Below, piece by piece: positions 1 through 42,902 of a DNA stretch of 42,902 nt (the stretch's first letter is position 1; every line of letters starts with the position of its first letter). The stretch is from a virus. The stretch lies in IMG/VR virus record IMGVR_UViG_3300015360_000081, positions 1-42,902 of that record; one strand, 5' to 3'. The translations under genes were made by a program, and so were the position numbers. The notes under the pieces are model-generated. The model had not been told where the DNA came from. It was given only the letters and a program-made list of their open reading frames with translations, and did no database searches.

Positions 1-17
1 CCCACTTCCTGGCGCCG
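1..17. repeat. Terminal direct repeat, left copy
   Basis: These 17 bases are identical to 42886-42902. When the ends are merged at this repeat, the methyltransferase gene split across them becomes one open frame of exactly 312 codons including the stop. The repeat therefore most likely reflects circular or circularly permuted DNA closed by the assembler, not a biological long terminal repeat. Confidence 0.9.
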
Positions 18-364
18 CTTGCGACGTTCTCGATGACGACCCACTTGGGCTTGAGCTCGCCGACGATGCGGGCAAACTCATACCAGAGTCCCGAGCGGCT
101 GCCAGCAAGGCCAGCGCCCTTGCCAGCGCTGGACACGTCCTGGCATGGAAAACCTCCGCAGATAACGTCGACGGGGTCGAGAATTCCAGTACCAACTGTT
201 TTGACATCTTCGTACCTTTCAGCGTGTGGCCAGTGCCGCGCGAGCACTCGCCGCGCCCAAGCGCTCTGCTCGACCTGCCAGACCGTGTGGCCCAGCCCTG
301 AGCGCTCCAGCCCGAGTTCGAGTCCGCCGATGCCGGCGAATAGGGAGCCAATGGTCAAGTTCAC
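1..364 (-). CDS. DNA (cytosine-5) methyltransferase, N-terminal part (continues at 42885)
   Basis: This is the first 121 codons of a 311-residue m5C methyltransferase that would methylate cytosine C5 in phage DNA, probably to evade host restriction. The start is a GTG at 364, 10 bp after the stop of the preceding gene, with AAGG upstream. Motif I (FAGIGG) is at residues 9-14, the motif IV catalytic PCQ at 73-75 and the motif VI ENV at 112-114. The stretch RSGLWYEFARIV is typical of phage enzymes. The frame runs off the left edge and continues at 42885-42314 with motif VIII and motif X. All key motifs are present, so it should be active. The recognition sequence cannot be read from the sequence. 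It lies in the middle of a leftward operon of small alanine-rich proteins, where it is the only recognisable enzyme. Confidence 0.93.
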   Translation of the reverse strand, partial: MNLTIGSLFAGIGGLELGLERSGLGHTVWQVEQSAWARRVLARHWPHAERYEDVKTVGTGILDPVDVICGGFPCQDVSSAGKGAGLAGSRSGLWYEFARIVGELKPKWVVIENVASGARKW

Positions 365-374
365 GGCGAATGCC

Positions 375-590
375 TTACCGGCCGGCCAGCCGGTCTAGAC
401 GAGGGAAGTCGGCTCGCAGTCGCCGGAGCGCCTCCAGGCTGATGCCGAGATCGTCGGCAGCGGCAGTGAGCGTTGGCTGGAGGCGCATGGTCTCCGTTAT
501 TATCCGCTCGGCCGAGCCGCTGAGAGCGGGAAACTGGCCAGCAAGCGCGGCGCGTAGGACATTGATGGGTGCGGAGGAGTGGGGTCTCAT
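375..590 (-). CDS. Small helix-turn-helix-like protein
   Basis: The product is 71 residues. The start codon ATG at 590 overlaps the stop of the upstream gene (ATGA), which fixes the start; longer in-frame extensions would run into that gene. The C-terminal third (LTAAADDLGISLEALRRLRADFP) has the spacing of a helix-turn-helix of the Fis or terminase small-subunit kind, with Ala, Gly-Ile-Ser and Leu in the turn. There is no signal peptide or membrane segment. It lies just before the methyltransferase and could be a small DNA-binding regulator; this is inference from a weak motif. A terminase small-subunit role is not excluded, but the 36606 gene is a better candidate. Confidence 0.6.
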   Translation of the reverse strand: MRPHSSAPINVLRAALAGQFPALSGSAERIITETMRLQPTLTAAADDLGISLEALRRLRADFPRLDRLAGR

Positions 591-856
591 GACGTCACCC
601 CTGCCGCCCAAGCCTTCGCCGCCTTCGCCGCACGCGCTGCCCGCGCCTTCGACGCAATCTCCGCCTTCAGCTCGGCCTTCGCGACCAGCCACGTTTTCCA
701 CGCAGCGCTTTCCGCAGCCTCGGCCCTGGCCAGCTCCGCCACATCAAGCGCGTTCGAGGTCCAGGAGCGGGCCGCAGCCACTCTCAGTGCGTCCGCCTTT
801 TCCTTCGCTACTCGCACGTCCTCCCACGCGAGCCTCTCCGACGCTGCGGGGCTCAC
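587..856 (-). CDS. Alanine-rich helical microprotein (paralogue family)
   Basis: The product is 89 residues, very rich in Ala, Glu, Lys and Arg, and predicted to be almost entirely helical. The GTG start at 856 overlaps the upstream stop (GTGA); the longer open frame overlaps a real gene and is rejected. It begins MSPAASE, like the genes at 40882 and 41842 that begin M(T/S)PAEQELE. It also shares their motif of Glu, two or three small residues, Ala-Trp, then Ala and Leu (here ESAAWKTWLVAKAEL). The C-terminus is an Ala-Lys tract. No enzymatic domain is visible and the function is unknown. Translational coupling within the methyltransferase operon suggests it is made in proportion to its neighbours. 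Confidence 0.7.
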   Translation of the reverse strand: MSPAASERLAWEDVRVAKEKADALRVAAARSWTSNALDVAELARAEAAESAAWKTWLVAKAELKAEIASKARAARAAKAAKAWAAGVTS

Positions 857-1065
857 GACACCACCCCGAACTCTCGCGACAGCTCTGCGTCGGAATACGT
901 TGGGTCGCCCTCGTGTAGGCCGTGCGAAACCGAGCAGAATTCCTGCCCTTGATCGTCGCGCGGCCAGACCCCGGCACTGTCCAGTTCTCTGATTTGGTCC
1001 GGCGTTAGCTCGATGATTACGCCGTTCGGCGACTGATAGGTGATGACGTTGGTTTTGGGCATCAC
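853..1065 (-). CDS. Hypothetical protein, 70 aa
   Basis: The product is a 69-70 residue acidic protein with no recognised domain. Two starts are possible: GTG at 1065 overlapping the upstream stop (GTGA), or the adjacent ATG at 1062. The N-terminal half (ITYQSPNGVIIELTPDQIREL) reads like a small beta-hairpin followed by a helix, and the C-terminus is acidic. It is translationally coupled on both sides, with 4-bp overlaps to the genes at 1062-1331 and 587-856. No function is proposed. Confidence 0.65.
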   Translation of the reverse strand: MMPKTNVITYQSPNGVIIELTPDQIRELDSAGVWPRDDQGQEFCSVSHGLHEGDPTYSDAELSREFGVVS

Positions 1066-1331
1066 GACACCGCCTCGAGATCAGAAGACGCTGCACACCA
1101 GTCGATCCACAGCTCTGCGATCGCCGCGTGAATCGTCTCCTCCTGCTCGTCGGTGGCGCCGCTCACGACGTCGTCGCCGGGCTCGCCGAAACGTGCCGAA
1201 TCGACGGCGACGTCGAATCCTGTGCGTTCGTCAATGTGGCGATCGACGAAATAGGTCCAGTCGTCGAAGTCGTCCTCGGTGCAATCGTCGCCGTGGTTGT
1301 AGCTAGTGAGTGTGACAGTGGGGTTGGTCAT
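1062..1331 (-). CDS. Hypothetical acidic protein, 89 aa
   Basis: The product is 89 residues and strongly acidic (clusters such as DDCTEDDFDDW), resembling small acidic phage proteins that bind host factors or mimic DNA; that resemblance is only compositional. The start ATG at 1331 is preceded by AAGGA 7 nt upstream, inside a 74-bp leader that is repeated before the gene at 1900-2145. It is the first gene after this leader, so the leader probably sets its translation. Its stop overlaps the next start. Confidence 0.7.
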   Translation of the reverse strand: MTNPTVTLTSYNHGDDCTEDDFDDWTYFVDRHIDERTGFDVAVDSARFGEPGDDVVSGATDEQEETIHAAIAELWIDWCAASSDLEAVS

Positions 1332-1401
1332 GATGTTCCTTTTCCGGGGGCATCCTCATGCCCCACACCCCAAAAGCCCCCGGGCTCGAAAGCGTGGGGG
1401 C
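1328..1401 (-). repeat. 74-bp repeated leader, copy 1 (hairpins plus RBS)
   Basis: This copy is identical to 2142-2215. Read leftward it holds a GCCCCC/GGGGGC stem followed by TTTT, then a perfect 7-bp hairpin (GGGGCAT, loop GAGG, ATGCCCC), then AAGGA and the ATG of the 1062-1331 gene. The first stem with its T run resembles an intrinsic terminator, so the element could act by attenuation. The rest of the 144-bp gap (1402-1475) shows no gene. Confidence 0.8.
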
Positions 1402-1475
1402 AGGTAGGGCAGATGGGTCTCAGGTAGGGTCGGAGCTGCCGGCTTCGAAGTGCCCAGCCCACCACTCTCTCGGTG

Positions 1476-1658
1476 TCATAACTGCCCCATGGTCTCGTAA
1501 CGGCCAAGGGCACGCTGGGCCGCCCTCATCTGATAGAGCAGGTCAGCCCCTCCGAAGGGGTCGCCACCCTCATCTCCTCGCGCAGCCCAGAGCCTGTAGG
1601 CCGCTTCTGCCCACATCGCCTCACGCTGTAGGGTCTCGTACTCGGTCTCGGTCCTCAT
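1476..1658 (-). CDS. Small hypothetical protein, 60 aa
   Basis: The product is 60 residues, predicted helical, with Tyr, Trp, Ala and Glu spread along it (AMWAEAAYRLWAARGDEGG). The start ATG at 1658 overlaps the upstream stop by 4 bp. Its first codons (MRTET) are identical to those of the upstream gene 1655-1903 because a 28-bp sequence spanning the junction is duplicated. No domain is recognised. The spread-out Ala and Trp suggest it may belong loosely to the alanine-rich helical family of this operon. Confidence 0.6.
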   Translation of the reverse strand: MRTETEYETLQREAMWAEAAYRLWAARGDEGGDPFGGADLLYQMRAAQRALGRYETMGQL

Positions 1659-1675
1659 GACGCCACCGCGCTAGC
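1648..1675 (-). repeat. 28-bp gene-junction repeat, copy 1
   Basis: This copy is identical to 1893-1920. Each copy encodes the last residues of one gene (ending AVAS), the ATGA stop/start overlap and the first codons (MRTE) of the next. It marks a duplicated gene boundary. Confidence 0.85.
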
Positions 1676-1903
1676 GAACCGGGTTACGGGTGTGCGGTCC
1701 CCAGCAAGGCGCGAATTGCAGCAAGCACAAGGGCGGCAGGAGAAGGTGGGCTCGAAATCAGAGGGCGCGCTCAGAGCGTAGCCGACGGTCCCCTCTGCGA
1801 TTGCGGCCTCTTGCTCCGGCGTGACCTCAGGGTTGACGTCCCCATTAGCCAACATCTGCACACAGTCGTCACAAGCCATGCCATCGTATGTTTCGGTCCT
1901 CAT
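1655..1903 (-). CDS. Small cysteine-containing hypothetical protein, 82 aa
   Basis: The product is 82 residues. It has an N-terminal Cys-Asp-Asp-Cys (residues 11-14) and a C-terminal cluster C-x2-C-x-C-C (FSCRPCACCN), so it could bind a metal as a small zinc-ribbon-like fold. The middle is acidic. Start and stop both sit in 4-bp overlaps with neighbours, and both boundaries carry copies of the 28-bp junction repeat. It ends in RFASAVAS, close to the EASAVAS end of the upstream gene. Function unknown. Confidence 0.65.
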   Translation of the reverse strand: MRTETYDGMACDDCVQMLANGDVNPEVTPEQEAAIAEGTVGYALSAPSDFEPTFSCRPCACCNSRLAGDRTPVTRFASAVAS

Positions 1904-1920
1904 GACGCCACCGCGCTAGC
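1893..1920 (-). repeat. 28-bp gene-junction repeat, copy 2
   Basis: This is the second exact copy of the junction repeat described at 1648-1675. It lies at the boundary between the genes at 1900-2145 and 1655-1903. Confidence 0.85.
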
Positions 1921-2145
1921 TTCGTTGGCTGGGTAGTTGAATGCCTCACACCACTCTGCGCCCGAGCCGAACGCGCGGATGAACCGGGTCGTCTCAGTGT
2001 CGACGACGGCAGTCCAGCCGTAGCCAGCTGCCCTCACACCCTCACGGGCTGACGTCTTCGCAGCACGCACCGAGCGATGATTCAGGCGCTTGGTAGTTAG
2101 ACCCATGCTGTAATTGATCAGATAGCTAGTGACTTCGTTTTTCAT
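1900..2145 (-). CDS. Hypothetical basic protein, 81 aa
   Basis: The product is 81 residues and basic in its N-terminal half (TTKRLNHRSVRAAKTSAREGVRAAGYGWTAVVDTETTRFIRAF). The layout is basic helix, then short beta strands, but no family is recognised. The ATG at 2145 is preceded by AAGGA within the second copy of the 74-bp leader, which makes it the first gene of the leftward small-protein operon. Its stop overlaps the next start (ATGA). Confidence 0.65.
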   Translation of the reverse strand: MKNEVTSYLINYSMGLTTKRLNHRSVRAAKTSAREGVRAAGYGWTAVVDTETTRFIRAFGSGAEWCEAFNYPANEASAVAS

Positions 2146-2215
2146 GATGTTCCTTTTCCGGGGGCATCCTCATGCCCCACACCCCAAAAGCCCCCGGGCT
2201 CGAAAGCGTGGGGGC
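2142..2215 (-). repeat. 74-bp repeated leader, copy 2
   Basis: This is an exact copy of 1328-1401, upstream of the 1900-2145 gene, with the same two hairpins and ribosome binding site. It also lies directly downstream of the lipoprotein gene 2234-2845. Its GC stem plus T run could therefore end that transcript. Confidence 0.8.
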
Positions 2216-2233
2216 GGACAGAGGGAGGATGGC

Positions 2234-2845
2234 TCAGGCGGACTTCAGTTTCTTGGCAGCCTTGGCAGCCTTCTTGGCGTCAGAAGCAGCCTTCTTTGCA
2301 GCCTTAGCAGCTGCCTTCTTGGCGGCCTTCTTCTCAGCCTTTGCAGCCTTAGCAGCCTCACGGTCCTCCCACTCAGAGTCACTCATCTTGCCATCCTCTC
2401 GAGGGCACGCGAACCCTTTGCAGCCAACCGTCTTGGCAGCCAGGTACGCCTTCTGACGGGCCTCGTAAGCAGCCTTGTCAGCAGCTTCGACGAGCGGGTC
2501 GACAGCAGCAAATGCAGCTTCCTGGGCATAGTGTTCAGCCTCTTCAGCCGCAATCTCAGCATCATACTGGCGACGCTCCTCAGCCATCCCAGGGCAGCCG
2601 ACGAGCTTCTCATCGAAGTCGCAGCCACGAGCTGCTTCAGCTGCGATCTCAGCGTTGTAGTCAGCTTGGTACACCTTCTGGCGAGCTAGCATCGCAGGGC
2701 ACTCGTCCAGATCACCCTCCTGCACACAGCCGCGCGCTTCTTCAAGCTGGATGGCAGTACGAGGAGGAGCTGTTCGAGCCGAAACGCCACAAGCGACAGA
2801 GGAAAATGAGATAGCAACAAGGAGAGAGAGAGCTGTTTTGGTCAT
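2234..2845 (-). CDS. Putative secreted lipoprotein with Cys-pair repeats and Lys/Ala tail
   Basis: The product is 203 residues. It has an N-terminal signal sequence (MTKTALSLLVAISFSSVACG) ending in a lipobox-like S-V-A-C at residues 16-19; the -3 Ser is atypical. Two tandem repeats of about 36 residues follow, each of the form ARGC...CPxM...Y.AEIAAE (Cys 40 and 49, 75 and 84). A third, degenerate Cys pair is at 142 and 147. From residue 164 the tail is almost only Ala and Lys, like a histone H1 tail. It was probably exported and anchored in the envelope. Phage lipoproteins of this kind often alter the surface of the infected cell (superinfection exclusion), but that is inference. The start at 2845 lies 5 nt from a TAACCT box, so the transcript may be leaderless. 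Another possibility is a virion or lysis accessory protein. Confidence 0.75.
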   Translation of the reverse strand: MTKTALSLLVAISFSSVACGVSARTAPPRTAIQLEEARGCVQEGDLDECPAMLARQKVYQADYNAEIAAEAARGCDFDEKLVGCPGMAEERRQYDAEIAAEEAEHYAQEAAFAAVDPLVEAADKAAYEARQKAYLAAKTVGCKGFACPREDGKMSDSEWEDREAAKAAKAEKKAAKKAAAKAAKKAASDAKKAAKAAKKLKSA

Positions 2846-2938
2846 GTCTTAGGTTAGCACGTAACGGTCAAGCTTAGTACCTGTTTTTCTAACAAATGTT
2901 TTTCATGCCAACCTCATTAGTCTACCAACCCACTCGAG

Positions 2939-2954
2939 TGTTTCACGTGAAACA
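2939..2954. promoter_or_regulatory. parS-like centromere site 1 (perfect match)
   Basis: The sequence TGTTTCACGTGAAACA is a perfect 16-bp palindrome identical to the conserved bacterial chromosomal parS site bound by ParB/Spo0J. Two copies in a 43-kb genome, both outside genes, cannot be chance. No ParA or ParB gene is seen in the window, so a host ParB is the likely ligand. Confidence 0.9.
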
Positions 2955-3056
2955 TTGCTCTTATAATCGAGTGGTCACGCCTGGCGGGTCTACCCTCGAG
3001 TGGGGGGGGCACCCGGAGAGTCCACGACACTGCCAGCAAGAATCAGGACCTAAGAG

Positions 3057-3072
3057 TGTTTCACGTGAAACA
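3057..3072. promoter_or_regulatory. parS-like centromere site 2 (perfect match)
   Basis: This is the second perfect copy of TGTTTCACGTGAAACA, 118 bp from the first and in the same GAG...T flanking context. It lies 28 bp before the first unit of the dyad array. Confidence 0.9.
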
Positions 3073-3099
3073 TCTAAGACCATGACCCTATGTGACCCT

Positions 3100-3223
3100 A
3101 TGACATCAATGTCATACCCCTATGACATCCATGTCATATTGACTTCTGATAACCACGACATCCATGTCATACCCCTCTGATAACCATGACATCAATGTCA
3201 TACCCCTATGACATCCATGTCAT
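3100..3223. repeat. Array of five 16-bp dyads, ATGACATCMATGTCAT
   Basis: Copies are at 3100-3115, 3122-3137, 3155-3170 (first half ACGACAT), 3186-3201 and 3208-3223. Each is an inverted repeat of ATGACAT around two bases. Centre spacings are 22, 33, 31 and 22 bp, roughly two or three helical turns, so bound proteins would lie on one face. A 47-bp block containing two dyads is exactly duplicated (3100-3146 and 3186-3232). The array looks like an iteron or operator set for a dimeric DNA-binding protein. It is not a CRISPR, as the spacers are short and conserved. Confidence 0.85.
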
Positions 3224-3244
3224 ATTGACTTCGGCTAATCACTA

Positions 3245-3266
3245 GATTAGTGCAAAACCACTAATC
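3245..3266. repeat. 8-bp inverted repeat (GATTAGTG / CACTAATC)
   Basis: Arms at 3245-3252 and 3259-3266 are separated by six bases. It follows the dyad array directly and could be an operator or a small hairpin. Confidence 0.6.
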
Positions 3267-3297
3267 AACCACCCCTTGAAGTGGAACAGGTCTTGCT

Positions 3298-3539
3298 GCA
3301 AGGCGACTGTTAGGGAGCCTTGCCCTCGTGTCTCCCCTTCCGTGCCTTCACTCCCACGGAGCAACTGACCTTGATTCCCGAAAGCCCTTAAAAAAATTTG
3401 GCCTTCTAGAAGCTCGACTCATCCAGCGAGGTCGAGACCATCTATGGCCATTTGGAAGACCGACCCAAGGGAGTGTCTGGGGCTAGGGCTCTGGACCGTC
3501 TCACGCTTGGGGCGTGTTCCTTAGGTTTCAGGTCCAGAG
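3298..3539. other. Cluster of hairpins, possible structured RNA
   Basis: Perfect stems are GCAAGGC/GCCTTGC (3298-3304/3317-3323), TCCGTG/CACGGA (3339-3344/3355-3360), CTCGAC/GTCGAG (3413-3418/3431-3436) and a 9-bp CTCTGGACC/GGTCCAGAG (3489-3497/3531-3539). The last encloses CACGC/GCGTG (3502-3506/3512-3516). A poly-A/T stretch lies at 3390-3399. The density of stems suggests a non-coding RNA or untranslated leader; the strand is not clear. Confidence 0.45.
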
Positions 3540-3600
3540 AGGTATACACGCGAGACTACATGCCCAAAGTGCTTCTGGTCAAGTCAAGTCGTGATTTTGT

Positions 3601-4023
3601 CTAGCTGGCTATGGCTGCCCTGGTTTGTAGGTAGGACCATCCCATCCTTAGGGCTATTTCCTTCAGTGTTTGCTTCCTTCGGTAGAGGGACTTGGCTCTT
3701 TCTATGTCCTCGGGGTCTAGGTTCAGGGCTGCGGCAGTGAACCTAATCCTGTTCTCAGCTGCCTGGGTCGTTGTGCTGAAGTGGATCGGGTTGACGCAGA
3801 AGGGGCTCTTGCAGTCCCTGACGAGCCAGATGCTCTTGGGGATGGGGCCATACATGGTCTGCCAGAACCACCTTTGGATGTTGATGCTCTTCCCGTCCGT
3901 CCAGACTAGGACCCTGCCTTTCTCTAGGTCTCCTACTTCCCAGCAAGCGCCTGCCCTTGCCTTGGCCAAGTCGGTATCGATGAGAGTCCATGGGTCTTTG
4001 GTCGTGTGCTTTTTCTTTGCCAT
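3601..4023 (-). CDS. HNH-like protein with C-terminal helix-turn-helix
   Basis: The product is 140 residues. Residues 27-95 follow the HNH_3 homing-endonuclease layout (ACWEVG, then WFWQTMYGPIP, then CKSPFCVNPIHF and a final Asn in ENR). The C-terminal 40 residues (TLKEIALRMGWSYLQTRAAI) form a helix-turn-helix. The position that is His in the usual vlHxC motif is Arg here (WLVRDCKSP), so the nuclease may be dead and the protein may act as a DNA-binding regulator. The ATG at 4023 is only 20 bp from the divergent ssb start, so this protein is well placed to control or be controlled with ssb. The stop is TAG. A homing-endonuclease origin is likely; current activity is uncertain. Confidence 0.75.
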   Translation of the reverse strand: MAKKKHTTKDPWTLIDTDLAKARAGACWEVGDLEKGRVLVWTDGKSINIQRWFWQTMYGPIPKSIWLVRDCKSPFCVNPIHFSTTTQAAENRIRFTAAALNLDPEDIERAKSLYRRKQTLKEIALRMGWSYLQTRAAIAS

Positions 4024-4035
4024 CAGTGTTAGAAC
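4007..4035 (+). promoter_or_regulatory. Promoter for ssb, probably leaderless
   Basis: A TAGAAC -10 box at 4030-4035, with a poor -35 (TGCTTT) 17 bp upstream, lies 8 nt before the ssb ATG. It belongs to the same box family as 4746, 27938, 30080 and 36572. Confidence 0.5.
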
Positions 4036-4043
4036 ATACTACC

Positions 4044-4457
4044 ATGTCAAGCATGGCAAATGTAACGGTATTCGGGAGACTCGGGAAAGACCCTGAGGTA
4101 AGAACTGGGGTGAAGAACGGCAAGGAATGGGCCATCTTCAGTTTCAGCGTTGGTGAGCGGCTTTGGGACTCAAAGAAGAAGGAGGCCTTTACCCGTTGGT
4201 GGGAGGTCAGCACCTTCGGGCAGACCAAGTCCCTCGAAAACATGCGGAAGGGCACCATCGTCTGTGCGAACGGGGAGATGACCGTCGAGATGTGGAAGGA
4301 AGCTCCCAAGTTCCGGCTCAGCTGCGAGTCGTCTCGCTCCATCCAGTACAGCAACGACAAGGACTCCAGTAACCGTGAGGCCGGTCGTGAGGCAGCCCGC
4401 GCCAATGGCCCGGCTTCGGACTTCGACTCACCTGACGACGACGACATCCCGTTCTGA
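4044..4457 (+). CDS. ssb: Single-stranded DNA-binding protein
   Basis: The product is 137 residues: an N-terminal OB-fold (NVTVFGRLGKDPEVRTG, then the WWEVSTFG strand and the KGTIVCANGEM strand), a flexible acidic linker, and the canonical SSB tip DDDDIPF at the C-terminus. It coats phage single-stranded DNA, and the tip normally docks recombination and replication proteins, probably including host ones. ATG 4044 (MSSMANV) or the in-frame ATG at 4053 could start it; 4044 is 8 nt from a TAGAAC box with no Shine-Dalgarno, which fits a leaderless message. It would cooperate with the exonuclease-annealase at 30092 and the resolvase at 29509. A structured non-coding block follows. Confidence 0.95.
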   Translation: MSSMANVTVFGRLGKDPEVRTGVKNGKEWAIFSFSVGERLWDSKKKEAFTRWWEVSTFGQTKSLENMRKGTIVCANGEMTVEMWKEAPKFRLSCESSRSIQYSNDKDSSNREAGREAARANGPASDFDSPDDDDIPF

Positions 4458-4465
4458 GCCAAAAG

Positions 4466-4558
4466 ATTCCAGGGTAGCCGGTGCCCCCAGTTCCATACCC
4501 GGCGGCCTTCCTTGCCAGCATCTGTGATGGTGGAAGAACACAGATGACAACCTGGAAT
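4466..4558 (+). ncRNA. Structured element downstream of ssb (three-stem fold)
   Basis: An outer stem ATTCCAGG/CCTGGAAT (4466-4473/4551-4558) encloses GCCGG/CCGGC (4477-4481/4499-4503; alternative GGGTA/TACCC) and CATCTGTG/CACAGATG (4519-4526/4539-4546). Together they form a plausible three-way junction. No gene fits here. It may be an independent small RNA or the 3' structure of the ssb message; the pairing is seen directly, the function is not known. Confidence 0.5.
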
Positions 4559-4591
4559 TGAGACAGGAGACACCTCGGAGAGACGGGGACT

Positions 4592-4658
4592 TCGCGCGGT
4601 AGTTCAAAGGTAGAACGGGGGCTAGCCCCAGATGGCGGTTCGAATCCGTGACGCGCGA
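4592..4658 (+). tRNA. tRNA-like element with shortened anticodon arm (candidate CUA anticodon)
   Basis: A perfect 7-bp acceptor (TCGCGCG/CGCGCGA, 4592-4598/4652-4658) encloses a D arm (GTTC, loop AAAGGTA with the conserved GG, GAAC; 4602-4616) and a T arm with the canonical loop TTCGAAT (4639-4645). The elbow residues of a tRNA are therefore present. The middle is 6 nt too short: GGGGGCTAGCCCC (4617-4629) replaces the anticodon arm. A 3-bp stem with a 7-nt loop would place CTA in the anticodon, which would read UAG, but position 33 is G, not U. No CCA is encoded. It is either a degenerate tRNA or a tRNA mimic. TAG is still used as a normal stop in the window (for example 5365, 35924). Confidence 0.5.
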
Positions 4659-4660
4659 CT

Positions 4661-4725
4661 GAGGCTTGGCATGTTGTGCAGGGAGAGCCTGCAAAGCTCA
4701 TCGTGGTCATGAAACACCAAGCCTC
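4661..4725 (+). ncRNA. Nested hairpin after the tRNA-like element
   Basis: GAGGCTTGG (4661-4669) pairs with CCAAGCCTC (4717-4725). Inside lies TGCAGG/CCTGCA (4677-4682/4688-4693) with a GAGAG loop. It starts 2 nt after the tRNA-like fold and may belong to the same transcript. Confidence 0.45.
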
Positions 4726-4745
4726 TCTAACTACCCTGATAGGGT

Positions 4746-4751
4746 TAGAAC
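4746..4751 (+). promoter_or_regulatory. TAGAAC -10 box
   Basis: TAGAAC lies 8 nt upstream of an ATG at 4760, as at ssb. No convincing -35 is present (CTCTCT), but GGT precedes the box. It probably drives the small genes at 4760-5365. Confidence 0.45.
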
Positions 4752-4759
4752 ATTCAGAC

Positions 4760-4818
4760 ATGAGGAGTGTCGGAATAGCATGGAAAAATCAATGAAAACT
4801 GGGAAGGTCGTTCTCTGA
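4760..4818 (+). CDS. Two overlapping leader mini-ORFs (11 and 8 codons)
   Basis: ATG 4760 opens MRSVGIAWKNQ, ending at 4795. Its stop overlaps ATG 4792 (ATGA), which opens MKTGKVVL, ending at 4818. That stop in turn overlaps the ATG of the next gene (TGATG). The chain of stop/start overlaps from a TAGAAC box to gene 4818 suggests translational coupling from a leaderless start, because the 4818 gene has only a weak ribosome site. The peptides are too short for any claim of function. Confidence 0.35.
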
Positions 4819-5183
4819 TGGGCCAGGTCATTCAGGGGCCATGGGGGGACGGCGGGAAGACCATCCGTGAGGTCAAGGTCAGCTTTGAAGGCGAGTACGT
4901 CCGTGCGACCATCGGGGGCCAGTGGATAGCCAATCTCCTTCAGGTCGAGGGGGACATGTTCATCCTTGAGTCGTACGAGGCCAAGCGCCTGACGGCTTTG
5001 GGGATGGTGCTCAAGCTGTTAGAAGGGCCTTCGCTTTGGTCGTCGTCGGCGCTGGCGGCCAGGACCCTACGTCTGGTGGGGTACCAGGTGAGCTACAAGG
5101 CACCGAACGGAATGGACAAGTGGGACAGGGTAAACAGTCAGCCATGGCCGACTATCACGCAGGAACTAGCGAGGGGTTTATGA
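4818..5183 (+). CDS. Hypothetical protein, 121 aa
   Basis: The product is 121 residues. It is soluble and beta-rich in the N-terminal half (REVKVSFEGEYVRATIGGQWIANLLQVEGDMFILE). A helix follows (AKRLTALGMVLKLLEG) and then a short aromatic C-terminus with WDRVNSQPWP. No family is recognised. It is translationally coupled to the preceding mini-ORF (TGATG) and to the membrane protein that follows (ATGA overlap at 5180-5183), so it probably works with that small membrane protein. Confidence 0.65.
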   Translation: MGQVIQGPWGDGGKTIREVKVSFEGEYVRATIGGQWIANLLQVEGDMFILESYEAKRLTALGMVLKLLEGPSLWSSSALAARTLRLVGYQVSYKAPNGMDKWDRVNSQPWPTITQELARGL

Positions 5184-5365
5184 GAGACTTTGAATCAAGC
5201 AACGACCGTCAGGTGGACGCGATTCGCCAGCTGACGCGCGAGGTATCGGTTCTGGCATGGTCAGTCATGATCATTGGCTGGCTTCTTCTCAGCTGCGCAG
5301 CGACTGGCCTTTACCTTGGGTTCAAGGATGAGCCGCGATCGAGGGGCCACCAGTTCATCGACTAG
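5180..5365 (+). CDS. Small single-pass membrane protein, 61 aa
   Basis: The product has a charged N-terminus (MRDFESSNDRQVDAIRQLTREV) followed by one strong hydrophobic segment (LAWSVMIIGWLLLSCAATGLYLG, about residues 25-47) and a short basic tail. The start ATG at 5180 overlaps the upstream stop; the longer open frame from 5036 overlaps the real gene and is rejected. One membrane span and small size fit many early phage membrane proteins (exclusion or anti-defence) or a holin, but the lysis cassette lies elsewhere. The stop TAG shares the CTAG at 5362-5365 with the stop of the convergent gene. Confidence 0.6.
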   Translation: MRDFESSNDRQVDAIRQLTREVSVLAWSVMIIGWLLLSCAATGLYLGFKDEPRSRGHQFID

Positions 5366-5703
5366 GTCTTTGACTTCGCGAAGGCGTCCACCTGGTCCTG
5401 GGCGAACTCGGCGGGCTTCATCTCACCATGGAGCCCCGTGTTCTTTCTGATGGCCCGCCACTGGACCCTGGCAGCATTCATCCCGGCCTTGCCTGAGATG
5501 TAGGCCTGATGGTGGCCCATCACTTTGAACAGCATACCTCTCCACATGCTGCTCTGGCCCCTGCACTCGCAGCAGACGTAAGCCGACCCCTCTTTACAGA
5601 CGAGAAGGTTCCCTGCTACCTCCTTGGTTCCGCAGAGGAAACAAGTGACCTGTAGGACAGGGCCCTCCTCGACAGACGTGCCCTTGACGTGCGTGACTCC
5701 CAT
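5362..5703 (-). CDS. ClpX-zinc-finger-like protein
   Basis: The product is 113 residues. Residues 21-47 (CFLC, then 19 residues including GSAYVC, then C-x2-C ending CCEC) match the spacing and hydrophobic pattern of the N-terminal C4 zinc-binding domain of ClpX (C-x2-C-x18-C-x2-C), which dimerises and binds adaptors and substrates. No AAA+ domain follows; the remainder is helical and basic. It could be an adaptor or decoy for host ClpXP, or simply an unrelated treble-clef finger. The start ATG at 5703 faces the portal gene across a 32-bp gap containing a long inverted repeat. The stop TAG overlaps the convergent stop at 5365. Confidence 0.6.
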   Translation of the reverse strand: MGVTHVKGTSVEEGPVLQVTCFLCGTKEVAGNLLVCKEGSAYVCCECRGQSSMWRGMLFKVMGHHQAYISGKAGMNAARVQWRAIRKNTGLHGEMKPAEFAQDQVDAFAKSKT

Positions 5704-5707
5704 GCGC

Positions 5708-5742
5708 GTTGCATACTTGCCGAGAACTGGGCAATATGCAAC
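5708..5742. promoter_or_regulatory. Inverted repeat covering the portal start codon
   Basis: GTTGCATA (5708-5715) pairs with TATGCAAC (5735-5742) and TTGCC (5717-5721) with GGCAA (5730-5734). This gives a 13-bp stem with one bulged base and an 8-nt loop, and the portal ATG (5736-5738) sits in the stem. It could be an operator between divergent genes or an RNA hairpin that hides the start of the first late gene. Confidence 0.65.
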
Positions 5743-7679
5743 CCGTGGAAGACGACAAACTATCAGAGGTGAACGATGAGACCCCCAAGCTTCCCCGGAT
5801 CTTTCGTGACAGGTGGTATGCCAAGACCGGGGCCGCGTTGGCGAACGAGGTTTGGCTGATAGCGGACAGCCTGGTTGATAACCAAAAGTGGCGAGGCTTA
5901 GCCACGAAGGAAATGATTGAGCTTTACGACGGGCGTCTTCTCATGGGCCAGATGGACTATGGGGCCTGCTCTCTTCAGGACTTTGGGAATGGGACGGATG
6001 GCGAGCTTTCTTGGAACGTCACCAAGAGCGCATGCGATTCTGTGGTGGCTGAGATTTCAGGTCGCCAAAAGCCAATGGCGAAGTTCCAGACCCAGGGCGC
6101 CGGGTGGAAAACCAAGCGAAAAGCCAAGAAGCTAGAGAAGTTCTGCCTGGGCGTGATGAACCAGCGCCAAGGCCCGTACCTCAACTCTTGGGAGCTGATG
6201 GAGGAGACCTTCCGTGACTCGACTGTTGTTGAGTTCGGCATCGCCAAGGTGTTCTGGGATGGGGAGAAGGTGGCCCTGGAGCGCCACTACTGCTGGGAGT
6301 TCTACGTCGACCCGGTGGACGCCAAGTACGGGCAACCGAAGAGCCTGTTCCACGTCCGCACCATGGAGCGTGACCTAGCCATCTGGACTTTCGCCTATGA
6401 CCCGGAGCTGGACCTCACGGACGAAAGGCGTAGCGAGATTGCCTTGGCTCTCATGCAGGCCCCCGAGGTTGCCAAGGAGAGCTTGGGCTCGTTCGGCCAA
6501 GACCGTTCGGCCAAGAGCATCCGCATTGTGGAGGCATGGCGCCTCAAGATTGGCAAAACGCCTGGCAAGCACTGCTTCGCTATCGGCGAGTGCTGCCTTC
6601 ACGAGGAGGTTTGGGAGCGGAGCACGTTCCCGTTCATCCGGATGCGCTGGGACCGCGACATGATTGGGTGGGGAGGGCGCTCTCTCGCGTCCAACGGCAG
6701 GGCCATCCATCTCGAAATCAACGAGAACACGATGAAGCTTCAGGAGCGCTTCCGTATCTGCGGGGCCAAGCGCACCTTTTACGTTCAAGGCTCCGTGGAT
6801 GAGGAGCTTCTCCAGTCCAACGAGCAAGAAACGTTCATCCCAGTGCAACCGGGGATGATTTTCCCGGCTGAAAGCATCCCTCACCCCATCAACGAGTCCG
6901 AACTTCAGTGGATGGGGTTGAATTTCGAGAAGTATTACGAGATTCAGGGCGTTAGTCAGCTCAAGGCGGCCTCGCGCAAGGAGCCGGGCATCGATTCTGC
7001 CATTGGTCTCCGTACTTTGAACGATATGTCGTCTTCACGCTTCAGCGTGAAGGCCAAGATGTACGAGAACAGCTTCGTGGACCTGGCTTACCAGATTATC
7101 GCCACGGCTAAGGACGCATACGAGGGTGGAGCGGAGGTTATCGTGCGGGAACGCGATGCGATCGACTTCGGGGACGTGGATTTGCCAGAGGACATGCTGG
7201 ACATCAGTGTTTCGCCTGCTTCTTCGCTACCGAACGACCCCGCTGGACGCATGCAACACGCCCAGGAGCTATTTGGAGCCGGAATCATCACTACCCCGGT
7301 CTACAAGGAGCTTTTGAACTGGCCGGACCTCGAAAAGGAGATGGATTACCAGACGAGCCAGCGTCGTTACCTGGAAAAGGTCATCGACGGGATGCTGGAC
7401 GCCCAGGAGCTGGACCAACCGGAGAAAGTCATGCCGGACCCGCTCCTGCCGGATAAACTAGGGGCAATGGTCCAAGCGGCCCAAGCCTACTTCGATGCTC
7501 TCTATAACGACGCACCCGAGTACAACCTTCAGCTCTTGCGCGACTACATGTCAGCGCTAGACCAGATTATCGCCATCACGATGATGGGCCAACAGCAGAT
7601 GGGCGCCGCTCCTGGTGCTCCTGCTGGGGGTCCCGGCGGACAACCCGCCCAGCCGAGTCCGGGAGACCAACCAGCATGA
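5736..7679 (+). CDS. Portal protein
   Basis: The product is 647 residues from ATG 5736 (MQPVEDDK); an upstream TTG at 5709 lies inside the inverted repeat and is less likely. It forms the dodecameric ring at one capsid vertex through which DNA is packaged and ejected. The length and features fit P22-type podovirus portals: the N-terminal helical region (WRGLATKEMIELYDGRLLMGQMDYG), the SWNVTKSACDSVVAEISGRQKP segment typical of the clip/wing region, and a C-terminal Gln/Pro/Gly-rich tail. It is the first gene of the late operon, and its stop overlaps the scaffold start (ATGA). Confidence 0.9.
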   Translation: MQPVEDDKLSEVNDETPKLPRIFRDRWYAKTGAALANEVWLIADSLVDNQKWRGLATKEMIELYDGRLLMGQMDYGACSLQDFGNGTDGELSWNVTKSACDSVVAEISGRQKPMAKFQTQGAGWKTKRKAKKLEKFCLGVMNQRQGPYLNSWELMEETFRDSTVVEFGIAKVFWDGEKVALERHYCWEFYVDPVDAKYGQPKSLFHVRTMERDLAIWTFAYDPELDLTDERRSEIALALMQAPEVAKESLGSFGQDRSAKSIRIVEAWRLKIGKTPGKHCFAIGECCLHEEVWERSTFPFIRMRWDRDMIGWGGRSLASNGRAIHLEINENTMKLQERFRICGAKRTFYVQGSVDEELLQSNEQETFIPVQPGMIFPAESIPHPINESELQWMGLNFEKYYEIQGVSQLKAASRKEPGIDSAIGLRTLNDMSSSRFSVKAKMYENSFVDLAYQIIATAKDAYEGGAEVIVRERDAIDFGDVDLPEDMLDISVSPASSLPNDPAGRMQHAQELFGAGIITTPVYKELLNWPDLEKEMDYQTSQRRYLEKVIDGMLDAQELDQPEKVMPDPLLPDKLGAMVQAAQAYFDALYNDAPEYNLQLLRDYMSALDQIIAITMMGQQQMGAAPGAPAGGPGGQPAQPSPGDQPA

Positions 7680-8698
7680 CAATCGAAGCTCAAAGCGAAG
7701 AAACCGAAGCTCCAGTCAACTTCAGCGAGGCCTGGGCGTCAGCAGAGGCAGCCGCAGAGGCAGCGGAGGCCGGGGACCCTCAGGAGTCACCCAGGCCCCA
7801 AGACGGGGGCGTAGAGACGAGAGCGGAGCAAGGAGAGCCCGTCGACCGCGCCAAGATGGAGCAGCTTCGCTCGCTGGCCAAGGAGCTGGGCATGGCCATC
7901 GACGATGGGGCTATCTCGGTCTCTGAGAGGGTCAAGTTCCGCCAGGAGCAGGCGCGCAAGCGTGGGGCGCTCCAGGAGGAGCAAGAGGCGTTCAAAGCGC
8001 GATTCAGCCAGGCGGTGGAGGCGCTGGAGCACAAGTATGGCTCCGTAGCTGAGTTGAAGGAGGCTTGGGACTCAGGAGACCATGACGCTTACGCCAAGGC
8101 TCACGGGTTCAAGAACTTTGGGGAGCTGACCCAGGAATACGTGGCCCAGCACAACAACCCCGACCGGAAGAAGATGCGGGAGATTGAGGGCAAGCTCCAG
8201 CAGGCCGAAGCGGAGAGAGAGCAGCGCGCAGAGCAAGAACGCTCACGTCAGCACCAGAGCCATATCTCTCAGCGAGAGCAGGCCTACCGGAACTCCCTGA
8301 CCGAAGACCTGTCCGCCATTGGGGACCCGCTTATCACGCGAGGCCTCATGGACCAGTCGTTCGTGGCCAATGTGGTTGAGGTCCAAAAGCGGCACTATGA
8401 CCGCAGAACCCGCACCACGATATCGGCTCAAGAGGCAGCTGAAGAGGTCATTGACAACACCCGCGGGTGGTGGAACACTCTTAACAAGTTCTTTGGGGAC
8501 CAGGCACCTACGCCTGAGAGACACACCGCCGCCGGGACACGGGCGAGCCAACCGGGCGTTAAGCGCCCATCAAAAACTGTTTCTCTATCAGCTACCGCTG
8601 ATGCGTCCCGCGATGTTGTTCTGGACGAGGATGACCCCAACCACGAAAGGCTTTGGAAAGCTAAGTGGGCCCAGGCTCTCGAAAAGAACGGCTTCTAA
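7676..8698 (+). CDS. Scaffolding protein
   Basis: The product is 340 residues, highly charged, Glu/Gln/Ala-rich and predicted helical with long coiled-coil stretches (about residues 55-215). The C-terminus is basic. Position between portal and major capsid gene, composition and length match podovirus scaffolding proteins, which guide procapsid assembly and then leave. The start ATG at 7676 overlaps the portal stop and has GGGAGA upstream. No protease domain is seen, so it is probably released intact or cut by a host enzyme. Identification rests on position and composition. Confidence 0.8.
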   Translation: MTIEAQSEETEAPVNFSEAWASAEAAAEAAEAGDPQESPRPQDGGVETRAEQGEPVDRAKMEQLRSLAKELGMAIDDGAISVSERVKFRQEQARKRGALQEEQEAFKARFSQAVEALEHKYGSVAELKEAWDSGDHDAYAKAHGFKNFGELTQEYVAQHNNPDRKKMREIEGKLQQAEAEREQRAEQERSRQHQSHISQREQAYRNSLTEDLSAIGDPLITRGLMDQSFVANVVEVQKRHYDRRTRTTISAQEAAEEVIDNTRGWWNTLNKFFGDQAPTPERHTAAGTRASQPGVKRPSKTVSLSATADASRDVVLDEDDPNHERLWKAKWAQALEKNGF

Positions 8699-8729
8699 GT
8701 GACGCCCGCGCGGTTAGCGGGAAGTTCGC

Positions 8730-9962
8730 ATGTCTGCATCAAACCGAACCACATTCGCATTCGCTCTCAAGGAGCGTTACACCGACCGGAAGATTGAAAA
8801 TCTGACCCTTGCTGACCGTCCTCTCATGGCGATGATCAGCAAGGACGAGGACTTCATGGGTCTCCAGACCCCGGTTCCGCTCATCTACGGCAACCCTCAG
8901 GGGCTTGCCGGCATTACGCTTGCCCGCGCGCAAACGAGCCAGAGCAACATCGTCGGTGCCAAGTTCAACATCACCCCAGGTGACTACAACGGCTCTGTTT
9001 CCATCGGTGACAAGGTCATCATGGAATCTCGCGGCAACCCCGGAGCCTTCTTGCAAAACAAGGCCCAGGAAATCGACGGGCTTTATGAGCAGTTCTCGGA
9101 TGTGATTGCCACGTACATGTATGGCAACTCGGGCAACTCGATTGGCGTAGTGTCCGGCGCGCCCGCTGGCCTTGTGGTTACGCTGTCGGATTCGTCCCAG
9201 GCGATGAACTTTGAAGTTGGCATGAGCGTTGAACGAAACGTCGACGACGGTACCAACGTCGCAACGGCTCCCGTCGCCAATACTTACGTTGTGACTGCGG
9301 TAGACCGCTCGGGCGGTACGATTACCTTCGACAACGTTACCGGCATCGCCGACACCAACTTCCTCTTCCGCAAGGGCGACTTTCGAGGGGACACCGGCAC
9401 TTTCGTGTTCGCTGGTCTCCAGGACTTCATCTTCGTGAGCAATTCTCCTCCGGTGCTGTACGGCATGACGCGCACCCCTGACCCGACTCGTTTGGCAGGC
9501 TGTCGCGTTCCGTCGGCCCAGCTGGCAGGCATGGGTATCGCTGAGCGCCTAATGCTCATCGGCGCCTGGATGACTGGTCGCTACAAGGGCAAGGGCGCTG
9601 ACGCTATCTTCATGCATCCGGAAGATTGGCAGAACCTCTCGGTTGGCCTCCAGTCGCAAGGCTGGCGGACTCTCACCGATGACAGTACTCGCTTTGGCTT
9701 CACCGCCATCACGGGCGTCATTGGTGGTCGTACGGTCAAGATTTACGCTGACCGCTTCTGCCCGCTGGGTCTGTCGTTCCTGCTCCGCATGGAGAACTGG
9801 AAGCTTCACTCCATGGGCAAGCTGATTCATCCAGTCAACGGTGATGACCTCACGCTGCTCCGCAGCGCAACGACGAATGATTACGAGTATCGCCTCGTCT
9901 CGTACCCTGCCATCAGCTGTAACGCCCCCGGTTACTCTGGTCGCGTCTCTGTCGCTGCCTAA
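8730..9962 (+). CDS. Major capsid protein
   Basis: The product is 410 residues. The first 30 residues (FAFALKERYTDRKIENLTLADRPLMAMI) and the long C-terminal part (FMHPEDWQNLSVGLQSQG, then GRTVKIYADRFCPLGLSFLL) resemble HK97-fold capsid proteins of podoviruses. An insertion-like segment at about residues 130-225 (Gly-, Val- and Thr-rich) may be a surface domain. The start has GGGAAG upstream. It is preceded by the scaffold gene and followed by a small hairpin (9964-9980), consistent with separate high expression. Codons here are clean and C-ending, as expected for the most abundant protein. Confidence 0.9.
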   Translation: MSASNRTTFAFALKERYTDRKIENLTLADRPLMAMISKDEDFMGLQTPVPLIYGNPQGLAGITLARAQTSQSNIVGAKFNITPGDYNGSVSIGDKVIMESRGNPGAFLQNKAQEIDGLYEQFSDVIATYMYGNSGNSIGVVSGAPAGLVVTLSDSSQAMNFEVGMSVERNVDDGTNVATAPVANTYVVTAVDRSGGTITFDNVTGIADTNFLFRKGDFRGDTGTFVFAGLQDFIFVSNSPPVLYGMTRTPDPTRLAGCRVPSAQLAGMGIAERLMLIGAWMTGRYKGKGADAIFMHPEDWQNLSVGLQSQGWRTLTDDSTRFGFTAITGVIGGRTVKIYADRFCPLGLSFLLRMENWKLHSMGKLIHPVNGDDLTLLRSATTNDYEYRLVSYPAISCNAPGYSGRVSVAA

Positions 9963-9963
9963 A

Positions 9964-9980
9964 CCTGATTCGAGGTCAGG
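9964..9980 (+). terminator. Small hairpin after the capsid gene
   Basis: CCTGA (9964-9968) pairs with TCAGG (9976-9980), followed by GGTGTTGTTGT. It is a weak, partial terminator candidate that could lower expression of the genes downstream of the capsid gene. Confidence 0.4.
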
Positions 9981-10040
9981 GGTGTTGTTGTCTCCCGGCA
10001 ATGCCCTTGGCCTCGCTTCTTTTCCAGGAGATACTCAGCC

Positions 10041-11243
10041 ATGGATGTTAAGCCTCAATTTCTCACGGCGGCCCCGCGTAATGGGTCCGGTCTCGCTGAC
10101 GCCAAAAGCTTCGGCCTACGGTCGTTTGACGCGGGTCTGGTCATCACGCCCCTTTCTCTACAGCTGACGGCTGGAGCCATCACCTCTGGTCGGCTCACTC
10201 AGAGAGTAGCCAGCGTTACTGGTCAGGCAGCCGGGACCCTTCTTTTGAACGTTCCGGAAGCCGAAGTAGCGGGAACGTACTTCCTACTCGCCCGGCAGGA
10301 AAACCGTTCCCTGGTTACGAATCGCGCGAACATTGGCACGCTCAACCAGCTGACCGCAACCGTCCCAGCCGCTACGGCCGGGAACATCTCCGGGTTTGTC
10401 GCCCAGCGCGGAAACTCCAGGTTGGGCGTTGCTCCTGACTTTTTCAACGGCACCCTGCCCGCTGTCACCAGCTTCTCCCGGGCACGATCACTTCAGGAAC
10501 GTGTCGTCACTGCCCCGGTATGCGCCAACGTGGAGAACCTGAACGTTGGCGGCGTCCAGGTTGTGACCGGCGCCGATGGGCTCGTCACCCCTTCGCCCGC
10601 TGGTACCTACCGAGGGACCCTGTCCTCGTTTGCAACGCGCACAGGCGTGGGCGTCTACTCGGTCCAGTTCAGGCACAACTTCACCCCTGGCACGGTTCTG
10701 GTTGCCGTCTCACCTGCGGCAACGGGCTCGGCCACAGCCGTCCTGGCAGCTGCAAGGAACACCATCACCATCAGCACCTTCGCCGCTGGTGTCGCTGCGG
10801 ATGTGATTAGCGGGACCATCGGTCTCTTCTGGTTCGCTCCGTTGTCCCAGATTGGCAGCCGGAACCAAAGTAAGTACTTGTCTGGGGCCGCTACGGCTCT
10901 CGCCAGGAGCTTCACCAACGAGCGCGACTACCCGGCGGTCACCAATCTACAGCACGCTGTAGTTATCCCATGGCAGATTGAGCTGGACGGTTCAGGGAAT
11001 ATCATCACGACCAACGGAAACACTCTCATCCCTAGGGGCATGAGGATTATTCGAAGCGGGACCACGTTCACGCTGGAGATTGGTCGCTGCACGTTTGCCC
11101 TGGGCTTTGCTCTGGAGAGCGCCACCTCCAGAAGCTACGCGCTTTTGGATACCAACCTTGTCAGCCAGGGTCGCTTGTCCTTCGTCGCCACGGCCACGTC
11201 CACTGTTCTGACTGGCTACATCATCGCATCGGGTACCCCGTAA
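10041..11243 (+). CDS. Virion structural protein, 400 aa
   Basis: The product is 400 residues, rich in Thr, Ala, Val and Gly with long beta-strand patterns and few charged residues, like capsid decoration, head-fibre or other surface proteins. No domain is recognised. ATG 10041 has a good ribosome site (AGGAG). It lies directly after the capsid gene, so a head-surface protein is the best guess. Its stop overlaps the next start (TAATG). Confidence 0.6.
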   Translation: MDVKPQFLTAAPRNGSGLADAKSFGLRSFDAGLVITPLSLQLTAGAITSGRLTQRVASVTGQAAGTLLLNVPEAEVAGTYFLLARQENRSLVTNRANIGTLNQLTATVPAATAGNISGFVAQRGNSRLGVAPDFFNGTLPAVTSFSRARSLQERVVTAPVCANVENLNVGGVQVVTGADGLVTPSPAGTYRGTLSSFATRTGVGVYSVQFRHNFTPGTVLVAVSPAATGSATAVLAAARNTITISTFAAGVAADVISGTIGLFWFAPLSQIGSRNQSKYLSGAATALARSFTNERDYPAVTNLQHAVVIPWQIELDGSGNIITTNGNTLIPRGMRIIRSGTTFTLEIGRCTFALGFALESATSRSYALLDTNLVSQGRLSFVATATSTVLTGYIIASGTP

Positions 11244-11443
11244 TGGTCGCTCGTCCCGAGAAAATGCCAGTCGCTTCTGAGTTTGCGGCAATGATGGAGG
11301 AATTCATCAAGCCCAAGAAGGCTTCCCCGGTGATGGAAGAGGATGACGGAGATGATGTGATTCTCGGCGAGGTTACGACTAAGATGGGCGTAACTACCGA
11401 GGAGTTCATCGAAGCAGTTCGTATCGCAATGAACTCTGTTTGA
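11243..11443 (+). CDS. Small acidic protein, 66 aa
   Basis: The product is 66 residues with a central acidic run (MEEDDGDDVILGE) and a C-terminal helix (TTEEFIEAVRIAMNSV). It overlaps the upstream stop by 1 bp and is followed by a 29-bp gap. The position between head and connector genes suggests a head-completion or assembly accessory protein; no family is recognised. Confidence 0.6.
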   Translation: MVARPEKMPVASEFAAMMEEFIKPKKASPVMEEDDGDDVILGEVTTKMGVTTEEFIEAVRIAMNSV

Positions 11444-11472
11444 CCGGGACAACAGCCCGGGGAAGAGGCTGA

Positions 11473-12222
11473 GTGTCCCGACTAATCAGTATCGCAGACA
11501 TGGAGAAGAAGGTCCGGTGGCAATCGGACAACGAGCGTGCGGAACTGCGCAACACGTCTGCGGACGTGCGTCGCACCATCAATCAAAGCATCCAGGCCTT
11601 CCGGGATGTTTTCAGCGATAACGGCGACTCGTACTTTCTATCTTCCAAAGCCGGCAGGATGACACCTGGGCGGGCCAACGTGGATGGGACCTTTGTTCCA
11701 TGGGGGACCATCGACATCTCAGCCGTAGAGCCGGCCGTTGTGCGCATCATGGGGCTCGACGTCGTTCTCAATGGTCAGTTCAACGTTGAGCTAGACCACA
11801 TCTCCTTTGCCCAGCGGAACTACAACCAGGACCTGGCGATCGCTGACGGGATTCCTCAGTCGTTCTTTAGCTACGACCAGAACACGCTGGCAATCGTCCC
11901 GGCCCCCCAGTTCGGGTATGAGTACATCCTCTGGTATCTCCCTCTTCTGCCTGAGCTGATGGCCGATGACGACGAGTTCGACCCGGGCATACCCGGCGCT
12001 GACGAATGGGTTGTCTTTGACACCTGTGTGAAGCTCCACACGCGCGACAACAACCTCAAGTGGGTAGCTGCCTTCAAGATGCTCCGTGACGACACCTGGA
12101 TGCGCGTCCTGAAGCACGCCTCGTCGCGCCAGAGGGTCGGCCCCACGTACCGCCTGGATACCCGTGGCAGACGCATCAGCAAGCGCCTGATGGCCTTCTG
12201 GGGCTACGGGAGAACAACGTGA
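11473..12222 (+). CDS. Probable head-tail adaptor protein
   Basis: The product is 249 residues from GTG 11473 with GGAAGAGG upstream. It has a mainly helical N-terminal part (VRRTINQSIQAFRDVFSDNGDSYFL), a beta region, and a basic C-terminus (RRISKRLMAFWGYGRTT). The segment DEWVVFDTCVKLHTRDNNLKWVAAFKMLRDDTWMRVLKHA resembles the helical core of podovirus adaptors that sit below the portal. Position between capsid and nozzle genes supports this. The stop overlaps the next GTG start. Called from context and helix pattern rather than a firm family match. Confidence 0.5.
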   Translation: MSRLISIADMEKKVRWQSDNERAELRNTSADVRRTINQSIQAFRDVFSDNGDSYFLSSKAGRMTPGRANVDGTFVPWGTIDISAVEPAVVRIMGLDVVLNGQFNVELDHISFAQRNYNQDLAIADGIPQSFFSYDQNTLAIVPAPQFGYEYILWYLPLLPELMADDDEFDPGIPGADEWVVFDTCVKLHTRDNNLKWVAAFKMLRDDTWMRVLKHASSRQRVGPTYRLDTRGRRISKRLMAFWGYGRTT

Positions 12223-12656
12223 CCGGGTACCGCAGGCAGGGCTACTTTGGCTCTGAGGGCCGGCAGACCGTTCAGCTGGAAAAGGACACCCGAGGGGCGA
12301 CGGAGCAGGCAGCGAACCGCTACCGGCTTTCCACGTCCAGGGTTGTCGAGATTGGCGACCGCATCCAGGTGACCCCGGGTTCGGCTTACCGAGTGGACGC
12401 GGCTTCGCCTAGCGGCAAAGGGGCGATATTCATCCTACCTGACCCAGCGGAGCACCAAGGCATGCAGATCAACATCGCTGCCTTCAAAGACACCGCCGCC
12501 GGCACGGGGACCACGTTCACGATTGTTCCAGCAGGCGGAACCAAAGCGGCCGGCTCAGGGGCAGAGAAAACCTACAGAGGGCGCCTCATGTCGGTTGTCC
12601 TTACGTCCAATGGCGATGACTGGGTTCAGTCGTCAGTTAGCAGCGAGGCCCCGTGA
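12219..12656 (+). CDS. Virion-associated beta-rich protein, 145 aa
   Basis: The product is 145 residues from GTG 12219, which overlaps the adaptor stop. The latter half (GDRIQVTPGSAYRVDAASPSGKGAIFILPDP through TFTIVPAGGTKAAGSGAEKTYRGRLMSVVLTSNGDDWVQSS) is a typical small beta-sandwich found in phage fibre or decoration proteins. Its stop overlaps the nozzle start. Structural role likely; exact role unknown. Confidence 0.6.
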   Translation: MTGYRRQGYFGSEGRQTVQLEKDTRGATEQAANRYRLSTSRVVEIGDRIQVTPGSAYRVDAASPSGKGAIFILPDPAEHQGMQINIAAFKDTAAGTGTTFTIVPAGGTKAAGSGAEKTYRGRLMSVVLTSNGDDWVQSSVSSEAP

Positions 12657-15600
12657 GTTTTCCAGTCCACGTTCCGTTCATCGCAGGCCAGGATGAAAGC
12701 TGGGACAAGAAGCTCCTGCCAATGGGGCCGGTCCGAGCGATCAAGAACATGTTCTTTGAGCGCAATGGCAGGCTGGTGCCCAGGCGCGCATGTGAGACAG
12801 AGTCCTTCGAAAACGAGATAGGGCACATCGCCACGGTCGGCCTGGCGGACCCGAACACCACGTTCGCGGCGACCAGCGACTCGCTTGCCATTGGTTTGGC
12901 GGAGACAGGCGCCAAGGCCCTGTACTCTTGGGCGCCTGTTCCTGGCGGCACTGGGAACCATCTACTGCGAAGGCCCGGCTCTGCAACGATGTGGAGCAAG
13001 GGCAAGACGATTCACCCTGACCGCGATCGAGGTGCTGGTCAAAGAAGTGGGCACATCGCTCTCAACAGCCTTGGCGGCATCGTTCGTTCGTACGAGGTCA
13101 TAGGGACACAGACGTTCGTTCTCGGCGGACAGGTCACCGGTTACCCGATCATATCGTCGGTTGCCGTGTCTCAAGTGGCTTTTGAGGTATGCGACGAAAA
13201 CGCCAACGTTCTCTTCTCTCTCGTCACTGACGACCTGCTGGCATCACCAAGCAGCGACACCTATATCAGCCACAAAATGATCCACTCCTCCGTCGCGGAC
13301 GTGGCTCTGTTGCTCATCCGCACCGCCGGGGGGTCTTTCTTTTACTTCATCGAAACCAAGGCCCCTTACACGATTAACAAGATCAAGAACCAGGGATGGA
13401 GCGGCTCCCCGGCCTCGTGGGACATCTACCCAGTCCCAGGTGAGTTCTTCTTTCTCATGGCGGCGGACTTCGTTGATCCAAACGATCCAAGCAACCGCTT
13501 CCCGGCGCTGGTAAGAGTGCCTTTTTGGCGCCTCCCAGACCTTAACAAGGACGTCATCATCGAAGGCGCAGACATTTCCGACCAAATAACGTGCACCGGT
13601 GTTGTGGGGGATTACTACATGATTGGGAGGGCGCCCGTAGCGATGGGCTTAGCGCCTTTGCGCATCCTTAGGCGCCAAGGAACGGCGCAAGTCCCACTCC
13701 CGCTCTTTGGATGGGATGACATCGCCCCGCAGTTCAATGGCCTTTTCAACATAGCGGCCAGGTCATGGACCACTCCAGGCGTAGCTGCCGACAAAACCCC
13801 TCTCGGGACGGCTCTGCACCTCGGAATCACCCTGGAGAACAGGGAGACGGTGTTTTTTGGGTACCTCTCTGGGAAACTCAAGCCAATTGAGGTGAACGAC
13901 CTAGAGACTCAACTTAGTTACGAGGTTGTTGCGGCGGAACAGGTTACCGGCCACCCACTCGCGACAGGCACGCAGTCTGTGTACCCAACCATCCCGTGGA
14001 ACCAGTTTGAAACGGACAGTGGGCGTGAGTTCGAACTAAGCGGGTTGCTTCACCTCATTAGCCCCAGCGGCTCCCATGGTGGCATTCCTATCCCCTTGGG
14101 GGCCCAGCGACGGACGGCACTACTGCCATTGCCTGCCCGCCGTGGAGGCCGAGTCTTGTGGGCGTACGACTACAACGACGGGTTCAAGGGGTCCGGAGCG
14201 AACCGTGTAGCCGCTTTCTCTGTAGAGGAAGACACTGTGCACGGGGTCAAGACCAGGGACGGCGAGGTCTTTATCCCAGGTATCCCGCTCACGGTGTTCG
14301 ACGGTCACAATGTGGTGGCCGCTGGTTTTGACGTTGGGCCCATCGTCGTGAGCGACGCCCTAACGGTAAACACGCCTGGCGGGTCTACCCTGACTGAGGG
14401 GGCCACGTACTACTACCAATTCATCGCTGAATGGAGAGACGCGAACGGGCGCATCTGGCGCTCGGCTCCCACGGTCCCGCGAAAGCGGCTCATCACCGCG
14501 CCGGACAATAGGGTCTTCTCTGTTGAGGTTATGCTTGGGTTCACCGTCCCCCAAAACGGGGCCCGTATCCTCGGCTACCTAAGCAAACCAAACGGCACCG
14601 TGGTTCGAAAGGTCATCGAAGCGACCTTGGCCGCTGGCACGAAGGCGGGCTATCCGGGCGGCTTCCCTATCGTGGCGAACGCCCTGTTTACCTTCAAAAG
14701 CGACCCCACCGACTTTGACCCGTTGCCATACACGAGTGGCAACCTGTTGCCGAACGACCCGGCTCCAGACTGCTCCATGCTGGTGCGTACCCGAAGCCGC
14801 CTCTGGGTGGCCGGGCTTCCTAACCGTCCTTCTTCTGTGCAAGCCAGCCAGACGCTGGTGGACACGCTAGGCCCAGCCTGGAGCAACGCGGACAATTTCT
14901 TCATCAACCTTCCTGGAGAGGTGACAGCTCTCGCTGCCATGGACGACTCTGTTGTCGCCTTCACGGAAACTGGGATTTTTGTGATTGGGGGCGATGGGCC
15001 CAACCCTCAGGGCATTGGCGGCTTCGCGGAGCCTCAGAGTATCCCGACAAATGTTGGCTGCGTGAGCCAGAAGAGTGTGATCGTTTACGCTGGAGGCATC
15101 TTCTTTCAGTCGCAGAAAGGTATCGAGTCTATTGGACGAGGAGCGGGCTCCCCCGAGTGGATTGGCCAGCCGGTCATGGGCACGATTCAGCAGTATCCCA
15201 ACTGCCGAGGCGTCATGTCATCGCAGGACGACAACACCATCAGGTGGTTGTTCTCTAATGATCACAGCTCGGTCGTCATAGTTTATGACCTGCGGATAGG
15301 GGCGTGGATGGTCTACCAGTACGCGGCCACTGCGGACTTCATCTCAGGAGGGCCAGAGATGCGGCTGTCTGGAGCACTGCTCACGAGTGTTCGACGTGAG
15401 CTGAATGTTGGGGAGGACCCAGAGAATCCCGGGTCGCTCATTGCCACCCAGAGCCTTCGCGTTGGCGGGCTCAACGGCTGGGCCTACGGGAAGCGCATGA
15501 ACATTCTGGGCGAGTACCTTGGTCCATGCAGGGTCACCCTTGAATTCGACTTCAACGACAAGCCTCATCTGCCCCTGGATACCTACACCTGGACTCTGGA

Positions 15601-15826
15601 CTCTACGGATTACGCCCCGGGTGACCCGGTGCAGCTGGAGCTAGACCTGCCGGTGTACAACTACAACTCGGTCAACTTTCGGCTCTACACGTTCCCGCCG
15701 GTCCAGTCCCAGGCAGACCCAATCATGGCAGCGGGGACGCTTAGGACGTTTGCGGCCAATGGGATTACTGTATACTTCGATCCAGCGGAGAACGGCCCTC
15801 GCCTCGCTTCGTTCCAGAAAGGCTGA
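12653..15826 (+). CDS. Tail nozzle / hub protein (gp10/gp12-like)
   Basis: The product is 1057 residues from GTG 12653. The opening (GPVRAIKNMFFERNGRLVPRRA) has the style of podovirus tail proteins of the P22 gp10 and T7 gp12 group. So does the blade-like repeat around residues 700-840 (NADNFFINLPGEVTALAAMDDSVVAF, then GGIFFQSQKGIESIGRG). These form the beta-propeller nozzle below the adaptor. It is longer than those relatives, and the middle may hold additional fibre-docking domains. A 21-bp stretch (14371-14391) is shared exactly with the parS region at 2976-2996. Context between adaptor and internal proteins supports the call. Confidence 0.7.
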   Translation: MSFPVHVPFIAGQDESWDKKLLPMGPVRAIKNMFFERNGRLVPRRACETESFENEIGHIATVGLADPNTTFAATSDSLAIGLAETGAKALYSWAPVPGGTGNHLLRRPGSATMWSKGKTIHPDRDRGAGQRSGHIALNSLGGIVRSYEVIGTQTFVLGGQVTGYPIISSVAVSQVAFEVCDENANVLFSLVTDDLLASPSSDTYISHKMIHSSVADVALLLIRTAGGSFFYFIETKAPYTINKIKNQGWSGSPASWDIYPVPGEFFFLMAADFVDPNDPSNRFPALVRVPFWRLPDLNKDVIIEGADISDQITCTGVVGDYYMIGRAPVAMGLAPLRILRRQGTAQVPLPLFGWDDIAPQFNGLFNIAARSWTTPGVAADKTPLGTALHLGITLENRETVFFGYLSGKLKPIEVNDLETQLSYEVVAAEQVTGHPLATGTQSVYPTIPWNQFETDSGREFELSGLLHLISPSGSHGGIPIPLGAQRRTALLPLPARRGGRVLWAYDYNDGFKGSGANRVAAFSVEEDTVHGVKTRDGEVFIPGIPLTVFDGHNVVAAGFDVGPIVVSDALTVNTPGGSTLTEGATYYYQFIAEWRDANGRIWRSAPTVPRKRLITAPDNRVFSVEVMLGFTVPQNGARILGYLSKPNGTVVRKVIEATLAAGTKAGYPGGFPIVANALFTFKSDPTDFDPLPYTSGNLLPNDPAPDCSMLVRTRSRLWVAGLPNRPSSVQASQTLVDTLGPAWSNADNFFINLPGEVTALAAMDDSVVAFTETGIFVIGGDGPNPQGIGGFAEPQSIPTNVGCVSQKSVIVYAGGIFFQSQKGIESIGRGAGSPEWIGQPVMGTIQQYPNCRGVMSSQDDNTIRWLFSNDHSSVVIVYDLRIGAWMVYQYAATADFISGGPEMRLSGALLTSVRRELNVGEDPENPGSLIATQSLRVGGLNGWAYGKRMNILGEYLGPCRVTLEFDFNDKPHLPLDTYTWTLDSTDYAPGDPVQLELDLPVYNYNSVNFRLYTFPPVQSQADPIMAAGTLRTFAANGITVYFDPAENGPRLASFQKG

Positions 15827-15832
15827 CCAGAC

Positions 15833-17797
15833 ATGTTCTTTATCCCAGCAATGATTGCCATGGCTGCCGCCGCTGGGGCGGTAGCGACACAGGCAGCCGC
15901 AGCCGCTGACGCTGACAAGAAGCGCAAGGGCCGATTCGCCACGGCCAAGGGCGAGGTAGACGAAGTCTATGACCCTATGTTCGAGAAGGCGTCTCGGACT
16001 ACGAGCGACAACGCCATGAACTCCATGTTCACCATGGCCAATTCCGGCTCTGGGACCATGGGCAACAACGCTTCGATGACCCGGGCTGCGCAGATGCAGG
16101 CTCCCAGTGTGATGGGCATGGCTAACCAGCAAGCCCATGGAATCGCTGACCAGTACACTGGGAAGGTGATGCAGAATCAGGGCATTCAGCTCGCTGAGGA
16201 CAACTCTGACCAGGTGGCAATCTGGGGCAATGCAAAGGGGGCCTTTGACACCGCAGGCAGCGCCGCTGGCGGTTACATGGGCGGCGGCATGATGGGCGGC
16301 ACTGGCGCCATGGGGGCAGGAGGCGGGGCCGGCGCCATCACCTCTGATGAGCGCACCAAGCAGATCGACCCCGAGCGATACTACCGAGAGCATCCCAACG
16401 CTCCTTCGACGAATCCTAGCAACGAGGATTACTACAGGACGGCCATGGGGCAAGCAGCCCCGACGGCTGGGACTTTCGAACAGCAACGCGACCAGCGTCA
16501 GATGGCCCAAGCACGAGCTGGCACTGAGATGACCCGTCGCGGGGAAACCGCCATGGCCCAAACCCCATATGATGTACAAATGAAAAAGCAATACTACGCC
16601 AATCCTCAACGTGACGAGAACCCGGCTCGGTCTTCTGGCGGCTTTGACAGTGAAGATGGCGGGTACCAGAACCTGGTCAGGACCATGGGCAACGGCATCG
16701 TCACCTCTGACGCACGCACCAAGCGACTCGACCCCGAGCGATACTACCGTGAGCACCCCAATGCTGCAGCGATCGAGGCTGAGTTCGCCCGAGGCGGCAG
16801 GCAAGAGGGTGACCTCGACGGTTATCCAGCACTGGCAGCTGAGCAGCGTCAGATTCAGGCTGAATATAGCGCTGAGACGCGGGGCACCCGGCAGGGCCCT
16901 GACCGGCAGCCCGGAGTAGACTTTAATACCTACTATGGTGGGGCCTTCAGCAACGACGATTCTGCGGGAAAGGCCGGTCAGAGGGACCTAATTGATGGGG
17001 TTGGTCACGGTTGGCGCGAGTCCAAGATGGGGGACGTTGAGTACGAGACTCAGTCGATGATCGATCAGCATTTCCAAGACAAAGCCGATGCTATCGCCCG
17101 CAAGCGCGGTGGAGGCGGCATCGTCACTTCTGACGCACGGACCAAACGGATTGACCCCGAGCGATACTACCGCGAGCACCCAAATGCTACGCCTGAACTC
17201 AATAACAAGGACGACCAGCGCGCTTATCAACGTGTCAATCCTGACCGTCCGCCAGGGCCAGACTTCAATACCTACTATGGTGGGGCCTTCAGCGACGACG
17301 ACTCTGCCGGGAAGACTGGCCAGGGGAAACTAGTCCCCGGAACTGGCCACGCTTGGCGAGAGTCCCGGATGGGAGATGGCGAGTACGAAACTCAAGGGAT
17401 GATTGACCAGCACTTCCAGGACAAGGCTGATGCCATTGCTCGCAAGCGCGGTGGCCCCCAACCCTCTCAGGAGCCCCAGAACGTGATGGACTGGGCATCT
17501 GAGGCGACGTCCGGTCAGCATTCCAGGCTTGAGGGGCGCGACATGATCCGCAAGGCCCCTGGCAAGAGCTACGAGTACAAGCCCGAGTTCCAGGGTCGCC
17601 CTGGCACGGCTCCAGGCCCTCAGTACGGCCCGATGGCTCAAGACCTGGAGAAGTCCAGGCTGGGCAAACAGGCAGTGAGCACTGGCCCAGACGGGATGAA
17701 GCAGGTTGACCCTGCCCGCATCGCCATGTCTTCTGTCGGAGCCATGCATGACCTAGAGGCTCGCCTGCGCAAACTGGAAGGCGGCCGTGGCCGCTGA
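15833..17797 (+). CDS. Internal virion protein with repeated S74-chaperone-like segments
   Basis: The product is 654 residues. The N-terminus is hydrophobic and Ala-rich, then low-complexity Gly/Met (145-168). Three copies of TSDxRTKxxDPERYYREHPNA lie at 170-190, 290-311 and 431-452, and two copies of a 66-residue unit (DFNTYYGGAFS to ARKRGG) at about 361-426 and 475-541. TSDxRTK and the end (YEYKPEF, YGPMAQDLEKS, then LEARLRKLEG) match the start and end of the peptidase S74 intramolecular chaperone (SDxRLKxxI to AQxL to LExRLxxLE). The domain thus looks split by duplicated inserts. It probably acts in virion assembly or ejection. The stop lies inside the next gene's start region. Confidence 0.6.
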   Translation: MFFIPAMIAMAAAAGAVATQAAAAADADKKRKGRFATAKGEVDEVYDPMFEKASRTTSDNAMNSMFTMANSGSGTMGNNASMTRAAQMQAPSVMGMANQQAHGIADQYTGKVMQNQGIQLAEDNSDQVAIWGNAKGAFDTAGSAAGGYMGGGMMGGTGAMGAGGGAGAITSDERTKQIDPERYYREHPNAPSTNPSNEDYYRTAMGQAAPTAGTFEQQRDQRQMAQARAGTEMTRRGETAMAQTPYDVQMKKQYYANPQRDENPARSSGGFDSEDGGYQNLVRTMGNGIVTSDARTKRLDPERYYREHPNAAAIEAEFARGGRQEGDLDGYPALAAEQRQIQAEYSAETRGTRQGPDRQPGVDFNTYYGGAFSNDDSAGKAGQRDLIDGVGHGWRESKMGDVEYETQSMIDQHFQDKADAIARKRGGGGIVTSDARTKRIDPERYYREHPNATPELNNKDDQRAYQRVNPDRPPGPDFNTYYGGAFSDDDSAGKTGQGKLVPGTGHAWRESRMGDGEYETQGMIDQHFQDKADAIARKRGGPQPSQEPQNVMDWASEATSGQHSRLEGRDMIRKAPGKSYEYKPEFQGRPGTAPGPQYGPMAQDLEKSRLGKQAVSTGPDGMKQVDPARIAMSSVGAMHDLEARLRKLEGGRGR

Positions 17798-19457
17798 GAT
17801 GTTCATCCCCGTGACCGCGCGGGATGGGCGGATTTTCAAGTACGTGAACGACCAGACGGGTGAGGAAGTTCACCTGACTGATGATTCAGGCATGAGCGCA
17901 CCAAGCCAAGGGGGAACCTCTGGCTACGCGCCTTCTGACCAAGAACCCGGCGCGGAGCCTCCTCCGATGCAAGAGCCATCATCGGGGCCCAGCAGCGTAG
18001 ACATGGCCAGGGCCGCCCTTGGCGCCATGCCAGGCATCGGTGGAGCCGTGATTAACGGCCTGTCCTCTGCTGCGGGCGCCATCCAGCGAGAAGAAGCCGC
18101 TCCCCCGCCGGACGCCAGCGCGCCCGGGGATATCGGCTCTTATGGTGACCTTGTTTCGCCGGCGCCTGAACTGGCCAGGAGAACCGGCCCGACCATCCCA
18201 GACATTAGAGACACGAGCTACGGGGCCCAGCCTCTCCGTCCTGAGCAGCTAGCAGCGAACGCTACCTATGACGACGAAGGCGAGGTTGTCGCGCAGCTAC
18301 AGGAGCAGCGTGCGCCATTGCTTGAGGCTCAAGCAGAGTCCGCCGGACAGATAGTCCCTGCCCTTGGTGCAACTGTTCGACGAACCGCGGAGCGCATCCC
18401 CAACGAGGCGGCGTTCGTTGCAGACCAGCGTCAAAAGCTCGTGCAGTCCCAGGACCGCCTGCGGCAAGCGGTGGCTCAGGGAATCGACCCAGGGCGGCTG
18501 TTCTCGTCCGGGGCAGTGAGCCGCGTTCAGGCTGGCATTGCCGGCATGGCCTCGGCCCTCTGGGGGAATGGCGGAGCTGGCGATCCAATGGTCGTTCTCC
18601 AGAAGATCATCGACCGGGACATCGACGCTCAAAAGAGCGCGCTCGGTCAAGCTCAGAACGAAGTCGAGAACTCCCTGGCCGCCTTCACAAGGGCCTTCGG
18701 AAACCAAGAGCAAGGCGAGGCCGCCTATCGCATCTCTCTTCTTGACTTTGCTCAAGTGCAAGCAGACGCGCTCGCTAAACGCATCGGCACCGTGGATGCC
18801 ATGGAGAAAGCACAGCGCACTAGGTTGCAGCTGGAGCACGAGAAGCAGATGACGACGGTCGGTTTCATCGACAAGGCCATCGACAATCAGATCAAGGTCA
18901 ACTCGGGCGACGCAGACCGCGACGTTGCTCGCGCTCGCTTGTCACTCGACGCGCAGAAAATGCTCGCTGACAAGGAAGGAGAGCTAAACGAGCCGAAGTG
19001 GACAGGTTTCGAGAAGCCGCAGACTAGGTGGGCCACTGCCGACCTAGCCCTTCGTGCTACCGGGAATCTTCGTGAGCTGCGAGAGAAGGCAGGAAGAGAC
19101 AACCCCGGGCGCGGTTGGTTCGATAGCCTCAAGGTCAATATCCCGGGCGCGCATGATGAGGCCGGCAAGAAGTACGACCGTCTTGTCAAGTTCGCGATCA
19201 AGTCATATCAAAACACGATGTCAGGCCAGCAATCGAGCGACGCCGAATTCAACAACATCAGGAGCATGATCGATTCTCGGTTTGAAGCTGACCACATCGC
19301 AGGCATGGAGGCTCTGGAAGAGGCCACTCAGCTCGCCCTGAGGTCCGCCGAAACCATCATGGGTCCCGAGAGGGTCGCTTGGCTGAGGAAAAACGCCGAA
19401 CTCGTTGCGTCTAGCCCTGATTACGATCCATCGGGCTCCAAGAAACAGGTTCGCTAA
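17787..19457 (+). CDS. Internal virion (ejection) protein, 556 aa
   Basis: The product is 556 residues. The start is either GTG 17787 (SD GGAAGG about 5 nt before, overlapping the previous gene by 11 bp) or ATG 17799. The N-terminus (residues 1-100) is Pro/Ser/Gly-rich and disordered. The rest is long helices with Gln/Ala/Glu and a central Gly/Ala-rich hydrophobic patch (GAVSRVQAGIAGMASALWG) that could insert in a membrane. Large helical proteins between nozzle and fibre genes in podoviruses are ejected with DNA and form a trans-envelope channel. No enzymatic motif is seen. Confidence 0.65.
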   Translation: MAAEMFIPVTARDGRIFKYVNDQTGEEVHLTDDSGMSAPSQGGTSGYAPSDQEPGAEPPPMQEPSSGPSSVDMARAALGAMPGIGGAVINGLSSAAGAIQREEAAPPPDASAPGDIGSYGDLVSPAPELARRTGPTIPDIRDTSYGAQPLRPEQLAANATYDDEGEVVAQLQEQRAPLLEAQAESAGQIVPALGATVRRTAERIPNEAAFVADQRQKLVQSQDRLRQAVAQGIDPGRLFSSGAVSRVQAGIAGMASALWGNGGAGDPMVVLQKIIDRDIDAQKSALGQAQNEVENSLAAFTRAFGNQEQGEAAYRISLLDFAQVQADALAKRIGTVDAMEKAQRTRLQLEHEKQMTTVGFIDKAIDNQIKVNSGDADRDVARARLSLDAQKMLADKEGELNEPKWTGFEKPQTRWATADLALRATGNLRELREKAGRDNPGRGWFDSLKVNIPGAHDEAGKKYDRLVKFAIKSYQNTMSGQQSSDAEFNNIRSMIDSRFEADHIAGMEALEEATQLALRSAETIMGPERVAWLRKNAELVASSPDYDPSGSKKQVR

Positions 19458-22246
19458 TGGCAGACCCAAAAGCTCCGCAGGAAGGTTACCTAAACGGGCG
19501 CCATGGGAAGGTCTACGTCCGCAACGGCGAAGCTTACCTCCTAGACACAAAAACAGGACGCCAGAACACGGTCCCCCAGGCGGAGATCGAAAAGTCCATG
19601 GCGTCAGGGCGGTTTGTCGCCGTCGGGCACGAAGAAGTCCGCAAGCGCGACCGTGAGCTGAAGATTGCGGAAGAGCAGAACACCGCCGGCGCGGGAGTGC
19701 GAGCCTTTGCTGAGGCCGGGGCCCGCTCCCTGGTCGACACCGCCACACTGCCAGCACGCTTGGCTACGGCTGCCGTCGGAGGAGACCAGTCAAAGATTCC
19801 AGAGGGCGGGGACGTCGTCTCTAGCCTCCTTGGCTCAGACCCTGAAAAGCAACGCTCGCGCACAGAGGTGCAGGAGGTGCTTAGTACGTTTGGCGGAGTT
19901 GCCCCCGATATCTTCGGCATGGTCGTCACGGGCGGTGGTGCTCCACTGGCTCGCGCAGCCGGAACTGGCCTGGCCAAGAAGGCAGCTTCCATCGTGGCTC
20001 GCGATGGTGCTCTCGGGGCAGTCGCCAGCGGCGCGATGGCGTCGGAGGACGCGTGGAGGAACAACACCACTGTCGACTCAGGCGCCCTCGTAAAGAGCAT
20101 GGGCATTGGAGCCATCCTTGGTGGCGGTCTAGGCGTAGCTGGTGAGTTCGCAGGCAAGGGCGTCCGCGTTGCCACCGATGCGGCCACGGGCCCGGGAGCG
20201 AGGGACTTCCTCAAAAATACAGTCGGTGTCCTTCGTTCAGCTGCCGACGTTTCAAACATGGTCCCCCGTGTCCCAGGCATCACGGGAGGCGGCAGAGGGG
20301 GGATGCTGCGCACGGCAGCGGGGGCCTTGGAATTCGCCACCAAGAACATTGACGGTTCTTCGTTTGAGCGCACGGCCAAGGGCGAGATTGGCGATCTTGT
20401 GTCTGCTCAGCGGGCACAGTTCCGCCCCATTGATGACGCTGTCGGGAGTCTCAGCAAGGAGAGCAAGGCATTCGCTTCAGAGCTGTCCGCCGCCCAGAAG
20501 CTTGAATTCCGTGCAGCAGATGACCTCGCCCGTTACGAGGCAAAAATCGGCTCAAAGATTGAGAGAGCTACAGCAAAACTAGACGCCGATGTTTCTTCCA
20601 TTCAGCGTGGCGCTGAGCGCGAGGCCAGGGTCGCCGCCTCTGAATTCAAGAAAGCGTCCTCTGTCCTTGAGAAGCAGCGCGTGGCCATGGAGCGAACGGC
20701 CATCGACGCCGCTCCCGCAATCACCAGAGCAGAGGCAGCGGTTGAGAAGGCCAAGTCTTACGAGCGCCTACTGTCGGAGGACCTGTCAGCCGCAGCGAAG
20801 GCTAGCAAGGTTTCAAAAGTGGAAGGCGGCGTTCGTCGCGGCCGAGCTGCCCCGGACTCCCCGGAGATTCGCGCAGCCAACCAAAAGCTTGCTTCTGCAC
20901 GCGCAGACGTTCGGGCCAAGGAGGTCGAGCTAGTCGGCACCCAGGAGAGGTTAGCCCTCAAGGAACGCGCTCACCGCACGTCCATGCGAGCTGCGCAAGA
21001 GTCCGTGGAGGAATCCCAGCGCAAGCTCTCCAAGGCCAACAAGGCCCAGTCCAGCGATGTCGCCAATCGCAAGGCGAGCTTCGAACGTGAGCAGAGAGTC
21101 ACGCGCGAAAGCTCTGACGTCTCTAGGCGCGAAATCCAGGCCAGGGCGACCGAGGCCAACCGTTCAGCAAGGACAGCAGACGCTGCCCTTCAGGACCGCC
21201 AGAAGGCCCTGAGAGACGCCGTGATGGACCGAGAGGTCATGTCGGCCGAGCATGCCGGACAGCTCGCTGAGTTCAGTGAAAGGCGCATGGGGGAGGCTGG
21301 GGCAGCCAGGGACAGCGAATGGCGCTCTGGGTTCACTCGTAACGTCATCATGGGCGCTGGACGCGGAGCAGAGCGCTACGCTCGATCGGCCTTTCGTCCC
21401 GCAGCCCTCATGGCCGCCTATTCAGAGACTGGGGCGCATTCGCCTTGGCAGGACCTATCGGAGGCCCAGGAGGACCAGCGCGAGATACTGGCCGACGTGG
21501 TGCTCAAGGCATCGGGGAAGTTGCCTGGCAGCTGGCAGCCAGTCAGCGGAGTGGGGGACTATGAGAGTTACCCTCAGGGGCAGTTTATTTACCCCGGGGA
21601 GACTCGCGAGCAGGCCTTCCGCAATCGCCAGCAGGAGGCAGCGCAGCTGTTGGCAGACCCGGCCGCTCTGACCATGAAGATATCGCAGGGGGCCGAAGCC
21701 GTTGCCGCGGTGAGCCCGGAGGCGAGTCAGCAGGTGGTCAACACGGCCTTCCGTGCGGCTGAATGGCTCAGTAAGTTTCAGGCTGGGACCAAGCAGGTTA
21801 GCGACCCGTTCCGGCCTCAGGACACCCAGGTCCCGGTGAGCCCCGGGGAAATCACCACCTATGAACGTGTCTGGAACGCCACGATGTTTCCGGGTGTCAT
21901 CTTGGACAAGTTGGCCACTTGGCAGCTGGACGACGAAACTCTCATGACGGCAGTTCAGGTCCACCCTGAGGTAGTGGCGGACATCAAGCAGCAGGTTGGG
22001 GAGGCCGTCACTTTGGGTGAGATGAAGCCCACCTATCAGCAGCGCCTCCAACTCGGCGCTTTGTTCGGCCTTCAGGCGCCCGAGGCTAGCCCTGAGATGC
22101 AAGGTCGTATTATGATGTATGCGCAATCGCAGATGGCCACTGAGCAGTCGTCGTCCGCAGCTCCTCCTGGACGTCCAGCTGGCAGCCCAACCATGTCGCA
22201 GCAGTACAAGACGGTCAGCCAGTCTGCCGCTAACCCAGGACAGTAA
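19457..22246 (+). CDS. Large coiled-coil internal virion protein, 929 aa
   Basis: The product is 929 residues. The first 60 form a small beta domain (GRHGKVYVRNGEAYLLDTKTG). Residues 130-260 hold Gly/Ala-rich hydrophobic segments (DIFGMVVTGGGAPLARAAGTGL, then MGIGAILGGGLGVAGEFAG) that resemble membrane-inserting parts of ejection proteins. Residues 300-600 are uninterrupted charged coiled coil. The C-terminal part is helical and ends Gln/Ser/Ala-rich. It overlaps the upstream stop by 1 bp (TAATG). Size and position make it the main ejected protein; no transglycosylase motif is visible, so wall digestion must come from elsewhere. Confidence 0.65.
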   Translation: MADPKAPQEGYLNGRHGKVYVRNGEAYLLDTKTGRQNTVPQAEIEKSMASGRFVAVGHEEVRKRDRELKIAEEQNTAGAGVRAFAEAGARSLVDTATLPARLATAAVGGDQSKIPEGGDVVSSLLGSDPEKQRSRTEVQEVLSTFGGVAPDIFGMVVTGGGAPLARAAGTGLAKKAASIVARDGALGAVASGAMASEDAWRNNTTVDSGALVKSMGIGAILGGGLGVAGEFAGKGVRVATDAATGPGARDFLKNTVGVLRSAADVSNMVPRVPGITGGGRGGMLRTAAGALEFATKNIDGSSFERTAKGEIGDLVSAQRAQFRPIDDAVGSLSKESKAFASELSAAQKLEFRAADDLARYEAKIGSKIERATAKLDADVSSIQRGAEREARVAASEFKKASSVLEKQRVAMERTAIDAAPAITRAEAAVEKAKSYERLLSEDLSAAAKASKVSKVEGGVRRGRAAPDSPEIRAANQKLASARADVRAKEVELVGTQERLALKERAHRTSMRAAQESVEESQRKLSKANKAQSSDVANRKASFEREQRVTRESSDVSRREIQARATEANRSARTADAALQDRQKALRDAVMDREVMSAEHAGQLAEFSERRMGEAGAARDSEWRSGFTRNVIMGAGRGAERYARSAFRPAALMAAYSETGAHSPWQDLSEAQEDQREILADVVLKASGKLPGSWQPVSGVGDYESYPQGQFIYPGETREQAFRNRQQEAAQLLADPAALTMKISQGAEAVAAVSPEASQQVVNTAFRAAEWLSKFQAGTKQVSDPFRPQDTQVPVSPGEITTYERVWNATMFPGVILDKLATWQLDDETLMTAVQVHPEVVADIKQQVGEAVTLGEMKPTYQQRLQLGALFGLQAPEASPEMQGRIMMYAQSQMATEQSSSAAPPGRPAGSPTMSQQYKTVSQSAANPGQ

Positions 22247-22248
22247 TC

Positions 22249-22542
22249 ATGCCCCAGCCAGCAGTAGGTAGTTACGATCTAGCCTCCGGGAAGTTCGTCC
22301 GTGTTTTCACCAGCAATGCTGCTGCCGTTACGGCAATGGGCGCCGGGAATCCCCAGGGGGCGCTGTTTGGACAAGGACGCCTGATTCCTCGTGGAGTTGT
22401 CGTAAAGTCCGGGACTCTCCAGGTTGTGACTCTGGACGGGGTGACCAACACCCTTCCGGACATGGTCAGCCCGTGGCAGTGGAACATCCAATTCAAGTCA
22501 ATCTTGGGCGGCACGGCTGCCGACATCGTCGTTATCTACTGA
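22249..22542 (+). CDS. Small virion protein, 97 aa
   Basis: The product is 97 residues and beta-rich (KFVRVFTSNAAAV, then GVVVKSGTLQVVTLDG). It ends in IQFKSILGGTAADIVVIY, similar in style to the C-terminus of the 109-residue protein at 23588. AGGA lies upstream of ATG 22249. It sits directly before the fibre genes and may be a fibre-attachment or capping protein. No family is recognised. Confidence 0.6.
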   Translation: MPQPAVGSYDLASGKFVRVFTSNAAAVTAMGAGNPQGALFGQGRLIPRGVVVKSGTLQVVTLDGVTNTLPDMVSPWQWNIQFKSILGGTAADIVVIY

Positions 22543-22548
22543 GGGGCC

Positions 22549-22596
22549 ATGACGGCAGCACCTTCCGCCCGCAAGACGACTGGGAGCCCGTCATGA
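22549..22596 (+). CDS. 15-residue mini-ORF before the fibre gene
   Basis: The reading frame MTAAPSARKTTGSPS has a strong ribosome site (GAGGGG) 2 nt from its ATG, and its stop overlaps the fibre gene start (ATGA at 22593). It may be a coupling leader or the remnant N-terminus of an older fibre gene put out of frame when the downstream module was exchanged. The other frame over the same bases would extend the fibre gene upstream without a standard start codon. Confidence 0.35.
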   Translation: MTAAPSARKTTGSPS

Positions 22597-23576
22597 GGGG
22601 CCCCGGAATTTGTCTGGCTCTTGACTCACTCATCCGTACGCCGGCCTTCAACCCGCTCCTGATCACGAGCGCCACGCCGTTCCTGTGGTGCGAAACGGAC
22701 ATGGGCACGACGTTCTCGGGCGTCGCGATCGCTGCCGGCACCGCGCCGCCAGTCGTGACGATTACGGGGGTCAACGCAATCGCGACGCCGACGCTCAAGG
22801 TGCGCATCCCCGTAGGCGGCGCACGCGGCACGGCGACTTACGAAACGAGTTACGACGGCACAACTTGGTCCGCGCCAGCGGCGACGCTCGCGACTGTTAA
22901 CGTCGGGCCGTTCACCCTGAATTTCCCGGTCGGCACCTACAACGTAAACAACACGTACGACGCGAATCCGCAGACGCTGGCCGACATGACAGCGCAGGCA
23001 AATCACATGAGCGCGATTGCCGCGACGGGCCCGCTCATCGCGGCCAACGTGCTCGGCGGGCGCGCGGCCTTGACGATTGCTGCGTCGCGATACTTCGTGA
23101 GGAGCGTGCTCACGAACTCGCGCGCGGTGTCGGGGCCCATGACGATCATTTTGGTGGGCGTGAGTCCTGGATCAATTGCGAGCGTGATCCTATCCGGCGG
23201 CGGGAGCAACATGCGCGACACGCGTATCAGCGCCGCAGGTCTCGCGGGCCTCGTGTCGACGGTGCTGAGCAACATATCCCCGGCGGCAACACTAAGCGCT
23301 AACAAGGCGTTTCAGTTTTCCGCGAGCTGGAACGGCGTGAACTCACTCGGCGAACTTCGGCAGCAGAGCTTGCCGACAGTGAGCGGCACAGCGAACCCCG
23401 GGGACCCCGCCGCTACAGCGTTGACGTCGTTGGGTTTCGGTGTACACGCAACAAGCGCAGGGCTGCCCACGGGGTATCAGATAGCAGCGATGTTCGCCGT
23501 CGACGGCCTGCTGTCCGCCGGTGATCTGGCCTACCTCCGCGCCGGCTTTGCGCAGCGCTACTCGATCACTACCTGA
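22593..23576 (+). CDS. Lectin-like tail fibre / receptor-binding protein 1
   Basis: The product is 327 residues from ATG 22593 (MRGPGICLALDS). The segment from about residue 115 to the end, with its final LLSAGDLAYLRAGFAQRYSITT, has the pattern of concanavalin/LamG-like carbohydrate-binding domains, which close with a helix and RYGI-type end. The first 110 residues probably attach it to the tail. Codon choice changes sharply here: GCG, ACG and TCG are preferred, whereas neighbours prefer GCC and ACC. This suggests recent acquisition of a receptor-binding module. A mini-ORF overlaps the start. It likely determines host range together with the 23917 gene. Confidence 0.65.
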   Translation: MRGPGICLALDSLIRTPAFNPLLITSATPFLWCETDMGTTFSGVAIAAGTAPPVVTITGVNAIATPTLKVRIPVGGARGTATYETSYDGTTWSAPAATLATVNVGPFTLNFPVGTYNVNNTYDANPQTLADMTAQANHMSAIAATGPLIAANVLGGRAALTIAASRYFVRSVLTNSRAVSGPMTIILVGVSPGSIASVILSGGGSNMRDTRISAAGLAGLVSTVLSNISPAATLSANKAFQFSASWNGVNSLGELRQQSLPTVSGTANPGDPAATALTSLGFGVHATSAGLPTGYQIAAMFAVDGLLSAGDLAYLRAGFAQRYSITT

Positions 23577-23587
23577 GACTGGACGAC

Positions 23588-23917
23588 ATGAGAGCAGTAG
23601 TAACCAACGAAGGGGACAACTTCAAAAAGGCCAAGATAGACTCTGGCGCACGCAAAGTGCAGCTGGATCGCATCATTCTGGTCCTTGCCGGCCAATCGGA
23701 GTCCGTTCCTCTGACGCCTGGCATCGTTCGTTCGCTAGTTATCCGGAACCTCGCAGCAGCGCCGGCCAACGCTACGGTGATAGTTCTCCTAGGGGTGCAC
23801 TCGGTTCATGTTCGGCCTCAGCTGGGGGCCGCTTTGCCGCTACCGACTACTATTGACCTGGTTACCTTAAATAACACTGGCACGCAGGACGCCGAAGTCC
23901 GATTGGTGGTTTACTGA
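23588..23917 (+). CDS. Small virion protein, 109 aa
   Basis: The product is 109 residues, a compact beta-rich protein (VQLDRIILVLAGQSESVPLTPGIVRSLVIRNLAAAPANATVIVLLG) of the kind that decorates fibres or links them to the tail. Its stop overlaps the start of the next fibre gene (TGATGA). It returns to the usual codon pattern of the genome, unlike the fibre gene before it. No family is recognised. Confidence 0.6.
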   Translation: MRAVVTNEGDNFKKAKIDSGARKVQLDRIILVLAGQSESVPLTPGIVRSLVIRNLAAAPANATVIVLLGVHSVHVRPQLGAALPLPTTIDLVTLNNTGTQDAEVRLVVY

Positions 23918-25824
23918 TGACGACTTCCAGAGTTCAGGTTTTTGATGAGAGTCGCCAACATCCAGCAAGCTTCACGCTGACCGAGAACCGGGCTGGCGCG
24001 CAGGAGTATCGTTTTGCCGGGCGTACCAACCAAACTATCACCCATCCGCTGAGTCTCACCGGTCCGGTCATGTTCTCTCTGTCCAGCAGAGACCAGCCAG
24101 TCACCGTAAGCTTCCCGTACGCCTCGGGCGTGCCCATGAGCTTCGTTGTCCATCCAGGCTTCCCCCTGGTCTGCGAAGTTCCTATATCTTCATTAGGCGC
24201 ATTCCCGATCAGTTTCAGCGTTGTGCCGCTTGGCCCTTACGCGACGATCGACCTGCTGACGTATACGGACACCCCGGTAAACCCTGAGAAGTTCATCTGG
24301 CTACGCTCCGGCCATGGGGTTGAGACCGTAAACATCGGCAGCCAAAAGCGCCTTCTTACATGGAGAGACACCCGAGAGAACAGTCTTGCCACGAGCTACT
24401 GGTGGGCTCCTCAGAACGTGCCGATTGTCTACGATCGAGACCCTGACTTCAACGGCCAGTTCAGCCTGAACTTCCCGGGCATCTTCGGTCAGCAGCTTCA
24501 GTATTTTGGCACTGACCTGGACGCTCTGCCTGTTAGCGACTTCACGGTCATGATCGTGGCCTACCCAACAGACGACGACTCTGCCAGTCCCCTGACCAAT
24601 AAGACGATGTGGGCGACAGAGAAGGTCTGGGCCCCGATAGAAGGCGGAATGAGCGTCTGGGTAGACGGTGGTTACCGCCCAGGCTTCCATCTGCGCAACG
24701 AAGGGCAGGTGGGGAATCTGCAACAGTCCTTTCTGACCCAGGATGAGATGGCGGACAAGGCAACCGTCTTCATCGTCGAAAACATCGGCTCGCAGTCGCG
24801 AGTAACCGTCTATTTCCAAGGCAAGGAAGTTTCTCAGGCCTACGCAGGCGCTAACGTCGTTAGGCTCAAAAAGTTCACCATCGGCGGGACGTACGACATC
24901 CAGGACTACCCCAACTGGAGCCCTAACTACTTCAAAGGCCGCATAGCGGACATGAAGGTCCATAACAGGCTTCTCTCGGTAGCCGAGAAGACCGAATACA
25001 TCACGTATGCAGCGCAGACCTACGGAATCCAGGACACTCCAGAGCCGACCTTCCCTTTTGTAACTGACGCGGTCTTTTTCGCTCGCTCCAACCGGGGCTT
25101 CTTACCGCTGTCCGCAGTTTGGCCCAAGGTTGTTGGCCAATGGACGGACACACGGAGAGACCAGGCAGCCTACTGGCTCAACACCACGGACCCAATCGTG
25201 GCGCCAGTGACCGTCATTGAGAAATCCCCGAGCTTCAACAACCAGCGCGCTTTCTACTTTGCGAATACCCAGCTGGTCCTCACCGCTGCGGCCGCTTACT
25301 ACTCGATGCTCGGCGGGAACGTAGACTTCACCATAGGCATGGTTATCCGCTCGGATACTCAGACCCCAGGGCTCATCCCTGGGCCGCCGACCGGGATGAC
25401 CTTGTTCAGCTCGCGCTTCTCTGGAAGCGTTGGCGGGACATACATGTCGTGGCTGACGGGCGGATATCTAGGTGACGAACTATGGGTGGAGGTCTTGGGA
25501 GCCAACGGCACCATTTCGAGATGCGGAGCAAACACGAACATTGGTCCCGGCCAGCCGGCAGCCCTCGCTTTCACTTTTGACAGTGCCGTGGAGGGCGTCC
25601 TGTACCTCCAGGATAACATCGACCCCAGCCCGGCTGACGCTGGCTACAGCGCGGTGGGAGGGGTTCCGTGGCTCGGTGGTGATGCCACTGCCGACTCTGT
25701 ACAGCGGGAAGAGTTCGTTGGTGAAATCGTCGAAGTCTGGTGGAGGAACGGGCTAGCGACTGCCCAGCAGATAGCCGACTACAAGGCTTACGTGACGCAC
25801 CGGTATGGCATCACCAACCCCTGA
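23917..25824 (+). CDS. Tail fibre with two lectin-like domains (receptor-binding protein 2)
   Basis: The product is 635 residues. The first 115 form a beta domain probably used for attachment. Two concanavalin/LamG-like domains follow, at about residues 125-370 and 385-635. Each ends with the closing motif of this fold (VAEKTEYITYAAQTYGI and TAQQIADYKAYVTHRYGI) and contains the usual strand FKGRIADMKVHNRLLS or its equivalent. They probably bind surface polysaccharide. The gene overlaps the next by 20 bp. With the 22593 gene, three such lectin domains are present in the fibre cluster. Confidence 0.7.
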   Translation: MTTSRVQVFDESRQHPASFTLTENRAGAQEYRFAGRTNQTITHPLSLTGPVMFSLSSRDQPVTVSFPYASGVPMSFVVHPGFPLVCEVPISSLGAFPISFSVVPLGPYATIDLLTYTDTPVNPEKFIWLRSGHGVETVNIGSQKRLLTWRDTRENSLATSYWWAPQNVPIVYDRDPDFNGQFSLNFPGIFGQQLQYFGTDLDALPVSDFTVMIVAYPTDDDSASPLTNKTMWATEKVWAPIEGGMSVWVDGGYRPGFHLRNEGQVGNLQQSFLTQDEMADKATVFIVENIGSQSRVTVYFQGKEVSQAYAGANVVRLKKFTIGGTYDIQDYPNWSPNYFKGRIADMKVHNRLLSVAEKTEYITYAAQTYGIQDTPEPTFPFVTDAVFFARSNRGFLPLSAVWPKVVGQWTDTRRDQAAYWLNTTDPIVAPVTVIEKSPSFNNQRAFYFANTQLVLTAAAAYYSMLGGNVDFTIGMVIRSDTQTPGLIPGPPTGMTLFSSRFSGSVGGTYMSWLTGGYLGDELWVEVLGANGTISRCGANTNIGPGQPAALAFTFDSAVEGVLYLQDNIDPSPADAGYSAVGGVPWLGGDATADSVQREEFVGEIVEVWWRNGLATAQQIADYKAYVTHRYGITNP

Positions 25825-26404
25825 GGTCTGGCTCGCGTGCCCTACAGCCCGCCCTGAGATGGCCCAACGCATCAGAGAAAACTCTGAGCGCCAAACTGTG
25901 TCCCATCGCCTGCTGGTACTTTCTGGAAATACAGCAAGTGCCCTCCGCAATAGAGCCGTTGCTATGCTCCATGGAAGCGCTTCCTATTTAGTCTTCATGG
26001 ATGATGATGACTACCTGGGGCCCCGGTACTTGGAGGAGCATCTGTTGCACGCCAAGAGGGGTCGCTTCGTCGGCAAGCGGATAGCTTGGGTCGAGTGGGA
26101 GGGGGACAGCATCGAACTGGTGGGTGGGAGCAAGGGTGCGACTTGGCTCCTCGCTGGCACCATGGGTGGGTTCGTCGGTGACTGGGAACTGGTGAGCTGG
26201 CCAGAGGGTCCAGGGGAAGAGGTTGGGGTCGCTTGCCAGGCCAGGGAACTCGGTTTGGAGCTCCATGCCACCAGTGTGCATAATTTCGTCTATAGGAGAG
26301 GAGAAAGGGAGCATGGGTACCAGGTCACTCGCGAAAAATTCTACCAACGGCATGGTAAGCTGGTAAGATGTGCACGATCCTTGGAGGAGACGAATCAACC
26401 ATGA
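25805..26404 (+). CDS. GT-A family glycosyltransferase (GT2-like)
   Basis: The product is 199 residues. The pattern from VWLACPTARPEMAQRIRENSERQ through RNRAVAML to SYLVFMDDDDYLGPRYLEEHL is that of GT2 glycosyltransferases; the Asp cluster binds the metal and sugar nucleotide. It is short, so it is a single catalytic domain. Lying between fibre and lysis genes, it may glycosylate a virion protein or modify the host surface to block superinfection. ATG 25805 overlaps the fibre stop. A second, distinct glycosyltransferase is at 35921-36556. Whether the target is protein, DNA or lipid cannot be told. Confidence 0.8.
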   Translation: MASPTPEVWLACPTARPEMAQRIRENSERQTVSHRLLVLSGNTASALRNRAVAMLHGSASYLVFMDDDDYLGPRYLEEHLLHAKRGRFVGKRIAWVEWEGDSIELVGGSKGATWLLAGTMGGFVGDWELVSWPEGPGEEVGVACQARELGLELHATSVHNFVYRRGEREHGYQVTREKFYQRHGKLVRCARSLEETNQP

Positions 26405-26601
26405 AGAAACTGCTTCTCTTGTTGCCGATGCTGGCCTGTCACCCTGCGGAAAGTCCGGAAGATGTATGTTTGGCCAACGCCAAAGCTAACTGGGATATGG
26501 CTATCCTATCCTGCGCGACCTCGCGCAAAGGCCCGGAGGAGTGCGGGACCCAGGGACTCATGGAGAAGCGGGCAGAAGAGGAGAACCAATGTTTCCGCTG
26601 A
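26401..26601 (+). CDS. Small lipoprotein, candidate spanin
   Basis: The product is 66 residues with a signal sequence MKKLLLLLPMLAC, whose last four residues act as the lipobox (Met at -3 is unusual). It has five further Cys and a charged C-terminal helix. A very good ribosome site (GGAGGAGA) precedes ATG 26401; the in-frame ATG 26368 is inside the glycosyltransferase. The position immediately before the endolysin fits an outer-membrane spanin subunit, which bridges the membranes in the last step of Gram-negative lysis. It is not Pro-rich as Rz1 usually is, so the role is likely but unproven. Confidence 0.65.
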   Translation: MKKLLLLLPMLACHPAESPEDVCLANAKANWDMAILSCATSRKGPEECGTQGLMEKRAEEENQCFR

Positions 26602-26774
26602 CGTTTTGGGGAATTGCCAGGGAGTTGTGGCCCGTTATTCGCGATACGGTCGCGGCAATCCTGTCAGCCTCACCCGACAAGGCAGCCCGTTTAGCTCACC
26701 TGGCTGCCCAGAGGGTGGCTGACAAGAAGCTTGCTGACGCTTGGCTCGAAACCAACCGGAACGACCCAAGGTGA
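26589..26774 (+). CDS. Small amphipathic lysis-cassette protein, 61 aa
   Basis: The product is 61 residues from ATG 26589, overlapping the lipoprotein by 13 bp. The first 28 residues are hydrophobic/amphipathic (MFPLTFWGIARELWPVIRDTVAAILSAS), followed by a basic/acidic helix (KAARLAHLAAQRVADKKLADAWL). It could be a membrane-associated partner of the spanin, an anti-holin or a pinholin. Its stop overlaps the endolysin GTG start (GTGA). Confidence 0.55.
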   Translation: MFPLTFWGIARELWPVIRDTVAAILSASPDKAARLAHLAAQRVADKKLADAWLETNRNDPR

Positions 26775-27238
26775 GCTTCAAGCTTTCTGAGAAGTCCTCG
26801 CGGACGTTGGATGAGGTTCACCCTGACCTCAAAACGGTCGTCGAGTTCGCCATTGGGAAGACAGAGGTGGACTTCTCGGCTTTTGAAGGCATGCGGACGG
26901 CGGCCCGCCAGGCAGCGCTGGTCAAGGCTGGGGCCAGCAGAACGCTCAACAGTCGCCATCTAACGGGGCACGCTGTTGACCTTGTGGCGTACGTTGAGTT
27001 CCGTCTGAGCTGGGACTGGCCTCTCTACTACAGCATCGCCAAGTCGGTCCACGAGGCCTCTACGACGCTCGCGATACCCATCCGCTGGGGAGGGGTCTGG
27101 GACCGGCTTCTGTCGGACCTGAACGGGGAAGATTTGGAGAGTGAGGTCTTATCTTACCAGAAGCGCCAGAGACTCATGGGCAAGAAGGCCTTCGTCGATG
27201 GGCCGCATTTCGAACTACCGAGGGAGCTGTACCCATGA
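26771..27238 (+). CDS. Endolysin, M15-family peptidase
   Basis: The product is 155 residues from GTG 26771 (MSFKLSEKS). It has the M15C metallopeptidase motif S-x-H-x2-G-x-A-x-D: Ser61, His63, Gly66, Ala68 and Asp70 in SRHLTGHAVDL. The second Zn ligand motif DGPHFEL carries His146. Trp and His residues of the T5 L-alanoyl-D-glutamate peptidase are in the same places (RWGGVWD). It would cut the peptide crosslink stem of peptidoglycan. There is no signal peptide, so it needs a holin. The longer frame from 26741 overlaps the previous gene. It is the core of the lysis cassette 26401-27754. Confidence 0.9.
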   Translation: MSFKLSEKSSRTLDEVHPDLKTVVEFAIGKTEVDFSAFEGMRTAARQAALVKAGASRTLNSRHLTGHAVDLVAYVEFRLSWDWPLYYSIAKSVHEASTTLAIPIRWGGVWDRLLSDLNGEDLESEVLSYQKRQRLMGKKAFVDGPHFELPRELYP

Positions 27239-27480
27239 CGCAAGGGAGTCGAGGCCTGGAGCAAATCGTAGCGGATGCTCTTGAGTTGATCGCCAAAGAG
27301 CTTGATTCGCAGAGAGGTGAGATTCGCAACGCGAACGCTCCGGTTCTGGTGAAACTGTCGGGTATTGAAGCGCTGCTACGGGAGCACCTCAAGGACCGTG
27401 TTCATGACCGAGAAGACGACGCCAGATTCAGAGCCTCCGTCGCCGATCGGTTCACAAAACTTCTCGGAAAGAAGGCTTAA
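27235..27480 (+). CDS. Small helical protein of the lysis cassette, 81 aa
   Basis: The product is 81 residues, a charged helical protein (GLEQIVADALELIAKELDSQRGEIRNANAPVLVKLSGIEALLREHLKDRVHDREDDARFR) with no membrane segment. Its start overlaps the endolysin stop (ATGA). It might be a coiled-coil partner of the holin or lipoprotein; no family is recognised. Confidence 0.6.
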   Translation: MTQGSRGLEQIVADALELIAKELDSQRGEIRNANAPVLVKLSGIEALLREHLKDRVHDREDDARFRASVADRFTKLLGKKA

Positions 27481-27484
27481 GTTG

Positions 27485-27754
27485 GTGACTCCAGCTCGCA
27501 ACGACAACACCCTGGCGCTTTATCAGCTGTCCAAGGAGGCGCGTCAGAGCGCCTTTGATGACCCGGAAGAGGTTACTCTGGTTGGGACTTGTGAGCCCCC
27601 TATCCGCTTTCAGGAAGAGGAAGACACGTTGGCGGCGAAGTGGGGCGACAAGGAAGTGAAGGCTTCTGGGTGGATTGTGCTCGGCGCCGCTTTCATTGCT
27701 GCGGCAACCCTGATCTTGCTGGCCATCCTGGACAAGCTTCCCAAGAGCTGGTGA
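27485..27754 (+). CDS. Single-pass membrane protein, probable holin
   Basis: The product is 89 residues from GTG 27485 (TTG 27482 also possible; AGAAGG lies about 9 nt upstream). The first 60 residues are soluble and acidic, then one membrane segment of about 20 residues (GWIVLGAAFIAAATLILLAIL) and a short basic tail. One span at the C-terminus after a cytoplasmic domain is unusual for classical holins but fits some class III or T4 t-like types in reverse; alternatively it is an inner-membrane spanin. It is the last gene of the late operon and meets the AbrB-like gene tail to tail, 6 bp apart. Confidence 0.6.
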   Translation: MTPARNDNTLALYQLSKEARQSAFDDPEEVTLVGTCEPPIRFQEEEDTLAAKWGDKEVKASGWIVLGAAFIAAATLILLAILDKLPKSW

Positions 27755-27760
27755 GGGCTT

Positions 27761-27934
27761 TCAAACCTTCTCGACAATCAGTCTCTTCCGGCTGATTGTG
27801 AGCTTCACCAATTGCCCCTTGTCCCACCCGAGGGTCTCCATGTGGCGCTTGTCGACTATTAGACCCACGGAGTTTCCAACGCCGATAACCTTCCGGTTCA
27901 GCTTTGGGGTAACATCGCGCTCTTTTTTCACCAT
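27761..27934 (-). CDS. AbrB/MazE-like DNA-binding protein, 57 aa
   Basis: The product is 57 residues. The stretch from KLNRKVIGVGNSVGLIVDKRHMETLGWDKG to the end matches the SpoVT-AbrB swapped-hairpin fold (key GNSxGLxV, LGWxKGxxVxLTI). Such proteins act as dimeric repressors or as antitoxins of MazF-type toxins. No toxin gene adjoins it, so a stand-alone phage regulator is more likely. A TATAAC promoter overlaps the end of the terminase gene; the -10 is 3 nt from ATG 27934 and 6 nt from the in-frame GTG 27931, so a leaderless message beginning at the GTG is possible. A GGTTATAACC palindrome covers the -10 and could be its own operator. Confidence 0.8.
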   Translation of the reverse strand: MVKKERDVTPKLNRKVIGVGNSVGLIVDKRHMETLGWDKGQLVKLTISRKRLIVEKV

Positions 27935-27937
27935 TGG

Positions 27938-27966
27938 GTTATAACCTACTCAATCCCCTTGCGCAA
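27938..27966 (-). promoter_or_regulatory. Promoter of the AbrB-like gene
   Basis: TTGCGC (27966-27961), a 17-bp spacer and TATAAC (27943-27938) form a near-consensus promoter. The -10 lies in the palindrome GGTTATAACC (27936-27945). The promoter is inside the 3' end of the terminase gene. Confidence 0.65.
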
Positions 27967-29500
27967 TTCTACGCAGGATGGCCTTCGTGTGGTTCTTTTT
28001 CGCAAACCGTTGCTCCATCTGCTTCTGAAGCTTCTTCTTCGCTTCGGAGCACTCGGCAGCCAGGGCCTGCTCATAGGTCAGCGGTTTGCGCTCGATGTCT
28101 GGGCGGTAGGTGCTGATTACCTCACGGATGAGGTAGAGGGCCGCATCTGATTGATGGTCCTGGAAGCGGTCATCGGGCTCTGTGCGGTCTTCATTCCAGA
28201 CCAGGCGGTCCCACTCGTCGAGCAGGCCGCCACACTTACGTGGGTGGACCTTGATGGTGCCGGAGAGCAGCTCGCCGCGAACGATCTCGATGTAAGCCCG
28301 CTTGTTGGTCTTTTTGGCCGGCTCACAGAAGATGCCGTATCGGTTGCTCATTTCAACCTGGTAGGCCTTGCCTAAGCCGCCTGCATCGATGACGGTTCTG
28401 GAGAACTTGTAGTCCTGCTTGAGCCTTTCCACGTAGGCAGCCATGGCAGAGGGAATCATGTGGCCCCGGGCCTCAGAGTGGAGCAGGTAGATTTCCGGGT
28501 GCCCTCGGCGCCAGGCCCCTATGACAAACGCTGAGCTGTCCTCGTAGCCGCAGTCGATGCCGAGGCCGTAGTACCACTTGCCCTCTGGCAGGTCATAGAA
28601 GCTGTTTTTCCGAGAGTCGTACGGATAGACCAGGGCGCCCTCGTCCCGTACCCATTTACCCAGGTACTCGCGCTGGTAGGTGGGATGGTCTTCTTTCCAG
28701 CCGTTACGGAGCTTCTTCTCCTCTAGCCATTCGTGGCCACGGACGTTGACGTACCCCTCAACCATCGAGCGTTTGAACTCATCGCGCAGCTCTTCTGGAG
28801 GCGTCTGAATGTACGGGTTACTGAGAAGGTTCCACTCAAACGTTGGCCACTTCACCTGACCATCGCCCGTGGTGATCTTGTAGAAATACCCGGCAGGGAT
28901 GGCGCCTGGGGTTCCGATGAGGGCCAGGTCGCCGTTCAAGTCGACCAGGGCCGGGTCGATAACGTCCTCGATCAGTGGCTCCAAAAACTCCCCATAGGAA
29001 GCGGCTTCGTCGATCACGACTCGGCGGTAGCGCTGGCCACGAAACTTCTCGATCTCTGCGCTGTCCTTGCAGCCCGCTAGCCAGATACGGTGTCCGTTGG
29101 GCATATAGACCCAAAGCTGATTATCCCGCTCCTTGAACTTGAGACCCAGCTTGTGCCGCTGCTCGATGCGCTCGAACGTCGTCCAGGCGGCCATACGGGC
29201 GTTGTTTCGCGACAGAGCGATGTAGACACTCACCTCGCCCGGGGAGTCCTCAGTCCCTTCTAGGAGCCACGCACAGATGCCCTCTGTCTTGCCAGCACGC
29301 CGCGAGCACAAGGCAGCCCGCCGCTTGTCCTTGTTCAGAACGAAGTCCCTCTGCTGCCGGTGGAGGGCCCGCATGTAGGACTTCTCTTCAATCGGCTTTT
29401 CTTCCTCTACCTTGGCCAGCAACTTGGTCGCCAGCCGCATCCCCTCCGGGGTCGAGATGAAGGCCTTTAGCTCATCCTTGGAAAGTGATGATATGTCCAT
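27950..29500 (-). CDS. terL: Terminase large subunit
   Basis: The product is 516 residues, the ATP-driven packaging motor and nuclease. Walker A is CSRRAGKT at 65-72, Walker B VVIDE at 161-165, and the coupling motif GTPG at 196-199. The C-terminal RNase H-type nuclease has Asp316 (GIDCGYEDSSA), Asp372 (VIDAGG) and the DHQSDAALY motif at 448-456. All catalytic residues are present. It follows the resolvase gene by 8 bp on the same strand, suggesting joint use on branched concatemers. It is away from the virion operon and transcribed opposite to it, an uncommon arrangement. The likely small subunit is at 36606. Confidence 0.95.
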   Translation of the reverse strand: MDISSLSKDELKAFISTPEGMRLATKLLAKVEEEKPIEEKSYMRALHRQQRDFVLNKDKRRAALCSRRAGKTEGICAWLLEGTEDSPGEVSVYIALSRNNARMAAWTTFERIEQRHKLGLKFKERDNQLWVYMPNGHRIWLAGCKDSAEIEKFRGQRYRRVVIDEAASYGEFLEPLIEDVIDPALVDLNGDLALIGTPGAIPAGYFYKITTGDGQVKWPTFEWNLLSNPYIQTPPEELRDEFKRSMVEGYVNVRGHEWLEEKKLRNGWKEDHPTYQREYLGKWVRDEGALVYPYDSRKNSFYDLPEGKWYYGLGIDCGYEDSSAFVIGAWRRGHPEIYLLHSEARGHMIPSAMAAYVERLKQDYKFSRTVIDAGGLGKAYQVEMSNRYGIFCEPAKKTNKRAYIEIVRGELLSGTIKVHPRKCGGLLDEWDRLVWNEDRTEPDDRFQDHQSDAALYLIREVISTYRPDIERKPLTYEQALAAECSEAKKKLQKQMEQRFAKKNHTKAILRRIAQGD

Positions 29501-29508
29501 GGCTGTTC

Positions 29509-30015
29509 TTAACCGACGAGGCAGTACCCGCCCAGTTGCCCCACGGCCTCGTTGAACACCACCAGAGCGTCCGACTCATCCAGGTTGGCCGGCTTAAACC
29601 CGTGGCTCTTGAGGGCCTCGTAGCACCTCATCTTTGCGGCCTTGTCGCTCTTCCCAGAGCCAGTCAGGGTCTTCCTGGCCACGTTCATGGGAACCAGGTG
29701 GATGGTCAATCCAGCCTTCACCAGCGCTGACTTAACAGCGAACCCGTGCTCGCCAATGCGGTGCGCCCCCCTCATGCTCCACGCATAGGCCTCGATGTAG
29801 GCGTCAGTGCAACCGGCCGAAACGGCCTTATGCGCTATCCTGTCTGCCATTATATTCAAACGATAGACCCAGGCAGATTCTGGTTCTGAGCGCCTCACCC
29901 TGTCAGAAACGACGTAGCTCAGCTCCACCCTAGCCACGTCTCCGTCATAGGACGATGCGCCGATTGCGACCCCCGTGCAGCGCGGAGATAGGTCCAGGGC
30001 GATGATTTTGACCAC
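29509..30015 (-). CDS. RuvC-like Holliday junction resolvase
   Basis: The product is 168 residues with the RNase H fold of RuvC: Asp8 in IIALDLSPRCTGVAI, Glu75 in DAYIEAYAW, and Asp146/Asp149 in the final LDESDALVVFNEA helix. It would resolve four-way or branched junctions before packaging. The start is GTG 30015. It forms a two-gene leftward unit with the large terminase. The 76-bp gap to the divergent recombination gene carries a palindrome and an operator-like repeat. Catalytic carboxylates are complete. Confidence 0.88.
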   Translation of the reverse strand: MVKIIALDLSPRCTGVAIGASSYDGDVARVELSYVVSDRVRRSEPESAWVYRLNIMADRIAHKAVSAGCTDAYIEAYAWSMRGAHRIGEHGFAVKSALVKAGLTIHLVPMNVARKTLTGSGKSDKAAKMRCYEALKSHGFKPANLDESDALVVFNEAVGQLGGYCLVG

Positions 30016-30039
30016 GTTCCAACCTAGCCCCAGGGGCAG

Positions 30040-30053
30040 AAAGTTGCAACTTT
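30040..30053. promoter_or_regulatory. 14-bp perfect palindrome AAAGTTGCAACTTT
   Basis: It lies between the divergent resolvase and exonuclease-annealase genes, just upstream of the rightward -35. It is a likely operator for a dimeric repressor. Confidence 0.6.
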
Positions 30054-30056
30054 AGT

Positions 30057-30088
30057 TTGCAGGCCCCGTCCCGTTAGGTTAGAACCTA
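30057..30088 (+). promoter_or_regulatory. Promoter of the replication operon with overlapping inverted repeat
   Basis: TTGCAG (30057-30062), a 17-bp spacer and TAGAAC (30080-30085) are followed after 6 nt by the ATG at 30092. TAGGTT-AG-AACCTA (30075-30088) is a perfect inverted repeat centred on the -10 and could bind a regulator such as the AbrB-like protein, whose own promoter has GGTTATAACC. No Shine-Dalgarno is present, so the message is probably leaderless. Confidence 0.65.
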
Positions 30089-30091
30089 GGG

Positions 30092-31555
30092 ATGGGAACG
30101 CAAAGCGGAGTTTTGGGCATCATCGACCTGTCTCATTTGGTGCACTCCAAGTGGTACTCATACATCAAGAACGAGGAGATGGCAGACCAGGCCGACTTCG
30201 ATGAGGTGGCGGAGTCGGTGTTCCGGTGGGTGGAGAGCTTTTCTATCTGCCACGAGCGGACGATCATTGCAGTCGACGCCCCTCCCTACAACCGCAAGCA
30301 GCTTTCTGCGGAGTACAAGGCGAACCGGAAGGAGAAGAGCGCCAATCTCATTCAGACAATCCGCTACGTCGAGAAGGCGCTGAGCAAGGACCACGACGTT
30401 CAGAAGCACCAGGGGTATGAGGCTGACGATGTGATCGCTTCGGCTGTTCGTGAGGCTTCGGCGGCCGGCTGGTCGAGCATTATCTTGACAAGGGACAAGG
30501 ACCTATTCCAGCTCGTGGATGCCAACTGCTCGATCTTGAGCACCGACACTTCGACGCTGTACGGCCCGCAGGAGGTCTACGCGAAGATGGGCGTACGGCC
30601 CGACCAGATTCTGGATTACCTCTGCCTCGTTGGGGACGCCTCTGACGGCATCTGCGGGGTGCCAGGTGTTGGGGTGGTCACTGCCAAGAAGCTTCTCAAA
30701 GAGTACGAGAACGTTATTGGCGTGCTTGACGCAGCCGAGCGCGGGCTGCTCACCCCCAAACTCAATCAGACGCTTTGCGATGAGGAGGTCCGGCAGACGA
30801 TGGTGCTTGCCGGGGCCTTGGCGACGCTGGAGGACAATCTACCGGTAACGATCGACCTCCCGAGCGTGGCAGTAAAGAACGAAGAGGACGACGGCATGCT
30901 TCATGATGACAATTTAGACGAAACCTACCAGGCACCAGCTCTCCGAGGCTCCGTGAGCCAGATGGAGAGAGACTCGACAGAGGTCCTGGTGAAGCACGAG
31001 GCGCCCACTGGTGGGCCCCCGGCGCTCCCCACCCTGAAGCTCCGTCCCGGCCTGATGGTGGACAGGGACCAGTTCACTTTGCTGTCCAGCATGGCGAAGT
31101 ACTTCCACGATTCTGGCCTGTACCGAAAGGTGCCCAGCCAGGCAGCAATCTTCACAATCATGGAGCTTGGTCTGGAGCTTGGCATCAGCCCGCAGATTGC
31201 TCTGAATAACTTCCACATCATCGAAGGCAGGCCTAGCCCGTCGGCTCACTTCCTAATCGCCATGGCGAAGCGGGACGCCAATTGCGAGTACCTGGAATGC
31301 GTGGAGGTGACTGACTCTCAGGTGACGTGGGAGACCGTGAAGCGCCGGGGATACACGAAGGCAATGCGGTTCACGTACTCGATGGAGGACGCCAAGAGAG
31401 ACGCGCTCAAGTGGGCCAACGGCGGGAAAAACTGCAAGGCGATGCTGCGCAAGACGTCCGGCTCCCAGGCAGCCCGGCTCTGGTACCCCGAGGCGTGCAG
31501 TGGCCTCTACAGCGCCGAGGAGATGGGCTTCGTTTCGGGGACGGGCGATGAATAA
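30092..31555 (+). CDS. 5'-3' exonuclease fused to a phage recombinase/annealing-protein-like domain
   Basis: The product is 487 residues. Residues 1-255 form a complete FEN/5'-exonuclease domain: Asp12, Asp62, Arg/Lys arch (YNRKQLSAEYKANRK), E110-ADD113, D135/D137 (LTRDKD), and D182/D185 plus the helix-hairpin-helix GVPGVGVVTA. After an acidic linker (260-315), residues 320-480 match phage recombinases of the RecT-like single-strand annealing group: a lead helix with SGLYRKVPSQ, then MELGLELGISPQIALNNFHIIEGRPSPSAHFLIA, then TYSMEDAKRD, and the end QAARLWYPEACSGLYSAEE. A nuclease that makes 3' tails and the protein that anneals them are thus on one chain. It leads the replication operon and probably acts with SSB and the resolvase. 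The exonuclease part is sure; the annealase assignment is by pattern. Confidence 0.85.
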   Translation: MGTQSGVLGIIDLSHLVHSKWYSYIKNEEMADQADFDEVAESVFRWVESFSICHERTIIAVDAPPYNRKQLSAEYKANRKEKSANLIQTIRYVEKALSKDHDVQKHQGYEADDVIASAVREASAAGWSSIILTRDKDLFQLVDANCSILSTDTSTLYGPQEVYAKMGVRPDQILDYLCLVGDASDGICGVPGVGVVTAKKLLKEYENVIGVLDAAERGLLTPKLNQTLCDEEVRQTMVLAGALATLEDNLPVTIDLPSVAVKNEEDDGMLHDDNLDETYQAPALRGSVSQMERDSTEVLVKHEAPTGGPPALPTLKLRPGLMVDRDQFTLLSSMAKYFHDSGLYRKVPSQAAIFTIMELGLELGISPQIALNNFHIIEGRPSPSAHFLIAMAKRDANCEYLECVEVTDSQVTWETVKRRGYTKAMRFTYSMEDAKRDALKWANGGKNCKAMLRKTSGSQAARLWYPEACSGLYSAEEMGFVSGTGDE

Positions 31556-31835
31556 CGAAGAACTGAAAGCAGCGGAGTCGAAGGCGCGCGAGGCGCACGA
31601 GGCGTGGAAGGCGGTTTACAATGAGGTGGTGGTGGCCACCAGGCTATCTCTCCTTTGCCGCTATGCGGCCTGCGCCTCAGCAGAGCTACAGGCGATCGCG
31701 GCTCAGCGCGCGGCGGTCGACGCGCTTGAGGCGGTGAAGAAAGCGGTGGCTGCCGCCGCTAAAGCGGAGCATGCGTCGACGCGTGATGCCCTGGAGGCTC
31801 TCGGGTGGCTGTTTCCGGAGGAGAGCAAGCGATGA
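31548..31835 (+). CDS. Alanine-rich helical protein, 95 aa
   Basis: The product is 95 residues from ATG 31548, overlapping the recombinase gene by 8 bp. It is almost fully helical and Ala/Glu-rich (ELKAAESKAREAHEAWKAVYNEVVVATRL, then ALEAVKKAVAAAAKAEHA), resembling the alanine-rich family of the leftward operon. Its opening codons MNNEEL are repeated at the start of the next gene, and its end (EESKR) carries that gene's ribosome site. Function unknown. Confidence 0.65.
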   Translation: MNNEELKAAESKAREAHEAWKAVYNEVVVATRLSLLCRYAACASAELQAIAAQRAAVDALEAVKKAVAAAAKAEHASTRDALEALGWLFPEESKR

Positions 31836-32569
31836 ATAACGAGGAACTAATACTCAGCAGACTTGACGCCAAGACGCTCGTACGGGAAAAATGGGGTGAT
31901 GGTCGCGAGACTGCATGTCTACTCGCAGCGCTGGCACCGGAGACAGCAGAGTACGAGGACCCCAGCGTGTGTCCGGCTGACGTCATGCCGGAGTGGTTGG
32001 CTCACCTCACTGTTTGGATTGACGACTCTGGAACTGACGGTGCGTGGTCAGGGGCCGTGCGTCTTTACGCAGGGCTCGCGGGCCGCTGGCACGTGCTCGA
32101 TGCGGATGGCTGGCAACGTGCTGAGTGGCGTGTCAAACGAGCAATCCTCGGGTGTATGCCCGGAGCCCTGCGTAAAGGCAGCGGCTTGACCGCTATCACG
32201 AACCTTGTTGTTGGCCTGCTCGATCGCTTGGTCGCTGGGGAGACAGTCTCATACGGTGAGTGGATGCTCGCCAGTAACGCAGTGGATCGGGAAGCGAGGG
32301 AGGCCTTGGACGAAGCGGAGAATGGGGAGAAGTGGGGGGGGGAGGGGATGGTTGGACTGGCGGTGTTTGCGGCGACCTTAAGGGACGCTCCAGCGGCAAC
32401 TAGGTCGGCCGACGCGGCTAGTGGTTGGTTTGTGGTGAAGGCCCGGCAGGTTGCGGCGACAACGATCGCTGAAGCGGATGATATTGGAATGATAGGAGCG
32501 GACTCAATCATCGTCGCTATTCTGAGCGCGCTTGACACCGAGATTGCGAATGCGGAGGAGAGCAAATGA
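31832..32569 (+). CDS. Hypothetical protein, 245 aa
   Basis: The product is 245 residues from ATG 31832, chosen because GGAGAG lies upstream and the 31805 frame would overlap further. The middle has Trp-rich patches (WLAHLTVWIDDSGTDGAWSGAVRLYAGLAGRWHVLDADGWQRAEWRVKRA) that could be a beta domain with a helix. The C-terminal half is Ala-rich helices. No family is recognised. The end (AEESK) contains the ribosome site of the next gene. A run of nine G at 32334-32342 is a possible slippage site. Confidence 0.65.
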   Translation: MNNEELILSRLDAKTLVREKWGDGRETACLLAALAPETAEYEDPSVCPADVMPEWLAHLTVWIDDSGTDGAWSGAVRLYAGLAGRWHVLDADGWQRAEWRVKRAILGCMPGALRKGSGLTAITNLVVGLLDRLVAGETVSYGEWMLASNAVDREAREALDEAENGEKWGGEGMVGLAVFAATLRDAPAATRSADAASGWFVVKARQVAATTIAEADDIGMIGADSIIVAILSALDTEIANAEESK

Positions 32570-32943
32570 CCGCTTTAGAGGATTTGCTGGCTCGCTACGA
32601 GGACGCTGGCGCGATGCATTACGGTTGGGTCGCGCACGACCTGCGCACGGCCATCGCGGCCGACGCAAAGGCAGTGCTGGCGCTTGAGACCGAACTCGCA
32701 GATGCGAACCGTCAGATCGCGAGACTGCAATCGGGCGCCATCATCGAGTCCGACCTGCTGACTGCGGTCGACATGCTAGCGCTAGCGGAGGCGCGGATTC
32801 GGGAGCTTGAAGCCGAACTAAAACAACACCGCCAAGAGTCCTGCCAATGGCAGGTCAAAGCGCAATGCCTGGAAATCGACCTGGCGCGTGCACTGCGGCG
32901 CGTTGCGGAGCTTGATGCTGAGCTTGCAGGAGAGAGCAAATGA
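32566..32943 (+). CDS. Coiled-coil protein, 125 aa
   Basis: The product is 125 residues. After a short N-terminal domain (MTALEDLLARYEDAGAMHYGWVAHDLRTAI), residues 35-120 form regular heptads (ALETELADANRQIARLQ, LALAEARIRELEAELKQHRQ, LRRVAELDAELAGESK). It probably oligomerises, possibly with the next gene product, which also ends in a coiled coil. ATGA overlap on the left; the end GESK holds the next ribosome site (GGAGAGAGC). Confidence 0.65.
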   Translation: MTALEDLLARYEDAGAMHYGWVAHDLRTAIAADAKAVLALETELADANRQIARLQSGAIIESDLLTAVDMLALAEARIRELEAELKQHRQESCQWQVKAQCLEIDLARALRRVAELDAELAGESK

Positions 32944-33368
32944 CCGACAACAGTAAACCCAACGAACTGACCCTCCCCGTGGCCACTGTTAGATCTCTAA
33001 CACGCCCGCACAATGTGGAAGTCGAGCTGCTCTGGCTAGAAGAGGAGATCGACCATTCGCTATTCCGAGACTTCACCTCGCCCGACCGCGCTATCGAGGC
33101 CGCGTGGTACGTCGAGGGACTGACAGTGGGCCACGCCGCAGCGCTTGGAGCCGTACGCCGCGCCCTCGTGGTGACACCGTTGCGACCATCGGAGCACGAG
33201 GTGTATCTCGCAGAGCTGCAAGCCATGTATAGGGCATTCAAACCGCAAAACATCGCGAACCCCAGAGAGGCCGCGCAGCACATCAGCAATTTGCGAGCGT
33301 TTGATGCGCAGCAAGAGGAGCAGATTGCGACGCTCAAAGCGCGAGTTGCTGCGCTTGAGGCGAAATGA
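32940..33368 (+). CDS. Hypothetical protein with C-terminal coiled coil, 142 aa
   Basis: The product is 142 residues. The N-terminal part is mixed, with an acidic helix (VEVELLWLEEEIDHSLFRDF), then a central region, then a coiled coil (NLRAFDAQQEEQIATLKARVAALEAK). No family is recognised. ATG 32940 overlaps the previous stop. It belongs to the chain of coupled genes between the recombinase and initiator genes. Confidence 0.6.
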   Translation: MTDNSKPNELTLPVATVRSLTRPHNVEVELLWLEEEIDHSLFRDFTSPDRAIEAAWYVEGLTVGHAAALGAVRRALVVTPLRPSEHEVYLAELQAMYRAFKPQNIANPREAAQHISNLRAFDAQQEEQIATLKARVAALEAK

Positions 33369-33439
33369 GCACCCACCAATTGGTTCCAGGAAGCCTGGCT
33401 CACTCGTTTTCAGGAGAGCCAATTTCGCAAGGAGAGCAA

Positions 33440-33841
33440 ATGACCGAGTCCGAAATATTCGACAATGCTGATTTTTACAGCGTGAGCGACGACGTGTCCG
33501 AATTGAGGGCTACCACGCCGCGTGAGGCAATCGATGACATGCACCCCTTCGTGCTCGGCCCGCACGAAGGGTGCACCGTTTACGCCTGGAACCATGTCCC
33601 GGTCACTGACAGTTGGCGCGAGGGATGTGTGAGCGGTTTGGCGGAGCAGTTCGTGGAGGAGTTTGACGACGACTTCGGCGGCGAGGGCCACTGCAACCGA
33701 GTCACCCCGGCCCTTGAGGCAATTTTCCTCGCCGCAGTCGTGCAGGCCTCCGCCTTGATGTATCCGTGGCGCGTCGAGCTTGTGGCGGAGCGCGAGTATT
33801 CGGCCGAGGAAGTGCGCGCGATTGCAGGAGAGAACAAATGA
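33440..33841 (+). CDS. Acidic hypothetical protein, 133 aa
   Basis: The product is 133 residues from ATG 33440 (MTESEIFDN), chosen for the perfect ribosome site GGAGAGC. ATG 33365, which overlaps the previous stop (ATGA), would add 25 residues and is the alternative. It is strongly acidic in the middle (EQFVEEFDDDFGGEGH). The segment HPFVLGPHEGCTVYAWNHVPVTDSW looks like a small beta domain seen in other phage early proteins, but I cannot name it. The first five codons are repeated exactly at the next gene. Confidence 0.6.
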   Translation: MTESEIFDNADFYSVSDDVSELRATTPREAIDDMHPFVLGPHEGCTVYAWNHVPVTDSWREGCVSGLAEQFVEEFDDDFGGEGHCNRVTPALEAIFLAAVVQASALMYPWRVELVAEREYSAEEVRAIAGENK

Positions 33842-34107
33842 CCGAGTCCGAACCAACTATCGAATCACTCACAGAGCTGGCGGAAACCCTGCATTGGGTC
33901 GGGACCCGCGCGCTCACCGATCGCAACGAGGCGATTGCACGGGCGGATAAAGCCGAGGCTGAACTCGCCGAACGCCGTGCGAGTGATGCTGATGTGCGTG
34001 CGTTGGCGGACTGGGCCGACGACGAACACGAGATGCGCCCGACGACGCTCATGCTCACCGCGCGTCGCGTGCTCGGAGCGAAGTGGCTGGGCGGGATGAG
34101 CGAATGA
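33838..34107 (+). CDS. Helical hypothetical protein, 89 aa
   Basis: The product is 89 residues from ATG 33838, overlapping the previous stop. It begins MTESE from a bases-identical start region (18 bp shared with 33437-33454). Helical heptads occupy residues 10-60 (LTELAETLHWVGTRALTDRNEAIARADKAEAELAERRASDADVRALADWA). No domain is recognised. The stop overlaps the next ATG. Confidence 0.6.
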   Translation: MTESEPTIESLTELAETLHWVGTRALTDRNEAIARADKAEAELAERRASDADVRALADWADDEHEMRPTTLMLTARRVLGAKWLGGMSE

Positions 34108-34421
34108 TAACGCACGAAGCAGTGGTGGCCATCCTCGGCCCAGTGTGCTCGCCAGAGGAAGCGGCTCGGCGCATCGCATTGGCCGAAGAGGAGTTCGCGC
34201 GGATGCGCGGCGAACGCCGTGCGCGAGAGGTGCAGCAGGGCTACCTGGGGTGCATGACTGACGCCGCCGAACTGCTGGCTGCCGAGGTCCGCCGGCTACG
34301 CGCCAAGATTTTGCGCATACATGCCGATCGCGTGGATAGCGATGTGTTCGCTGGCGGATGGCGCGCCGCCAGCCTCCTGCGGCACTGGGCCAACGGTATC
34401 GAGTCGGGGAGGATACCTTGA
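34104..34421 (+). CDS. Hypothetical helical protein, 105 aa
   Basis: The product is 105 residues, rich in Arg, Ala and Glu (EEAARRIALAEEEFARMRGERRAREVQQ). A second helix (LLAAEVRRLRAKILRI) and a Trp-containing end follow. It could bind nucleic acid or a partner protein by coiled coil. ATG 34104 overlaps the previous stop (ATGA). A 31-bp gap follows before the initiator gene. Confidence 0.6.
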   Translation: MITHEAVVAILGPVCSPEEAARRIALAEEEFARMRGERRAREVQQGYLGCMTDAAELLAAEVRRLRAKILRIHADRVDSDVFAGGWRAASLLRHWANGIESGRIP

Positions 34422-34452
34422 TTGTCCTGGCCGAAGACCTCGGGGTGACCTG

Positions 34453-35391
34453 GTGAGAAGCTACGCCACCCTTCGGTCGACGTTCTGGACCCGCGGCTCC
34501 GGGAAGAAGCTCCGGGGTAACCCGATCGCCCAAGTGCTGGCCGCGTACCTGATTACGTGCGGCCACGGGACCGTGTGTGGTATTTTCAGCCTCGCCCTGC
34601 CGACCATCGCGCACGAGACAGGCCTGCCGCTGGAGGCTCTCCCAGGGGCATTAGCGGCCGTGTCTGAGATCGCTCAGTACGACGCTGAGGAGGAGCTGTG
34701 TTGGGTTCCAAACTCGGCCCGAGAGCAGCTCGGTCAGACGCTCAGCTCAGGTGACAAGCGACGCAAGGCTCTGGAGGTTGAGCTGCGTCAGTTCGGCGAA
34801 CACCCGTTCGTGGCAGCCTTCTACGAACTATACACGGAGGCCTATGGGCTCACAGTTCCTCGAAACATTCGAAACAATTCTCGTGAATCAGGACATGTTG
34901 GAAACAATCTGGAAGGGGCTTCCGAGGTTCTCGGAAGGGGCTTCGAAGGGGCTTCTGTGCAGCAGGAAGCCCCCAGTACAGTACATGTACAAGTACAGCA
35001 CAGCACAAGTACAGGTTCAGGTTCAGTACAGGTAGGGGGTGCAGGGGGGGCCGGTGACGCCCCGTCCCCAAACGTCGCTCCAGGTCGTGGCCCAGCAAAG
35101 CCACGAGGCAGCCGACGAGCCCCACCCGAATGGGCACCGAACGCCGAGCACCAGCGCCTCGCTGCCGAGCAGCGGAAGGACGTCGGCCGGGAGCTGGAGC
35201 GCTTTCGCGATCACGAGTTCCCGCGCCCGTACACCGACTGGGACGCGACTTTTCGCAACTGGCTCCGCTCAGACCGTGGGGGTCAACAACCAAAAGTGCC
35301 TATTTTCGACCCGATGGCCCGGGCTATGATGCTTCGGGCTGAGCAGGACGTAATTGACGCCGCAGAGCGCGCAGCAGGAGATTCACCGTGA
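34453..35391 (+). CDS. Lambda O-like replication initiator
   Basis: The product is 312 residues from GTG 34453 (MRSYATLRSTFW); the longer frame lies over the previous gene. Residues 20-100 resemble the winged-helix domain of phage replication proteins (KLRGNPIAQVLAAYLITC through GIFSLALPTIAHETGLPLEALPGAL to YDAEEELCWVPN). A low-complexity linker (140-235) follows, then a C-terminal segment (PPEWAPNAEHQRLAAEQ to FRDHEF and TDWDATFRNWLRS) common in phage initiators and DnaT-like primosomal proteins. The linker-coding DNA contains iteron-like repeats, as lambda ori lies inside gene O. It is coupled to the loader-like gene (stop/start overlap). Confidence 0.75.
   Translation: MRSYATLRSTFWTRGSGKKLRGNPIAQVLAAYLITCGHGTVCGIFSLALPTIAHETGLPLEALPGALAAVSEIAQYDAEEELCWVPNSAREQLGQTLSSGDKRRKALEVELRQFGEHPFVAAFYELYTEAYGLTVPRNIRNNSRESGHVGNNLEGASEVLGRGFEGASVQQEAPSTVHVQVQHSTSTGSGSVQVGGAGGAGDAPSPNVAPGRGPAKPRGSRRAPPEWAPNAEHQRLAAEQRKDVGRELERFRDHEFPRPYTDWDATFRNWLRSDRGGQQPKVPIFDPMARAMMLRAEQDVIDAAERAAGDSP
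34911..35030. repeat. Iteron-like repeats within the initiator gene (candidate origin)
   Basis: AGTACA occurs at 34975-34980, 34992-34997, 35008-35013 and 35025-35030, spaced 17, 16 and 17 bp. GGAAGGGGCTTC occurs at 34911-34922 and 34933-34944, with a shorter copy at 34945-34955. Short GAAACAWTC repeats precede these (from 34862). Repeats of about 1.6 helical turns inside an O-like gene are the classical setting of a lambdoid origin. Confidence 0.65.
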
Positions 35392-35924
35392 AAAAAGCAG
35401 ATGTCGCAGAACTCGTGGTCATGCTTTCGATGGCGTTCCCACGACCAGTCATGAAGGACGGGACGATGCGCATTTACGAGCGAATGCTGCTGGACTTGGA
35501 CCGCGACCTAGCCCACAAGGCTTGCGCCAGACTCATCGCTTCGTCGAAGTGGCTGCCAACAATCTCGGAGATTCGAGCCTCAGCCGTCGAGCTGGAGATG
35601 GGCGCTTGTCGCACCGGCGGCGAAGCCTGGGGCGACGTCAACGATGCCGTGCGGCGGTTCGGCCGCTACGCCAACCCAAAGCTCGATGACCCACTCGTCG
35701 CTGAGTGCGTTCGGTTGTTCGGGTGGCTCTCACTGTGCGACTCCACCAACGACGTGGCCGACCGTGCCAGATTCATCGAGCTGTACGACCAGCTGGCGGC
35801 CCGAGGACGCCTCGACTTGGTGGCAGGGGCCAAGCTTGCCCTTCCGAGCGCTGAGCAGGCACTACGGCTCCGCAATGCGCCACTCCTGAATCTGAACGCT
35901 TTTAGAGCATTTTCGGAGGACTAG
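35388..35924 (+). CDS. Helicase-loader-like protein (G39P/P type)
   Basis: The product is 178 residues. The first 75 (VAELVVMLSMAFPRPVMKDGTMRIYERMLLDLDRDLAHKACARLIASSKWLPTISEIRA) match the pattern of SPP1 G39P-like helicase loaders (a helix, AFP, repeated helices, then a PTISEIR-type motif). The C-terminal half is a helical domain. It follows the initiator by an overlap, as lambda P follows O, and would deliver host DnaB helicase to the origin since no phage helicase is seen. It ends at TAG within a CTAG that also provides the TAG stop of the convergent glycosyltransferase gene. Confidence 0.7.
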   Translation: MKKADVAELVVMLSMAFPRPVMKDGTMRIYERMLLDLDRDLAHKACARLIASSKWLPTISEIRASAVELEMGACRTGGEAWGDVNDAVRRFGRYANPKLDDPLVAECVRLFGWLSLCDSTNDVADRARFIELYDQLAARGRLDLVAGAKLALPSAEQALRLRNAPLLNLNAFRAFSED

Positions 35925-36556
35925 CAGCGAGCCTTGGGCTCCCCGAGACCACAAAGAATGTCAAAGTGGTCTCGATTCCACGTGTTCTTGCGGTGGTAGC
36001 GGTAGGTGTACAGGTCAGACCGGTCCATCATGACCATGTCAGTGCGTAGCATCTTACGCATTAGGACGGTGTCTTCGCCCTTGTCCAGTGAGGGCCAGCC
36101 TCCAAAGGAGCGAACATAGTCGGCTCTGGCCACCATGGTGCACTCCCAGGGGTAGCGATGGGAGGTCCAGAACAGGTCAGCCTGGACATCATTCAGGACA
36201 ATCCTTTCGAGGAAACAGGCCTTTTGTTTGCTACTTTCGAGAGCGTCTAACTGGTCAGCCAGTCGCGTTGAGGCATGGTGGTCATCCGCGTCCCACATCG
36301 CGATGTACTCCCCACGAGCCAGCGCCAGCGCCTCGTTCCTAGCGTCCCCCAATGTCGGGCCCACCTGCCGCACATTATGGCAGTTGGGGGCATCCTTGAG
36401 GGCCGACGTCAGCTCGTAGTCGTCGTGTTCCTCAGTAACGACGATTAGCTCCACCTCCAACGCGTCCAGACCCACCTGGTCCAGGAACGTATAGAAGCCA
36501 GGACGCCACTCAGTGTTGCCAACCGGCATGATGCACGACACTTTCACATTGCTCAT
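35921..36556 (-). CDS. GT2-family glycosyltransferase
   Basis: The product is 211 residues. VKVSCIMPVGNTEWRPGFYTFLDQ, then VELIVVTEE, then LGDARNEALALARGEYIAMWDADDHHASTRLADQLDAL form the nucleotide-sugar-binding half of a GT2 enzyme with the DAD/DDH metal motif. Further on, a SFGGWPSLDKGEDTVLMRKM stretch provides the ED catalytic motif. It is complete for a soluble GT-A domain and has no membrane anchor. Together with the 25805 enzyme, the phage carries two glycosyltransferases of different sequence. It is a single-gene leftward unit with its own promoter whose -10 is 6 nt from the ATG. Confidence 0.88.
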   Translation of the reverse strand: MSNVKVSCIMPVGNTEWRPGFYTFLDQVGLDALEVELIVVTEEHDDYELTSALKDAPNCHNVRQVGPTLGDARNEALALARGEYIAMWDADDHHASTRLADQLDALESSKQKACFLERIVLNDVQADLFWTSHRYPWECTMVARADYVRSFGGWPSLDKGEDTVLMRKMLRTDMVMMDRSDLYTYRYHRKNTWNRDHFDILCGLGEPKARC

Positions 36557-36577
36557 CTTATAATTCTAGGTTAGTAC
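36549..36577 (+). promoter_or_regulatory. Rightward promoter of the 36606 operon
   Basis: TTGCTC (36549-36554), 17 bp, TAGTAC (36572-36577), followed by a leader with AAGAGG before ATG 36606. It overlaps the divergent glycosyltransferase promoter completely, so the two are probably used in alternation. Confidence 0.6.
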
Positions 36578-36591
36578 ACAACGGAAATCAA
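36563..36591 (-). promoter_or_regulatory. Leftward promoter of the glycosyltransferase gene
   Basis: TTGATT (36591-36586), 17 bp, TAGAAT (36568-36563), then 6 nt to the ATG at 36556. This is the best consensus promoter seen in the window, again with no room for a ribosome site. Confidence 0.7.
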
Positions 36592-36605
36592 GAGGTAGCT
36601 AAAAC

Positions 36606-37214
36606 ATGAGAATCTCAGTCCTATCTGCCGATATGCTATCCGTCGCTGGGCCAGCGGTAGCTCAAGATGAGCGGGTGGCAGTCGTCTTCTCGGTCATGCG
36701 AGCCTCCCAGTGGTCTCCGCTGGCTGAGACAGAGCTGCGCGGTCTCTGGGGCCTTCAGGCCCAGGCGATGAAGGAGATTGTTGCCGAGGCACGCGGAACC
36801 ATGCGCGGAGCCATGGGCGAGGACAGGGATGACGCGAGGGCGGAGATGGTCCAGCAGCTGGCGCACGTCGTGTCCCTGGCCCTGGGCAAGAAGAAGCACA
36901 TTCTGCTCAAAAGCAAAGATGGCGACGTTATTGAGAGCGTCGCCGAGCCGGACCTGAAGGCAGCTACTGCTGCGCTGAACATTCAGGCGGACCTGCTTGG
37001 ACTCAAGATAAAGGCCGGTCGCGAGGACAGCGGGAGTGACGAAGACGCTGACTCGATGGTTATCAAACTGATGGCGGCGTTCGAACGAAAGCGCCCAATT
37101 TTGACAGAAGGAATCGAACATAATGACACAAAAGCTCTCCCTAAAGGAATTGCGCCTGCTCCAACCAACGGTAATTCTGGGGACGAAACCGGTTTCGTCG
37201 CTGATAGCGACTGA
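36606..37214 (+). CDS. Candidate terminase small subunit
   Basis: The product is 202 residues. An N-terminal helix-turn-helix-like part (AVVFSVMRASQWSPLAETELRGLWGLQAQAMKEIVAEARGTMRG) is followed by a charged helix (DDARAEMVQQLAHVVSLALG). Then comes the segment EPDLKAATAALNIQADLLGLK, which is the common ending of the oligomerisation helix in phage small terminases. The C-terminus is disordered. It would bind phage DNA and load the large subunit. It is distant from terL and on the other strand, so the call rests on pattern. The leader has AAGAGG. The next gene starts inside its 3' end. Confidence 0.5.
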   Translation: MRISVLSADMLSVAGPAVAQDERVAVVFSVMRASQWSPLAETELRGLWGLQAQAMKEIVAEARGTMRGAMGEDRDDARAEMVQQLAHVVSLALGKKKHILLKSKDGDVIESVAEPDLKAATAALNIQADLLGLKIKAGREDSGSDEDADSMVIKLMAAFERKRPILTEGIEHNDTKALPKGIAPAPTNGNSGDETGFVADSD

Positions 37215-37452
37215 ATCGATGGGGGTTAACCCTGGAGCGGTGCGCTCAATCACACTGGACGAAACGACCGGAGTGGTCCGCGTTGAGCTGTTCAACACTC
37301 GCGTCGAGCTGCGTATCGTTTCGGGCATCGTCGGCATGTACGACCCAGACTTTGAGCCAACCCGGGGCCCTGGGAGGCCGGCAGGAGCCGTTGACTCCGA
37401 GCCTCGCAGTCGGCGCACGAAGGCGGAAATGGAAGCAGATGGCGGCAGCTGA
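37123..37452 (+). CDS. Hypothetical protein, 109 aa
   Basis: The product is up to 109 residues from ATG 37123 (GAAGGA upstream), which overlaps the previous gene by 92 bp. ATG 37219 would avoid the overlap but lacks a ribosome site. It has a beta-rich centre (VRSITLDETTGVVRVELFNTRVELRIVSGIVGMY) and a Pro/Gly/Arg-rich tail with an AT-hook-like RGPGRP. That suggests DNA binding, but no family is recognised. Confidence 0.55.
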   Translation: MTQKLSLKELRLLQPTVILGTKPVSSLIATESMGVNPGAVRSITLDETTGVVRVELFNTRVELRIVSGIVGMYDPDFEPTRGPGRPAGAVDSEPRSRRTKAEMEADGGS

Positions 37453-37813
37453 GCCGCTCCCTGACATCAACAGCCTGTTGCCTGATGTGGTGCGGGTGGT
37501 GTCCAAGGGCGGGACCGTCAAGGTCTGCCGCGTCGAGGGGATAGGGAAGCCGGGTAGCCTTCTGCGAGTCCGTTGGCCGAACTTTGCCGGCATTCGCGAA
37601 TTCAGTCTGTCGCATGGAGCGCAGCTAACCAACCCTCAGTGGGACAGGGAGTGGTCGCTGCATCCGGAGGACCGGGCAACCGTTCTGCAAGCGATGACCG
37701 TCTGCAAGGTCCACATCAAACAGGGCAACCGGCCGGTAAAGCCAGAGAGCCCACACAGAAGCCGGACCCCTAAGGTCCACCCGCGTCAAACCAACATCTT
37801 TGAGGTGAAATGA
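37439..37813 (+). CDS. Hypothetical protein, 124 aa
   Basis: The product is 124 residues from ATG 37439, overlapping the previous gene by 14 bp. It is beta-rich at first (DVVRVVSKGGTVKVCRVEGIGKPGSLLRVRWPN), with a basic Pro-rich C-terminal tail (QGNRPVKPESPHRSRTPKVHPRQ). The charge pattern suggests nucleic-acid contact. Its stop overlaps the GroES-like gene start (ATGATG). Confidence 0.6.
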   Translation: MAAAEPLPDINSLLPDVVRVVSKGGTVKVCRVEGIGKPGSLLRVRWPNFAGIREFSLSHGAQLTNPQWDREWSLHPEDRATVLQAMTVCKVHIKQGNRPVKPESPHRSRTPKVHPRQTNIFEVK

Positions 37814-38148
37814 TGATCCGACTACTAGGTGACAGTGTGCTTCTGAAACTAGACCCCGAGCACTTGAAGGAGAGCCCTGGCGGGATTCTGCTGGTCGAGG
37901 CGATCGACCCCAAGAGCCGGCAGCGCGGAGAGGTGGCAGCTACGGTCATCGCCGTTGGGCCCGGGACTGAGGAATACCCGGTCGATGTATCCCCGGGGGA
38001 TAGGGTACTTGTCCCCAAGCTGGCTGGGGATAACCTGTTGGCGGGGATCGACGCTCTGCTTGAGTACTTTCCGGCTGGCACGACCAAGGGTGAGGAATTC
38101 AGAATCGCCAGGGAGAGCGAAATCCTCGGTATTCTGTGCGACAGTTGA
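37810..38148 (+). CDS. GroES-like co-chaperonin
   Basis: The product is 112 residues. It follows the Cpn10 fold from end to end: IRLLGDSVLLKLDPE, the mobile loop ending ESPGGILLVE (the GGI-hydrophobic motif that docks GroEL), RGEVAATVIAVGPG, VSPGDRVLVPKLAG, and the final ESEILGIL. It would replace host GroES as the lid of GroEL to fold a phage protein, as T4 gp31 does for the T4 capsid. It is about 15 residues longer than bacterial GroES. It lies away from the capsid genes in a small early-type operon, coupled to the upstream gene. Confidence 0.88.
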   Translation: MMIRLLGDSVLLKLDPEHLKESPGGILLVEAIDPKSRQRGEVAATVIAVGPGTEEYPVDVSPGDRVLVPKLAGDNLLAGIDALLEYFPAGTTKGEEFRIARESEILGILCDS

Positions 38149-38151
38149 CCG

Positions 38152-38451
38152 ATGACATCTGACGCTCAAGCAAGAGTTTTGGCCATTCTCCACGCTTTCA
38201 ACCTGGTGCACCCTGGAGAGCCCATAGGTCTGGCTCGCGTTCGGGGCGTGACAGGTTGGCCGATGTCGTCCGTTGGACACTTCGTGGACCAGTTGTGCAC
38301 GATGAAGCTGGTCAGGCGCTCCAGTGTCAAAAAAAAGGCCAAGCTGCTGGAGGTCACCGAGCTTGGCCTGGAGCACCTCTTTAGCCTGGGGGCCCTCCAT
38401 TTCTCTGCTGTGCCAGAAGGGCCCTCCGCTCTGCCCGTAGCATCAGAATAG
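38152..38451 (+). CDS. Winged-helix DNA-binding protein, 99 aa
   Basis: The product is 99 residues. Residues 5-75 (ARVLAILHAFNLVHPGEPIGLARVRGVTGWPMSSVGHFVDQLCTMKLVRRSS, then KLLEVTELGLEHLF) have the helix and wing order of MarR/PadR-like winged helices. It probably regulates phage genes, possibly through the dyad array at 3100-3223; that link is conjecture. It ends at TAG. Its last 71 bp overlap the 3' end of the convergent gene. Confidence 0.7.
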   Translation: MTSDAQARVLAILHAFNLVHPGEPIGLARVRGVTGWPMSSVGHFVDQLCTMKLVRRSSVKKKAKLLEVTELGLEHLFSLGALHFSAVPEGPSALPVASE

Positions 38452-38587
38452 CGCCAGACGATGCGGACGATGTGAGGACCTTTAGGACCTTGCCGCCGCT
38501 CACTAGCCGGACCTGGAACCGGTCCCCTGTAGGCCTCGAATAGACCTGTAGGGTTCCGGTTTCGTCGTCCTCAAACGTCAACCACAT
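38381..38587 (-). CDS. Small hypothetical protein, 68 aa
   Basis: The product is 68 residues from ATG 38587 (MWLTFEDDETGTLQVYSRPTGDRFQVRLVSGGKVLKV). A small beta-sheet domain is followed by a basic helix (ILMLRAERRALLAQQRN). The start overlaps the end of the upstream DUF551-like gene by 10 bp. The gene ends inside the convergent winged-helix gene. Function unknown; the start is set by coupling. Confidence 0.55.
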   Translation of the reverse strand: MWLTFEDDETGTLQVYSRPTGDRFQVRLVSGGKVLKVLTSSASSGAILMLRAERRALLAQQRNGGPPG

Positions 38588-38793
38588 GGTTCGGCCTCTG
38601 GAGCAGGCGGCATGGGCAGCCAATGAGTGATGAGGCAGTCGATGTCCTCGAGCGCCTCGCCAGTCATGTAGTAGTCGCCGTGGTCGTCACTCCACACGAG
38701 GTGTTCCCAGCCTGGGTCAGCGCGCCCCCAGGTGACCCACGCCAGACATTCTGTCTCGGGCCCGTACTTGCCCCAGGGCTTGGGCTCGGTCAC
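38578..38793 (-). CDS. DUF551-like protein A, 71 aa
   Basis: The product is 71 residues from GTG 38793, overlapping the previous mini-gene stop. It opens MTEPKPWGKYGPETECLAWVTWG and ends LITHWLPMPPAPE. The closing THW-x-PLP element is characteristic of the small phage domain DUF551. A paralogue sits at 39196-39441 with the same opening (MTEPKPWGANGPEDDC). Role unknown. The longer open frame to 38985 is over two other genes and rejected. Confidence 0.65.
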   Translation of the reverse strand: MTEPKPWGKYGPETECLAWVTWGRADPGWEHLVWSDDHGDYYMTGEALEDIDCLITHWLPMPPAPEAEPCG

Positions 38794-38882
38794 GATTGAA
38801 CTCCAGCGCCCATCGGCTTGTCCCCGAACGTCCTCGCATCTTCGACTTCGACCTTGCCGCACTGTTTGCAAATCGGATTCAT
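38790..38882 (-). CDS. 30-residue CxxC microprotein
   Basis: ATG 38882 overlaps the stop of the 38879 gene, and the stop overlaps the GTG of the DUF551-like gene, so the 93-bp frame exactly fills the gap. It opens MNPICKQCGKVEVED. A strong ribosome site (GGAGGAG) precedes it. One CxxC could bind zinc as half of a dimer. Too short for family recognition. Confidence 0.55.
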   Translation of the reverse strand: MNPICKQCGKVEVEDARTFGDKPMGAGVQS

Positions 38883-39199
38883 GACTCCTCCGTGCGGCAG
38901 TAGCAGGTGACGACGTGGCGCCACGGGATGTCCACGCCCATACGTCCACCAGCAGCGCTCTTGCGTGCCATCGATACCTCGTCACTAGGGAAGCACTTGA
39001 CCTGCTTGCGTCCGCTGGCCCGCTTTGCCGGGCACCCCCACAAACACGGCGCGTCTTTGCCGGCGAGCTTCGGTGTCATCAGATCGCTGTCTGAGTCGTA
39101 CACGCACAGCCGGCCGTCGCCGTTGGCGCGGCGGTGCGAGAAGACCGGTGATTCTTTGGCCTCGGGCAGCTCGGCACCGCAGGCAAAGGTGAGTTTCAT
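38879..39199 (-). CDS. Cysteine-rich hypothetical protein, 106 aa
   Basis: The product is 106 residues from ATG 39199, overlapping the upstream stop by 4 bp. Cysteines are at the N-terminus (TFACG), in CVYDSDSDL, in CLWGCP, in KCFPSDE and in CYCRTEES, so one or two metal sites are possible. The pattern after residue 30 (GDGRLCVYDSDSDLMTPK) is beta-like. No family is recognised. Confidence 0.6.
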   Translation of the reverse strand: MKLTFACGAELPEAKESPVFSHRRANGDGRLCVYDSDSDLMTPKLAGKDAPCLWGCPAKRASGRKQVKCFPSDEVSMARKSAAGGRMGVDIPWRHVVTCYCRTEES

Positions 39200-39441
39200 C
39201 GGCGCACCGGCCTGAGATCCATCACCCGCTCGCACGGCACTCCAAACGCATGCGACAGAGGCAGCCAGTGCGTGATGGCATCGTGCTCTATCGTGCCGGT
39301 CACTGGAGCGTCCATATTGTAACAGCCACCGTGAGAGTCCCACCTGAGCAGCTGCCATCTCTCGCAACCGAGGGACCAAATAACCCACGCGAAGCAGTCG
39401 TCTTCTGGCCCATTGGCTCCCCATGGTTTGGGTTCGGTCAT
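39196..39441 (-). CDS. DUF551-like protein B, 81 aa
   Basis: The product is 81 residues. It opens MTEPKPWGANGPEDDCFAWVIW and has AITHWLPL near the end, making it a clear paralogue of the 38578 gene (opening and THWLP match). It is longer at the C-terminus. ATG 39441 overlaps the stop of an 18-residue mini-ORF (ATGA). The two copies flank the Cys-rich gene, which suggests a duplication in this operon. Confidence 0.65.
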   Translation of the reverse strand: MTEPKPWGANGPEDDCFAWVIWSLGCERWQLLRWDSHGGCYNMDAPVTGTIEHDAITHWLPLSHAFGVPCERVMDLRPVRR

Positions 39442-39494
39442 GGTTTGCTCCCCATCATGGTGCGGATGGCCCGCAGTCGCTCTAGGTCGTTCAT
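39438..39494 (-). CDS. 18-residue coupling mini-ORF
   Basis: The frame MNDLERLRAIRTMMGSKP has its ATG (39494) in the stop of the zinc-ribbon gene and its stop in the start of the DUF551-like gene B, both as ATGA. Its length exactly bridges the two genes, so coupled translation through it is likely. The peptide itself may have no function. Confidence 0.45.
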   Translation of the reverse strand: MNDLERLRAIRTMMGSKP

Positions 39495-39670
39495 AGGTCC
39501 CACGCATCCAGTTCTGGGGGTTGGTCGTACTCGACCCATTCCTCGTAGACCTCGCCATCGTCGCAACGGTCACACTCGACGTCCTCCAACCCAGTGAGAG
39601 GCGAAGGCATGGTGAGACGGCCTCCGCACCCGGGGCACGTGTGCCACATAAAACGCGGTTCAAAGTTCAT
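39491..39670 (-). CDS. Zinc-ribbon microprotein, 59 aa
   Basis: The product is 59 residues from ATG 39670 (GAGGA 8-9 nt upstream; ATG 39679 is too close to that site). It has two CxxC knuckles, CPGCGG and CDRCDDG, about 25 residues apart, which is a complete zinc ribbon, followed by an acidic tail (EVYEEWVEYDQPPE). It is likely an RNA-, DNA- or protein-binding ribbon. It lies in the coupled leftward operon. Confidence 0.65.
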   Translation of the reverse strand: MNFEPRFMWHTCPGCGGRLTMPSPLTGLEDVECDRCDDGEVYEEWVEYDQPPELDAWDL

Positions 39671-39755
39671 CGTCGTCATTCCTCAGCGCTGCAAGATAAT
39701 CAAAAACGAGCCACGGGATGATAATTACCGCGCTCAAACCCAGTAGAACATCCAC
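39660..39755 (-). CDS. 31-residue membrane microprotein
   Basis: GTG 39755 shares its G with the stop TAG of the upstream gene. The peptide (MDVLLGLSAVIIIPWLVFDY, then LAALRNDDDEL) is one hydrophobic span with an acidic tail. The large open frame above it overlaps a real gene. Single-span microproteins of this kind may act on host membranes; no evidence for a specific role. Confidence 0.5.
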   Translation of the reverse strand: MDVLLGLSAVIIIPWLVFDYLAALRNDDDEL

Positions 39756-40006
39756 TATTCCCCCAACCTTCGAAGCTGCTCGCGACAGAGTTCCAGCTGC
39801 CGGACGCAATGCCCCAAGTCGTCCTGGGCCCACATTTCGAGCCCGCCCGAACTCTGAAGCTCTTCCAGCGCAGAAACTATGCCCCCCAGCTTGCCCCTGA
39901 CCGAAGGCTGCTGAGGCGGAGGGTTTCCAGCCCCACAATCGCCGCACCAGGTCCAGCCAGATGGTGAGTTGGTCGTGTCAACGCACCCACATGCAGAGCA
40001 GTTCAT
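39755..40006 (-). CDS. Zinc-ribbon and helix protein, 83 aa
   Basis: The product is 83 residues from ATG 40006, overlapping the previous stop (ATGA). The N-terminus is a compact ribbon (CSACGC, then WCGDCG) and the C-terminus a helix with two further Cys (GHCVRQLELCREQLRRL). The stop is TAG. It may be an adaptor or nucleic-acid-binding protein. It is the second two-knuckle zinc-ribbon gene of this operon. Confidence 0.6.
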   Translation of the reverse strand: MNCSACGCVDTTNSPSGWTWCGDCGAGNPPPQQPSVRGKLGGIVSALEELQSSGGLEMWAQDDLGHCVRQLELCREQLRRLGE

Positions 40007-40293
40007 AGCGCCACAACCTCGACGCGCAGCTCCGGCGCCTCCACCATGCCCGCGACCCGGACAGTTTCGAAGACGAAGCAGAATCCGGAGCAGTCCGGGG
40101 AACCTCCGCCAATCATAGACCCGGTCCACCCTTTGAGCCTGGCGAGCGCCACGGCTGCCCCGGTGTGGTTGGCCTCGGTCGGCAGCGCGTGGTCGTACGG
40201 GACCACAAGCTTTCCCGCTAGGGACTGGGCGATAATGCGACCGCCCTTGGTATTTGTGGGGCCCACGAACTTGGTGACGATTGCTTGGCGCAT
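40003..40293 (-). CDS. Conserved phage hypothetical protein, 96 aa
   Basis: The product is 96 residues from ATG 40293 with GAGGA upstream. The order IVTKFVGPTNTKGGRIIAQS, then VVPYDHALPTEANHTGAAVALARLKGW, then a Gly-rich loop and CFVFETV is seen in many phage early proteins of about this size, of unknown function. The basic, beta-rich start and the NHxxAA motif look like a small nucleic-acid- or nucleotide-binding domain, which is inference. Confidence 0.65.
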   Translation of the reverse strand: MRQAIVTKFVGPTNTKGGRIIAQSLAGKLVVPYDHALPTEANHTGAAVALARLKGWTGSMIGGGSPDCSGFCFVFETVRVAGMVEAPELRVEVVAL

Positions 40294-40294
40294 G

Positions 40295-40393
40295 TTACTT
40301 GGTCCTCTTACTGTAAACTGGCTCAAGGTCGTCGGGGCAGCCGTCAAGCAGCGCCAGGGTGCGTCGTAGTAGGTCGATGGGGAATTCAGTCAT
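40295..40393 (-). CDS. 32-residue first gene of the leftward microprotein operon
   Basis: MTEFPIDLLRRTLALLDGCP followed by DDLEPVYSKRTK; ATG 40393 is preceded by AAAGGAG at ideal distance, the best ribosome site in this operon. The stop TAA is 1 bp before the next ATG. Helical; no family. It is the promoter-proximal gene. Confidence 0.6.
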   Translation of the reverse strand: MTEFPIDLLRRTLALLDGCPDDLEPVYSKRTK

Positions 40394-40427
40394 TCGGCTC
40401 CTTTAGTCACAGGGTTCCTTCCCCTGC

Positions 40428-40433
40428 GTTCTA
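40428..40433 (-). promoter_or_regulatory. -10 box of the leftward microprotein operon
   Basis: TAGAAC on the minus strand, 34 bp before ATG 40393, preceded by CCGTGCCATACTAAGT. The same CCGT...TACTAA...TAG arrangement is found at the glycosyltransferase and lipoprotein starts. The -35 (GTCGAG) is poor. Confidence 0.5.
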
Positions 40434-40518
40434 ACTTAGTATGGCACGGACTCGACCCTGTTGTTCTAATTCTTTTCAAAAAAGATTCTGGGGTCACATG
40501 AGACCCACCGCGTGAGGC

Positions 40519-40554
40519 AAAAAAAGACCCGCCTGGCAACATGCCGGACGGGCC
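40519..40554 (-). terminator. Intrinsic terminator of the leftward methyltransferase operon
   Basis: Read leftward, a GC-rich 13-bp stem with a 3-nt loop (40526-40554) is followed by seven T (40525-40519). It lies just after the last gene (40604) of the operon that runs through the methyltransferase. Confidence 0.8.
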
Positions 40555-40603
40555 CTCGATTCTCCGCGAAAGAGAACGCTCACCTTAGCTCGCTAGCGCC
40601 TGC

Positions 40604-40882
40604 TTAGTCGAGGCGAAACTCGTACCTGACCCCATCAATGCCTGCCGCCCTGGCCCAACGGTTACCACGGTTCCCCCGTCGAAGGATGGCTACAAGAGCA
40701 TCTAGCGTGGCCGGGGCCCGGTAGTTTTTGACGTCGCACGGCCCATTGCCCTCGCCTGAAATGATGCAAAGATTGCTGAAGTTCACCGTGATGCCGCGGT
40801 TATCCCTGACAAGCACTCGCTCTCTGGCCGCCCGAGCTTCTGCGCGCTTTTCTGCCGTTTTGGCCTTGGCCTCAGGGGTCAT
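40604..40882 (-). CDS. Hypothetical protein, 92 aa
   Basis: The product is 92 residues from ATG 40882, sharing one base with the upstream stop (TGATG). The N-terminus (MTPEAKAKTAEKRAEARAARERV) is the same Ala/Glu/Lys helix style as its neighbours. The rest is a small beta-rich domain (GITVNFSNLCIISGEG to VKNYRAPATLDALVAILRRG to YEFRLD). It is the last gene before the terminator. Function unknown. Confidence 0.65.
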   Translation of the reverse strand: MTPEAKAKTAEKRAEARAARERVLVRDNRGITVNFSNLCIISGEGNGPCDVKNYRAPATLDALVAILRRGNRGNRWARAAGIDGVRYEFRLD

Positions 40883-41142
40883 CAGCTCGGGCCTCCGCGG
40901 TGCCGGCGAGCCTCTTCCAGTCTCCTCCACGCTGCCGAGGCAGCGTTCCAAGCCGTGGTCTCCAGCGCTGTCGCCTCAAACAGGACGGCATCGGCGGCGG
41001 CGCGTTCGTCGCCTGGCTCTCCGGCTACCAGGGAGAGGTTCGCCTTAGCTGCGGCGACGTCTCGTGTGGCCGCAGCTAAGGCCTTCCACGTAGCAAATTT
41101 ATGCTCGCGCAAATCGGCCAGCTCTTGCTCTGCGGGGGTCAT
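40882..41142 (-). CDS. Alanine-rich helical microprotein (paralogue family)
   Basis: The product is 86 residues opening MTPAEQELADLREHKFATWKA. Its C-terminal helix ALETTAWNAASAAWRRLEEAR aligns with QVESAAWAENFEAHRSLAAAR of the 41842 gene and AAESAAWKTWLVAKAELKAEI of the 587 gene (Glu, Ala-Trp, Ala and Leu in register). This defines a paralogous family in the operon. It is coupled by overlap at both ends. No known domain. Confidence 0.68.
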   Translation of the reverse strand: MTPAEQELADLREHKFATWKALAAATRDVAAAKANLSLVAGEPGDERAAADAVLFEATALETTAWNAASAAWRRLEEARRHRGGPS

Positions 41143-41660
41143 GGCTTGGTCCTCGTGCTCGGGTCCCTAGCCATTGCCCGTGCGTTTGCACGGCGCTGGG
41201 CTCGCTTGAGGATGCCGGTTCGATAGAGCCGCAACAGCACCTCTTCGGCAGCCCCCGGCTCCGTTATGCCGATTCTCAGCGTTTGCTCAACGAGAGTGAT
41301 TGCCTGCCTAGCCGTGCGCCAAGACTCCTCCGCCCACGCTAAGCGCTTATTGGCTAGCACCTGCTCTCGCGTCAGAGGGTTGGCGGCCCGGTACCTGGTC
41401 AGCCACTCTGTCTCGGTCAGGATGACAGGCTCGACAACGCGCTCCCATGGCTGAGTACGCAGCGCCAGGGCCTTGATTTCGGCCTTGCGTTGCTGAGCGT
41501 CCGCGTTGGCCCAAAAACGATGCGCTGCCGTGGCTGCCACTCCCGCTGCCTCCGCTGCCTCCGTAGCCGCCCGGGATTGCTCCAGCGCTTTCGCTGTGCG
41601 CTTCGCCGCCGCCTCGGCCTTCGATGCCGCCTCTTGCCAGGCTGCTTCTTCGGGTGTCAT
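41139..41660 (-). CDS. Alanine-rich helical protein, 173 aa
   Basis: The product is 173 residues. The N-terminal 60 (MTPEEAAWQEAASKAEAAAKR, then ALEQSRAATEAAEAAG) look like an extended member of the Ala-rich group. The C-terminal part has a helical domain with RYRAANPLTREQVLANKRLAWAEESWRTARQAITLVEQTLRIG and a basic end (RAQRRANARAMARD). Start and stop lie in 4-bp overlaps. It could bind nucleic acid through the basic tail; not recognised. Confidence 0.65.
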   Translation of the reverse strand: MTPEEAAWQEAASKAEAAAKRTAKALEQSRAATEAAEAAGVAATAAHRFWANADAQQRKAEIKALALRTQPWERVVEPVILTETEWLTRYRAANPLTREQVLANKRLAWAEESWRTARQAITLVEQTLRIGITEPGAAEEVLLRLYRTGILKRAQRRANARAMARDPSTRTKP

Positions 41661-41845
41661 AGCTTGGCCTTCGCCGCCTCTGTGCGCTTCTTTTGGTAAG
41701 TGGCCCAGGCGGTTTTTACCCGCCGCTGCATTTCATACATCACCTGCTCGGCTTCATCGCAGAGCACGTAGGCCCGTTCCACCGCCAACTTCGCGGCTTC
41801 CTCAGCGCGGGCAGCAGCGCGCCACGCCTTGTGTTCGTCGGTCAT
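41657..41845 (-). CDS. Alanine-rich helical microprotein, 62 aa
   Basis: The product is 62 residues (MTDEHKAWRAAARAEEAAKL, then VLCDEAEQVMYEMQRRVKTAWATYQKKRTEAAKAKL), probably a single long amphipathic helix or helical hairpin with Trp at regular places and a basic end. It overlaps both neighbours by 4 bp. It belongs by composition to the Ala-rich group. Confidence 0.65.
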   Translation of the reverse strand: MTDEHKAWRAAARAEEAAKLAVERAYVLCDEAEQVMYEMQRRVKTAWATYQKKRTEAAKAKL

Positions 41846-42096
41846 CGCCCGGTCCTCGCTGCCGCGAGCGAGCGATGCGCTTCGAAGTTTTCCGCCCAGG
41901 CTGCGGACTCCACCTGTCGCGCGTCGAAAAGGCGCTCCTTGGCATCTCTGAAAGCCCTGGCCTTGGCGCTGCGTGGAAGCGAGCTGTCATCGTTTAATAG
42001 GCAGGCGATAGCAGCCTCAACGGCAACTCTAGCCGCATCGTAGGCCGCTTCCGTAACGAGCGCGCGTGCTTCCAGCTCCTGCTCTGCGGGGCTCAC
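41842..42096 (-). CDS. Alanine-rich helical microprotein (paralogue family), 84 aa
   Basis: The product is 84 residues from GTG 42096 (overlap GTGA). It opens MSPAEQELEARALVTEAAYDAARVAVEAAIACLL and ends with the family helix RQVESAAWAENFEAHRSLAAAR. It is closest to the 40882 protein in both opening and closing motifs. A short loop (NDDSSLPRS) separates two helical halves, suggesting a helical hairpin. Confidence 0.68.
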   Translation of the reverse strand: MSPAEQELEARALVTEAAYDAARVAVEAAIACLLNDDSSLPRSAKARAFRDAKERLFDARQVESAAWAENFEAHRSLAAARTGR

Positions 42097-42317
42097 GGCA
42101 CACCTGCCGCGATCGCCACGGCCGACACGTACTCGTGCCAGCTCTCCGAGTCGCCGGGGTCTGAGCCGTCGAGACAGAGCGCCAGCAATGACGCTCGGGT
42201 GAGATGACCACGCCTGAGGCCCTCGATATCCTCGTATGGCCTAATAGCGGCACACTCGATGAGTCGGGCCGTCTCGTGCGTGAGTGTGATTCCGTCGATA
42301 TTTACGGTGTTTTTCAT
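42093..42317 (-). CDS. Hypothetical protein, 74 aa
   Basis: The product is 74 residues (MKNTVNIDGITLTHETARLI, then ECAAIRPYEDIEGLRRGHLTRASLLALCLDGS). A short beta start is followed by helices; the middle resembles small phage proteins with a helix-turn-helix-like arrangement but no confident match. AAGGAAAAG precedes ATG 42317, and this start lies in the stop of the methyltransferase gene (ATGA), so its translation follows that of the enzyme. Confidence 0.6.
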   Translation of the reverse strand: MKNTVNIDGITLTHETARLIECAAIRPYEDIEGLRRGHLTRASLLALCLDGSDPGDSESWHEYVSAVAIAAGVP

Positions 42318-42902
42318 GGAACTTTTCCTTCCTCGGTCACGAATTCCGCATCTGCCAGGGCAGCCTTCGCCTCCCTGGCAGGAAACGCCTCATTGATGGC
42401 TGCGAGAGTGGGGTGCACTGCGCACTCCTGTAGCGCGTTGTCAAACTCTTGCACAATGTGCCCGATTACCTCGGCGCACTGCGGGACGACGGCGTTTCCG
42501 AGTGCGTGCAGGCGGTCCACTCGATTGGGAACCCCATCATCCACTCGACGAAACTCGGGAGCAGCGGCCCAGTGGGGTGGATCGCTTGCCACCCCACGCA
42601 CCCCGGATGCTTGACCATGCTCGGGCAGAGTTGGTTCGCGGTGGCCGTGGGAGTCGCGAGTAACCCCCTTCTCGCTAGGCCGTGCAGCGAGTAGCGGATG
42701 GGGCCCACTCGCCCGCCCGCTCCGCCCCGGTTGCTGTCGAAGTCCGCAGCCGTCGGTGTGGGCAACGCGCCAGCAGACCAGGAAAACCCGCGCTCTGCGG
42801 TGAGGAGCTCCGACATCGCTCGCCGACAGCGGGACCGGTAGGACACCATATCCGAGCTGTCCCATGCCGGCTGTGACGGCGTCGACCCACTTCCTGGCGC
42901 CG
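42314..42902 (-). CDS. DNA (cytosine-5) methyltransferase, C-terminal part (begins at 364)
   Basis: This is the continuation of the enzyme that starts at 364. The last 17 bases repeat 1-17, and merging them gives 936 bp, exactly 312 codons. It holds motif VIII (PHRRARVFLV), a variable target-recognition region (about residues 160-245, WRVAHTDGCGL to the PP segment), and the closing motifs IX-X (LHALGNAVVPQCAEVIG). After residue 280 the tail (VHPTLAAINEAFPAREAKAALADAEFVTEEGKVP) is extra compared with many short phage enzymes. Its stop overlaps the next gene. Confidence 0.92.
   Translation of the reverse strand, partial: GARKWVDAVTAGMGQLGYGVLPVPLSASDVGAPHRRARVFLVCWRVAHTDGCGLRQQPGRSGRASGPHPLLAARPSEKGVTRDSHGHREPTLPEHGQASGVRGVASDPPHWAAAPEFRRVDDGVPNRVDRLHALGNAVVPQCAEVIGHIVQEFDNALQECAVHPTLAAINEAFPAREAKAALADAEFVTEEGKVP
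42886..42902. repeat. Terminal direct repeat, right copy
   Basis: This is identical to bases 1-17; see that entry. It supports a circular map. Confidence 0.9.

Follow-up and report, generated by a model that had tools for sequence, protein, structure and literature searches.

A pair of perfect host-type parS sites in a phage genome without detectable ParA or ParB, and its possible role as a borrowed host centromere

The window (the whole stretch of DNA analysed here) is an entire IMG/VR record of 42,902 nt. The non-coding gap between a putative lipoprotein gene and a gene for an HNH endonuclease-like protein contains two identical copies of the parS palindrome TGTTTCACGTGAAACA (core GTTTCACGTGAAAC), with starts 118 bp apart and with identity extending to a 20-bp repeat, GAGTGTTTCACGTGAAACAT (Table 1). 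Being exact, intergenic and clustered beyond chance, the two copies have the characteristics of chromosomal-type parS sites. No further parS with up to three mismatches was found in the 42.9-kb window, and Markov models of order 1 to 4 fitted to the window give an expectation of 4-5 × 10−6 copies of the 16-mer. The sole ORF spanning the sites (2896-3180, 94 aa) has a negative coding potential (-0.07), that of the three genes nearest the gap being +0.15 to +0.28. The coordinates, the exactness and the coding potential all confirm the first-pass annotation, which had described two perfect parS sites 118 bp apart in a non-coding region; its naming of the motif as the universal ParB/Spo0J site is correct as to the exact match, but "universal" is slightly too strong, since some hosts use one-base variants of parS.

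Table 1. Features of the parS-bearing gap, its flanking genes and the gene split by the contig ends
Feature	Coordinates	Strand	Basis or remark
Putative lipoprotein gene, 203 aa	2234..2845	-	ORF and coding potential; points away from the gap
Non-coding gap, 755 bp, with both parS sites and the palindrome array	2846..3600		No ORF of coding-like codon usage
Inverted repeat CCCACTCGAGTGT / ACCCTCGAGTGGG enclosing parS site 1 and a TATAAT box (2962-2967)	2929..3004		Significance uncertain
parS site 1	2939..2954		Exact match, perfect 16-bp palindrome
parS site 2, identical to site 1	3057..3072		Exact match
Five 16-bp palindromes ATGACATCNATGTCAT	3100..3223 (starts 3100, 3122, 3155 (degenerate), 3186, 3208)		Count reached in 0 of 100 shuffles
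HNH endonuclease-like protein, far side of the gap	3601..4023	-	PHROG matches; weak C-terminal HTH match (HTH_38)
Single-strand DNA-binding protein (SSB), first of the rightward genes	4044..4457	+	PF00436, 8 × 10−11
C5 cytosine methyltransferase, split by the contig ends	42865-42314, then ~1-375	-	Intact frame once the ends are joined at a 17-bp overlap

The gap also contains the ATGACATCNATGTCAT palindromes, which the first-pass annotation does not mention, with spacings of 22, 33, 31 and 22 and with repeats of CTGATAACCA between some of them; these palindromes were absent from the other viral loci examined, and they are likely to be an operator or iteron array of a putative regulator. Matches resembling CACTCGAGTG are no commoner than chance would give. 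A hairpin between the two parS sites was rejected as a functional form, the single-stranded pairing being real yet expected of any pair of identical palindromes. The putative lipoprotein, whose gene starts 94 bp from parS site 1, had no family match.

This arrangement bears on the main rival to retention of the phage genome by the host partition machinery, namely that host ParB acts here as a transcription regulator, nucleating at the pair and, together with a palindrome-binding regulator, silencing or timing promoters of the gap (for the lipoprotein, HNH and SSB or early genes). The pair lies between gene blocks, beside the operator-like array and shortly upstream of a gene start, and parS pairs in two other viral contigs (L040 and L065) likewise bracket intergenic regions. 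Additionally, ParB of Pseudomonas aeruginosa represses promoters beside parS3 and parS4 (PMC5521831). However, a single consensus promoter was found in 2200-4500, away from the sites and within the number expected by chance, and perfect sites of chromosomal grade would be unneeded for a regulatory role; the regulatory explanation is considered rather unlikely.

The genome is probably complete, circular or permuted, and of about 42,885 bp, because the contig ends overlap by 17 bp and joining them restores a single C5-methyltransferase frame. It encodes a terminase, an endolysin, the SSB, DnaD-like loader proteins, a RuvC-like resolvase, a GroES and an exonuclease/RecT-like fusion, as well as a portal-like protein and a major capsid protein (MCP), both assigned by position and by their relatives. 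Most of the small proteins had no family match, the Rfam search gave no match and no tRNA was found in the window. The fusion is a 487-aa frame (30092-31555, + strand) that combines a 5'-3' exonuclease (residues 10-264) with a partial RecT-like single-strand annealing domain (residues ~350-479), a combination that looks unusual. The GroES-like co-chaperonin (37810-38148, + strand; Cpn10, 1.9 × 10−9) has a homologue in another viral contig, L176, directly upstream of the terminase. The phage is remote from named phages: its terminase is 23-29% identical to those of HTVC010P-like pelagiphages, with no close relative by terminase, and neither DNA similarity nor a portal match to named phages was found. 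The endolysin is 55% identical to endolysins of Pseudomonas and Stenotrophomonas phages, and because of this resemblance the host is probably Gram-negative.

In a six-frame profile search of the window, ParB_N (PF02195), parB_part (TIGR00180) and ParA (AAA_31) gave no match at E≤10, in agreement with the first-pass annotation, which had noted no ParB or ParA gene. The genome therefore has no detectable ParB and ParA of its own, which characterise the parABS loci of phage-plasmids, although a highly diverged ParB/ParA-like protein may lie beyond profile detection. As most of the small proteins lack a family match, such a ParB-like protein encoded by the phage might have the parS pair as its operator or centromere. 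Nevertheless, both ParB profiles were silent, the few matches to the GERR/GNRR motif are all in short or unlikely frames, and the usual reader of chromosomal-type parS is a ParB of the chromosomal type, from a strongly conserved family, all of which makes this explanation very improbable.

The absence of an integrase, also claimed earlier, is likewise supported. The search covered tyrosine integrases (profile Phage_integrase), and the one match (36422-36637) was rejected as noise, being sub-threshold, interrupted by three in-frame stops and antisense to a glycosyltransferase-like gene. An extrachromosomal prophage would be expected to have no integrase, yet control viruses often lack one too. 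The window has no recognisable lysogeny gene, repressor gene or gene for plasmid replication, and two protein-pattern scans, from the MCP and terminase alignments, found no prophage or plasmid-borne relatives among 84,980 genomes; terminases found on plasmids are only 23-28% identical to that of the phage. With no such gene and no such relative, a non-lytic state has no positive evidence in its favour.

Searches with the MCP recovered nine records at 42-48% identity and four remoter ones. None of the nine contains parS, most of them being fragments and two long (37 and 41.8 kb), and the four remoter records are likewise without it. One three-mismatch site, in the record G055, was discarded as parS on account of its position in an apparent glycosyltransferase gene. 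The first-pass annotation had proposed looking for conserved parS pairs in related phages and had counted their lack against its reading, and the absence from the nine relatives goes part of the way towards that. Among other phages, the first 50 kb of the 55-kb record of Pseudomonas phage PaMx28 contain no parS, even when two mismatches are allowed, and a much remoter relative (L062, portal 22% identical) has one intergenic parS. The relatives found thus give no support for conservation of the pair in the phage's lineage, and because the pair is absent from them, it was probably gained in this lineage. The same lack of conservation in the nearest relatives would be compatible with a chance occurrence or with a passive remnant left by recombination with DNA of the host origin. 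This is very improbable, with two perfect copies present against about 5 × 10−6 expected for one, and with the same pattern recurring in many unrelated viruses.

A scan of IMG/VR found the exact parS in at least 120 stretches of viral contigs, while two control palindromes of the same composition occurred in 33 and 4 stretches of the whole collection; IMG/VR includes many fragments and perhaps some contigs of bacterial origin. Among the matches listed, 65 of 146 viral parS sites (44%) fall within ORFs of 100 aa or longer, compared with 30 of 33 (91%) for the first control (Fisher p = 5 × 10−7). Two or more sites are present in 17 of 120 loci among the matches listed, most loci having one, and pairs with a gap of 90-120 bp were found in 18 viral contigs. 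Outside the 16-mer there is a symmetric flank preference, with A before and T after the viral parS enriched. In three related contigs all three parS sites are exact and their flanks variable. A further group of seven related contigs (L045, L054, L159, L163, L165, L168 and L172; 72-82% nucleotide identity) has three to five parS between small genes, with three or more exact cores in each. Because the contigs of both groups were picked for having sites, this conservation is partly ascertained.

Of the parS-bearing viral contigs, L170 has six exact parS cores and two that differ by one base in 6138-6446, mostly at a regular spacing of 38 bp, and L025 resembles actinobacterial phages; no isolated close relatives were found for L065, L166 and L162. 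A different palindrome, TGTTACACGTGTAACA, which had served as a control, is present in at least eight copies in a 23-kb contig (L178/L181, IMGVR_UViG_3300037423_000235).

The recurrence of parS clusters in viral contigs, mostly without detectable ParB, could also be seen as sabotage, in which ParB/SMC is titrated by the numerous copies of the phage, with disturbed segregation or division of the host as the result, since a replicating phage would multiply its parS sites. However, the genome of this phage has no more than two sites, and most of the parS-bearing viral loci among the matches listed have a single one, so few that they would hardly exhaust ParB; a decoy role is accordingly judged improbable. 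As for the genes that accompany the sites, ParB_N matched in two of 50 parS-bearing viral records and a tyrosine integrase in three, many of these records being fragments, and in 36 control viral records the figures were two (one above the cut-off) and three. The rarity of ParB and integrase in parS-bearing viruses was therefore rejected as positive evidence, and their joint lack does not by itself point to the use of host ParB, as it is about as common in the controls.

Here it is proposed that the parS pair is a borrowed host centromere that retains the non-integrated phage genome, a reading for and against which the balance is about even. The use of host ParB, which the first-pass annotation had put forward, stands as the best reading because the sites are of host type, no ParA, ParB or integrase is detectable, and parS in viral contigs shows enrichment, clustering and a preference for intergenic positions. 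Extrachromosomal lysogeny, titration of host ParB and shielding of the phage DNA, all suggested in that annotation, are candidate uses between which these data do not discriminate. As judged from the sequence of the sites, the pair is probably bound by host chromosomal ParB, whose specificity in the actual host may differ from the general parS. In the proposed mechanism, host ParB would bind both sites and load as CTP-dependent sliding clamps across the surrounding phage DNA, and these clamps would couple the phage genome to the host ParA/SMC machinery for origin segregation. The non-integrated genome, whether delayed lytic, pseudolysogenic or a plasmid-prophage, would then be placed and retained with the host origin, and dividing cells would thereby keep it.

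Several known systems are comparable with the one proposed. Unstable plasmids are stabilised by chromosomal par operons that have just one parS (PMC7022226), and one parS is reported to be enough for segregation in Pseudomonas aeruginosa (PMC4368675). Chromosomal ParABS uses the same site in a similarly clustered arrangement, whereas in the window the sites belong to a phage that has no parAB. Phage-plasmids and cluster A mycobacteriophages also have centromere sites on the phage genome and segregate without integration, but they do so with their own ParA/ParB and their own parS. The earlier proposal that carrying only the host centromere would be a different strategy from that of phage-plasmids with their own par loci has a precedent in phi29. 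This phage has four one-mismatch parS sites, TGTTTCACGTGGAACA, and its genome is reportedly trapped in spores by host Spo0J (Meijer 2005, via PMC9437464). Like phi29, the phage described here has several host-type parS sites and no detectable ParB; the phi29 sites, however, are scattered and single, each with one mismatch, whereas in the present phage, which is unrelated and probably infects a Gram-negative host, a perfect pair shares one gap with a palindrome array. Sites for a host factor are also massed in a large intergenic region in the phages of Alphaproteobacteria with CtrA sites (lytic deferment; PMC9437464), but the factor there is the host transcription factor CtrA and not a centromere protein.

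While phi29 already exemplifies a phage that uses host parS and has no ParB, the perfect pair in one gap, next to an operator-like array and in an unrelated phage, is new. The literature searched, from which most subscription papers (e.g., the parS survey Livny 2007) were absent, yielded no survey of phages for host-type parS. It is tentatively suggested, with somewhat less than even confidence, that clusters of host-type parS without ParB are a widespread device that has gone largely unrecognised, with which many unrelated phages lacking an integrase tether or segregate their genomes via host ParABS/SMC, phi29 being merely the first known. If the host centromere is indeed common in phages without partition genes, the segregation system would be a general docking point for intracellular phage genomes, which would account for the persistence of non-integrating phages in dividing hosts, and parS in a virus without ParB would be an easily testable signature for finding such phages.
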